DNA of 41,842 nucleotides from Longimicrobium sp. GTDB taxonomy: Bacteria; Gemmatimonadota; Gemmatimonadetes; Longimicrobiales; Longimicrobiaceae. Of the stretch, positions 1 through 41,842 are shown in pieces. The position numbers were made by a program, and so were the translations under genes. Position 1 is the stretch's first letter. Every line of letters begins with the position of its first letter. Location: positions 1 through 41,842 of the forward strand of contig DASVWD010000111.1 in the NCBI GenBank assembly GCA_036389795.1, in the 5' to 3' direction. Below the pieces are notes generated by a model. It was given only the letters and a program-made list of their open reading frames with translations, had not been told where the DNA came from and made no database searches.

Positions 1-92
1 CACAGGACCGGCATTCGCACGGATGACCGCAGGGCCGAAGAATCTTCTCACCCTGCCAGGTAGGTTGGGCGCGGTAGCGGCACGGATGCCTG
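1..92. repeat. Inverted repeat copy 1 (upstream of rutE-like gene)
   Basis: This stretch is the near-perfect reverse complement of 901-993; I count only a handful of mismatches over about 92 bases. The two copies flank the nitroreductase gene at 222-857 in inverted orientation. The copy carries an internal AAGAATCTTCT palindrome, which resembles the GAAGAATCT core found in other dispersed repeats of this window. It touches the window edge, so it may extend further upstream. Confidence 0.8.
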
Positions 93-221
93 CTCGCTTC
101 ATCCCCCGATAGCCAAGCTGTTTATCCGGATCTAGTATCACGCCTGGATCTTGCGCGCACGGACGCACTCCCGACGGCCGCTGCGAGAGGCCGTGGGGGG
201 CGACGTGGATGCGGAGGGAAG

Positions 222-857
222 ATGAACACGCCTCTGGACGACCAGGCGCTCGACCAGCTGTTCCGCGAGGCGCGCACCTTCAGCGCGTGGCTGGACCGGC
301 CGGTGGACGACGACACGCTCCGCCGGCTCTACGAGGTGGTGAAGTGGGGGCCGACCAGCGCCAACGCCGGCCCGGCGCGCTTCGTCTTCCTGCGCACGCG
401 CGAGGCGAAGGAGAGGCTGCGCCCGGCGCTGTCGTCGGGGAACGTGGAGAAGACGATGACCGCGCCGGTCACGGTGATCGTCGCCTACGACCTGCTGTTC
501 TACGAGAAGCTGCCGCGGCTCTTCCCGCACAACCCCGCCATGCGGAACCTGTACGCGGCCGCTCCGGAGCTGGTGGAGGTGACGGCGCGGCGCAACTCGT
601 CGCTGCAGGGCGCCTACCTGGTCCTGGCCGCGCGCGCCCTGGGGCTCGACTGCGGGCCGATGTCGGGCTTCGACAACGCCAGGGTCGACGAGGAGTTCTT
701 CGGCGCCGGGAGGGAGTGCGAGGGGTGCGACCAGGAGTTCTTCCCCGAGGGCCACGTCAAGTCGAACTTCCTCTGCAACCTGGGCTACGGCGACCGCGCG
801 AAGCTCTTCCCCCGCCTCCCCCGTCTCTGGTTCGAGGAGGCGTGCACGCTGCTGTGA
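222..857 (+). CDS. rutE: RutE-like nitroreductase-family protein (malonic semialdehyde reductase type)
   Basis: The 211-residue protein matches the RutE branch of the nitroreductase fold: [13 protein letters not shown] near residues 41-53, [10 protein letters not shown], a TAPVTVIVA strand, the [12 protein letters not shown] segment and a NLGYGD...[12 protein letters not shown]-terminus. RutE is an FMN flavoenzyme that reduces malonic semialdehyde to 3-hydroxypropionate in pyrimidine-ring catabolism. The ATG at 222 is preceded by GGAGGGAAG. Compared with E. coli RutE as I remember it, residues about 161-178 form an insertion that seems to repeat a D-(E/Q)-E-F-F segment (VDEEFF, then CDQEFF). 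No other rut gene is adjacent, so pyrimidine use is not shown; a general NAD(P)H reductase role is the alternative. The gene stands alone between inverted repeats. Confidence 0.85.
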
Positions 858-900
858 GGGGGATCGAATGAACGGCGTGGCCCTGGAGGGATGGAGCGGA

Positions 901-993
901 GCCGGCATCCATGCCGCTACCGCGCCCAACCCACCTGCCAGGGTGAGAAGATTCTTCGGCCCTGCGACGATCCGTGCGGATGCCGGTCCCGTG
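901..993. repeat. Inverted repeat copy 2 (downstream of rutE-like gene)
   Basis: This is the reverse-complement partner of 1-92. After it the sequence runs into CTCAGAATGACGG, the same kind of end (GAATGAC) seen on the other dispersed hairpin elements here. The gene between the copies could be an inversion-prone or co-mobilised cassette, or the repeats may simply have landed independently on both sides. Confidence 0.8.
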
Positions 994-1035
994 CGGTCGG
1001 GCCTCAGAATGACGGCTAACGGCTAAACTCGCTGA

Positions 1036-1533
1036 TCAACCGGATTCGGTATCGGCGGTGGAGGCGCCTTCATCGCGGCAGAGGAAGAAGTTCAGCGCCT
1101 CCGCGGTCATCACCGTCTCCCGGCGCTGGTTGAGCACCTCGACCCGCGAGCGCACGATGCCGCGGTCCGGCCGGGAGCGGGAGCGGCGGGCGGAGAGCAC
1201 CCGCACCCGGATCCACAGCTGGTCGCCGGGGCGCACCGGGAGCGTCCAGCGCAGCTCGTCCACGCCGGGGGAGACCAGCGTGGCCACGCGCGAGAGGTAG
1301 TGGTCGGAGTACAGGCGCATCATCAGCGCGGCCGTGTGCCAGCCGCTGGCGATCAGCCCGCCGTACTCGCTGCGCGCGGCCGCCTCGGGGTCGGTGTGGA
1401 AGACCTGCGGGTCGAAGCGCCGCCCGAAGGCCAGCACCTCCGCCTCCTCCACCGCGATCGGGCCGAACTCGTGCTCGGCGCCCGGCCGGTAGTCCTCGAA
1501 GTACCGCTCCCCGGGCGGCACGGAGAAGCTCAT
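1036..1533 (-). CDS. MaoC-like (R)-hydratase / dehydratase
   Basis: The 165-residue hot-dog-fold protein is of the MaoC dehydratase type. It begins MSFSVPPGERYFEDYRPG and carries the hydratase dyad in FDPQVFHTD (D41 and H46), followed by YGGLIASGWHTAAL and a second half with RPGDQLWIRVRVL. Family members hydrate or dehydrate (R)-3-hydroxyacyl-CoA thioesters. The ATG at 1533 overlaps the stop of the upstream ybaK-like gene by four bases (ATGA), which implies translational coupling. This start is preferred over a longer reading that would lie wholly inside ybaK. It is the last gene of a three-gene minus-strand operon headed by an ArsR-type regulator. Its true substrate cannot be told from the sequence. 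Confidence 0.85.
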   Translation of the reverse strand: MSFSVPPGERYFEDYRPGAEHEFGPIAVEEAEVLAFGRRFDPQVFHTDPEAAARSEYGGLIASGWHTAALMMRLYSDHYLSRVATLVSPGVDELRWTLPVRPGDQLWIRVRVLSARRSRSRPDRGIVRSRVEVLNQRRETVMTAEALNFFLCRDEGASTADTESG

Positions 1534-2051
1534 CGGCCCCCCGCCTCCCTCGCGGCCGGCGGCGCCTCGCCGATGCGGGCCAGGCGGGGCGCCGCCAGCG
1601 CCCGGTAGTCGCGGGTGTCCAGGGCCAGCGAGCGGTCCAGCCGCGCGGCGTTGAAGTAGATCTCCCCCAGGTCGAAGAGCGCCGGGTCGGCGACGAGCTC
1701 CAGCTCCGGGTGGAAGGAGAAGGGGAGGATGGTGCCGCTGGCGCTCCCCGCCAGCCGCTCGGCGGTCTCGGCCCGGGCGAAGGAGGCGTAGGTGCCGCCG
1801 AGGAGCGCCCGGACGGCCTGCAGGTCCACCCGCGCGTCGCCGGGCACCACCGCCAGCACGTAGCGGGTCTCCTTCTTCCCCAGCTTCACCATCACCACCA
1901 TGCACTTGGCGGCCTGCGACGGCGGGTGGCCGCGCAGCGCGCTGACGAGCTCGGTCCTTCCCTCGGGGGCGTGGTCGAGCGTCCGGTAGCGGGCCCCGTG
2001 CCGGTCCAGGAGCGCGATCAGCCGCGCGTAGGCGTCGTTCCCCGCTTCCAT
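1530..2051 (-). CDS. YbaK/EbsC-family aminoacyl-tRNA deacylase-like protein
   Basis: The 173-residue single-domain protein belongs to the YbaK/prolyl-tRNA-synthetase-associated superfamily. Visible hallmarks are the N-terminal helix DRHGARYRTLDH, the block SQAAKCMVVMVKLG with the conserved lysine used by YbaK-type enzymes, YVLAVVPGDARVDL, and SGTILPFSFHPELELVADP. Such proteins hydrolyse mischarged tRNA in trans. This one lacks the rest of a synthetase, so it is free-standing. It starts at ATG 2051, 13 bases after the regulator stop, behind a GGGAGGGGGG purine run. Co-transcription with a MaoC enzyme and an ArsR regulator is unusual for a housekeeping proofreader, so a different acyl substrate is possible. 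Confidence 0.85.
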   Translation of the reverse strand: MEAGNDAYARLIALLDRHGARYRTLDHAPEGRTELVSALRGHPPSQAAKCMVVMVKLGKKETRYVLAVVPGDARVDLQAVRALLGGTYASFARAETAERLAGSASGTILPFSFHPELELVADPALFDLGEIYFNAARLDRSLALDTRDYRALAAPRLARIGEAPPAAREAGGR

Positions 2052-2064
2052 CCGCCCCCCTCCC

Positions 2065-2367
2065 TCAGATGCTCTCGACGATGGCGCGCTTCGCGTCGCG
2101 GATGCGGTCCTCGTCGCGCCGGTAGAAGGTCCACTGCTTGATGCGCTTCGGGCGGAGGAGCCCGGCCTGCACCAGGATGCGCAGGTGCTCGCTGGCGGTG
2201 GGCTGGCTCACGCCCAGCTTGTCGGCGATGAACACGCCGCAGACGCCGTCCTCCACCAGGTCGCCGTCGACCTGCGGGGGGAAGTGGGCCGTGGGGTCCT
2301 TGAGCCATTCCAGGATCTGCAGGCGTCGCTCGTTGTCGAGGGCCCGCAGCACGTCCATGATCGTCAT
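2065..2367 (-). CDS. ArsR/SmtB-family winged-helix transcriptional regulator
   Basis: The 100-residue protein has the ArsR-type winged helix: an N-terminal [14 protein letters not shown] helix pair, the recognition helix-turn-helix [25 protein letters not shown] at about residues 48-72, and the wing [14 protein letters not shown] see no cysteine pairs of the classic metal sensors, apart from a lone Cys in DGVCGVF, so it probably senses an organic ligand or a redox signal. The first possible ATG (2365-2367) lies within a perfect palindrome; an in-frame ATG three codons later (2356-2358) is the safer start if that palindrome is the operator. It heads the operon with the YbaK-like and MaoC-like genes and is divergent from ridA-qor, so it likely controls both directions. 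Confidence 0.85.
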
Positions 2368-2379
2368 ATTGCCAATATG
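2365..2379. promoter_or_regulatory. Perfect 15 bp palindrome, probable ArsR-type operator
   Basis: CATATTGCCAATATG has 7 bp arms around one central base and sits in the short AT-rich gap between divergent operons. It covers the upstream end of the regulator gene and the -35 region of the opposite promoter. Binding here would block both directions, a layout typical for autoregulated ArsR-type repressors. Confidence 0.65.
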
Positions 2380-2396
2380 CTAATCGCCTATATATT
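2369..2396 (+). promoter_or_regulatory. Predicted sigma70-type promoter for ridA-qor
   Basis: TTGCCA (2369-2374) and TATATT (2391-2396) are separated by 16 bases. The -35 box lies inside the palindrome at 2365-2379. This is one of the few AT-rich patches in the region. It would give a leader of about 60 bases before the ATG at 2464. Confidence 0.55.
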
Positions 2397-2463
2397 CCGT
2401 CAAGCTCGCCGGGGGGCGGCTCTCGCCCCGGTCCGGGATCAACCCGAGGGAGGAGGTGGGGCC

Positions 2464-2961
2464 ATGCCGGGGAGCGTGGAGGCGCGCCTGCGGGAGATGG
2501 GGATCGAACTGCCGGCCGCCGCGGCGCCGGTGGCCAACTTCGTGCCCTGCGTGCGGACGGGGAGCACCCTCTTCGTCTCCGGGCAGATCCCGTCGTGGAA
2601 CGGGGAGATCCGGTACGTGGGCCGGGTGGGCGACGAGGTCGGGGTCGAGGAGGCGCGCCGGGCCGCCCGCCTCTGCGCGCTGAACGTGCTGGCGCAGGCG
2701 CAGGCGTTCCTGGGCGGGCTGGACGGCGTGACGAGGGTGTGCATGGTGCAGGGCTTCGTCAACGCCGTCCCCGGGTTCACCGACCACCCGGCGGTGGTCA
2801 ACGGGGCGAGCGACCTCTTCGTGGAGGTGTTCGGCGAGGCCGGCCGGCACGCCCGCTTCGCGGTGGGCGCGGGGTCGCTCCCCTTCAACGTGGCCGTGGA
2901 GGTCGCCGCCGTGCTCGAGGTGGCCGGCGGGCCGATGGCGGAGGAAAGGCAGGGCTCATGA
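2464..2961 (+). CDS. RidA (YjgF/YER057c) family protein
   Basis: The 165-residue protein shows the RidA fold: an N-terminal [25 protein letters not shown], the LFVSGQIP strand, [29 protein letters not shown], and a C-terminal [21 protein letters not shown]. RidA enzymes deaminate reactive enamine/imine intermediates. This subgroup is longer than canonical RidA (~130 residues) and has [15 protein letters not shown] where the archetype has a VxxLPxxxxVEIE ending, so substrate range may differ. The ATG at 2464 has an excellent GGGAGGAGG site. Its stop overlaps the next gene's ATG (ATGA), so translation is coupled. Divergence from the ArsR-type regulator suggests inducible expression. Confidence 0.88.
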
Positions 2962-3926
2962 AGGCGATCCGGGTGCACGAGACCGGCGACGCCGGCGTGC
3001 TGCGGCTGGAGGAGGTGCCGGACCCCCGGCCCGGACCCGGCCAGGCGCTGGTCCGGGTGGAGGCGGCCGGCCTCAACTTCATCGAGGTCTACCAGCGCCG
3101 GGGCCTCTATCCGATGCCGCTGCCGTACACGCCGGGGAGCGAGGGGGCGGGGACGGTGGCCGCAGTGGGCGACGGGGTCACCGCGGTGCGCGTGGGCGAG
3201 CGCGTGGCGTCGGCGGGGCTGGAGGGCTCGTACGCGGAGCTCGCGCTGGCGCCGGCGGACCGCCTGGTGGCCCTCCCCGACGAGGTCGACACGCGCACCG
3301 GCGCCGCGGTGATGCTGCAGGGCCTCACCGCGCACTACCTGGCCGTGTCGACGTACCCCCTGGCGCCGGGCGACTGGTGCCTGGTGCACGCGGCCGCGGG
3401 GGGCGTGGGGCTCCTCCTCTGCCAGATCGCCGCCGCCCGGGGCGCGCGGGTGATCGCCACGGTGTCGACGCAGGAGAAGGCGGCGCTGGCCCGCGAGGCG
3501 GGGGCCCGGGAGGTGATCCTCTACACGGAGCAGGACTTCGTGGCCGAGGTGCGGCGGATCACCGCGGGGCGCGGCGTGCCGGTGGTGTACGACTCGGTGG
3601 GGAAGACGACGTTCGAGGGGAGCCTGGACTGCCTGGCGCCGCGCGGGATGCTGGTGCTCTTCGGCCAGTCGAGCGGCCCGGTGCCGCCGCTGGACCCGCA
3701 GGTGCTGGCCCGCAGGGGCTCGCTCTTCCTCACCCGGCCCGTGCTGGGCCACTACACCGCCAGCCGCGAGGAGCTGCTCTCCCGGGCCTCCGACCTGCTG
3801 GGCCGGGTCGGCGAAGGCGCCCTCCGGGTCCGCGTGGACCGCTCCTACCCCCTGGCCGAAGCGGCGGCCGCGCACCGCGCGCTCGAGGGCCGCGAGACGA
3901 CGGGCAAGGTGCTCCTGATCCCGTGA
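2958..3926 (+). CDS. Zinc-independent quinone oxidoreductase (MDR superfamily)
   Basis: The 322-residue NADPH:quinone reductase-like protein has the MDR layout: a GroES-like catalytic domain (residues about 1-125, with [20 protein letters not shown] and PGSEGAGTV), then a Rossmann domain with the dinucleotide motif [14 protein letters not shown], and the C-terminal [12 protein letters not shown]. The cysteines for structural zinc and the catalytic zinc ligands are absent, as expected for the QOR branch, which makes one-electron or enone reductions with NADPH. The ATG overlaps the ridA stop by four bases. Pairing with RidA suggests joint detoxification of reactive carbonyl and imine compounds, which is an inference. 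Confidence 0.9.
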
Positions 3927-3974
3927 GGGTCCGAGCCTCGCCGGGAGTTGGAATGCCCGCGTTCCAGGAGGAAC

Positions 3975-4032
3975 GTCATTCTGAAGGCGCCGCTGCACCG
4001 AAACCGCGTCCGCGCCTGAAGAATCTACTTTG
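3975..4032. repeat. Dispersed repeat of the GTCATTCTGA...GAAGAATCTAC type
   Basis: GTCATTCTGAAGGCGCC opens this stretch and TGAAGAATCTAC closes it. The same two end signatures occur at 901-1015, 22490-22685 and 31550-31738. Here only one side of the hairpin is obvious. It lies between the converging qor and dinB-like genes. No convincing T-tract terminator was seen. Confidence 0.5.
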
Positions 4033-4101
4033 CCTTGCTGGTGGCCGGCTCTTTTTCCGGGATGCGGCCTCTCCCTCGCCGTGCAGAAGCGTAGCCGGGT
4101 T

Positions 4102-4578
4102 TCAGTCGCGGCGGGTGGCGGCGGGCGCGCCGCGCACGAAGGCGATGTAGTCGGTCGCCAGCGGCTCGGCGCCGGCGCGGCGGAGCAGGAGCGCCACCTG
4201 GCCGCGGTGGTAGGCGCCGTGCATGGCCGCGTGCAGCAGGATGTCGTCGATGCGCGAGCGGAACTCGTCGCCCGCGCTGTTGCGGTACGCCACCTCGCGC
4301 GCCAGGCCGCCCATGCCCGCCTCCTCCAGCAGCGCGTCGAAGCCGTCCGCGTTCTCGCGGGCGAGCGCCGCGCACTCGTCCAGGGTGAGCGTGGGCCAGA
4401 TCGCCACCGTCGCGGGCCGCTCGCGGAGGCGAGACAGCCAGGTGTGCTCGGCGCCCAGCACGTGCGCGTAGATCCGCAGCGCGTCGTCCGGCGGCCCGGG
4501 CGCGCCGCGCAGCGCCTCCAGCACGCGCCTGTCCGCCCAGCGCAGGTGCGCGTAGAGGCGGCGCATCTCCTCGATCAT
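4102..4578 (-). CDS. DinB-family protein
   Basis: The 158-residue protein has the four-helix DinB/YfiT architecture: an N-terminal MRRLYAHLRWADRRVLEAL helix, LGAEHTWLSRL with the first metal histidine (about residue 44), and the C-terminal LLHAAMHGAYHRGQVALLLRRAG with the paired histidines of the metal triad, ending ATDYIAFVRG. These are metal-binding proteins; some act as thiol-dependent transferases (bacillithiol, mycothiol), but many have unknown substrates. It is monocistronic on the minus strand. The ATG at 4578 fits the conserved N-terminus. Function beyond the fold is not determinable here. Confidence 0.87.
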   Translation of the reverse strand: MIEEMRRLYAHLRWADRRVLEALRGAPGPPDDALRIYAHVLGAEHTWLSRLRERPATVAIWPTLTLDECAALARENADGFDALLEEAGMGGLAREVAYRNSAGDEFRSRIDDILLHAAMHGAYHRGQVALLLRRAGAEPLATDYIAFVRGAPAATRRD

Positions 4579-4603
4579 CCCGGTCCTCCAGGGTCACGTC
4601 ACG

Positions 4604-4663
4604 GGCGGCTGAAGCCGCGGCAACCACCGCGGGAAGCCTCGCAAACCGCGCGAGGCCGTGGGG
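4604..4663 (+). repeat. Hairpin repeat family, copy A
   Basis: GGCTGAAGCCGCGGCAACCA is followed by a second stem (AAGCCTCGC...GCGAGGC). The order of elements, a GAAACC/AAGCC start, GGCAACAAC-like linker and then a short self-complementary stem, is shared with 10304-10360 and 26954-27020. It lies upstream of the minus-strand dinB-like gene. Confidence 0.55.
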
Positions 4664-4709
4664 TCGGCTCACGGCGTGGTGGGATGATGAGGCTCGGGAT
4701 GCCGGTCCG

Positions 4710-5354
4710 TCAACGCCGCCGGTCGGGCGGTGGCGCGTCGCCGGCGCCGCGGAGGAGGGGGTAGGGGTTGAGGTCGCGGCCGCGCCACCAGCGGTTGGGG
4801 TCGTCGACGGTGAAGACGGCGAAGTGCAGGTGCGGGCTCCCCGACACGTTCCCCGTCTGGCCGACGTAGCCGATCACGTCGCCCTGGCGCACCAGGTCGC
4901 CCTCCCTGAGCCCCGCCCGGTAGCCGTTCAGGTGCGCGTAGTAGTAGATGGTGCGCCCGTCCAGGTCGCGCTCGTAGACGGCGATCCCGCCCGCCCCACC
5001 GGAGTCGCGCTTCACGACGATGCCCGCGGCGGCCGCGAGCACGGGCGTGCCGCGCGCCGCGAAGATGTCGACGCCCTTGTGCGCGCGCCCGCCGGAGCGC
5101 GCGGCGCCGTAGCTGTCCCGCAGCTCCGCCGCGCGCACCCCCGCCACCGGGATCACCAGCCGCGGCGACGGCTCCACGCGCCCCACGCTCTCCCGCGGCG
5201 GAAAGGCGATCACCAGCGCCCTCCCCGTCACGGCGAGGTACACGGCGAGCCCCAGCAGCAGGGCCGCCTCCCCCAGCGCGACCGAGATCGCCACCTGACG
5301 AAGCGACGGACGTCGAAGCAAGCCGTTCTCCCGATCGAAGGCGAATTCGACCAT
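4710..5354 (-). CDS. M23-family metallopeptidase, membrane-anchored
   Basis: The 214-residue protein has an N-terminal cytoplasmic stretch, one transmembrane helix (VALGEAALLLGLAVYLAV, about residues 26-43), and a C-terminal LytM/M23 domain. The zinc motifs are HKGVDIF (HxxxD) and PHLHFAVF (HxH), with GYVGQTGNVSGS between them, as in active endopeptidases that cut peptidoglycan cross-links. It should act in the periplasm. The ATG at 5354 is chosen because the hydrophobic segment follows at a natural distance; a GTG at 5408 would add 18 residues. It is divergent from the toxin-antitoxin pair. The C-terminus is proline/arginine-rich. Confidence 0.85.
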   Translation of the reverse strand: MVEFAFDRENGLLRRPSLRQVAISVALGEAALLLGLAVYLAVTGRALVIAFPPRESVGRVEPSPRLVIPVAGVRAAELRDSYGAARSGGRAHKGVDIFAARGTPVLAAAAGIVVKRDSGGAGGIAVYERDLDGRTIYYYAHLNGYRAGLREGDLVRQGDVIGYVGQTGNVSGSPHLHFAVFTVDDPNRWWRGRDLNPYPLLRGAGDAPPPDRRR

Positions 5355-5442
5355 CGAACGCGCAGAAAGCGGACCGGTACGGGAGGAATCCCTTGGCCCG
5401 GAATTCACGGGCAGCTGGATCGACGGCGACCGCGCACACTGG

Positions 5443-5471
5443 TTGCGGAGCTTTTACCCCCAGCATAGATT
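5443..5471 (+). promoter_or_regulatory. Predicted promoter of the toxin-antitoxin pair
   Basis: TTGCGG (5443-5448) and TAGATT (5466-5471) are spaced by 17 bases, 36 bases before the antitoxin ATG. A short GGTT...AACC inverted repeat (about 5479-5495) follows and could be the site bound by the ribbon-helix-helix antitoxin. AGGAGGT precedes the start codon. Confidence 0.5.
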
Positions 5472-5507
5472 CCATTCCGGTTCCACTATGCAACCAGGAG
5501 GTACGGA

Positions 5508-5750
5508 ATGCCGAGCCTGACTATCAAGAGCATCCCTGAAGATCTGCTGAACCGGCTGAGGCAGAGCGCGGCGGCACACCGGCGCAGTCTCAACAGCGAA
5601 GTGCTGGTGCGCCTCGAAAGCTCCGTGGGCAGTACGCGGCTCGATCCCGACGCTTTTCTCGCCCGCATCGATGCCCTTCGGGAAAGCGTCAACATGAAGC
5701 CGATCTCCGACGAGTTCTTGGAGCAGGCGAAGCGCGAGGGCCGCCCGTGA
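5508..5750 (+). CDS. FitA/VapB-like ribbon-helix-helix antitoxin
   Basis: The 80-residue protein begins MPSLTIKSIPEDLLNRLRQSAAAHRRSLNSEVLVRLE, the Arc-type ribbon-helix-helix pattern of FitA-like antitoxins: a short strand, helix LLNRLRQSAAAH, turn, helix LNSEVLVRLES. The tail (about residues 45-80) should wrap the toxin and neutralise it. An AGGAGGT site sits 7 bases before the ATG. The stop TGA overlaps the toxin's GTG by four bases (GTGA), giving coupled expression. Antitoxins of this type also repress their own promoter. Codon usage looks less GC-extreme than in neighbours, consistent with lateral gain. Confidence 0.88.
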   Translation: MPSLTIKSIPEDLLNRLRQSAAAHRRSLNSEVLVRLESSVGSTRLDPDAFLARIDALRESVNMKPISDEFLEQAKREGRP

Positions 5751-6148
5751 TCGTCGCCGACACGAACCTGATCGCGTACCTGCTGCTGCCCGGACCGCAA
5801 ACTCTCCGTGCGCGCGCAGTCTTCCAGAAGGATCCGCTCTGGGCGGCTCCCCTCCTCTGGCGAAGCGAGTTCCGCAACGTGCTGGCGCTGGCGATGCGAC
5901 TGCAGGGAATGGTGCTCTCGGATGCGCTCAGGTTCATGCAGGAAGCCGAAAAGCTTTTGGACAAACAGGAATTTACGGTGGCGTCCGCGCCCGTATTGAA
6001 CCTGGCGCAACGGTCGGGCTGCGCGGCGTACGATTGCGAGTTCGTTCACCTCGCCCAGGAGCTTGGCGTGCCGCTGGTCACTGCCGATCAGAAGGTACTG
6101 CGGGCGTTTCCCGGTACGGCCGTGTCTCTCGAAGACTTCGTGAAGTAA
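5747..6148 (+). CDS. PIN-domain ribonuclease toxin (VapC/FitB type)
   Basis: The 133-residue PIN-domain protein starts at GTG inside the antitoxin stop. The acidic magnesium-binding residues are visible: D5 in VADTNLIAYLLL, E41 in WRSEFRNVL, D96 in AAYDCEFVHLA and D114 in LVTADQKVLRAF. The set is complete, so the nuclease is probably active. VapC-type toxins cleave tRNA or rRNA and stop translation when the antitoxin is lost. Together with the upstream ribbon-helix-helix gene it forms a complete type II module. The target RNA cannot be predicted. Confidence 0.9.
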   Translation: MIVADTNLIAYLLLPGPQTLRARAVFQKDPLWAAPLLWRSEFRNVLALAMRLQGMVLSDALRFMQEAEKLLDKQEFTVASAPVLNLAQRSGCAAYDCEFVHLAQELGVPLVTADQKVLRAFPGTAVSLEDFVK

Positions 6149-6183
6149 GAGATCGCCCCTGCATCCGATCGCCCGCCGTCCCC

Positions 6184-6212
6184 TTGCCCCGCCGCGGGCC
6201 GTCACCTATCTG
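6184..6212 (+). promoter_or_regulatory. Predicted promoter of the molybdenum hydroxylase operon
   Basis: TTGCCC (6184-6189) and TATCTG (6207-6212) are 17 bases apart. A leader of roughly 85 bases would precede the GTG at 6303. The same pattern appears in other upstream regions of this window, which strengthens the call. Confidence 0.5.
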
Positions 6213-6302
6213 TTTGTAGCGATTTTCCAGCCCCCGCATCCATCGGCGGTCGCAAGCCTCCTCGCGACGGCTCCGGCGGGAGTTCTTCCGTTCCCCATCC
6301 CC

Positions 6303-6809
6303 GTGGAGCCGTCCTTGTCCGGACCCGTGGAGATCAGCGTCACCGTCAACGGCGCATCGTATCGGCGGGCCGTCGAGCCGCGCCTGCTGCTGAGCGACTT
6401 CCTGCGCCAGGACCTCGGCCTCACCGGCACGCACGTCGGCTGCGAGCACGGCGTCTGCGGCGCGTGCACGGTGCTGATGGACGGCGAGTCGGTGCGCTCG
6501 TGCCTGGTCCTGGCCGTGCAGGCCGACGGGCATGACCTCACCACCGTCGAGGGGCTGGCGCCCGACGGCGAGCGGATGCACCCGCTCCAGGAGGCGTTCC
6601 GCGACACGCACGCGCTGCAGTGCGGCTTCTGCACGCCGGGGTTCCTGATGAGCCTGGTCCCCTTCCTCCGCGACCACCCGCACCCCACGGAAGTCGAGAT
6701 CCGCGAGGCGCTCTCCGGCAACCTCTGCCGCTGCACCGGCTACCAGAACATCGTCCGCGCGGTGCAGCTGGCCGCCGAGCGCGCCTCCGCCTCCGCCCCC
6801 GCCGCCTGA
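6303..6809 (+). CDS. Molybdenum hydroxylase, 2Fe-2S subunit (CoxS/XdhC-type small subunit)
   Basis: The 168-residue protein has two [2Fe-2S] domains. The plant-ferredoxin-type domain uses C47, C52, C55 and C67 (GCEHGVCGACTVLMDG...RSC). The all-helical domain has C107, C110, C142 and C144 (LQCGFCTPG, NLCRCTGYQNI). It passes electrons from the molybdopterin subunit to the FAD subunit. The N-terminus EISVTVNGASYRRAVEPRLL is canonical; GTG at 6303 gives a short leader. Only three bases separate its stop from the next gene's ATG. The set 2Fe-2S, Mo, FAD (S-L-M order) is a heterotrimeric xanthine-dehydrogenase-family enzyme. Confidence 0.93.
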   Translation: MEPSLSGPVEISVTVNGASYRRAVEPRLLLSDFLRQDLGLTGTHVGCEHGVCGACTVLMDGESVRSCLVLAVQADGHDLTTVEGLAPDGERMHPLQEAFRDTHALQCGFCTPGFLMSLVPFLRDHPHPTEVEIREALSGNLCRCTGYQNIVRAVQLAAERASASAPAA

Positions 6810-6812
6810 GCG

Positions 6813-9248
6813 ATGTCCCATTCCCCAGAAGCCGATCCGCACGGCGTGAGCAGGGCCTACGTCGGCCAGGGCGTCCTGCGCAACGAGGACCGGCGCCTCC
6901 TCACCGGGCACGCGCTCTTCGTGGACGACGTGCAGCTGGAGGGGATGCTGCACGTGGCGTTCGTGCGCAGCGTGCACGCCCACGCCCGCCTGCGCGGGAT
7001 CGACGTCTCGGCCGCGCTCGCCCGCCCGGGCGTGGCCGCCGTCTATACGGCCGCGGACCTGGGCGACTACTGGAAGCCGGGCCCGCTCCTGGTCCCCCCG
7101 CCGCCGGTGGAGGGCCTCGTCTTCAACCAGGCCTCGCAGGTGCCGCTGGCGAAGGAGAAGGTGCGCCACGCCGGCGAGCCCGTGGCGATGGTGGTCGCCG
7201 AGAGCCGCTACCTGGCCGAGGACGCGGCGGCCGAGATCTTCGTCGACTACGAGCCGCTGGACGTGGTGAGCGACCTGGAGGCCGCGCTGGCGCCGGGGGC
7301 GCCGCTCATCCACGAGCAGTTCGGGAGCAACCTGTCGGCGTTCGTACCCCAGACGCACGGCGACTACGAGGCGGCGAAGGCGAACGCCGACCTGGTGATC
7401 AGCCGCCGCTTCCACTACGACCGCGGCGCGGCGTGCGCGCTGGAGAACCGCGTGGTGGCGGCGCGCTGGGACCCGCGCGCCGAGGAGCTCACCGTCTGGG
7501 ACACCACGCAGGCGCCGATCCCGATCCGCAACGGGCTGGCGCGGATGCTGGGCCTCGGCGAGAGCCAGGTGCGCGTGGTGGCGCCGTTCGTGGGCGGCGG
7601 CTTCGGGCCCAAGATCATGATGTTCTACCCCGAGGAGGTGCTGGTCCCCTGGGCGGCGATGCGGCTGGGCCGCCCGGTGAAGTGGACCGAGGACCGCCAG
7701 GAGAACTTCTACGCCACCACGCAGGAACGGGGGCAGGTGCACGACGCGGAGATGGCGCTCACGCGCGACGGGCGGATCGTGGGCGTGCGCGACCGCTTCC
7801 TGCACGACACCGGCGCGTACGACCCGTACGGGCTCACGGTGCCGATCAACTCGCAGTGCACGCTGCTGGGCCCGTACGACGTGCCCAACTACGACAGCGA
7901 GTTCCGCGCGGTGTTCACCAACCGCACCACGGTGACGCCGGTGCGCGGGGCGGGGCGCCAGCACGGCGTGTTCGTGATGGAGCGCCTGCTCGACATCGCC
8001 GCGCGCGAGCTGGGGATCGACCCCGCCGAGATCCGGCGGCGCAACTACATCCGCCACGACGACTTCCCCCACCAGTGGCGGATCCTCTTCCAGGACTTCG
8101 CCCCGCTCTACTACGACAGCGGCAACTACCTCCCCGCGCTGGAGACGGCGCTGGAGATGGTCGACTACGCGGCTTTTCGCGAGGAGCAGCGGCGCGCGCG
8201 CGAGGCCGGGCGGCGGCTGGGGCTGGGCGTGGTGAGCTACGTGGAGGGGACGGGGATCGGGCCGTACGAGGGCGCGCGGGTGACCATCGAGCCCAGCGGC
8301 CGGGTGCGCGTGGCCACGGGGCTGGGGACGCAGGGGCAGGGGCACTACACGGCGTTCGCGCAGATCGTGGCCGAGGTGCTGGACGTGGACGTGGCGCACG
8401 TGGGCGTGGTGACGGGCGACACGCGCGAGTTCGGCTGGGGGACGGGGACGTTCGCCAGCCGCGGGGCCGTGGTCGCCGGGAGCGCCTGCCACGCGGCGGC
8501 CACGGCGGTGCGCGCCAAGGTGGTGGGGGTGGCCAGCCGCGTCTTCCGGGTGGACGAGGAGGAGGTCGAGGTGGCGGGCGGGCGGGTGCGGCCGCGCGGC
8601 GACCCGGGGCGGGAGATGACGCTCGGCGAGCTGTCGGCGTACGCCAACCCGCTGCGCGGCGCGGTGGCGCCGGGGACGGAGCCGGGGCTGGAGGCCACGG
8701 CCTACTTCGGGCCCGACCACGGGAGCACGGCGAGCGGGGTGCACGCGATCGTGGTCGAGGTGGACCCCGAGACGGCGCTGGTGAAGGTGGTGCGCTACGT
8801 GGTGGTGCACGACTGCGGGCGGCTGATCAACCCGGTGATCGTGGAGGGGCAGGTGCAGGGGGGCGTGGCGCACGGGATCGGCAACGCCTTCTACGAAAAG
8901 CTGCACTACGACGAGAACGGGCAGCTGCTGAACGCCTCGTTCATGGACTACCTGCTGCCGACGGCGCTGGACGTGCCCGAGGTGCGGATGGCGCACCGCG
9001 AGACGCCGGCGCCGATGAACCCGCTGGGGCTCAAGGGGGTGGGCGAGGCGGGGTGCATCCCCACCGGCGCGGCGTTCGCGCAGGCGCTGGAGGACGCGCT
9101 GCCGGAGTACGCGCTGGAGATCCGCGAGATCCCGCTCTCCCCGGGGCGCCTCTTCGAGCTGCTGGAGGAGGCGCGCGGGCGGGGGCTGGCGGCGGAGACT
9201 CCGGTCCCGGCCGCGCAGGCGGCCCCGGCGCCGGAGGTGGGGCGATGA
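6813..9248 (+). CDS. Molybdenum hydroxylase, large molybdopterin subunit (form II CoxL-like)
   Basis: The 811-residue catalytic subunit covers the a/b hammerhead domain (KVRHAGEPVAMVVAESRYLAEDAA) and the molybdopterin-binding domain (GGGFGPK, QGQGHYTAFAQI). The motif at residues 377-382 is VRGAGR, close to AYRGAGR of form II CoxL-like enzymes and unlike AYxCSFR of true aerobic CO dehydrogenase, so CO oxidation is unlikely. The catalytic base is E745 in GVGEAGC. Such enzymes hydroxylate aldehydes or N-heterocycles with water as oxygen donor and need cytosine- or guanine-dinucleotide-type Mo cofactor maturation. No maturation factor is in the window. The downstream NCS1 permease suggests a nucleobase-like substrate, which is inference. 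Confidence 0.92.
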   Translation: MSHSPEADPHGVSRAYVGQGVLRNEDRRLLTGHALFVDDVQLEGMLHVAFVRSVHAHARLRGIDVSAALARPGVAAVYTAADLGDYWKPGPLLVPPPPVEGLVFNQASQVPLAKEKVRHAGEPVAMVVAESRYLAEDAAAEIFVDYEPLDVVSDLEAALAPGAPLIHEQFGSNLSAFVPQTHGDYEAAKANADLVISRRFHYDRGAACALENRVVAARWDPRAEELTVWDTTQAPIPIRNGLARMLGLGESQVRVVAPFVGGGFGPKIMMFYPEEVLVPWAAMRLGRPVKWTEDRQENFYATTQERGQVHDAEMALTRDGRIVGVRDRFLHDTGAYDPYGLTVPINSQCTLLGPYDVPNYDSEFRAVFTNRTTVTPVRGAGRQHGVFVMERLLDIAARELGIDPAEIRRRNYIRHDDFPHQWRILFQDFAPLYYDSGNYLPALETALEMVDYAAFREEQRRAREAGRRLGLGVVSYVEGTGIGPYEGARVTIEPSGRVRVATGLGTQGQGHYTAFAQIVAEVLDVDVAHVGVVTGDTREFGWGTGTFASRGAVVAGSACHAAATAVRAKVVGVASRVFRVDEEEVEVAGGRVRPRGDPGREMTLGELSAYANPLRGAVAPGTEPGLEATAYFGPDHGSTASGVHAIVVEVDPETALVKVVRYVVVHDCGRLINPVIVEGQVQGGVAHGIGNAFYEKLHYDENGQLLNASFMDYLLPTALDVPEVRMAHRETPAPMNPLGLKGVGEAGCIPTGAAFAQALEDALPEYALEIREIPLSPGRLFELLEEARGRGLAAETPVPAAQAAPAPEVGR

Positions 9249-9261
9249 GACCGGCCCGAAT

Positions 9262-9370
9262 TCGTAGGGTCGAGGCATGCCTCGACCGGCGGGGGCCAGC
9301 CCGGGCGCGGCAGGCGGCCTCCTGCGCCGATGCCGCCTGTGCTCGGACTCGCATGCTCGCCCCTACGAGA
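9262..9370. repeat. MITE-like repeat with terminal inverted repeats, copy 1
   Basis: TCGTAGGGTCGAG at one end pairs with CTCGCCCCTACGA at the other (12 of 13 positions). A second copy with the same ends, the same CTCGACCGGCGGGGCCAGCC core and the same CGCGTTGAGAAG right flank lies at 39148-39255. This copy sits between the large and FAD subunit genes, so it interrupts an otherwise tight operon. Confidence 0.75.
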
Positions 9371-9414
9371 CACAACGCGTTGAGAAGTCGTGACCCGATC
9401 CTCGGGTGGCGCCG

Positions 9415-10296
9415 ATGAAGCCCGCGCCGTTCGAGTACCACCGGCCCGACAGCGTGGAGGAGGCGCTGGGGCTGCTGGCGAGCCACGGCTGGGACGCCAA
9501 GGTGCTGGCCGGCGGGCAGAGCCTGGTGCCGGCGATGAACTTCCGCCTGGCGCAGCCGGCGGTGCTGGTGGACCTGAACCGCATCCCGGGCCTCGACCAC
9601 ATCGCCGAGCGCGACGGGGCGCTGCGCATCGGGACCATGGCCCGGCAGCGCGCGGCGGAGCGGAGCGAGCTGGTGGCGCTCCGGGCGCCGCTCCTGGCCG
9701 AGGCGCTTCCGTTCGTGGCCCACCCGCAGGTGCGCAACCGGGGGACGGTGGGCGGGAGCATCGCGCACGCGGACCCGGCCGCCGAGCTCCCGGCGGTGAT
9801 GCTGGCGCTGGGGGCGCGCTTCCACCTGGCGGGGCCGGGCGGCGCGCGCGCGGTGGAGGCGGACCGCTTCTTCACCGGGCTCTTCAGCACGGCGCTGGAG
9901 CCGGAGGAGATGCTGCTGGAGGTGGAGGTCCCCGCGCGCGGCCCGGCCCAGGGGTGGGCGTTCGACGAGATCTCGCGGCGCCACGGCGACTTCGCGCTGG
10001 CGGGGCTGGCGGCGTGGGTGGCGCTGGGCCAGGACGGGCGCTGCTCGGGGGCGCGCATCGCGCTGCTGGGGGTGGGGAGCGGGCCGGTGCTGGCGCGCGG
10101 CGCGGCGGAGGCGCTGGTGGCGCGCGACGCGACCGACGAGGGGATCCGCGCGGCCGCCGAGGCGGCCGCGGCGGAGATCGAGCCGCCGTCGGACATCCAC
10201 GCGTCGGCGGCGTACCGGCGGCGGCTGGTGGAGGTGCTGGTGCGCCGCACGCTGCCCAGGGCGTTCGCGCGGGCGCGGATGGGGTCCCCCGGTTGA
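9415..10296 (+). CDS. Molybdenum hydroxylase, FAD-binding subunit (CoxM-like)
   Basis: The 293-residue protein is the FAD subunit of the same enzyme. It opens with the family-typical MKPAPFEYHRPDSVEEAL, then AGGQSLVPAMNFRLAQP (first FAD loop) and NRGTVGGSIAHADPAAELPAV (second FAD loop), followed by the C-terminal CO_deh_flav_C-type domain. It transfers electrons to the final acceptor. ATG 9415 is preferred over GTG 9406 because of the conserved N-terminus. A dispersed repeat separates it from the large subunit. Its stop codon lies within the first unit of a 15 bp tandem duplication (10283-10312), so the last residues may have been altered by repeat insertion. Confidence 0.92.
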   Translation: MKPAPFEYHRPDSVEEALGLLASHGWDAKVLAGGQSLVPAMNFRLAQPAVLVDLNRIPGLDHIAERDGALRIGTMARQRAAERSELVALRAPLLAEALPFVAHPQVRNRGTVGGSIAHADPAAELPAVMLALGARFHLAGPGGARAVEADRFFTGLFSTALEPEEMLLEVEVPARGPAQGWAFDEISRRHGDFALAGLAAWVALGQDGRCSGARIALLGVGSGPVLARGAAEALVARDATDEGIRAAAEAAAAEIEPPSDIHASAAYRRRLVEVLVRRTLPRAFARARMGSPG

Positions 10297-10312
10297 AGGT
10301 CCCCCGGTTGAA
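10283..10312. repeat. 15 bp perfect tandem duplication across a stop codon
   Basis: GGTCCCCCGGTTGAA occurs twice in direct succession. The TGA in the first unit ends the FAD-subunit gene. The second unit runs into hairpin repeat copy B. Confidence 0.85.
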
Positions 10313-10360
10313 ACCGGGGGCTACAACGGCACAAAGTCCGCCTGCGCGGACTGCTCGCCG
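10304..10360 (+). repeat. Hairpin repeat family, copy B, in a 300 bp gap
   Basis: CCCGGTTGAAACCGGGGGCT is followed by a linker ACAACGGCACAA and a stem AGTCCGCCTGCGCGGACT. Copies A and C have the same architecture. The rest of the 10297-10605 gap is non-coding, with further GC-rich dyads (for example GCCTGCGTTGTTTGCAGGC near 10484-10502). A possible TTGTTG...TAACCG pair near 10557-10584 could serve the permease, but weakly. Confidence 0.6.
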
Positions 10361-10605
10361 GGGCTCGCTCGACCGGGAGATCCGGCTCCGCGCGCGACGA
10401 GACCCGCGTGAGGGATGCGCGCCCGGAGGGCCGGGACGACGCCGCCACAGGGGTATCGTGGCGGTGGCGGCCCGGCGCCGTTGGCCTGCGTTGTTTGCAG
10501 GCCTACGGCGCGCGCAGCCCGGCCCGGAGCGCAGCGGAGGGACACGCCCAAACCCGTTGTTGCCGTTCAGCAGTTCGATAACCGTCCTCACCGCCGAGCG
10601 TGCCG

Positions 10606-12108
<1,503 letters not shown>

Positions 12109-12280
12109 CGCGGGTCCGCGACGGTTCCGGCCGCTGGCGGGCGAGCGCCGTTCCGGCACGGTGATCCGTCTTTCCCGGTTCCGCCGGAAGTCCGCGGATC
12201 GCTCCAGCAGTCCGTTCGGTATGGATCTCGAAGCCGAGGGTGCGGCTCGACCACCTGTTCCGCAGCGCGGAGGAGGACGG

Positions 12281-13132
12281 ATGGCGGAGACGGCCACCGC
12301 CGGGCCCCGGCGGCGAAAGCTCGCCGGCATCCTCGCCGGTGCCATGGCGATCGCCATCGCGGCGTACGTTGTCTACCCGAGACTCGTGAAGCGGGACTCC
12401 GCTCTCGTCGCCAGGATTTCCGGGATGCGCACGATCGAGGCGAACGGCGCGCTGCTCGGCTCGTTCGGGCGCCGGATCGATATTCCCCGGAACACTCCGC
12501 TCCGGGACCTGAAAAAGCACGAGCAGCACATCTACCGCAGGATGAGCTCGCCCTGGCCCTGGCAGAGCGTGAAGCCGTACAAGGTACAGGAGTACACGAT
12601 CTCCAGGACCGATTCGGTGCGGCTCGAGCGGCTGGGGGTGCGCTTCGACTCCGCTTCCGGCGCGCAGGCAGCCGGCGGGGACCAGTCGGCTGCGGGCTAC
12701 CGCATCGTCATTCTCGAGATCGACAACCCCGACGGCCTGGTCGACGAGATCAACGACAGCCTGGCCAGGGCTTCCAGGCTGGTGCGGCGCCTGAGCCGCG
12801 GCGATCCCGAATACCGGATCGTGACGGCCGTCGGCGTGCTGTTCGACCACAGGGCGGAGGTGGTCTCGCGCAGAGAGCTGGATGCGCGGCTGCTGGAGCT
12901 GGCGATCAAGGGCTCTTCCGCGGACCGGAGCACGGTCGGCATCGCGGACGGCGCGATCGTCGGCTACCGGTATGCACGGATCTGCTGGAACGCGGACGGC
13001 GAGGTGCAGGAGCTGGTGACCGACGAGCAGGGGACCGACACGTGTCCTCCCGGGTCGCTGCCGACGCGTGCGTCTCCCGGCGCGGCGAGCTCCGGCCGGC
13101 CGTCGGCGGCGGGAACAGGCAAGGGGCCTTGA
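12281..13132 (+). CDS. Membrane-anchored protein of unknown function
   Basis: The 283-residue protein starts at ATG 12281 behind GCGGAGGAGG. One N-terminal transmembrane helix (LAGILAGAMAIAIAAYVVYP, residues about 15-34) anchors an extracytoplasmic region of about 190 residues with mixed strands and helices (EYRIVTAVGVLFDHRAEVVSRREL), and the tail is Ser/Pro/Gly-rich and disordered-looking. Two cysteines (ICWN, DTCPP) could form a disulfide. I recognise no family. The 172-base gap upstream (12109-12280) contains no gene and no clear signal. The next gene begins seven bases downstream, so the two may be co-transcribed. Confidence 0.7.
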   Translation: MAETATAGPRRRKLAGILAGAMAIAIAAYVVYPRLVKRDSALVARISGMRTIEANGALLGSFGRRIDIPRNTPLRDLKKHEQHIYRRMSSPWPWQSVKPYKVQEYTISRTDSVRLERLGVRFDSASGAQAAGGDQSAAGYRIVILEIDNPDGLVDEINDSLARASRLVRRLSRGDPEYRIVTAVGVLFDHRAEVVSRRELDARLLELAIKGSSADRSTVGIADGAIVGYRYARICWNADGEVQELVTDEQGTDTCPPGSLPTRASPGAASSGRPSAAGTGKGP

Positions 13133-13139
13133 CCCCGCG

Positions 13140-13844
13140 ATGAGCATGAGCCGACCCGACGCGCGCCGGGCGCTGCGATCGCTGCGGGAGGCCGCCCGCG
13201 GGCTCTACCTGCGGCTGCTGCCGCGCCCGGACCACCGGGAGGTCTTCTCGCGCATCTACCGGAGCAACGAGTGGGGCGACCCGGAGTCGGTGTCGGGGCC
13301 GGGCTCCACCCGCGCGCGCGGCGAGGACTTCCGCGACGACCTGGCGGAGCTGCTGGAGCGGATCGGCGCGCGCGTGCTGCTCGACGCGCCCTGCGGCGAC
13401 TTCAACTGGATCGAGCCGGTCGCCGACCGCATGGAGCGCTACGTGGGCGTGGACGTGGTGCCGGAGCTGGTCGAGAAGAACCAGGAGCTCCACGGCGGCG
13501 GGCGCCGGAGCTTCGCCTGCGCGGACCTGACGCGCGACCCGCTCCCCAGGGCCGACGTCGTCCTCTGCCGCGACTGCCTGGTGCACTTCTCGTTCGCCGA
13601 CATCCGGGCGGCGCTCGGCAACTTCCGGGAGAGCGGCAGCACGTACCTGCTCACCACCACCTTCCTGGACACCCGGCGCAACCTGGACATCCGCACGGGC
13701 GGGTGGCGCGAGCTGAACCTGGAGGAGGCCCCTTTTCGCTTCCCGCCGCCGCTGGCCCTGGTGGACGAGAAGTGCACGCACTCGGGCGGCCGCTACCGCT
13801 CCAAGCGCCTGGCCCTCTGGCGCATCGACTCGCTCCCGCTATAG
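13140..13844 (+). CDS. SAM-dependent methyltransferase (class I)
   Basis: The 234-residue Rossmann-fold protein carries motif I as LLDAPCGDFNWIEPVA, an acidic motif II in YVGVDVVPELVEKN, and a motif IV-like ADVVLCRDCLVHFSFADI. The DxPCGDFxW variant is typical of a group of bacterial class I methyltransferases annotated only as generic. The C-terminal part (NLEEAPFRFPPPLALVDEKC) should form the substrate pocket. The acceptor is unknown. ATG 13140 follows the previous stop by seven bases. The gene carries the promoter of the next gene within its last 30 bases. Confidence 0.82.
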   Translation: MSMSRPDARRALRSLREAARGLYLRLLPRPDHREVFSRIYRSNEWGDPESVSGPGSTRARGEDFRDDLAELLERIGARVLLDAPCGDFNWIEPVADRMERYVGVDVVPELVEKNQELHGGGRRSFACADLTRDPLPRADVVLCRDCLVHFSFADIRAALGNFRESGSTYLLTTTFLDTRRNLDIRTGGWRELNLEEAPFRFPPPLALVDEKCTHSGGRYRSKRLALWRIDSLPL

Positions 13845-13845
13845 T
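13817..13845 (+). promoter_or_regulatory. Predicted promoter of the cyclase gene
   Basis: CTGGCG (13817-13822) and TATAGT (13840-13845) are 17 bases apart and overlap the end of the methyltransferase gene. TATAGT is a strong -10 for this GC-rich DNA. The leader to ATG 13897 would be about 45 bases. Confidence 0.5.
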
Positions 13846-13896
13846 GTGGCCCGTCCGGCGCGAGACCGTGAATCACCCCAGCCCATCCGGAGACCG

Positions 13897-14700
13897 ATGC
13901 GGATCTACGACCTGTCCCAGCCGCTGAACGAGCAGGCGCCGTTCTGGCCGTACTACCCGCCCTTCGAGGTGAAGTACATCAAGCGCAAGGCCGAGCACGG
14001 CGTGAACGCGCAGTACATCATGACCTCGAACCACATGGGCACGCACCTGGACGCGCCGCGGCACTTCCAGACCAGGGGGCTCACCATCGACCAGATCCCG
14101 CTGAACTGGCTGTGCGGCCCCGGGGTGATCGTGGACCTCACCGAGGAGATGGACGAGCTGGCGGTCTACACTCCGAAGATGATCGAGGACCGGGTGGAGG
14201 TGCGCAAAGGGGACATCGTGATCCTGCACACCGGCTGGCACCGCTACGCGCAGTGGGGCGACGAGGCCGACGAGGAGAAGTACATCCACCTGCACCCGGG
14301 GGCGCACCCCGACATGGTGCCGTGGCTGCTGGAGAAGGAGGTGCACATCTGGGGCGTGGACGCGGTGTCGACGGACCACCCGATGGACCTGCCGATCGGC
14401 CGCTTCCTGGGGAAGGGGATGCACGGCCACTGCGACCGGGTGCGGGCGAAGGCGGAGGCCAAGTTCGGCGGGCCCGAGGCGGTGGCGCGGCTCTTCCCCG
14501 ACGAGGACTACCAGCTCACGCACAACAAGCTGTTCCCGCACAACTGCGTGCACATCGAGAACCTGGGCGGCGAGATCAGCGCCCCCGAGCTGCAGAACCG
14601 GCGGCTGATCATCGGCTGCTTCCCCTGGAAGTTCCAGGGCGGCGAGGCGGCCTTCGCGCGCACCGTGGCGTTCGACGGGGAGTGGCCGAAGGAGGTGTGA
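13897..14700 (+). CDS. Metal-dependent cyclase-family hydrolase (kynurenine formamidase / isatin hydrolase type)
   Basis: The 267-residue protein has the cyclase-family signature HMGTHLDAPRHF (HxGTHxDAPxHF, residues about 46-57) that binds the catalytic metal, followed by DIVILHTGWHRYAQWGD and HIWGVDAVSTDHPMDLP, all conserved in kynurenine formamidase KynB, isatin hydrolase and related amidohydrolases. They open lactams or deformylate amides. A role after molybdenum-dependent ring hydroxylation would fit the upstream permease and hydroxylase, but the substrate is not shown. ATG 13897 fits the conserved MRIYDLSQPLNEQAP. Its 3' end is duplicated in decayed form at 16461-16587. Confidence 0.9.
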   Translation: MRIYDLSQPLNEQAPFWPYYPPFEVKYIKRKAEHGVNAQYIMTSNHMGTHLDAPRHFQTRGLTIDQIPLNWLCGPGVIVDLTEEMDELAVYTPKMIEDRVEVRKGDIVILHTGWHRYAQWGDEADEEKYIHLHPGAHPDMVPWLLEKEVHIWGVDAVSTDHPMDLPIGRFLGKGMHGHCDRVRAKAEAKFGGPEAVARLFPDEDYQLTHNKLFPHNCVHIENLGGEISAPELQNRRLIIGCFPWKFQGGEAAFARTVAFDGEWPKEV

Positions 14701-14787
14701 GGGAATGTGGGGAACAAACCGGTACTTCGGGATGCCAACGGAGGTGGGTAGGCGCTGCACCCAGTTGATCTCGACCCTCGAGGTCCA

Positions 14788-16440
14788 ATGCTCGACCGGG
14801 ACGCTCTGATCGAACTCGAAAGGAGTTCTGTTCGCCGACAAGCAGCCGCGCTCGGCCTCACCTATGAAGCTCTTGTTCAGCAACTAGCCGATGCCCGGCT
14901 GTCGGACATCGCTGAGTTGCGGCATCGGCTTATCGAGTTTGGAGGCGATGCGGAGATCGAAGCCCAACACTTCGGCGATGTAGCAACCCGTCTGGAAGCT
15001 GAGCCCGAGTATGTGATCGAAGAGCGACATGACGTCGCGCAGGGCTTGCTGGAACACGCACTCTCAGACCTCCGGGAGTGGCTGCCCCGTTGTCCTGATG
15101 CGATGGCCATGATCCGGCACGACCTATTGGAAGGTTGCATTGCCTCTGACAAGGCGGATGGTAGCCTCGAGTGGCTATCGGATTGTGTGCTGAGCCGCCT
15201 GCACAACATCCAGGTGTTCGTGCCGTACATGGGCGGGTATAATGCTGGCATTACCTCGGATGCCAACCTGAACGTGGTTGTAGTACACCACGGCATCCAC
15301 GATCTGCTGTACGCATCTCTACATCAGGTTGTCGGGTTCGCCACAGAAACCACCGAACAACGAGCCATCGGCATCCGGCGGCTGCGCGGCGCTCCCGACG
15401 ATCTTGCCGCCTGTCTCAAGGCTCTAAGAAGCATTCGAGACATGGCCTGCGGCAGGCAACTCAGGGCCCTGGCTCTCGACTTCACGTTATCAACGGAGCA
15501 GATGCACCTCCTGCACCTGCTCCTCAGAGGCGCGGTGGACTTCATTCTATTTCACGAGTTTGCTCATGTGATCGGCATGATGTTCGAGAATCCTCATTTT
15601 ACTGAACTCGCCTGTGATGAATTTGCGGCCCGAGTCATCGTTGGAACGGGAGACGAGGCGCGCGTTTGCGGAATGGTGGCTGCTCTCCACCTCACGCAGG
15701 GTCTGCTGCATTTCGAAAGAAGAGGTCACCGCTCTACCACTCACCCAGCAATCTCCACACGGATAAAGCACATAGCTGTGATTTTGGACGAGAAAAACGC
15801 CAATCTCAGCAACGCGTTCGACGCCCTTCTTGATGCTCCCACCAGGCTTATGGAAGAGGAGGTGTTCCAAGTGGAGACGACGGAGATCGTCAGGCGCGAG
15901 TTGATCCGGGCCCTTGAAACTGCAACCGATCTGGGGCTCGACGCAGACGACGCTGTACGCATTGGTGCTGCCATCAGCGACGCCGCGATCACGCTACCCG
16001 ATATTTTCGAAGACGCGCTCGTGTCGATCCAGGTTCGTGGAGAAGAGCGTTTCCGAGTGATTCGATTCGACATTGCCGCGGCGCTCAGCGCGGCTGCGAG
16101 TGCAGCCGGAGGTGTAATCAGCGGTGGCGGCGGCTGGGCCATCGGCGCGGCAGTGCTTGCGTGCATCACGGCGCTAAACGGTGTGGCGCGGCCCCTGAGC
16201 CCCACGGAGGGCGTGGTACTGCTCGTACTGCACGAGAGTCCGTCACGCTCGGCGACACGGGACGAAATCGCGGCCGCAGTTGCGCGACAGACCAGAGGAG
16301 TCCCGGGCAGTGATCCAGCTGCCCTCCCGGCCGCACTTCAGTCGCTGCAGGCGCTCGGATGTATCCGTGAGTCGAACGCAACCTTCACCTTGGCCGACCG
16401 TGTTCTGGTGTGGTATAGGAACAGAACACCGTCCCTATAG
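14788..16440 (+). CDS. Predicted gluzincin-like metallopeptidase with Gly-rich hydrophobic segment and C-terminal winged helix-like domain
   Basis: The 550-residue protein is of no family I can name. Residues 256-260 read HEFAH (HExxH zinc motif), and 13 residues later comes ELACDEFAAR (E273, D277), reminiscent of the third-ligand helix in ImmA/IrrE and M48 peptidases. The N-terminal ~250 residues are helical with a VVVVHHGIHDLLYASLHQVV segment. Residues about 430-465 form a Gly/Ala-rich hydrophobic stretch (GGVISGGGGWAIGAAVLACI) that could insert in a membrane. The last ~80 residues (SPTEGVVLLVLHE...LQALGCIRESNATFTLADRVLVWY) look like a winged helix. Its GC content is visibly below its neighbours, and it sits between the cyclase gene and a decayed copy of that gene's end, which suggests recent insertion. 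Confidence 0.7.
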   Translation: MLDRDALIELERSSVRRQAAALGLTYEALVQQLADARLSDIAELRHRLIEFGGDAEIEAQHFGDVATRLEAEPEYVIEERHDVAQGLLEHALSDLREWLPRCPDAMAMIRHDLLEGCIASDKADGSLEWLSDCVLSRLHNIQVFVPYMGGYNAGITSDANLNVVVVHHGIHDLLYASLHQVVGFATETTEQRAIGIRRLRGAPDDLAACLKALRSIRDMACGRQLRALALDFTLSTEQMHLLHLLLRGAVDFILFHEFAHVIGMMFENPHFTELACDEFAARVIVGTGDEARVCGMVAALHLTQGLLHFERRGHRSTTHPAISTRIKHIAVILDEKNANLSNAFDALLDAPTRLMEEEVFQVETTEIVRRELIRALETATDLGLDADDAVRIGAAISDAAITLPDIFEDALVSIQVRGEERFRVIRFDIAAALSAAASAAGGVISGGGGWAIGAAVLACITALNGVARPLSPTEGVVLLVLHESPSRSATRDEIAAAVARQTRGVPGSDPAALPAALQSLQALGCIRESNATFTLADRVLVWYRNRTPSL

Positions 16441-16460
16441 CGTGTCTGCGTTTGAGTTCG

Positions 16461-16587
16461 GAAGCGAGGTCGCTGAAGTTCCAGAACCCGTGGCTGATCA
16501 ACGGCTTCCCCTACGAAGTTCCGGGGCGGCCGGGCGGCCTTCGCGCGCACCATGGCGTGCGACGGCGAGTGGCCGACGGGCCCATGA
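16461..16587 (+). pseudogene. Frameshifted duplicate of the cyclase gene 3' end
   Basis: The DNA from 16461 to the TGA at 16585-16587 aligns with the last ~130 bases of the cyclase gene (about 14570-14700). One frame gives KFQNPWLINGFPYEV, matching LQNRRLIIGCFPWKF. After a frameshift within a G/C run another frame gives ARTMACDGEWPTGP, matching ARTVAFDGEWPKEV, with the stop in the homologous place. GCGGCCTTCGCGCGCACC is identical in both. It is either a duplication made when the metallopeptidase gene inserted, or the stump of a second cyclase paralogue. Confidence 0.8.
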
Positions 16588-16597
16588 CTCTCGTTCC

Positions 16598-17482
16598 ATG
16601 CTGAACAGCCATCCCAACGCATCCGCGCCAGCGCGCCCGCTGAGCGCGGGCCGCATCCGCGAGCTGCTTGCCGCGCTCGAAGCGTTCGGCGGCGACCACC
16701 TGGCGTTCCTGACCACGGGACGCGGCCTTCAGCTGCTCGCGCGCGTACCAATGGCGGCGAACTCACCGAGGTTCCGCCAGCACCCTCGCGCGCACGTGTT
16801 CGGGGCCGAGCCGGGCGCGGTGGTGGAGGACTTCGAGCGCCTGACCTGGCTGTGGAAGCTCACGGACGACTGCTGGAGCGGCGGCGGCGGACAGGTCTGC
16901 GCGCGGGCCCGCATCGACCAGGAGCTGGCGGCCCTGCGGGACCCGGGCGCCCTCGGGGGATGGGGCGTCTTCCAGAACGCGCTGGCGGCGCAGGCGCGGC
17001 AGCTGGAATCGATCAGCGACGCCGAGCTGGCGGCGATCGAGGAGCTCGCGGGCGAGCTGCGGGCGGCGCTCGACCCCGGCCGGAGCCCGGCCCTCCAGGA
17101 GCTGCAGCAGCAAATCCGCGAGATCAGCGAGCAGGACCACGACGCCATCCGGCCGGAAGACCCGGAGGCGCGCGAATGGCTCGCCGCCAACGGCCACGAC
17201 GCGCCCCTGGCCGGCAACCGCTTCGACGAGAAGGCGGAGGCGCTGGAGTTCGTCGAGGAGCTCTACGCGGCTGGCGCGGTGCGGGTGGTGGTCGCCTCGG
17301 AGTGCATCCGCGACGAGCTCGAGCACGGCGGGCCCTACGCCGACGGCCTGCGGGTGCAGCTCCCCGCCGAGCCGCGGCGCCGCGAGTCGGTGCTGGCGGT
17401 GGTGAACCGCGAGGTGGAAGAAGAGGGGTTCGACCCCTACGCCGACACCGGCCAGGAGGCGGTCTTCCTCTGGTGGGACTAG
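16598..17482 (+). CDS. Hypothetical protein, soluble, helical with Glu-rich coiled region
   Basis: The 294-residue protein is of no recognised family. Residues about 15-100 include LLAALEAFGGDHLAFLTTGRGLQLLARVP and LTWLWKLTDDCW; residues about 130-185 are strongly helical and acidic (QLESISDAELAAIEELAGELRAAL, LQELQQQIREISEQDHD), likely a coiled coil. The C-terminal ~90 residues (KAEALEFVEELYAAGAVRVVVAS then AVVNREVEEEGFDPYADTGQEAVFLWWD) look like a compact alpha/beta domain. No signal peptide or membrane segment is seen. The ATG at 16598 lies ten bases after the pseudogene stop, so its promoter is probably within or before the remnant. A GNAT gene follows after 41 bases. Confidence 0.65.
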   Translation: MLNSHPNASAPARPLSAGRIRELLAALEAFGGDHLAFLTTGRGLQLLARVPMAANSPRFRQHPRAHVFGAEPGAVVEDFERLTWLWKLTDDCWSGGGGQVCARARIDQELAALRDPGALGGWGVFQNALAAQARQLESISDAELAAIEELAGELRAALDPGRSPALQELQQQIREISEQDHDAIRPEDPEAREWLAANGHDAPLAGNRFDEKAEALEFVEELYAAGAVRVVVASECIRDELEHGGPYADGLRVQLPAEPRRRESVLAVVNREVEEEGFDPYADTGQEAVFLWWD

Positions 17483-17523
17483 CGAACCCCGCGAGCTGGT
17501 TCTCCCGCGACCTGGAACAACGG

Positions 17524-18066
17524 ATGAACGGGCCTGAGTCTCCGAAGCCACCGAGCCTCGCCATCCGCGAGGCGACCGCCGACGACATTCCCGCCCTGGC
17601 GCGGCTGCACGTCGTCACCTGGAACGACACGTATCCCGGGGTGCGCTCGCCGCCGACGTACGAGGTCCGGGAGCGGCAGTGGCGCGAGGCGTTCGCGGCG
17701 GACGACGGGAGCTGGTTCTGCTTCGTCGTGGAGCGGGACGACGGCGAGCTCGTCGGGTTCGCGAAGGGGAAGCGGTACGCCAGCCCCGACCAGCCGGACT
17801 ACGCGGGCGAGCTGAACAAGATCTACCTGCTGCGCGAATACCAGCGCCGCGGGCTGGGGCGCCGGCTCGTGGGACACGTCGTGCGCCGCTTCCTCGGTCA
17901 GGGCGTCGACTCGATGCTGCTGTTCGCGGACGCGGGGAACCCCTCGTGCGGCTTCTACGAGGCGCTCGGGGGTGAGAAGCTGCGGGAGCCCGACGGCACG
18001 ACCAGCTACGCCAACTACGGCTGGCGCGACCTGCGGCGGCTGGCGACCCTCTGCCCCGTCGAGTGA
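17524..18066 (+). CDS. GNAT-family N-acetyltransferase
   Basis: The 180-residue single-domain protein has the GNAT order: N-terminal LAIREATADDIPALARLHVVTWNDTYPG, a central GELVGFAKG strand, LNKIYLLREYQRRGLGRRLVGHVV with the acetyl-CoA-binding (Q/R)-x-x-G-x-G/A loop, and NPSCGFYEALGGEKL near the end. The W-N-x-T-Y motif is common in the group annotated as amine/phosphinothricin-type acetyltransferases. The substrate is unknown. The start ATG 17524 fits a short leader before the first strand. It lies 41 bases after the preceding unknown gene on the same strand. Confidence 0.85.
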   Translation: MNGPESPKPPSLAIREATADDIPALARLHVVTWNDTYPGVRSPPTYEVRERQWREAFAADDGSWFCFVVERDDGELVGFAKGKRYASPDQPDYAGELNKIYLLREYQRRGLGRRLVGHVVRRFLGQGVDSMLLFADAGNPSCGFYEALGGEKLREPDGTTSYANYGWRDLRRLATLCPVE

Positions 18067-18136
18067 GCGCCGCCGCCTGGCGCCCGCCAGTTCCACGCGC
18101 GCAGGAGAGCCGGGAGGAGAGGTTTCAGGAGGCCTG

Positions 18137-18526
18137 ATGGACGATCGACCGACCTGCGGGAAGGGACTCGCCGAGCGCTCGGCGCTGCACGCGGCGCTCG
18201 CTGGACTTCTCGCCTCCGTTGCCGAGAACCTCGAGATCCACATGACCGCGCTCGATTCGCGCGACGAGACCGCGCGGCTGGAGCTCGACGCATATCGCGA
18301 CCTCTCGGAGCGGCATCGCGAGCTCGTCGCCGCCCTCCGCGCAACGGCCGAGCGGATGGCCGGGTACCGCGACCTTCCCATGGCCGCGCACGATTCGGAG
18401 GCCATGGCCTCTCCAGGCGTACTCCAGGCTTTCCAGGACCTCGTGCGGCGGGAGGAGGAGCTGCTGGCCCTGCTCCGGGACACCGTCGCGCAGGATCGGG
18501 CCATGCTCGAACAGGCCGGCGGGTGA
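18137..18526 (+). CDS. Small helical hypothetical protein
   Basis: The 129-residue, almost wholly alpha-helical protein has heptad-like Leu/Ala patterning (LAGLLASVAENLEIHMTAL, LSERHRELVAALRATAERMAGY, FQDLVRREEELLALLRDTVAQDRAML), consistent with a helical bundle or coiled coil. Single histidines occur near residues 18, 36 and 60, so metal binding is possible but not shown. AGGAGG precedes ATG 18137. I recognise no family. Confidence 0.6.
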   Translation: MDDRPTCGKGLAERSALHAALAGLLASVAENLEIHMTALDSRDETARLELDAYRDLSERHRELVAALRATAERMAGYRDLPMAAHDSEAMASPGVLQAFQDLVRREEELLALLRDTVAQDRAMLEQAGG

Positions 18527-18596
18527 GCCGCCGGGACGGAGCGCTCGCCGGCCGCGTCGCCTGACCAGCGCAACGCACTCCCACGGAATCGAGGCC

Positions 18597-19295
18597 ATGC
18601 GCAAGTATCTCCTCCTGCTGGTCCTCTGCACCGCCTGCGCGCACTCCGTGCGGCCTTCCGCGCCCGCGGCGCCCTCCGACACGGGCCGGGTCGCCGTCGA
18701 GGGCGGCGAGCTCTACTACGAGAGCCGGGGCAGCGGCCCCGCCGTCGTGCTCCTCCACGGAGGCGGGCTGGACCACACGTCGTGGGACCCGCAGGTGGAT
18801 CCGCTCTCGCGCGCGTTCCGCGTGATCCGCTACGATGCGCGCGGGCACGGCCGCTCCACCCCGCCCACGGGACCGTTCTCCATGGCCGACGACCTGGGCC
18901 GGGTGCTGGACCACCTGGGCGTGCGGCGGGCGCACCTGGTGGGGCTCTCGATGGGCGCGGGCGCGGCGTACGGCTTCGCGGCGCGGCATCCCGAGCGCGT
19001 GGAGACGCTGACGCTGGTCTCGATGAGCGGTCCTCCCCCCGGGGTGCCGAGGGAGCCCGGGGCGCCGCCGGACCTGACGGAGGCAGCCGGCCGGGAGCTG
19101 CTCCGTGGAATGCCGATGCCCCGCCTGCTCGTGCTCGGGGAGAGAGACTCGCCCGTGGTCCAGGCGGTCGCCGACAGCGTGCGGGCGCAGGCGCCGGGCG
19201 TGGAGGTGGTGAGGATTCCCGGGGCCCACCTCCCGAACCGCGACGCGCCGGAGGCGTTCAACCTCCTGCTCCTGCGCTTCCTGCGGCAGCGGTGA
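18597..19295 (+). CDS. Alpha/beta hydrolase, exported (probable lipoprotein)
   Basis: The 232-residue protein has an N-terminal signal sequence (MRKYLLLLVLCTACAHSVRP) whose Cys14 could be a lipoprotein cysteine, though the lipobox is imperfect. The hydrolase core shows the oxyanion-hole HGGGLDHTSWDPQ, YDARGHGRS, the nucleophile elbow GLSMGAG, an acid in VLGERDSPVV and the histidine in IPGAHLPN. The triad appears complete. At about 210 mature residues it is short for the fold, since the usual lid between strands 6 and 7 is nearly absent, suggesting an open active site. The substrate is unknown; it probably acts in the periplasm. Confidence 0.85.
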   Translation: MRKYLLLLVLCTACAHSVRPSAPAAPSDTGRVAVEGGELYYESRGSGPAVVLLHGGGLDHTSWDPQVDPLSRAFRVIRYDARGHGRSTPPTGPFSMADDLGRVLDHLGVRRAHLVGLSMGAGAAYGFAARHPERVETLTLVSMSGPPPGVPREPGAPPDLTEAAGRELLRGMPMPRLLVLGERDSPVVQAVADSVRAQAPGVEVVRIPGAHLPNRDAPEAFNLLLLRFLRQR

Positions 19296-19345
19296 GCCCC
19301 CGGGCGCGACTCCGAGAACCCGTCCTCCCCATGGGAGGTGTCACG

Positions 19346-20086
19346 TTGAACCGCCGGCTGCCTCTCCGCCTCGCGCTCGCCGCCTGCGCCCTCGGCGCCG
19401 CCGTGCCCGCCACCGCGCAGCAGACTCCGCCGCGTCCGGAGCCGGGGCCCTACGCGCGCATCGTGGTCCTGCAGCCCAGGCCCGGACAGCAGGCGGCGTT
19501 CGAGGCCGGCTACCAGCGCCACCTGGAGTGGCACCGCGGGGCGAACGATCCGTGGACGTGGTACGGCTGGTCGTTCGTGCTGGGCGAGCGCATCGGGCTG
19601 TTCATGGACGGCACCTTCGGCCACGCCGCCGCGGACTTCGACGCCGCCGTGCAGCCGGCGGCCGACGCCGCGGACAACGCCGCCAACGTCTCTCCCTACG
19701 CGGACTTCCTCGGCCACGGCGTCTACGAGCGGCTGGACGCGCTCGGCAGAGGCGCGCCGCTCCCCGACACGTCGGCCTTCCTCGCCCTCACCACCTACCG
19801 CGTGGCGCCGGGCCGGGAGCGCGCGTTCGCGGCGGCGCTCGCCGCGCACCACGCCCGCCGGCAGGGCGACCCGGCCGCCCGCTACACGTGGTTCCGGCTC
19901 CGCATCGGGGGGCAGGCGCCCGAGTACCTGCTGATGCGCCCGGTGCGCACCTTCGCCGCGGCGGCGACGCTCCCGGACTTCTTCGAGGCCGCGCCCGAGG
20001 GAGGAGCGGCGGGCATCGCGGGCCTGGTCGAAAGCGTGCGGAGCGAGCTGCTGCGCTACCGGCCGACGCTCAGCTACCGGCCTTGA
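19346..20086 (+). CDS. Exported hypothetical protein with tandem ABM-like (dimeric alpha-beta barrel) halves
   Basis: The 246-residue protein has a signal peptide (MNRRLPLRLALAACALGAAVPATAQQ). The start is taken as TTG 19346 because GGAGG at 19334-19338 is spaced seven bases from it; an in-frame ATG at 19331 would place the codon upstream of that site. The mature part has two related halves: YARIVVLQPRPGQQAAFEAGYQRHLEWHR and LALTTYRVAPGRERAFAAALAAHHARR, each a strand, a G(Q/R) turn and a helix, as in antibiotic-monooxygenase-like ferredoxin folds. I infer a small-molecule-binding periplasmic role; no catalytic residues are recognised. Confidence 0.65.
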   Translation: MNRRLPLRLALAACALGAAVPATAQQTPPRPEPGPYARIVVLQPRPGQQAAFEAGYQRHLEWHRGANDPWTWYGWSFVLGERIGLFMDGTFGHAAADFDAAVQPAADAADNAANVSPYADFLGHGVYERLDALGRGAPLPDTSAFLALTTYRVAPGRERAFAAALAAHHARRQGDPAARYTWFRLRIGGQAPEYLLMRPVRTFAAAATLPDFFEAAPEGGAAGIAGLVESVRSELLRYRPTLSYRP

Positions 20087-20120
20087 TTACGGTCGGGGTC
20101 ATCTTTCCAGGAGCTGTGCC

Positions 20121-20681
20121 GTGGACTTGCGAGAGCCCGCCGCCGAAAGCATCGACGCCGTCCAGGTGTTCCGCGCCGCGCTGAAGCAGCAGTACCACGC
20201 CGCGCTCGCGATGCTGCGGGAGGCGATCGAGCGCTGCCCCGGCGAGCTCTGGGCCGGCGGCGGCTACCTCAACCCGTTCTGGCGGATCGCCTACCACACG
20301 CTGTACTTCACGCACCTCTACCTCCAGTCGAACCAGGCCGACTTCCGCCCCTGGGAGCACCACCAGACGGGGCTCCAGGACATGGACGGCGTCCCGGGGC
20401 CGCCGGAGCTCGACGACGTGCTGGAGCTACCGCACCGGCCGCCGCAGACCGGCGTGCCGTACACGAAGGCGGAGCTGCTGACGTACTGGAGCCTCTGCGA
20501 CGGAATGGTCGACGGCGCCGTGGACGCGCACGACCTCCTGGACCCGGAGTGCGGGTTCAGCTGGAAGAAGCGCTCGCGCGCGGAGCACCAGGTCTCCAGC
20601 ATCCGCCACATCCAGCACCACACGGCGCAGCTCGGGGAGCGCCTGCGCACCACGGCCGGGATCGGCGTGGGGTGGAGATAG
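20121..20681 (+). CDS. DinB-superfamily-like protein
   Basis: The 186-residue helical protein resembles the DinB superfamily: an N-terminal FRAALKQQYHAALAMLREAIERCP helix, NPFWRIAYHTLYFTHLYLQ with the first metal histidine, and IRHIQHHTAQLGERLRTTAG with the C-terminal pair. It is longer than the DinB protein at 4102-4578 and has an insert (QTGLQDMDGVPGPPELDDV) absent there, so the two are distant relatives rather than recent duplicates. GTG 20121 follows an AGGAG-containing stretch (CCAGGAGCTGTGCC). Function unknown. Confidence 0.78.
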   Translation: MDLREPAAESIDAVQVFRAALKQQYHAALAMLREAIERCPGELWAGGGYLNPFWRIAYHTLYFTHLYLQSNQADFRPWEHHQTGLQDMDGVPGPPELDDVLELPHRPPQTGVPYTKAELLTYWSLCDGMVDGAVDAHDLLDPECGFSWKKRSRAEHQVSSIRHIQHHTAQLGERLRTTAGIGVGWR

Positions 20682-20710
20682 ACCCACATCGTCTGCACCG
20701 AGTACGCGGC

Positions 20711-21340
20711 ATGGAAAATCTCTCGAACGTGTTTGAAGATTTTGCAGCGGCTTTCGGAGAAAACCCGGAGTTGTGCTTCAACTTCGGCCTCATTGTTCTG
20801 CTTCGGCGGAATCCACCGCTTTTGAGAGCCTTTCTCCGTTGGATCGAAGACTCTTCGGGTCTCCATCTCGACCCCGAGATCACATGGTTGATCTATGGTG
20901 AACGGCAGGTCAACCGCCGACGCCGGATCTTTCCTGATATGGTGCTCGCCTCGCCGACGCTCGAGCTTTGGTTCGAGCACAAGCTCGGCTCCAAGCTGAA
21001 AAAGGATGAGCTCAGACGGTACGTCGAGGAATGTTACCTCCAGATGCACGAGGGCGAGGCCATCCCACTGATTGATCCTGCGGGCTTCTCTCCACTGCCT
21101 GATCGCCCCCGCATCGTCGTATTTGTAATCTCCGGCGTCAACCAAGTAATTCCCGAGGATCTTCGCGAGTGGCAGAAGCAGTTTGCGAAATTGGGGTGCG
21201 GCCTCGCTTGGTGTGGCTCGGCCGGTTATCTACGTTGTCGAGATTTCTTGCCGTATATCAGGTTGGCACTGACAGAGCTCACCGGGTTCGACGCCGTAAT
21301 GGCGGAGCACTTCGTCGGGTGGGTGGCAACGCGATGTTAG
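20711..21340 (+). CDS. Isolated PD-(D/E)XK nuclease-like protein
   Basis: The 209-residue protein shows FPDMVLASPTLELWFEHK, i.e. P75-D76 then E89-H-K91, the PD...ExK active site of restriction-type nucleases, preceded by GERQVNRRRR and followed by the helix KKDELRRYVEEC. The fold order (helix, ERQ strand, PD strand, ExK strand, helix) fits. No partner methylase, helicase or specificity gene is adjacent. The DNA is visibly less GC-rich than its neighbours and third positions are less biased, so lateral gain is likely. ATG 20711 is the first start outside the preceding gene. It may be a degenerate defence or mobile-element remnant, or a stand-alone effector. Confidence 0.7.
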   Translation: MENLSNVFEDFAAAFGENPELCFNFGLIVLLRRNPPLLRAFLRWIEDSSGLHLDPEITWLIYGERQVNRRRRIFPDMVLASPTLELWFEHKLGSKLKKDELRRYVEECYLQMHEGEAIPLIDPAGFSPLPDRPRIVVFVISGVNQVIPEDLREWQKQFAKLGCGLAWCGSAGYLRCRDFLPYIRLALTELTGFDAVMAEHFVGWVATRC

Positions 21341-21478
21341 ATCGAGCAGTTCTCAAGCGCTCGGGTTGCCGGTCTGGCAAAACAGATGCAGGGTCCCGAG
21401 ATTCCCGTACGCTCCGGACTTCCGTCCGCTCGAGCGAAAGACCGGGCAGCCACACCCATTCGGGCCCATGATCCTCCC

Positions 21479-21961
21479 ATGCCGTGCCACCGGGGGAACG
21501 TGCGACGACCGCGCCCGCTCCTGCTTCTCCTGCTGCTGCTGCCGCTCGTCGGCTGCCACGCGCAGATGAGGCTCACCGAGCCGGGGCAGCCGCTGCGGCC
21601 CTGCCCGCGCACGCCCAACTGCGTCTCGACCGAGGCGACGGACGAGCGGCACGCCATACCCCCGCTCCCGTTCCGCGGCACGCCCGAAGAGGCGCAGGCG
21701 CGCGCGCGGGAGGCGCTGCTGCGGGAGCCCCGGACGCGCGTCGTGCTGGAGGCGCCCGGCTACCTGCGCGCGGAGGCGCGGAGCCGCGTCTTCCGCTTCG
21801 TGGACGACGTGGAGGTGGTGGTGGACGGCCCCGCGAAGCTGGTCCGCTTCCGCTCGGCCTCGCGCCTGGGCCGGCGCGACTTCGGGGTGAACCGCGAGCG
21901 GATGGAGCGGTTCAGCGAGCGCTTCCGCGCGCTGGACCAGGCTTCCGCCGGCCCCGGATGA
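21479..21961 (+). CDS. DUF1499-family lipoprotein
   Basis: The 160-residue protein has a signal peptide ending LLLLLPLVGC (lipobox LVGC, Cys about 26) and then the DUF1499 pattern: LRPCPRTPNCVSTEATDERHAIPPLPF, ARAREALLREPRTRVVLEAPGYLRAEARSRVFRFVDDVEVVVD, and RFRSASRLGRRDFGVNRERMERF. The CPxTPNCVST block is the strongest identifier. The family is widespread and uncharacterised. The 138 bases upstream (21341-21478) hold no gene I can support. A GNAT gene starts one base after its stop. Confidence 0.88.
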   Translation: MPCHRGNVRRPRPLLLLLLLLPLVGCHAQMRLTEPGQPLRPCPRTPNCVSTEATDERHAIPPLPFRGTPEEAQARAREALLREPRTRVVLEAPGYLRAEARSRVFRFVDDVEVVVDGPAKLVRFRSASRLGRRDFGVNRERMERFSERFRALDQASAGPG

Positions 21962-21962
21962 C

Positions 21963-22445
21963 GTGAGCGGCGCGGAGCCCGGCTCGACGCGCGTGCGCGT
22001 GCGGGCCTGCACCCCCGCCGACGCCGGAGCCGTCGGCGCGCTCAGCCGGGAGTTCGTCGCGTACCTGCGGGACCTCGGGGACCCGGCCCCGGGCGGCGTG
22101 ACGGCCAAGGCGTACCTGCGCGACGGCTTCGGCGAGCGCCCCGCCTTCACGAGCCTGCTGGCGGAAGCCGACGGCCGGGCGGTCGGCTACCTGCTCTGTC
22201 ACGAGGGCTACGACGTCGACCGCGGGGGCCGCGTCCTCCACGTGGCGGACCTGTTCGTCGCCGGGAGCGCCCGGCGCGCGGGCGTGGGCCGCGCCCTGAT
22301 GGACGCCGCCGCGGAAGTCTGCCGGCGCGCGGGCGGCCACGCGCTCGTCTGGGCCGTGTATCCCCCGAACGCGGCGGCGAGGGCGTTCTACGAAAGCCTC
22401 GGCGGGCGGTACTCGGAAGACCTGCTCATGTCGCGGCGGGTCTGA
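21963..22445 (+). CDS. GNAT-family N-acetyltransferase
   Basis: The 160-residue GNAT domain includes VRVRACTPADAGAVGALSREFVAYL, VGYLLCHEGYD, VLHVADLFVAGSARRAGVGRALMDAAAEVC (acetyl-CoA loop RRAGVG) and WAVYPPNAAARAFYESLGGRY. GTG 21963 follows the DUF1499 stop by one base, so the two are probably translationally coupled. The substrate is unknown. It is one of three unrelated-looking GNAT genes within 6 kb. Confidence 0.85.
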   Translation: MSGAEPGSTRVRVRACTPADAGAVGALSREFVAYLRDLGDPAPGGVTAKAYLRDGFGERPAFTSLLAEADGRAVGYLLCHEGYDVDRGGRVLHVADLFVAGSARRAGVGRALMDAAAEVCRRAGGHALVWAVYPPNAAARAFYESLGGRYSEDLLMSRRV

Positions 22446-22489
22446 TGCCACCTTCCGAAACCGACCGTGCATTCCATGCCACACACGAA

Positions 22490-22685
22490 GTCATCCCGAG
22501 GGAGCGTCCGCGCGTAATTCGCTCCCGCGCCAATGGTCGGACGCGACCGAAGGATCTGCTCCGCGTGTCTGGCGGCCGGATGCGGTGCGCGGAAGCCGGC
22601 CTCGCTCCGGGGGGAGTAGATCCTTCGGCCGCCGCCAGGCATCGTTGCCGAGGCAGGTTCGGCGCAGCGGCTCCCTCAGGATGAC
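22490..22685. repeat. Long imperfect palindrome, dispersed element
   Basis: The ends GTCATCCCGAGGGAG and CTCCCTCAGGATGAC pair at 14 of 15 positions. Inside, CCGAAGGATCTGCTCC pairs with GGAGTAGATCCTTCGG, so the whole 196-base unit can fold into one hairpin. A relative with diverged sequence and the same end type is at 31550-31738. Both sit just upstream of plus-strand genes. No reading frame inside is credible. Confidence 0.75.
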
Positions 22686-22767
22686 ACCTCGTTGCCCAAT
22701 CGATCGCGGAATCTGGTATGACGGGCCCGATCCTCCCTGGCATCGACCGGCGGAAAGGTCCTTCTGG

Positions 22768-23358
22768 ATGAGGATTGAGATCACCGAGGAGCCGGTCTCG
22801 GCGCTGGCGGAGTACGCGCGCATCCCCATCGCCTTCGAGGTCGGCGAGGTGCTGGACGTGTCGGCGCCGGACGACGGGCTCGGCGGGATCGTCCTGGCGC
22901 GGCGCGGGCTCGGCGTCCCGTACGTGAAGGACTACGACGCGATCGAGGGGTCGCACCCGGCGGACTGGGCGAGGAGCTTCGACCTCTCGCGCTGGGGGCT
23001 GTTCGGGGCGAGGATCGCGGGACGGCTCGCCGGCGGGGCCGCCGTGGCGTTCGACACGGCAGACGTCCAGATGCTGGAGGGGCGGCTGGACCTGGCCGTG
23101 CTGTGGGACATCCGCGTGGCGCCCGACGCACGGGGGCGTGGGGTCGGCACCGCCCTCTTCCGCGCGGCGGAGGCGTGGGCCGCGGCGCGGGGGTGCCGGT
23201 GGCTCAAGGTCGAGACGCAGAACGTCAACGTGCCGGCGTGCCGGTTCTACGCGCGGCGGGGATGCGTGCTGGGAGCGATCCACCGCTTCGCCTATCCCGG
23301 GCTGCCGGACGAGGTCCAGCTCCTCTGGTACCGGGACCTGTCCGGCGTGGCGCGCTGA
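22768..23358 (+). CDS. GNAT acetyltransferase, streptothricin-acetyltransferase-like
   Basis: The 196-residue protein resembles the Sat group: [47 protein letters not shown] (acetyl-CoA loop), [24 protein letters not shown] and [15 protein letters not shown]. The [13 protein letters not shown] segment is characteristic of streptothricin acetyltransferases and their many chromosomal relatives. Resistance is possible but not shown; most homologues are of unknown substrate. ATG 22768 agrees with the domain start; a longer reading would run back into the palindromic repeat. AAAGG lies 13 bases upstream. A TTGCCC...TATGAC promoter-like pair with a 19-base spacer precedes it (about 22692-22716). 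Confidence 0.85.
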
Positions 23359-23482
23359 AGGCGCCCCGGCGCTCCCGTCTTCAGAAGAATGTGTTCATCG
23401 GCGCGATCCATCATTATCCTGTCCAGCCGGCAAGACTCCTTCCCCCGCCAACACGGGCCCGTTTCCACCAAAGGAGGTGGGT

Positions 23483-24043
23483 ATGACCGGGTTGACCGCG
23501 CTGTGGCTCCCGATCCTGCTGTCGGCCGTGCTCGTCTTCGTCGCCAGTGCGATCATCCACATGGCGCCCCTCTGGCACAGGAACGACTATCCCGGGGTGC
23601 CCGACCAAGACCGGGTGATGGACGCGCTGCGGCCGTTCGCCATCCCGCCGGGCGACTACATGGTGCCCCGCGCGACGAGCGGCGCGGAGATGAAGTCGCC
23701 GGAGTTCGCCGAGAAGATGCGGCAGGGTCCCGTCGTGATCATGACGGTGGTCCCGAACGGTCCCTGGTCGATGGGGAGGAATCTCGCGCTCTGGTTCCTG
23801 TACTGCCTGGTGGTCAGCATCTTCGCCGCGTACGTCGCCTCGCGCGCGCTGCCCCCGGGAGCGGAGTACCTGGACGTCTTCCGCTTCGCCGGCACCACCG
23901 CGTTCATCGGGTACGCGCTCGCCCTGTGGCAGGTGTCGATCTGGTACCGCCGCGCCTGGAGCTTCACGGTCAAGGAGACGTTCGACGGGCTGATCTACGC
24001 CCTCCTGGCGGCGGGCGTGTTCGGCTGGTTGTGGCCGGGATGA
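23483..24043 (+). CDS. Small conserved-type membrane protein, unknown function
   Basis: The 186-residue protein has four hydrophobic segments: [20 protein letters not shown] at the N-terminus, [39 protein letters not shown], and [15 protein letters not shown] at the C-terminus. Between TM1 and TM2 lies a ~70-residue soluble loop ([21 protein letters not shown]). AAGGAGGTGG precedes ATG 23483 at ideal spacing, predicting strong translation. A weak TGTTCA-17-TATCCT promoter may lie near 23392-23420. I do not know a name for the family. Confidence 0.75.
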
Positions 24044-24140
24044 AACGCTTTCGATGACGGTGGCCAGGGCCACGGTAGCGACCATCCCGCGCTACCGGTT
24101 CGCCGGCTCCGCCGGTCGGTCCGCAATCGAGGAGGTGCCC

Positions 24141-24623
24141 ATGAAGCAGGTGTCACTCGCCGAGGCGCCCGAGGAGCTCAGGACGGCGTTCGCCGAGGGC
24201 GATCCGGCCAGCGCGGGCAAGGAGCACGAGGGGACGAACGTCGAGCTGCTCGGCCGGATGGTCGCCGCCATCGCCGCGGGCCGCTTCGACGAGCTGCGCG
24301 GCTTCCTGGCGCCGGAGGCCACCTTCGAGCTCGCCATGCCCGCGCGCTTCCCCTGGGTCCGCCGGGCCGCGGGCGCCGAAGACGTGATCGCCGCCATCGC
24401 GGCGAACTTCGGCCAGGTGCGCGACCAGCGCTCCGAGCCGCTGGCGCTGGTGGCGCAGGGCGACGACGTGATGGTGATGGCGCGCGAGACCGGCCGGCTG
24501 GCGGAGACCGGCGAGCCGTACGAGGTCCTCCTCGCCCAGCACTACTCCTTCCGCGACGGCAGGCTCGCCGGCTTCCGCTCCGTGGTCGCCGAGGCGGGAG
24601 AGCCGGCGTACGCCGATACCTGA
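24141..24623 (+). CDS. SnoaL-like / NTF2-fold protein
   Basis: The 160-residue protein contains the SnoaL-like pattern NVELLGRMVAAIAAGRFDELRGFLAPEATFELAMPARFPWVRRAAGAEDVIAAIAANF, then alternating strands (VMVMARETGRL, VLLAQHYSFRDGRLAGFRSVVAE). NTF2-fold proteins bind small hydrophobic ligands or act as isomerases/cyclases; the catalytic identity cannot be told. GGAGGTG sits 5 bases before ATG 24141. It lies between the membrane protein and the molybdopterin enzyme on the same strand. Confidence 0.8.
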   Translation: MKQVSLAEAPEELRTAFAEGDPASAGKEHEGTNVELLGRMVAAIAAGRFDELRGFLAPEATFELAMPARFPWVRRAAGAEDVIAAIAANFGQVRDQRSEPLALVAQGDDVMVMARETGRLAETGEPYEVLLAQHYSFRDGRLAGFRSVVAEAGEPAYADT

Positions 24624-24740
24624 CGGGCCGGCGCGCTTCCTCCGCCTCCCTTGCGGTACGGCGGCACCCGCCTGAGCTTCAGCGTCGGGGCGCGCACGCG
24701 CGGTGCGCGCCCGGCGCCAGGCACCCACCGGCGGTTGCCC

Positions 24741-26924
24741 ATGAGCACCCACTACCGCACCTGCACGCTCTGCGAGGCGATGTGCGGCCTGGTCCTGGAG
24801 GCCGAGGCCGGCCGCGTCGTCTCCATCCGCGGGGACCGGGACGACCCGTTCAGCCGCGGCCACATCTGCCCCAAGGGCGTGGCGCTGGGCGACGTGCACG
24901 CCGACCCCGACCGCCTGCGCCAGCCGCTCCGGCGCACCCCCGGCGGCTGGCGGGCGGTCCCCTGGGACGAGGCGCTCGACGAGGCCGCCGAGCGCCTCTC
25001 CGCCGTGCAGCGCGAGCACGGGCGCGACGCGGTGGCCGTGTACCAGGGCAACCCCACGGTGCACAACTACGGCAGCCTCCTCTACGCCCCCGGCTTCGTC
25101 CGCGCGCTGGGAACGCGCAACCGGTTCTCGGCCACCTCGGTGGACCAGCTCCCGCACCACGTGGCCGCGTACTTCATGTTCGGCCACTACCTGCTGCTGC
25201 CGATCCCCGACCTGGACCGCACCGGCTTCTTCCTGGTGCTGGGCGCCAACCCGGCCGTCTCCAACGGCAGCCTGATGTCGGCGCCCGACGCGGCGGGCCG
25301 CATCCGCGCCGTCCGCGCGAGGGGCGGCCGCGTCGTCGTCGTCGACCCGCGGCGGAGCGAGACCGCCGCGCTCGCCGACCGGCACCACTTCATCCGCCCC
25401 GGCACCGACGCGCTGCTCCTGCTGGCCCTGCTGCACGTGGTCTTCGTCGAGGGTCTGGAGAAGCCGGGCCGGCTGGCGGACCGCACCCTGGGGCTGGACG
25501 CGGTGCGCGCGCTCGCGAGCGAGATGCCGCCCGAGCGCGCGGCGCCCGCCACCGGGATCGCGGCGGAGGAGATCCGGGCCCTGGCGCGCGAGTTCGCGGC
25601 GGCGCCCAGCGCGGTGGCGTACGGCCGCTGCGGCGTCAGCACCCAGGAGTTCGGCGCGCTGGCGCACTGGCTGATCAACACGCTGAACCTGGTCACCGGC
25701 AACCTCGACCGGCCGGGCGGGGCCATGTTCACTCACCCCGCGGTGGACGTGCTGAAGCGGAGCCGGCGCGGCAGCTACGGGCGCTGGAAGAGCCGGGTGC
25801 GCGGCCTGCCGGAGTTCAGCGGCGAGCTGCCGGTGGCCGCGCTGGCGGAGGAGATCCTGACGCCCGGACCCGGCCAGGTGCGCGCGCTGGTGACCTCGGC
25901 CGGCAACCCGGTGCTCTCCACGCCCAACGGCGCACAGCTCGACCGGGCCCTGGCGGGGCTGGACTTCATGGTCTCGGTGGACTTCTACCTGAACGAGACC
26001 ACGCGCCACGCGCACCTGATCCTGCCGCCCACCTCGCCGCTGGAGCACGACCACTACGACCTGGCGTTCTACCTGCTCTCGGTGCGCGACGCGGCGAAGT
26101 ACTCCCCCGCCGTCTTCCCCGCCCCGCCGGGCGCGCTGCACGACTGGCAGATTTTCCTGGGGCTCCAGCGGCGGCTGGAGCGCGGGGTGAAGGCGCGGCT
26201 CGCGCACGCGGCGCTCGGCCGGCTGAAGCCGCACGGCCTGCTGGACCTGGCGCTCCGCACCGGCCCCTACGGCGCCGGCTTCGTCCCCTTCGCGCGCGGC
26301 CTCTCGCTCCGCCGGCTCCGGAGGAACCCGCACGGCGTCGACCTGGGCCCGCTGCGCCCCTCGCTCCCCGAGCGCCTGGCCACGAAGGACGGGAAGATCC
26401 ACGCGGCGCCGGGGCCGCTGCTGGAAGACGTGGCCCGCCTGCGCGCGCGGCTGCTGGACGGCGCGGCGGCGGCGGACGGCGGCTTCGACCTGCTGCTCAT
26501 CGGCAGGCGGCAGCTGCGCAGCAACAACTCGTGGATGCACAACTACCCGCGGCTGATGAAGGGCCGCGACCGCTGCACCCTGCTGCTGCACCCCGCCGAC
26601 GCGGCCGCGCGGGGGATCGCCGACGGCGCGCGGGTGCGCCTCGGCTCGAGCGCGGGGAGCGTGGAGGTGGCCGCCGAGCTGAGCGACGAGGTGATGCCCG
26701 GGGTGGTGAGCCTGCCGCACGGCTTCGGGCACGCGCGGCCCGGCGTCCGGCTGGGCGTGGCCGCCGCGCACCCCGGCGCCAGCGCCAACGACGTCACCGA
26801 CGAGCTGCGCCTCGACGCGCTCGGCGGCAACGCGGCGCTGAACGGCGTCCCCGTCCGCGTGGAGGCCGTCTCCCCGGTCTCCGCCGTGCCGCTCGCGGAG
26901 GACGGCGCGCCGGCGCACGCGTGA
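24741..26924 (+). CDS. Molybdopterin oxidoreductase (DMSO-reductase superfamily)
   Basis: The 727-residue protein begins with an iron-sulfur motif C8-x2-C11-x3-C15-x27-C43 (CTLCEAMC...GHICPKG), so it should bind a [4Fe-4S] cluster, then the molybdopterin domain (VYQGNPTVHNYGS, FFLVLGANPAVSNGS, VVVDPRRSETA) and the C-terminal dinucleotide-binding domain (SNNSWMHNYPRL, VSLPHGFGHARPGV). Aligning by eye with formate dehydrogenase H, the molybdenum-ligand position falls on D135 in SATSVDQLP rather than Cys, Sec or Ser. No twin-arginine signal is seen, so it is probably cytoplasmic. No electron-transfer or membrane subunit is adjacent. Substrate unknown. ATG 24741 directly precedes the Cys motif. 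Confidence 0.9.
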   Translation: MSTHYRTCTLCEAMCGLVLEAEAGRVVSIRGDRDDPFSRGHICPKGVALGDVHADPDRLRQPLRRTPGGWRAVPWDEALDEAAERLSAVQREHGRDAVAVYQGNPTVHNYGSLLYAPGFVRALGTRNRFSATSVDQLPHHVAAYFMFGHYLLLPIPDLDRTGFFLVLGANPAVSNGSLMSAPDAAGRIRAVRARGGRVVVVDPRRSETAALADRHHFIRPGTDALLLLALLHVVFVEGLEKPGRLADRTLGLDAVRALASEMPPERAAPATGIAAEEIRALAREFAAAPSAVAYGRCGVSTQEFGALAHWLINTLNLVTGNLDRPGGAMFTHPAVDVLKRSRRGSYGRWKSRVRGLPEFSGELPVAALAEEILTPGPGQVRALVTSAGNPVLSTPNGAQLDRALAGLDFMVSVDFYLNETTRHAHLILPPTSPLEHDHYDLAFYLLSVRDAAKYSPAVFPAPPGALHDWQIFLGLQRRLERGVKARLAHAALGRLKPHGLLDLALRTGPYGAGFVPFARGLSLRRLRRNPHGVDLGPLRPSLPERLATKDGKIHAAPGPLLEDVARLRARLLDGAAAADGGFDLLLIGRRQLRSNNSWMHNYPRLMKGRDRCTLLLHPADAAARGIADGARVRLGSSAGSVEVAAELSDEVMPGVVSLPHGFGHARPGVRLGVAAAHPGASANDVTDELRLDALGGNAALNGVPVRVEAVSPVSAVPLAEDGAPAHA

Positions 26925-26953
26925 GGCTCTTGTCGAGGCAGGGGCGGGGCAAG

Positions 26954-27020
26954 GGCGGGTAAACCCGCGGCAACAACGGCGAGAAGCCTGCCTTCGCAGG
27001 CTGGTTCGGCGCGGAGGCCG
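26954..27020 (+). repeat. Hairpin repeat family, copy C, in a hairpin-rich gap
   Basis: GGGTAAACCCGCGGCAACAA leads into the perfect stem AGCCTGC-CTTC-GCAGGCT. Further stems follow in the same gap (26925-27150): GCCGGC...GCCGGC near 27021-27040, AGTCCGCGAAGGCGGACT near 27074-27091, and GCGGGCGAATTCATTCGCCCGC at about 27107-27128. No gene is visible. The cluster separates two converging genes and may act as a bidirectional terminator or as a landing site for repeats. Confidence 0.6.
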
Positions 27021-27150
27021 GCTTCGTCGCCGGCAGGCGGGCTTCAGGCGCGAAGCGCGCGGGCGCAGCCCGCCAGTCCGCGAAGGCGGACTTCGTGTGC
27101 TTGTAGCGGGCGAATTCATTCGCCCGCGGCGGCCCGGTATCGGCGGCCGG

Positions 27151-29217
27151 TCACGGAGCCCCGGGCGCCTCGTCCAGGTCGGATCCGCCCGCCGGACGGG
27201 ATCGGAGGGTGATGATGGACAGCCTGCGAAGCTGGCCGAGCGCCCGAACGAGCTCGCGTGGCTCCGGCGCGCTCCCGGTGCTCGCGCCGATCCTCTCACG
27301 CAATCCCCATCCGTCCGCCACGCCGTCGATCGCGGAAACCAGCGGGTACATCGTACCTGGCAGCATCTCCTCGCGAACCCCCCACGGCGTCTCGACTCGC
27401 ACGCCGACGACCGTGTCCGGACCGCTTTCCGCGAGTCCCCCGGGACGAAGGAGGAGCTCCAGGACGTATTGTTCCGCGAGCAGGACGGGCACCAGGTCCA
27501 GGAGGGAGCGGGTCGGCGCATCCCGCTCGACGAGGCGATCCTCCAGGACGACGAAGTCCAGGCCGTTTTCCAGCATGCACCACAGCGCGTCCTCGGGCGT
27601 CTCCACGATCGGCTCGCCGCGGCCGTTGAACGAGGTGTTGAGCAGGATCGGGACTCCCGTGGCGCGCGCGAACCGGTCCAGGAGGGGGTAGAAGGGATGG
27701 TCTCCGTCCCGGGGAACCGTCTCCACCCGCCCGGTGCCGTCCACGTGGACCACCGCCGGCACCCGGTCCCCGGCCGCCGGCTTGAACGGCCAGACGCGCA
27801 GCATGAAGGGACTGGACGTGCTGGTGCCCTCGACGTCGAACCATTCACCCGCCTGGTCTTCCAGGATGGCGGGGGCGAACGGCTGGAACGCCTCGCGTGC
27901 CTTCACCCGCCGGTTCAGAAGGTCCTTCGCCTCCGGGTTCCGCGGATCGGCCACGATGCTCCGCCCGCCGAGCGCACGCGGTCCGAGCTCCGACGCGCCC
28001 TGGAACCATCCCGCGAACTCGCCGTCGCAGAGACGGGAGACGGTCGCGTCGAGCACCTCCTCCGCTCCGCACTTCGTGACTTTCACGCCGGGCGTCGCCT
28101 GGACCGCGCGGTCGATCTCGTCACGGGAGTAGATGCGTCCGACCGCATCCTTCCGCAGGGCGCGGAGCGTGTTGCGGTTCGTCAGGCGCCAGAGCCCGAA
28201 GTATGCCGCACCGATCGCCACGCCGCTGTCTTCGGCGGCCGGGGGGATGTACACGTCGCGGAACAGGGACCCGCGAAAGAGCTTCTCGTTCGCGATGCAG
28301 TTCAGCGCCACGCCCCCGGAATAGCACAGGTTGCGGCTTTCCGAGAGCTTCGCCAGCCTGTCGAAGAGATGCTCCGCGGCCACCTCCAGGGCACCCTGGA
28401 CGGAGCGGGCCAGGTTCCGGTACTCGAGCTCGCAGTCCGGCCACCGGCGGTCGTGATCGAAGCGCTCGGGAACCCCGTCGTGGAAGACGAACCGTCCGTC
28501 CGCCAGCGTGAAGAACTCCTCGGGTGCGAACACGGGCGCGCCGTACGGCGCCAGCCCCATGACTTTCCCGGCCTCCATGGGATTGTCGAAGAGCTGGGCC
28601 GCCACGGCGGAATACATCCCTCCGAGGCTGCGAAACAGGGGCATTCCCTCGGGCCGGAACTGCAGCCAGAGGTGATCGGCGGTCATGTGCTTCTCGAGCG
28701 GCGCCACGGTCGTGCCCGATGCCTGGTAGAGCGAGATCATCTCCCATCCACCCTTCGCGTCGGGCACCAGGGACTGCTCTTCGGGCGAGAGATCCTCGAA
28801 CGGGGAGCCCAGCCCATCCACCACGAGGATCGCCGCGTCTTCGAACCCGGACGTCGCGAACGCGTGGTACGCGTGGCCGAGGTGGTGTGAGATGGTCAGC
28901 CACGGAACCTTTTCCCTGACCAGCCTGAGCTGGCGGTTGACGGCCAGATCGTACCAGGGCGCGATCAGCCTGTCCTGGCCGCAGAGGACCACGAGATCCA
29001 GGTCGCCCGGACGGATGCCGGCCGTTTGCAGGCAGTAGCCGACGGCGAGGCTTTCCTCGGATCCGAAGAGGCGGTCCCGCTTGGTGCGCGAGAGGCGCTC
29101 CTCCTGGACGGCCGCCACGATGCGGTCTCCGTGGAGGAGGCAGGCGGCACCGTTGTGAGACGCGCTGAGTCCGAGCACCCAGGGCTCGTCGCTCCGTGAA
29201 TGTGCCCGAATCGTCAC
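27151..29217 (-). CDS. NodU/CmcH-family carbamoyltransferase
   Basis: The 688-residue protein has the two-part NodU/TobZ layout. The N-terminal Kae1-like domain has VLGLSASHNGAACLLHGD, AAVQEERLSRTKRD, the metal-binding SHHLGHAYHAF (from residue 110) and LVVDGLGSP. The C-terminal YrdC-like domain has WFQGASELGPRALGGRSI, NRRVKAREAFQPFAPAIL and PILLNTSFNGRGEPIVETPEDAL. These enzymes transfer the carbamoyl group from carbamoyl phosphate (via carbamoyl-AMP) to a sugar or other hydroxyl. GTG 29217 is chosen because AAGGAG lies 5-6 bases upstream; a more distal ATG would overlap the promoter. It is monocistronic with no glycosyltransferase or biosynthetic cluster beside it. The extra ~100-residue C-terminal tail (GVRVETPWGVREEM) is of unknown role. 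Confidence 0.9.
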   Translation of the reverse strand: MTIRAHSRSDEPWVLGLSASHNGAACLLHGDRIVAAVQEERLSRTKRDRLFGSEESLAVGYCLQTAGIRPGDLDLVVLCGQDRLIAPWYDLAVNRQLRLVREKVPWLTISHHLGHAYHAFATSGFEDAAILVVDGLGSPFEDLSPEEQSLVPDAKGGWEMISLYQASGTTVAPLEKHMTADHLWLQFRPEGMPLFRSLGGMYSAVAAQLFDNPMEAGKVMGLAPYGAPVFAPEEFFTLADGRFVFHDGVPERFDHDRRWPDCELEYRNLARSVQGALEVAAEHLFDRLAKLSESRNLCYSGGVALNCIANEKLFRGSLFRDVYIPPAAEDSGVAIGAAYFGLWRLTNRNTLRALRKDAVGRIYSRDEIDRAVQATPGVKVTKCGAEEVLDATVSRLCDGEFAGWFQGASELGPRALGGRSIVADPRNPEAKDLLNRRVKAREAFQPFAPAILEDQAGEWFDVEGTSTSSPFMLRVWPFKPAAGDRVPAVVHVDGTGRVETVPRDGDHPFYPLLDRFARATGVPILLNTSFNGRGEPIVETPEDALWCMLENGLDFVVLEDRLVERDAPTRSLLDLVPVLLAEQYVLELLLRPGGLAESGPDTVVGVRVETPWGVREEMLPGTMYPLVSAIDGVADGWGLRERIGASTGSAPEPRELVRALGQLRRLSIITLRSRPAGGSDLDEAPGAP

Positions 29218-29267
29218 GCGGTCTCCTTGTGGCTCGTCATCCGGTTCCTTTGTCGGCGTGAAAAGAA

Positions 29268-29296
29268 TCTTTACACCCCTCCCGGGCACCCGGCAA
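29268..29296 (-). promoter_or_regulatory. Predicted promoter of the carbamoyltransferase gene
   Basis: On the minus strand TTGCCG (29291-29296) and TAAAGA (29268-29273) are 17 bases apart, giving a leader of about 45 bases before the GTG. It is among the best sigma70-like matches in the window. Confidence 0.6.
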
Positions 29297-29332
29297 GGGG
29301 AGCCGGCGGCCTGGCGCAGAGTCCATTCTGCT

Positions 29333-29350
29333 CACTTCGAATTCGAAGTG
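29333..29350. promoter_or_regulatory. Perfect 18 bp palindrome upstream of carbamoyltransferase gene
   Basis: CACTTCGAATTCGAAGTG is fully self-complementary with no spacer, AT-rich in its centre, and lies 36 bases upstream of the -35 box at 29291-29296. It looks like a dimeric regulator site. There is no stem-loop-plus-T-tract arrangement, so a terminator is unlikely. Confidence 0.55.
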
Positions 29351-29471
29351 GTTCATACGAAAGCGGATGATGCGCCGTGGCGCGCGCCGGCGGATTGCGG
29401 GCGCTCCTTTGTGATGCTCCGCGTCGCCTCTCCCGGGTCGCGGTGGTCGGAGCGATGACCTGGAATCGAGG

Positions 29472-29498
29472 GAGCCCGCCGGGAGGTCCGGCGGGCTC
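29472..29498. repeat. GC-rich perfect hairpin
   Basis: GAGCCCGCCGG (29472-29482) and CCGGCGGGCTC (29488-29498) form an 11 bp stem with loop GAGGT. No T-tract follows on either strand. Apart from this and a partial MITE-like end (29533-29550), the stretch 29351-29600 holds no gene I can support. Confidence 0.6.
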
Positions 29499-29532
29499 GA
29501 CCAGGCAAGCTGCAGCGCGATCGAAGTTCCCG

Positions 29533-29565
29533 TAGGGGCGAGGCCGATTACCGGATCAGATTCTC
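29533..29565. repeat. Partial end of the MITE-like repeat
   Basis: CCGTAGGGGCGAGGCC matches the left end of the repeats at 9262 and 39148. It runs directly into TTACCGGATCAGATTCTC, which resembles the right flank of the 39148 copy (GGATCAGATC). The middle is missing, so this looks like a deletion remnant. Confidence 0.45.
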
Positions 29566-29600
29566 AGCCGGCGTCAACCCGCCCGGGACGGTGTGGCCGC

Positions 29601-30560
29601 TCACCCTCCGGCCTGCGCAGGCCGCCGGCGGGGCACCGGGTTGTGGATCGGCCGCAGGGTGCGCAGGTAGCGGTAGATGGCGCGCAGGTCGTCGTCGCTC
29701 ATCCGCTTCATCTCGCGCCAGGGCATGAAGGGGTGGAGCGTGTCGCCCCGCGGGTTGACGCCAGTGCGCATGGCGCGCAGGAAGTCCTCCTCGTCCCACT
29801 GCCCGATGCCGGTGTCCCGGTCGGGCGTGAGGTTGGACGGGTTGGCGGGGAAGCCCTGCGGCGGCGTGGCGTCGCCCGCGAAGAGCCGGTCGCGGTCCGG
29901 CGTGGACTGCAGCCCGCCGCGCGGCGTGTGGCAGTCGGCGCAGAGGGAGACGTGGTTGGCCAGGTAGGCGCCGTACTCGGCCGTCGGGCCGGGGCGCGGC
30001 ACCGTCGTCGCGGTGGGGTCCTTCGGGCCCAGGACGAAGATCCGCGCGGCGCGGTAGACCAGGTTGGGGCTGTTCTTCACCTCGTTGCGCACCGGCGGCA
30101 GGCTCTTCAGGTAGCGGGCCACCGCCAGGGCGTCGCGCTCGGACATCCCGCGGAACCACTCGTACGGCATCACGGGGGCCAGCACGTGCCCCTCGCGGTC
30201 TTCGCCCGAGCGGATGGCGCGCACGATCTCGGCGTCGCTCCAGGCGCCCAGCCCCGTGGCCGGGTCCGGCGTCAGGTTCGACGCGCGGACGGTGCCCAGG
30301 CGCCAGTTGCGGAACGCGAAGCCGCCGCTGAGCGGCCCGTCGGAGTTGCGCGGGTCGGCCGAGTGGCAGTGGCCGCAGACGGCCACGCTGCGTACGATGT
30401 ACTCCCCGCGCGCCACCAGCCCGGCGGTGTCGCCGATGGTGGAGGGGGAGAGCGCGGGGAGCGGCACGTGCCCCCCGCCGCACGCGGCCAGCGCCGCCGT
30501 CCAGGTGGCGAGCGAGCCGAGCGCGAGCGCGCGGCGGATGCGGGTGCGCGTGCGGGACAT
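29601..30560 (-). CDS. Diheme c-type cytochrome lipoprotein
   Basis: The 319-residue protein has a lipoprotein signal (ALGSLATWTAALAAC, Cys27) and two heme c sites, CGHCH (about residue 62) and CADCH (about residue 209). Each lies in a repeated cytochrome c domain that continues with SNLTPDP(A)TG(L/I)G.W.(D/E)..(I/F)(V/L)RA(I/M)R(S/T)G, so the protein is an internal duplication. Candidate distal methionines occur in APVMPYEWFRGMS and HPFMPWREMKRMS. It resembles the cytochrome subunits of membrane gluconate/alcohol-type dehydrogenases, but no dehydrogenase is beside it. It should be a periplasmic electron carrier. ATG 30560 gives the signal peptide; it is divergent from the transglycosylase gene. 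Confidence 0.9.
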   Translation of the reverse strand: MSRTRTRIRRALALGSLATWTAALAACGGGHVPLPALSPSTIGDTAGLVARGEYIVRSVAVCGHCHSADPRNSDGPLSGGFAFRNWRLGTVRASNLTPDPATGLGAWSDAEIVRAIRSGEDREGHVLAPVMPYEWFRGMSERDALAVARYLKSLPPVRNEVKNSPNLVYRAARIFVLGPKDPTATTVPRPGPTAEYGAYLANHVSLCADCHTPRGGLQSTPDRDRLFAGDATPPQGFPANPSNLTPDRDTGIGQWDEEDFLRAMRTGVNPRGDTLHPFMPWREMKRMSDDDLRAIYRYLRTLRPIHNPVPRRRPAQAGG

Positions 30561-30701
30561 CCTCCCCTCCCCCGGTCGACGGTTCGGCGGCCTTCCCACA
30601 GGTCGAGAGAAATCGCTGGTCCGGTGGCATCTCTCGTGCCCAACCGCAGCGAAAGTCCCGGCGGACGATCCCGCCTCCCGCTTCGGGCCGAAAGAGGTAC
30701 G

Positions 30702-31478
30702 ATGAGCGACAGCCGCGCACCGTGGGCGAGCCCGGACGCCGACCCGACCCTGCCGCTGGACGTGGGGCAGCCGCGGCCCGCCGCTCCGCCCGCGCGCCCG
30801 CCGCGGAGGGCCCGCGGTGCGGCCGTCCGGGTGGGGAAGGCGGCGCTCAAGCTCTTCGCCGCGTACTACGTCTTCTGCCTGATTCTGCTGGCGGCCTACC
30901 GCTTCGTCCCGCCGCCCACGACCGGGGTCCAGGTCCAGCGCCGGGTCGAAGCCTGGCTCGGGCGGCGCGAATACGACAAGCGGCGGGAGGTCGTCCCGCT
31001 CGCCAGCCTGCCGCCGCACGTGGCGCGGGCGGTGGTGGCCGCGGAGGACGGGCGCTTCTGGACCCACCACGGCTTCGACTGGGAGGAGATGCGCAACGCG
31101 CGCCGCGACGCGGCGGAGCGCGGACGCGTGCGCGGCGCCTCCACCATCACGCAGCAGCTGATGAAGAACCTCTTCGGGTGCGCCTGCCGCAACCCGGTCC
31201 GCAAGCTGTACGACCTGGCGCTCACCCCGCCGGCCGAGCTGATCCTGGGCAAGGAGCGCATCCTGGAGCTCTACCTCAACCAGGTGGAGTGGGGCGACGG
31301 CGTCTACGGCGTCGAGGCGGCCGCGCGGCACCACTACGGGGTGTCCGCGAAGCGCCTTTCCCGCTCGCAGGCGGCGGGGCTGGCGGCGCTGCTCCCCAAC
31401 CCGCGCCGGCGCACGCCCGACAACACGGGGTGGTACCGGCGGGAGATCCTGAGGCGGATGCGTCACCGGGGCTGGTGA
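30702..31478 (+). CDS. mtgA: Monofunctional peptidoglycan glycosyltransferase (MtgA-type)
   Basis: The 258-residue protein has a Pro/Arg-rich cytoplasmic N-terminus, one transmembrane helix (LKLFAAYYVFCLILLAAYRFV, about residues 48-68) and a GT51 domain with EDGRFWTHHGFDWEEM (catalytic E in motif 1), RGASTITQQLMKNLF (motif 2), LTPPAELILGKERILELYLNQVEWGDGVYGVEAAARHHYG (motifs 3-4) and SRSQAAGLAALLPNPRR. No transpeptidase domain follows. It polymerises lipid II into glycan strands. Loss of usual extra N-terminal length is not seen; size matches the family. AAAGAGG precedes ATG 30702. Confidence 0.9.
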   Translation: MSDSRAPWASPDADPTLPLDVGQPRPAAPPARPPRRARGAAVRVGKAALKLFAAYYVFCLILLAAYRFVPPPTTGVQVQRRVEAWLGRREYDKRREVVPLASLPPHVARAVVAAEDGRFWTHHGFDWEEMRNARRDAAERGRVRGASTITQQLMKNLFGCACRNPVRKLYDLALTPPAELILGKERILELYLNQVEWGDGVYGVEAAARHHYGVSAKRLSRSQAAGLAALLPNPRRRTPDNTGWYRREILRRMRHRGW

Positions 31479-31549
31479 AGCGTCCTACGGAATCTGGGCC
31501 GTATCAGCTCTCATACCGTTTTTCGAGATTCGCTGCGCATTGGGAAGCC

Positions 31550-31738
31550 GTCGTTCCGAGTGGAGCCCGATGCGCGTTCGCCACCGAAGTCGCCAGGCTC
31601 CCGAGGATCCACCCGCGGCCGGCAGGAGGCCGGACCGATGCATGGAGCCAGCGTCCGGGCGGGGTGAGTAGATTCCTCGGGCGCCGCCCAGCTGAGGTGT
31701 GGAATCCGGATCGGTGCTGCGGCGCCGCTCGGAATGAC
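31550..31738. repeat. Long imperfect palindrome, second dispersed element
   Basis: The ends GTCGTTCCGAGTGGAGCC and GGCGCCGCTCGGAATGAC pair with three mismatches over 18. The interior has GAGTAGATTCCTCGGGCGCC, comparable with GAGTAGATCCTTCGGCCGCC in the element at 22490-22685, so the two are one family. It fills most of the 331-base gap between mtgA and the cupin gene; downstream of it lies GGAATCCGGTATCACGG, similar to GGAATCTGGTATGACGG after the other copy. Confidence 0.7.
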
Positions 31739-31809
31739 ATGGTTCGCGAAAGGACCGGATTGCACACTGCTTCCTGGAATCCGGTATCACGGTTCAGCGT
31801 CGGAGGGGC

Positions 31810-32481
31810 ATGATGCGCCGATGGGGCTGCACGCCGCTGTGCCTGCTGGTGCTCGCCTGCGGCCGCGAGGCGCCCGCGTGGAAGGGCGGAGGGGAGGAGC
31901 GCGGCGCGTTCGACGCCGCCTCGGGCGTGGCCCGGGCCGACACCAGCGCCTCGCGGCCCCGCGTGATCCCGCTGCGGCCGATGGCGGGGGACGTGGAGAT
32001 CCTCTACGGCGACCCGGAGAAGCCCGGCGAGCCGTTCGTGATGCGCATCCGGGAGCTGCCGGGGACGATCATCCCCCTGCACTCGCACCCGGTGGACGAG
32101 CACGTCACCGTGGTGCAGGGGACGTGGTACTTCGCCGTGGGAGACCGCTGGGACCGGGCCGCGCTGCGGGAGATGAAGCCCGGCACCTACGCCTTCGCGC
32201 CGAAGGGGAGCACCATGTTCGGCGCCTCGCCGGACGGGGCGGTGGTGCAGGTGCACGGCGTCGGCCCCTTCCACATCCACTGGCGCGACGGGCTGAAGAC
32301 GCTGGACGACGCCGGCGGGGCGGCCGCGTTCCGCTTCCGCAAGGGCGAGCGCGTGCAGGCCCCGCGCGGCCGGGGCACCATCCGCCAGGGCTACGCCTCC
32401 GGGGAGATCGTCCAGTATGAGGTCGAAGCCGAGGGCGGCGGCCGCTTCATGGCCGACGAGAAGGACCTGCGCCGCGCCTGA
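31810..32481 (+). CDS. Cupin-domain lipoprotein
   Basis: The 223-residue protein has a lipoprotein signal (MMRRWGCTPLCLLVLACG, Cys17) and a single cupin domain: PGTIIPLHSHPVDEHVTVVQGTWYFAVGD (motif 1 with HxH...E...G) and GTYAFAPKGSTMFGASPDGAVVQVHG (motif 2). The metal ligands H-H-E of motif 1 are present; motif 2 lacks the usual histidine at its expected place, although HGVGPFHIHW follows. A shared-fold sensor or isomerase role is possible. Ordered C-terminal region (residues about 165-223) has no match I know. GGAGGGGC precedes ATG 31810. It is likely periplasmic. Confidence 0.82.
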   Translation: MMRRWGCTPLCLLVLACGREAPAWKGGGEERGAFDAASGVARADTSASRPRVIPLRPMAGDVEILYGDPEKPGEPFVMRIRELPGTIIPLHSHPVDEHVTVVQGTWYFAVGDRWDRAALREMKPGTYAFAPKGSTMFGASPDGAVVQVHGVGPFHIHWRDGLKTLDDAGGAAAFRFRKGERVQAPRGRGTIRQGYASGEIVQYEVEAEGGGRFMADEKDLRRA

Positions 32482-32631
32482 GCGCGGCCTCAGGCCGGCG
32501 CCGCGCGCTGCGGCCGCCCGGATCGTCCCACGGGTGTTGACGCGCGGGGGCGGGTGCGCGGAAATTGACGGCGGACGCGCGCCGGCTCTCCCGGGCGGCG
32601 CGCCGCTCTTCCCTCCTTCCCTGGAGACCGC

Positions 32632-34014
32632 ATGAGAACCGTCTCACGCGCGCCGGCCCTCGTCCTCGCCGCCTGCCTGGCCGCGGGAGGCGCGGCGGCG
32701 CAGGCGGGGGGCGCGCCGCGCCCGACCGTACCCATCGAGTACCACAAGCTGGACAACGGCCTGAAGGTGGTGCTCTCGCGCGACACCACCAGCCCCACCG
32801 TGGTGGTGGGCGTCTACTACAACATCGGCTTCCGCATCGAGCCGCGGAACCGCACCGGGTTCGCGCACCTCTTCGAGCACATGATGTTCCAGGGGTCGCG
32901 GAACCTGGGGAAGATGGAGTTCATCCGGCTGGTGCAGTCCAACGGCGGCATCCTGAACGGCTCCACCCGGTTCGACTTCACCAACTACTTCGAGGTCGTC
33001 CCCGCCCACACGCTGGAGACGGTGCTCTGGGCCGAGGCCGACCGCATGCGCGGGCTCGACGTCACGCAGGAGAACCTCGCGAACCAGCAGGAGGTGGTGA
33101 AGAACGAGGTGCGCGTGAACGTGCTGAACACCCCGTACGGCGGCTTCCCCTGGCTGGACATGCCCCAGTACGCCAACACCAACTGGTACAACGCGCACAA
33201 CTTCTACGGCGACCTGGCCGACCTCGACTCGGCCACGCTCGCCGACGTGCAGAGCTTCTTCAAGACGTACTACTCGCCCAACAACGCGGCGCTGGTGGTG
33301 GTGGGCGACTTCGACCCGGCGCAGGCCCTGCGCTGGATCCGCCAGTACTTCGGCGACATCCCGGCAGTGCCCCAGCCCGCGCAGCCCGACCTCTCCGAGC
33401 CGCGCCAGACCGAGGAGAAGCGCGCCGTCAAGCGGGACACGCTGGCGCAGCGGCCCGCGCTCGCCATCGGCTACCACGCGCCGCGGGTGTGGACGGCCGA
33501 GTACTTCGCGCTCGCGGTGCTGGACCAGATCCTGGCGCAGGGGCGCGACAGCCGGCTCTACCAGAAGCTGGTGCAGGAGAAGGGGTACACCAGCGGCGTC
33601 TCGGCGAGCTTCAACCCCCTGGGGAACCCGTTCAACATCAACGGGCCCACGCTGTGGACGGCGTGGCTCTTCCACGACCGCGGCGTCCCCGCCGACTCGA
33701 TCGTGGCGGCCTTCGACCAGGTGGTGGAGCCGCTGCGCGCCGGGCCGGTGGACCGGGCCACGCTGGACCGCGCGCTGGTGAAGGTGCGCAGCGGGCTGTA
33801 CGACGGGCAGGACGCGCTGTTCGGCTTCGGCCGGGCGGACCTGCTGGCCTCCTTCGCGCTGTTCCACGACGACCCGGGGATGATCAACCGGATCGAGGAG
33901 GAGTTCCGCAAGGTCACGCCCGAGCTGATCCAGCGCGCGGCGCAGGAGTACCTGCGCCCCGCCAACCGCACCATCCTGGTCGTCGAGCCGCGCCCCGCGG
34001 CCGCCGCCCGCTGA
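32632..34014 (+). CDS. M16-family zinc protease, catalytic member
   Basis: The 460-residue protein has a signal peptide (MRTVSRAPALVLAACLAAGGAAAQ) and an insulinase-type M16 domain with the inverted zinc motif H79-L-F-E82-H83 (FAHLFEHMMFQGS) and the downstream glutamate helix (NQQEVVKNEVRVNVL). The C-terminal M16 domain follows (RPALAIGYHAPRVWTAEYFALAVLDQILAQGRDSRLYQKLV). It should be a periplasmic peptidase that works as a heterodimer with the next gene's product, 15 bases downstream. A TTGACG...GAAATT pair (32537-32566, 18-base spacer) may be the promoter. Typical size and complete motifs. Confidence 0.92.
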   Translation: MRTVSRAPALVLAACLAAGGAAAQAGGAPRPTVPIEYHKLDNGLKVVLSRDTTSPTVVVGVYYNIGFRIEPRNRTGFAHLFEHMMFQGSRNLGKMEFIRLVQSNGGILNGSTRFDFTNYFEVVPAHTLETVLWAEADRMRGLDVTQENLANQQEVVKNEVRVNVLNTPYGGFPWLDMPQYANTNWYNAHNFYGDLADLDSATLADVQSFFKTYYSPNNAALVVVGDFDPAQALRWIRQYFGDIPAVPQPAQPDLSEPRQTEEKRAVKRDTLAQRPALAIGYHAPRVWTAEYFALAVLDQILAQGRDSRLYQKLVQEKGYTSGVSASFNPLGNPFNINGPTLWTAWLFHDRGVPADSIVAAFDQVVEPLRAGPVDRATLDRALVKVRSGLYDGQDALFGFGRADLLASFALFHDDPGMINRIEEEFRKVTPELIQRAAQEYLRPANRTILVVEPRPAAAAR

Positions 34015-34029
34015 CCGGAGGCCACCCCG

Positions 34030-35415
34030 ATGCGAACGACAGGCAGGCTCCTCGCCCTGGGCCTCGCGCTGGCGGCGGCCGCCCCGGCCGCCGCGCAGCC
34101 GCGCCAGGCGCCCCCCGCGCCGGGCGCGCCCCGGCCCTTCCGCGTCCCCGCCGCGCGCGAGTTCACCCTCCCCAACGGGATGGAGGTGACGCTCGTCCCC
34201 TACGGCCAGACCCCCAAGGCCACCGTGCTGCTCAGCGTGCGAGTGGGCAGCGCGGACGAGGGCCCGGACCAGACGTGGCTGCTGGAGCTGGCCACGGACC
34301 TCATGGAGGAGGGGACCGCCACCCGCACGGCGGAGCAGCTCAACCGCGAGGCCGCGGGGATGGGCGGCTCCATCGGCGTGGGCGTGGGCGAGAACAGCAC
34401 CAGCGTCACCGGCAGCGTGCTGGCCGAGTTCGCGCCGCGGATGGTGGAGCTGGTGGCCGACGTGGCCCGCAACCCGCGCTTCCCCGAGTCGGAGCTGGCG
34501 CGGCTCAAGGCGGCGCGGGTGCGGCAGCTCGCCATCTCGCGCAGCCAGCCGCAGCCGCTGGCCGCGGAGCGCTTCCGCCAGGTGCTCTACCCCGGCCACG
34601 CCTACGGGCGGATCTTCCCCACCGAGGCGCAGATCCAGGGGTACACGGTGCAGCAGGCGAAGGACTTCTACGCGGCGAACTTCGGCGCCGCGCGGAGCCA
34701 CCTGTACGTGGCCGGGCGCTTCGACGCGCAGGCGGTGGAGCAGGCGGTCCGCCGCGCCTTCGGCGACTGGGCCCGCGGCCCGGCGCCGGCCCCGGTGCGG
34801 CCGAGCCCCGCGACGGGCCGGGTGGTGCATCTGATCGACCGCCCGGGAGCGGTGCAGTCCACCGTCTTCGTGGGGCTGCCGATCATCGACCCGTCGCACC
34901 CGGACTGGGTGCCGCTGCAGGTGACCAACGCGTTGCTGGGCGGCTCGTTCGGCTCGCGCATCACCAGCAACATCCGCGAGCAGAAGGGCTACACCTACTC
35001 GCCCGGCTCCACCGTCTCGCCGCGGCTGGGGACGGCGTTCTGGGCCGAGATCGCCGACGTCACCACGCCGGTGACCGGCGCGTCGCTCACCGAGATCTTC
35101 CGGGAGATCGAGCGGCTGCGCGGCGAGCCGCCCACGGCCGAGGAGCTGCGCGGCATCCAGAACTACCTGGCCGGCACCTTCGTCCTGCAGAACTCTTCGC
35201 GGGGCGGCATCATCAACCAGCTCGCCTTCGTGGACCTGTACGGCCTGCCGGAGAGCTTCCTGCAGACGTACGTGCAGAGGGTGTACGCCGTCACGCCGGC
35301 CGACGTGCAGCGGATCGCGCGCACGTACCTGGACCACGAGAAGATGGCGATCGTGGTGGTGGGCGACCGGGCCGCCGTCGAGCCGCAGCTCCGCCCGTTC
35401 GGCGAGATCCGGTAG
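34030..35415 (+). CDS. M16-family protein, non-catalytic partner
   Basis: The 461-residue M16 paralogue has a signal peptide (MRTTGRLLALGLALAAAAPAAAQP). At the zinc-motif position it has LLELATDLMEEGTA instead of HxxEH, so it cannot bind zinc in the standard way and is the substrate-capturing half of an M16 heterodimer. The R/Y pair of the C-terminal domain is kept: GGSFGSRITSNIREQKGYTYSPGS. GGAGGCC lies before ATG 34030. Tandem active/inactive M16 genes are common in bacteria. No PQQ genes are near, so a general oligopeptidase role is more likely. Confidence 0.92.
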   Translation: MRTTGRLLALGLALAAAAPAAAQPRQAPPAPGAPRPFRVPAAREFTLPNGMEVTLVPYGQTPKATVLLSVRVGSADEGPDQTWLLELATDLMEEGTATRTAEQLNREAAGMGGSIGVGVGENSTSVTGSVLAEFAPRMVELVADVARNPRFPESELARLKAARVRQLAISRSQPQPLAAERFRQVLYPGHAYGRIFPTEAQIQGYTVQQAKDFYAANFGAARSHLYVAGRFDAQAVEQAVRRAFGDWARGPAPAPVRPSPATGRVVHLIDRPGAVQSTVFVGLPIIDPSHPDWVPLQVTNALLGGSFGSRITSNIREQKGYTYSPGSTVSPRLGTAFWAEIADVTTPVTGASLTEIFREIERLRGEPPTAEELRGIQNYLAGTFVLQNSSRGGIINQLAFVDLYGLPESFLQTYVQRVYAVTPADVQRIARTYLDHEKMAIVVVGDRAAVEPQLRPFGEIR

Positions 35416-35615
35416 GCCGCCGCCCTTTCCGCCTCCCGTGGGGGCACGAGCTTTCGTGCCCCCGCGCTGGCTTTGCGCGGACGGCGGCCCGGATCGCCGG
35501 CGCCGGCTCGCTCCGCCACACCCGGCGCGGGCAACGGCCCTGTCACACCCTCGCGTGGCGTGTCGTTCTCCAGACGCAGTGGAGTTCGACGAAACCCGTT
35601 CGAGGAGTGGCTCAC

Positions 35616-36059
35616 ATGAAAGCTGCCCTGTCCGTACTGCTCCTGGCCGGCCTGCTCTCCTGCAGCTCGGCCACCGCGCCCGAGCTCGCCGGCGGGACCC
35701 GCGATCCCGCCCTGCTGCCGGGCCCGGCCTGGACCCTGGTGGGGTTCGCCCCGGCCTCGGGCGACTTCTCCGCCGCCCGCGCGCGGTTCATCGTGAACTT
35801 CAGCGCCGACGGCCGCGTGGGCGGCGAGGCCGGCCCGAACGTCTACGGCGGCAGCTACGCGGCTTCCGCGGAGGGGGCGATCCAGGTGCGGGACCTGGTC
35901 GGCACGCTGATCGGCGGGCCGGAGGCCGAAGAGGCCGGGAAGTATCAGGAGGGGCTCCTGCGCGCCCGGTCGTTCGAGGTCACGCCCACGGAGCTCCTGC
36001 TGCGCTTCGAGCAGCGCGGCGTCCTCCACTTCCGGCGCCAGGTGCTCCAGGCGCAGTAG
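35616..36059 (+). CDS. META-domain-like lipoprotein
   Basis: The 147-residue protein has a lipoprotein signal (MKAALSVLLLAGLLSC, Cys16) and a small beta-rich domain: AWTLVGFAPASGDFSAARARFIVNFSADGRVGGEAGPNVYGGSYAASAEGAIQV, which resembles META/HslJ domains (W-x-L-V-x-F ... N-x-Y-G-x-Y). The family is of poorly defined function; some members are heat- or stress-linked. GAGGAG sits 7-8 bases upstream of ATG 35616. It is followed by a stem-loop at 36091-36160. Confidence 0.75.
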   Translation: MKAALSVLLLAGLLSCSSATAPELAGGTRDPALLPGPAWTLVGFAPASGDFSAARARFIVNFSADGRVGGEAGPNVYGGSYAASAEGAIQVRDLVGTLIGGPEAEEAGKYQEGLLRARSFEVTPTELLLRFEQRGVLHFRRQVLQAQ

Positions 36060-36090
36060 CCTCGCGGGATCGAGATCCATAACTGAATGT

Positions 36091-36160
36091 CTCACACGGA
36101 GGAAACGGAGTTAACGGAGAACTGCGGGGGTTCTCCGTTGACTCCGTTGACTCGTGTGAG
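36091..36160. repeat. Stem-loop repeat downstream of the META-like gene
   Basis: CTCACACGGAGGAAACGGAG...GGAGAAC pairs with GTTCTCCGTTGACTCCG...GTGTGAG around the loop TGCGGGG, giving a stem of about 31 bp with a few mismatches. A related stem with the same CTCAC/GAGAAC ends is at 38547-38608. It could act as a terminator, but no T-tract follows. The remaining stretch to 36304 contains no gene I can support. Confidence 0.7.
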
Positions 36161-36304
36161 GCTTCCGTTGGAAGGATCAGAATCCAGAACGATCCATGGA
36201 AAACGGTACGATGCGCGCGGCCTGCCGGAGCACGGAACGACGTGATCCTGCCGCCCTGAACGCGCGCGGGGACGCGGCCCGCCGCGGCCGCGCGCACGAA
36301 CTCC

Positions 36305-36333
36305 TTGCCTCCCGCGCCCGGCGCCCGTACGGT
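36305..36333 (+). promoter_or_regulatory. Predicted promoter of the radical SAM gene
   Basis: TTGCCT (36305-36310) and TACGGT (36328-36333) are 17 bases apart, about 57 bases before ATG 36391. It matches the TTGCC-17-TA pattern seen before other genes here. Confidence 0.45.
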
Positions 36334-36390
36334 GTGTCTCTCGTGCTCTCCTGAGTTGTCTTCCCAGCCACCCTCCGGCGAAAAGGCGAC

Positions 36391-37941
36391 ATGCGCATCG
36401 GGATCATCGACCTGCTCGGCAAGGAGCCGCCCACCAACGGCTACTCGCGCCTCATGCGCGCCAACAACACCAGCATCATGCCCCAGGTGGTGGGCGTCTG
36501 GTGCGAGGAAGAGGGGCACCAGGTCCACATCGCCTACTACTCGGGGACCGAGCTGCTGGCCGGCGGGCTCCCGGAAGAGCTGGACCTCCTCTTCATCAAC
36601 GCCTTCTCGCAGTGCGCGCTCCTGGCGTACGCCTTCAGCGCCTACTACCGGCACCAGGGGGTGCCCACGGTGCTGGGCGGGCCGCACGCGCGCTCGTATC
36701 CCGAGGACGCCCGCAGGTACTTCGACTACGTGGTGGGCTTCTGCGACAAGGAGACGCTGCGCGAGATCCTGCTGGACGCCGAGCCGCACAGGCCGCTGGG
36801 GCTCTACCTCTCCGCCCGGCAGCAGCCCCACGAGCTGCCGGGCCTCAGGCAGCGGTGGAAGTTCCTGCAGCCGTCGATGGAGCGCGCCAAGGTGCTCCGG
36901 CTGGTGCCGCTGCTGGGGAGCCTGGGGTGCCCGTACAAGTGCAGCTTCTGCATCGACGCCGTGGTGCCATACCAGCCGCTCGCCTACGAGGGGCTCAAGG
37001 ACGACCTGCGCTTCTTCATGGAGCTGCAGATGCCGCGCTCGGTGGCCGTCTGGCACGACCCCAACTTCGGCATCCGCTTCGACGACTACCTGGACGCCAT
37101 CGAGGAGGTGGTCCCCCCCGGCGCCATCACGTTCGTGGCCGAGACCTCGCTGTCGCTGCTGAAGGAGGAGAACCTGCAGCGGCTGCAGCGCAACGGGTTC
37201 AAGGCCATCGCCCCGGGGATCGAGTCGTGGTACGACATGGGCAACAAGTCGAAGCTGCTCTCGGTGCGCGGGATGGAGAAGGTGGAGCGCGTGGCCGAGC
37301 AGGCCAACCTGGTGAACCGCTACGTCCCCTACACGCAGTGCAACCTGATCTTCGGGCTGGACTGCGACGAGGGGGCGGAGCCGTTCGAGCTCACGAAGCG
37401 CTTCATCGACCTGGCGCCGGGGATCTACCCGCACTTCGCCGTGCTGTCGGCGTTCGGGCGCAACGCCGTGCTGAACCTGGACTACCAGCGCGACGGGCGG
37501 GTGATCCCCGTGCCCTTCCACTTCCTGGACCTGGTGCAGGCGATGAACGTGGTGCCGAAGAACTACGAGTGGACGGAGTTCTACGACCACGTGATCGACA
37601 CCTTCGAGTACTCCTTCTCGCCGAAGGCGCTGGGGCGCAGGCTGTGGAAGAACAAGCACTCCTACATCTGCTGGGAGCAGTTCTTCCGCGGCGTCTCGTC
37701 GGAGCGCAACAACCGGCTGGCGTACCACAAGAAGATGCGCCACTGGCTGGCGCACGAGCCGGGGTTCCGCGCCTTCTTCGAAGGCGAGACACGCGAGGTG
37801 CCGGCCGTGCTGGTGGACCAGGTCCGCCGGCACCTGGGGCCGCTCTGGGAGTGGCTCCCCGAGGGCGCCCTCAAGCACGACCCGAACGCGTACCTGGAGT
37901 CCGGCGCCGCGCACCCGCTCCCCGTGCTCGCCGCGAGCTGA
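36391..37941 (+). CDS. Radical SAM protein with N-terminal B12-binding-like domain
   Basis: The 516-residue protein has an N-terminal Rossmann-like domain (MRIGIIDLLGKEPPTNGYSRLMRANN, DLLFINAFSQCALLAYAFSAYYRHQGVPTVLGGPHARSYPEDA) as in B12-dependent radical SAM enzymes, but without the DxHxxG base-off cobalamin motif. The radical SAM core follows: LGSLGCPYKCSFCIDAVV holds the CxxxCxxC cluster ligands (about residues 182-189), then a VAVWHDPNFGIRFDDYLDAI strand and ETSLSLLKEENLQRL. A ~170-residue C-terminal region is rich in aromatic residues and histidines (FFRGVSSERNNRLAYHKKMRHWLAHEPGF). Substrate unknown. The next gene, a two-TM protein, begins 48 bases downstream, so they are probably one operon. 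Confidence 0.85.
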   Translation: MRIGIIDLLGKEPPTNGYSRLMRANNTSIMPQVVGVWCEEEGHQVHIAYYSGTELLAGGLPEELDLLFINAFSQCALLAYAFSAYYRHQGVPTVLGGPHARSYPEDARRYFDYVVGFCDKETLREILLDAEPHRPLGLYLSARQQPHELPGLRQRWKFLQPSMERAKVLRLVPLLGSLGCPYKCSFCIDAVVPYQPLAYEGLKDDLRFFMELQMPRSVAVWHDPNFGIRFDDYLDAIEEVVPPGAITFVAETSLSLLKEENLQRLQRNGFKAIAPGIESWYDMGNKSKLLSVRGMEKVERVAEQANLVNRYVPYTQCNLIFGLDCDEGAEPFELTKRFIDLAPGIYPHFAVLSAFGRNAVLNLDYQRDGRVIPVPFHFLDLVQAMNVVPKNYEWTEFYDHVIDTFEYSFSPKALGRRLWKNKHSYICWEQFFRGVSSERNNRLAYHKKMRHWLAHEPGFRAFFEGETREVPAVLVDQVRRHLGPLWEWLPEGALKHDPNAYLESGAAHPLPVLAAS

Positions 37942-37989
37942 GGATGCGTGCCCGTTCGTCGTCCGTGGAACGAGGATGGAGGTGAGGCC

Positions 37990-38532
37990 ATGCCGACCGA
38001 CGTGACCGCCGCGGGTGGATCCGGACCCGCGCTCGCCGCGCCCCAGGCCGCCGTCGCGGTGCCGGGGCTCGCCGCCTTCGACCTGCGCCGGTTCCTGGGC
38101 GAGCTCGCCGAGAGCGTGGAGGCCCGCGCCGCGGACCGGTCGCGGCGCTACCGCCGGGTCGCCACCATGGGGCTCGTGCTCGGCCTCTTCAGCAGCCTGC
38201 TGGCCGCCGGGGTGGCGGTGTTCGGGCCGTCGATGCTGGAGAGCCTGCGCGCCAGCGGGGCGAAGAACCCCTCGTTCGCGTGGCAGGTGCCCTGCTTCGT
38301 GATCGCCGTGCTGGGGGCGGTGAGCACCTTCGTGCTGGGCTTCCAGGAGCGCTTCCAGAGCGCGGAGGGCGTGGCGGCCGCGCGGGAGTGCCTGGGGAGG
38401 GTCCGGGCGCTCCAGGTGGCCGAGCGCCACCGCCCGGCGAAGGAGGTCCTGCGCGAGCTGGAGGAGCTGGCGGAAGGCCACCCCGACGCCCTCGACCAGG
38501 CCCTGCTCGCGAAGCTGCCCGCGGCCGGCTAG
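37990..38532 (+). CDS. Two-transmembrane protein coupled to the radical SAM gene
   Basis: The 180-residue protein has a Pro/Ala-rich N-terminus, an amphipathic segment LRRFLGELAESVEARAADRSRRYRRVATM, two transmembrane helices (GLVLGLFSSLLAAGVAVFG, about residues 59-77, and VPCFVIAVLGAVSTFVLGF, about 98-116) and a cytoplasmic helical tail (FQSAEGVAAARECLGRVRALQVAERHR then LRELEELAEGHPDALDQALL). The two-TM plus helical tail layout recalls SLATT-type effectors but no family is proven. ATGGAGGTGAG precedes ATG 37990. It follows the radical SAM gene by 48 bases and ends before a terminator-like stem. Confidence 0.7.
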   Translation: MPTDVTAAGGSGPALAAPQAAVAVPGLAAFDLRRFLGELAESVEARAADRSRRYRRVATMGLVLGLFSSLLAAGVAVFGPSMLESLRASGAKNPSFAWQVPCFVIAVLGAVSTFVLGFQERFQSAEGVAAARECLGRVRALQVAERHRPAKEVLRELEELAEGHPDALDQALLAKLPAAG

Positions 38533-38546
38533 AAGCAAACGGCTTT

Positions 38547-38615
38547 TCTCACGCAGAGTCAGCAGAGAACGTCGCTGTTCTCTGCTGACTCTGCTGCTCT
38601 GCGTGAGACTTTTTG
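38547..38615 (+). terminator. Terminator-like stem-loop with T-tract (same repeat family as 36091)
   Basis: The arm TCTCACGCAGAGTCAGCAGA (continuing to GAAC, 24 bases) pairs with GTTCTCTGCTGACTCTGC...TCTGCGTGAGA; the right arm has an eight-base insertion. ACTTTTTGTTTTC follows directly, so on the plus strand it looks like an intrinsic terminator for the two-TM gene. Confidence 0.6.
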
Positions 38616-38636
38616 TTTTCCGTTCCGACGTGATGC

Positions 38637-39048
38637 TCAGCGGGGCGGGGCGGGCGAACCGAGGAGGCGCCGCGCCTCGGCATTCCGCGGGTCCAGCTCC
38701 AGGGCCCGGGTGAGCGCCTCGCGGGCGCGGGCGGCGTCGCCGGTGGCCAGGTGGGCGCGGGCGAGGCCCACCTGCACGCGGGCCGAGGCGGGGACGCATC
38801 CCCATCACCACCTCGTGGTCGGCCAGCCGCGGGATGCGCGCGTCCAGCGCCGCCACCGCGCTGTCGAACGCGGCGCGGCTGACGCGGGCGAACGGGTCGC
38901 GGTGGCGTTTGGGGAGCGTGTCGGCCAGGTAGCGCGGGTCCGCCCGCCACTGCTCTGCCGTCAGCGCGTGCTGGGCGGCGGCGGGGCGGACGGAGAGGAG
39001 GGCGGCGCAGCGGAGCGGGAGCCCCAGGAGCGGGAAGACGGGTCGCAT
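38637..39048 (-). pseudogene. Decayed S41-protease-type gene with internal deletion and TPR-like tail
   Basis: The 5' part gives a signal peptide (MRPVFPLLGLPLRCAALLSV...AAAQ) and ALTAEQWRADPRYLADTLPKRHRDPFARVSRAAFDSAVAALDARIPRLADHEVVMGM, the typical start of S41-family (tail-specific-protease-like) exported proteins. The peptidase domain should follow but the frame breaks near 38795. In another minus-strand frame the DNA continues SARVQVGLARAHLATGDAARAREALTRALELDPRNAEARRLLG and ends at a stop at 38637-38639, which is a TPR-like C-terminal tail. An internal deletion of roughly the whole catalytic domain with a frameshift explains both. It is flanked by repeats on both sides. Confidence 0.75.
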
Positions 39049-39147
39049 GGCCGGGGCGGGCTCGGGGGGGACCGGAAACAGGTGACTCCGCATCCGATGC
39101 ACGCGCCGGCCGCCGGGTTTATCTCCCTGTGATTTCGATCGGAAGAT

Positions 39148-39255
39148 TCGTAGGGGCGAGGCCTGCCTCGACCGGCGGGGCCAGCCTGTGCGCGATCGGC
39201 GGGGACCTGTGAACGGGCTGCCTCAGTTCGGACTCGCAGGCTCGCCCCTGCGAGA
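39148..39255. repeat. MITE-like repeat with terminal inverted repeats, copy 2
   Basis: TCGTAGGGGCGAG and CTCGCCCCTGCGA form the ends. The body shares CCTCGACCGGCGGGGCCAGC and the flank ACACGTCGCGTTGAGAAG with copy 1 at 9262-9370 (ACACAACGCGTTGAGAAG). It lies between the decayed protease gene and the duplicated-promoter gene. Confidence 0.75.
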
Positions 39256-39299
39256 CACGTCGCGTTGAGAAGCTGGATCAGATCACCCTCCGCACCGCT

Positions 39300-39335
39300 C
39301 TTCCCGGCGCGCCGCGGAGCGCGTATCGTGGAAGC
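39300..39335 (+). promoter_or_regulatory. Duplicated 36 bp promoter-like unit, copy 1
   Basis: TTCCCG (39301-39306) and TATCGT (39324-39329) are 17 bases apart inside a 36-base unit that recurs at 40194-40229 with one mismatch. The outer ends CTTCC and GGAAG are mutually inverted. Confidence 0.6.
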
Positions 39336-39433
39336 TCTCGGCTGCAGCCGGGGCCGCCTTCCCACCGCCCCGCGCGCGCCTCGATCCGGCGGTGTCAGAG
39401 CGTCTTTCCAGGCTCGTGTCCGACGGGGGGTCC

Positions 39434-40123
39434 ATGCCTCCAGCCTTCTTCTCCATCGCTGAAGTTCAAGCCGCGGCTCCGGCAGCATGGTACAATCAGC
39501 CGGTCGTCAACACCGTGCTCACGCTGGTCCTGGGCGGGGTGATCCTCAACTGGCTGAAGGAGCGCTGGGCCAGGCAGGAGAAGAAGCGGGACAAAGCCCT
39601 GGAGTTCCTCGAGAATACGGGAGACAGGCTGAACCACCTGCTCTCCCTGGTCTTCGGCACGCTCAGGACCGGCGACCTGTCCGCGGAACGCCTCGAGGAG
39701 CTCCGCTCGCGCAGGAGACCCATCTTCGAAAAACGCTTCGCCGTCCGCCTGGGCGCCGAAAGCTATCTCGGGAATCCGTCCTTCTGGAGGAAGTACGACA
39801 TCCTGGCCAACCAGATCTACGAGCTGGTGGAGGTTCTCGCGGTGGTCGCCCAGCGGCGTGGAGACCTCTCCGTCCTCGAGGACATCCGCAGGCAGGAGGC
39901 GATGCTCACCGCGAAGTGGCCGGCGGAGGGAACCCAGCCGGATGCCGCGGACGGGCAGCCCGCCGTCGCGCCGGGAGACCAGGTGCTCTCGGAGATGCTG
40001 CGCTGGACGACGATGATCTGGCGCCGCTCGATTCAGCTCATCTCCGTGCCCCTCCACGACATGCTGGCCACGTCCAGCCACGGCTTCCAGGTGCCGCGCC
40101 GGCTTCGCCGCCCGGCGCCGTAG
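39434..40123 (+). CDS. Single-pass membrane protein with long cytoplasmic helical region, unknown
   Basis: The 229-residue protein has one transmembrane segment near the N-terminus (VVNTVLTLVLGGVILNWL, about residues 24-41) followed by a charged stretch KERWARQEKKRDKALEFLENTGDRLNHLLSLVFGTLRTGDLS, then helices (RRRPIFEKRFAVRLGAESYLGNPSFWRKYDILANQIYELVEVLAVVAQRRG) and a C-terminal WTTMIWRRSIQLISVPLHDML. No family recognised. ATG 39434 is preferred; a GTG at 39392 would add 14 residues before the membrane segment. It is bracketed by two copies of a 36 bp promoter-like repeat, of which the upstream copy should drive it. Confidence 0.65.
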   Translation: MPPAFFSIAEVQAAAPAAWYNQPVVNTVLTLVLGGVILNWLKERWARQEKKRDKALEFLENTGDRLNHLLSLVFGTLRTGDLSAERLEELRSRRRPIFEKRFAVRLGAESYLGNPSFWRKYDILANQIYELVEVLAVVAQRRGDLSVLEDIRRQEAMLTAKWPAEGTQPDAADGQPAVAPGDQVLSEMLRWTTMIWRRSIQLISVPLHDMLATSSHGFQVPRRLRRPAP

Positions 40124-40193
40124 CGCCCGGCGCGTGCCGGCGGGGACGGCGCTTCGCGGACCTGCCACGCTCCATCCAGCCCACGGCCCGAGG

Positions 40194-40229
40194 CTTCCCG
40201 GCGCGCCGCGAAGCGCGTATCGTGGAAGC
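40194..40229 (+). promoter_or_regulatory. Duplicated 36 bp promoter-like unit, copy 2
   Basis: TTCCCG (40195-40200) and TATCGT (40218-40223) are 17 bases apart, about 50 bases before ATG 40273. It differs from 39300-39335 at one position of 36. Confidence 0.6.
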
Positions 40230-40272
40230 CCCGCACTCGCAGGATCGACTTTCCCCGGACCAAGAGACCGCG

Positions 40273-41842
40273 ATGTCCGCCCGCTCCCCTCTCCCGCTCC
40301 GCCTCGCCTCCGCCGCCCTCGCGCTCGCCGCCCTGGCCGCGGCGGCGGACGTCCGCGCGCAGGAGCACCAGCACGCCGGTGACGCCGCTCAGCTGGGGCG
40401 CGTGGTGTTCCCCACCTCGTGCAACGCCGCCGCGCAGCCGCTGGTGGAGCGCGGCGTGGCCATGCTGCACTCGTTCTGGTTCGACCAGGCGCAGCGCACC
40501 TTCGAGCAGGCGGCCGCCGCGGACCCGCGCTGCGCGATGGCGCCCTGGGGCGTGGCGATGACGCTGCTGGGCAACCCGTTCGCCGCGGTGAGCCCGCCCG
40601 CGCCCCGGCTGCAGGCCGCCCTGGCCGCCGCCCGCACGGCCGTGGACCTGGCCCGCGCCGCCACGCCGCGCGAGCAGGGCTACGCGGCGGCCGCGCTGGC
40701 GCTCTACGACAGCTACCAGACGGTGGACTACCGCGCGCGGATGCGGGCGCACGAGGAGGCGCTCCGCCGCCTGCGCGACGCCAACCCCGACGACCCCGAG
40801 GCGGCGATCTTCTACGCCCGCGCCGTGATCGCCAACGCGCCGCCCAGCGACCTCAAGTTCGAGCGCCAGCTGGCCGCGGCGGCGATCCTGGAGCCGCTCT
40901 TCATCCGGCAGCCGAACCACCCGGGGCTGGCGCACTACACCATCCACGCCTTCGACGCCCCGCCGATCGCCGGGCAGGGGCTCCAGGCCGCGCGCCGCTA
41001 CGCCACGATCGCCCCGGCGGCGCCGCACGCGCTGCACATGCCGTCGCACATCTTCACGCGGCTGGGCTACTGGGACGACTCGATCGAGGCCAACCGGCGC
41101 TCCGCGGCCGCCGAGCCCGACTCGAACGCCGCGGTGCACGCCATGGACTACATGGTCTACGCGTACCTGCAGCAGGGGCGCGACGCCGAGGCGAAGCGGG
41201 TGGTGGACCGCGCGACGCAGAACCCCGACGCCTTCTACGCCAGCAGCGTCATCGGCTACAACTTCACCGCCATGCCGGCGCGCTACACGCTGGAGCGCGG
41301 GCGCTGGGACGAGGCCGCGGGGCTCCGGCTCCCCGTCGGCGCGGCGCCGCACGTGGAGGCGATCGCCCGCTTCGCCCGCGCGGTGGGCGCCGCGCGCTCC
41401 GGCCGGCCCGACGCGGCGCGGGCCGAGGTGGCCGCGCTGGCCGCGCTCCGCGACACCCTGGCCGCGCGCCGCGACGAGTACTGGGCCACCATCGTGGGCG
41501 CGCAGCGGCTGGCGGCCGAGGCGTGGCTGGCCCGCGCCGGGCGCGACGACGCGCGCGCCGTGCGCCTGGCGCGCGAGGCGGCCGAGCTGGAGGAGACGGT
41601 CGAGAAGCACCCGGTGACGCCGGGGCCGCTGCTCCCGGCGCGCGAGCTGATGGGCGACCTCCTCCTGGAGCTGGGCCGCCCGGCCGAGGCGAAGGCCGCG
41701 TACGAGCAGACGCTCCGGCGCGAGCCGAACCGCGCCCGCGCCCTCTTCGGCGCCGCGCGCGCGGCGGAGCTGGCCGGCGACCGCGCGGCGGCCCGCCGCC
41801 ACTACGAGCACTTCCTGCAGCTGATGGCCAGGGCCGACGCCG
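40273..41842 (+). CDS. Exported tetratricopeptide-repeat protein (3' end outside window)
   Basis: At least 523 residues are visible without a stop. The signal peptide (MSARSPLPLRLASAALALAALAAAADVRA) is followed by QEHQHAGDAAQLGRVVFPTSCNAAAQPLVERGVAMLHSFWFDQAQRTFEQAAAADPRCAMAPWGVAMTLLGNPF, a pattern typical of a common group of exported TPR proteins (F.QA...F..A...DP.CAMA.WG.AM), and later LPSHIF-like HALHMPSHIFTRLGYWDDSIEANRRSA. Further helical repeats reach GRPAEAKAAYEQTLRREPNRARALFGAARAAELAGDRAAARRHYEHFL at the window edge. Function is unknown; such proteins usually scaffold complexes in the periplasm. The gene reads through to the last base, so it is truncated here by the window, not by mutation. 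Confidence 0.85.
   Translation, partial: MSARSPLPLRLASAALALAALAAAADVRAQEHQHAGDAAQLGRVVFPTSCNAAAQPLVERGVAMLHSFWFDQAQRTFEQAAAADPRCAMAPWGVAMTLLGNPFAAVSPPAPRLQAALAAARTAVDLARAATPREQGYAAAALALYDSYQTVDYRARMRAHEEALRRLRDANPDDPEAAIFYARAVIANAPPSDLKFERQLAAAAILEPLFIRQPNHPGLAHYTIHAFDAPPIAGQGLQAARRYATIAPAAPHALHMPSHIFTRLGYWDDSIEANRRSAAAEPDSNAAVHAMDYMVYAYLQQGRDAEAKRVVDRATQNPDAFYASSVIGYNFTAMPARYTLERGRWDEAAGLRLPVGAAPHVEAIARFARAVGAARSGRPDAARAEVAALAALRDTLAARRDEYWATIVGAQRLAAEAWLARAGRDDARAVRLAREAAELEETVEKHPVTPGPLLPARELMGDLLLELGRPAEAKAAYEQTLRREPNRARALFGAARAAELAGDRAAARRHYEHFLQLMARADA

Follow-up and report, generated by a model that had tools for sequence, protein, structure and literature searches.

Among the closest described counterparts of the locus analysed here is prophage e14 of Escherichia coli, a site-specific integrative element in the 3' end of icd. 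The element carries lit, restores icd and leaves the old tail displaced as icdC (216 bp, 87% identical). Lit, a 297-aa phage-exclusion protease of peptidase family U49, cleaves EF-Tu in a reaction triggered by infection (PMC3014915). A second relevant case is a laboratory plasmid system in E. coli, where DNA with homology at one end only is mostly integrated as a circle via a single crossover, duplicating 109-950 bp (Amarir-Bouhram 2011, PMC3240628). In the type VI secretion (T6SS) effector-immunity modules of Vibrio cholerae, an incoming module pushes the 3' end of a gene downstream (PMC5361080). The window, a stretch of 41,842 nucleotides from the metagenome-assembled genome (MAG) of a soil bacterium, Longimicrobium sp., shares features with all three. 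As in e14, a Lit-type gene lies beside a metabolic gene whose own tail is intact, while a decayed, displaced tail stands at the far end; whereas e14 spans 15 kb and encodes an integrase and an excisionase, the insert in the window is 1.8 kb long and holds one gene and no recombinase. The displacement resembles that in Vibrio, but there polymorphic toxin loci are affected and a process like homology-facilitated illegitimate recombination (HFIR) has been proposed, while here ordinary genes stay intact and the cargos are diverse.

The insert follows a cyclase gene that was found in 10 of 10 same-genus genomes (Table 1). Self-BLAST of the whole window returns a direct repeat between 14593-14692 and 16482-16579, 85% identical at E = 2e-24, and alignment of the two copies bears out the sequence-only reading, which had described the end of the cyclase gene as reappearing frameshifted with its stop in the homologous position. 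The right copy carries a 3-nt deletion and a 1-nt insertion, and TGA terminates both copies at the homologous codon. The length given there, about 130 bases, takes in weakly similar edges around a clearly alignable core of about 100-105 bp. In the whole 7.5-Mb genome the cyclase tail occurs only in these two copies, and most of the differences between them fall at the first and second codon positions. The insert junctions are known from the MAG assembly. ORF 14788-16440 is the sole complete gene between the copies, and the lower GC reported for it is confirmed: the GC content falls from 0.716 across the window to 0.594 between the copies, and the cargo has a GC3 of 0.645, where the cyclase has 0.99 and the window genes average 0.95.

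Table 1. Coordinates of the cyclase gene, its duplicated tail and the inserted gene in the window.
Feature	Position	Strand	Basis
Host gene, intact cyclase family (PF04199), 3' end duplicated	13897..14700	+	Pfam Cyclase, E 8e-39
Left copy of duplicated 3' tail, functional, encodes ...GEWPKEV-stop	14588..14700	+	Self-alignment
Leader, 87 bp, cyclase stop to cargo start	14701..14787	+	
Cargo, 550-aa Lit-like (U49-type) putative zinc protease, low GC	14788..16440	+	NCBIfam NF007238, PADLOC, composition
HEFAH (aa 256-260), putative zinc/catalytic motif	15553..15567	+	Aligns with Lit HEISH
ExxxD (E273-D277), putative third zinc ligand region	15604..15618	+	Aligns with Lit EREAD
THPA (aa 318-321)	15739..15750	+	Common to Lit 'NTHPA'
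Hydrophobic Ala/Gly-rich segment, about aa 427-468	16066..16191	+	Kyte-Doolittle peaks 1.45 and 1.68
C-terminal domain, helix-helix-strand-strand, winged-helix-like	16195..16437	+	Poor AF2 model
Right cyclase-tail copy, decayed, net -2 frameshift, stop in register	16477..16587	+	Self-alignment, codon-position count

The cargo protein has the HExxH, ExxxD and THPA motifs of Lit, in unchanged order, and H256, H260 and E273 lie at the positions first given for them. The NCBIfam Lit profile (NF007238) matches aa 237-329 at E 6.9e-6, and the PADLOC profiles peptidase_U41 and Lit match at E 3.4e-6 and 2.9e-4. The similarity is limited to about 90-150 aa around the putative active site, with about 30% identity over 91 aa only, and the score of 25.5 bits lies far below the NCBIfam Lit equivalog cutoff of 274; on sequence grounds the cargo is not an orthologue of Lit. 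It differs further in its unrelated N-terminal half and in the extra hydrophobic segment and winged-helix-like C-terminus. The sequence-only reading had not recognised this combination; part of it now has a match, the protease core being Lit-like by both profile collections and by the motif alignment. AF2 models built from the single sequence (mean pLDDT 46.6) or from that sequence aligned with one Lit of a viral contig (two rows, mean pLDDT 40.5) are too poor for a test of a gluzincin-type fold, including the proximity of H256, H260 and E273, and Foldseek on them gives no match at E <= 0.001, only helical noise. The C-terminal domain (block pLDDT mostly 53-78) is among the better-scoring parts of the poor model.

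The cargo gene looks foreign and is extremely rare. No real homologue was found in 60 relatives, about 153 genomes of the order and about 345 sampled genomes of the phylum, nor in the plasmids, phages, viral contigs or GTDB contigs searched. Matches within the phylum at E 0.002-0.009 are scattered pieces of 65-118 aa, taken as chance. The PADLOC peptidase_U41 profile also matches other proteins of the phylum, over short stretches and in nearly every case without phmmer similarity to the cargo. Neither a donor nor an empty-site relative for the Lit-like cargo was found among the relatives searched. By its profile matches and motifs, the protein is probably a relative of E. coli Lit and, like it, a protease of phage defence. 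By analogy, it probably acts as a latent protease that would bind zinc through these motifs; infection would trigger the cleavage of an essential host protein, perhaps EF-Tu, and phage growth would be stopped. Is it instead an ordinary regulated zinc protease, serving stress responses or membrane-protein turnover and not defence? HExxH proteases are widespread, and the hydrophobic segment and winged-helix-like end could suit a sensor-regulator, but the families that match best are Lit and a candidate-defence peptidase from PADLOC; neighbouring defence genes were not identified within the window, yet the gene is foreign in composition and extremely rare, and a sister insert in the same genome carries HEC-01. 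We regard the ordinary protease as conceivable, though not as what we would expect.

The same layout is found elsewhere in this genome. A screen for gene-end copies, covering about 1.3 Mb or about 17% of the 7.5-Mb Longimicrobium-like genome, recovers four further inserts of 1.1-3.3 kb, each with an intact host gene on one side and a copy of its 3' end, 85-99% identical, on the other. At an ATP-grasp gene, the cargo is HEC-01 (a candidate defence pair) and the tail copy measures 94 bp (98.9%); at a Fur gene, a pectate-lyase-like cargo precedes a copy of 133 bp (97%); at a molybdopterin oxidoreductase gene, two genes precede a copy of 90 bp (87%); and at a prolyl oligopeptidase gene, a TPR protein and a small protein precede a copy of 230 bp (87%, including a 24-nt gap). 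The screen also picked up many further direct repeats, either dispersed intergenic ones or tandem paralogues, which were excluded. A sister MAG (G007) shows the same architecture at the cyclase gene with another cargo; its second cyclase copy is a tail of about 90 aa (251 bp, 92%), which starts about 250 bp before the stop against about 105 bp in the window, so that the two starts lie about 150 bp apart. An intact gene, an insert and a partial, directly oriented gene-end copy are thus present in the window and at five further tail loci, and in two mirror cases a gene start is duplicated instead of a gene end. Among the inserted ORFs examined, none has a match to a recombinase family. In each of the six tail cases, 8-59 nt separate the end of the last cargo ORF from the tail copy. 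Cargo and host gene are also co-oriented in 6/6 of them, which is not significant by itself. Donor searches for the HEC-01 and pectate-lyase-like cargos yielded only distant relatives in the family, and in a relative (G009) the ATP-grasp locus is free of cargo. Of the cyclase loci that were read, only those in the window and in G007 have a second tail, and the idea that the 3' end of the cyclase gene is a strong hot spot was dropped. In the part of the literature covered, no description of such inserts in Longimicrobium was found.

The recurrence of the layout suggests that genes enter by recombination at host-gene ends, and for the window we give a probability of roughly 55% to single-crossover integration at a gene end with a Lit-like cargo. 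The incoming DNA would have had homology to the chromosome only at the cyclase gene end; if this fragment, circularised or one-ended in some other way, recombined by a RecA-mediated single crossover, the result would be an intact cyclase, the cargo and a second cyclase tail, which, freed from selection, would then have decayed. The process would have been repeated in the same genome with other host genes and cargos. One-ended-homology integration in E. coli likewise leaves the insert flanked by a duplicated homologous gene end of about 100-950 bp (PMC3240628), although here the loci are natural, involve several genes of one genome and have inserts that end near stop codons. An origin of the two tails from two functional alleles would predict third-position differences, and the recent copies differ mainly there (Fur 4/4, G007 13/20, ATP-grasp 1/1); at the Fur locus each tail is followed by its own distinct strong hairpin, which also agrees with the model. 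This signature is not visible in the window copies, and for the window locus alone a simple duplication is possible. With random fragment ends, cargo ends so close to stop codons would be rare, and the single-crossover model has no explanation for them.

Other routes account for parts of the same anatomy. In HFIR of linear donor DNA, the join would be homologous at the cyclase tail and illegitimate at the far cargo end, rejoining inside the cyclase gene. This requires the same one-ended homology as a single crossover, inserts of around 1 kb are typical for it, and it has been put forward for the displaced 3' ends in the Vibrio T6SS clusters (PMC5361080), but HFIR as a rule removes about as much recipient DNA as it inserts, without anchor duplication (PMC3240628), and we consider it unlikely here; our duplication screen is blind to HFIR deletions. 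A tandem duplication of cyclase tail and cargo, with the second copy lost save for its tail, likewise yields a junction between cargo end and mid-gene sequence. In a relative (G008), a single contig holds both the molybdopterin oxidoreductase and the PEP enzyme, with 13.8 kb between them, so local rearrangement is possible at that locus. Yet the copies at recent loci show synonymous differences and differing 3' flanks, as with the two hairpins at Fur, the cargo is missing from all relatives searched, and there is no sign of a second cargo copy; such an origin appears quite improbable. An old paralogue remnant is unsupported: no full-length second cyclase stands downstream at the readable same-genus loci or at the further public loci inspected, the case that had been named as the mark of such a remnant.

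A site-specific integrative element in the gene 3' end, with its integrase lost or acting in trans, would reproduce the e14 layout exactly, but an integrase is absent from every locus (the one ORF of the window insert, 14788-16440, matches no recombinase family), the target genes are unrelated, tail starts vary even at the same gene with no fixed attachment core common to the cyclase inserts, and gene starts are duplicated too. We hold this route to be very improbable. An insertion with duplication of its attachment region had been proposed from the sequence; the insertion stands, given the flanking piece of duplicated host gene and the foreign-looking cargo, while a defined attachment site does not, with variable copy starts, no integrase and most relatives lacking a second copy.

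Single genes, defence genes among them, are known to be gained and lost by bacteria with no mobile element in sight. The inserts in this genome still bear a signature of entry, the second copy of the host-gene end, which makes the route testable, and a simple screen for a partial gene-end copy a few kb downstream can be used on any genome. More speculatively, Longimicrobium-type genomes might harbour compact, recombinase-less passenger cassettes, each aimed at one host gene through a 70-250 bp copy of its 3' end and moved by host RecA. We think this doubtful; if true, the closeness of cassette ends to stop codons would be a product of cassette formation, for example by breakage at terminator hairpins, and the cassettes would provide a general route for acquiring defence and other genes without damage to the target gene. 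With the Lit-like cargo, the phage-defence protease type known from E. coli e14 would reach into a distant phylum, in another domain architecture.

At the cyclase gene of the window, the 3' end of the gene recurs as a direct repeat after the 550-aa ORF (85% identity, E = 2e-24), and the right copy carries a net -2 frameshift with its TGA at the homologous codon. This repeat confirms the duplicated, frameshifted tail proposed in the sequence-only reading; the length of ~130 bases proposed with it did not hold, the well-aligned portion being 100-105 bp. The lower GC described for the gene between the copies is borne out as well, at 0.594 for the enclosed stretch versus 0.716 for the window and, in the cargo gene, a GC3 of 0.645 versus 0.95. 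A search of the whole 7.5-Mb genome returns two copies of the repeat in total.

Orthologues of the cyclase (81-90% identical) occur in Longimicrobium, Longimicrobiaceae and other Gemmatimonadota MAGs, and the gene is found in all 10 same-genus genomes searched; the DNA 3' of its stop is different in each relative read. A second full-length cyclase downstream, earlier named as the sign of an old paralogue remnant, follows the cyclase stop in no relative read. The relative G007 has the same architecture with another cargo, an ORF with a signal-peptide-like beginning between the intact cyclase and a second tail. Since G007 and the window differ in cargo and in the starting point of the second tail, the layout has arisen at least twice at the cyclase gene. 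On the 5' side of the locus, two window genes that separate the transporter from the cyclase form a further small variable segment; they are absent there in G007 and the relative G004, where the transporter lies immediately 5' of the cyclase.

Duplicated gene ends were sought in two independent screens. The first used a simple gene caller and looked within 10 kb of every gene for a repeat of its 3' end or 5' start; the second collected every direct repeat of 60-600 bp whose copies lie 0.3-8 kb apart with an identity of 84% or more. In the source genome G000 (a MAG of 285 contigs, 98.16% complete and 3.75% contaminated), the screens covered 1.31 Mb, about 17% of the genome; the gene caller, a home-made one, overlooks atypical genes. 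At five loci there, an insert separates an intact gene from a partial copy of its 3' end; the table adds a G007 locus and two mirror cases in which a gene start is duplicated. The counts are descriptive, since the classes were set after the first examples were seen. By the same criteria, 613 kb of the relatives G002, G008 and G009 contain no gene-end copies where ~2.3 are expected at the G000 rate, too few for the difference to be significant. None occur in 400 kb of a complete genome from another family, and 150 kb of E. coli yields, besides REP-type and tRNA repeats, the known e14/icd tail only.

Duplicated gene ends and other unusual stretches (G000, source genome of the window; G007, a relative; L, labelled DNA stretches)
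Feature	Location	Cargo or content	Duplicated end
Cyclase gene (PF04199)	window 13897-14700		
Cyclase-tail repeat	window 14593-14692 and 16482-16579		
Tail, cyclase gene	G000 (window)	550-aa protein	
Tail, CP_ATPgrasp_2 gene	G000	HEC-01A/HEC-01B (PADLOC E 7e-165 and 2e-72); insert GC 0.53	94 bp, 98.9%
Tail, Fur gene	G000	pectate-lyase-like protein	133 bp, 97.0%
Tail, molybdopterin oxidoreductase gene	G000	protein without family assignment (hydrolase-like by eye), PEP-utilising enzyme	90 bp, 86.7%
Tail, prolyl oligopeptidase gene	G000	TPR protein, 96-aa protein	230 bp, 87.4%, including a 24-nt gap
Tail, cyclase gene	G007	178-aa ORF	251 bp, 92%
Mirror, FAD/FMN oxidoreductase gene	G000		81 bp, 98.8%, begins exactly at GTG
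Mirror, small gene	G007	M48 peptidase	195 bp, 92.8%
5' variable segment	window 12281-13844	two genes	
Second low-GC gene	window 20714-21340		
Dispersed intergenic repeat	window 9260-9387 and 39146-39272; L063 11233-11340 and 12173-12281		
Gene-start cluster	G000:C115 about 50-65 kb (L160, L161)		
Methyltransferase-gene piece	L114 16701-16875 and 17466-17642		177 bp, 96% (internal piece, not an end)
Rhs core	G000:C4 (L131) 11635-11963 and 13284-13612		

Several other stretches stand out. The second low-GC gene of the window (local GC about 0.56-0.6, GC3 0.66) lies 3' of a DinB-like gene and has neither a family match nor a duplicated flanking gene end. The dispersed intergenic repeat (~110-130 bp, copies 80-91% identical) has palindromic ends (CGTAGGGGCGAG...CTCGCCCCTACG). 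The gene-start cluster, four ~86-95% identical copies across 11 kb, resembles an Rhs/polymorphic-toxin array with displaced ends, and on another contig an Rhs core is duplicated with an orphan tip. A piece from the interior of a methyltransferase gene recurs downstream, and the two copies flank a minus-strand ORF resembling a lanthipeptide precursor.

In the window, 10 of 11 differences between the tails fall at codon positions 1 and 2, in addition to the frameshift, so that the right copy is, judging from these changes, an older, decayed remnant. Third positions take all four differences between the Fur tails, the single one between the ATP-grasp tails and 13 of 20 between the G007 cyclase tails; moreover, each Fur tail is followed by its own strong, distinct hairpin (-45 and -37 kcal/mol, 70-nt flanks). 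For these reasons, both tails at these recent loci look like the ends of functional alleles, one of them imported. At the ATP-grasp locus, G009 carries the neighbouring genes without the cargo, which, on this comparison, shows that insertion or loss happened there. G008 carries the molybdopterin oxidoreductase gene on the same contig as the PEP enzyme, at a distance of 13.8 kb, so a local rearrangement is possible at that locus.

None of the inserts encodes a recognisable recombinase. A circular molecule homologous to the chromosome at the gene end alone could integrate by a single crossover, and the expected product would be the layout observed, namely gene, insert and duplicated gene end; judged from this layout, single-crossover integration is its most likely origin. 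In E. coli given DNA with one-ended homology, most clones analysed had this layout, 56 of 60 giving a PCR product diagnostic of duplication, which spanned 109-950 bp in sequenced clones, whereas deletions are the general outcome of homology-facilitated illegitimate recombination (PMC3240628). For T6SS modules of Vibrio, a related process that displaces the 3' ends of genes has been proposed (PMC5361080). The position of the cargo end is the feature that the single-crossover model does not yet fit. The final cargo ORF stops 8-59 nt 5' of the tail copy in all six tail cases, and a random end would have a chance of 0.018, by these gene calls, of lying outside genes and no more than 60 nt 3' of a co-oriented stop. 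A generous 0.12 per case gives ~3e-6 for six of six, a figure that takes no account of selection favouring complete genes or of the subsequent loss of DNA without use. These two processes could themselves produce the stop-proximal ends; preferential breakage at terminators is speculation.

The 550-aa cargo matches no Pfam family at E <= 1. The NCBIfam Lit model aligns with aa 237-329 (E 6.9e-6, far below the model's cutoff), PADLOC peptidase_U41 with aa 231-377 (3.4e-6) and PADLOC Lit at 2.9e-4, while direct alignment with E. coli Lit gives 30% identity over 91 residues that take in HEFAH/HEISH, the ExxxD motif and THPA. From these similarities, we take the protein to be distantly related to Lit and to have additional parts: a predicted helical half at the N-terminus, a hydrophobic stretch rich in Ala and Gly (about aa 427-468) and a winged-helix-like end predicted in a low-confidence structure model. 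Lit, carried by e14, is a latent zinc protease that cuts EF-Tu in the presence of the T4 Gol peptide (PMC3014915). In E. coli, lit sits in an element that displaced the icd 3' end and left icdC behind, the same layout as at the window's cyclase, although the window insert has no integrase; with one case each, this likeness may be a coincidence. Because the cargo resembles Lit, a latent EF-Tu-cleaving protease, its most likely function would be, with moderate confidence, defence by triggered proteolytic shut-down.
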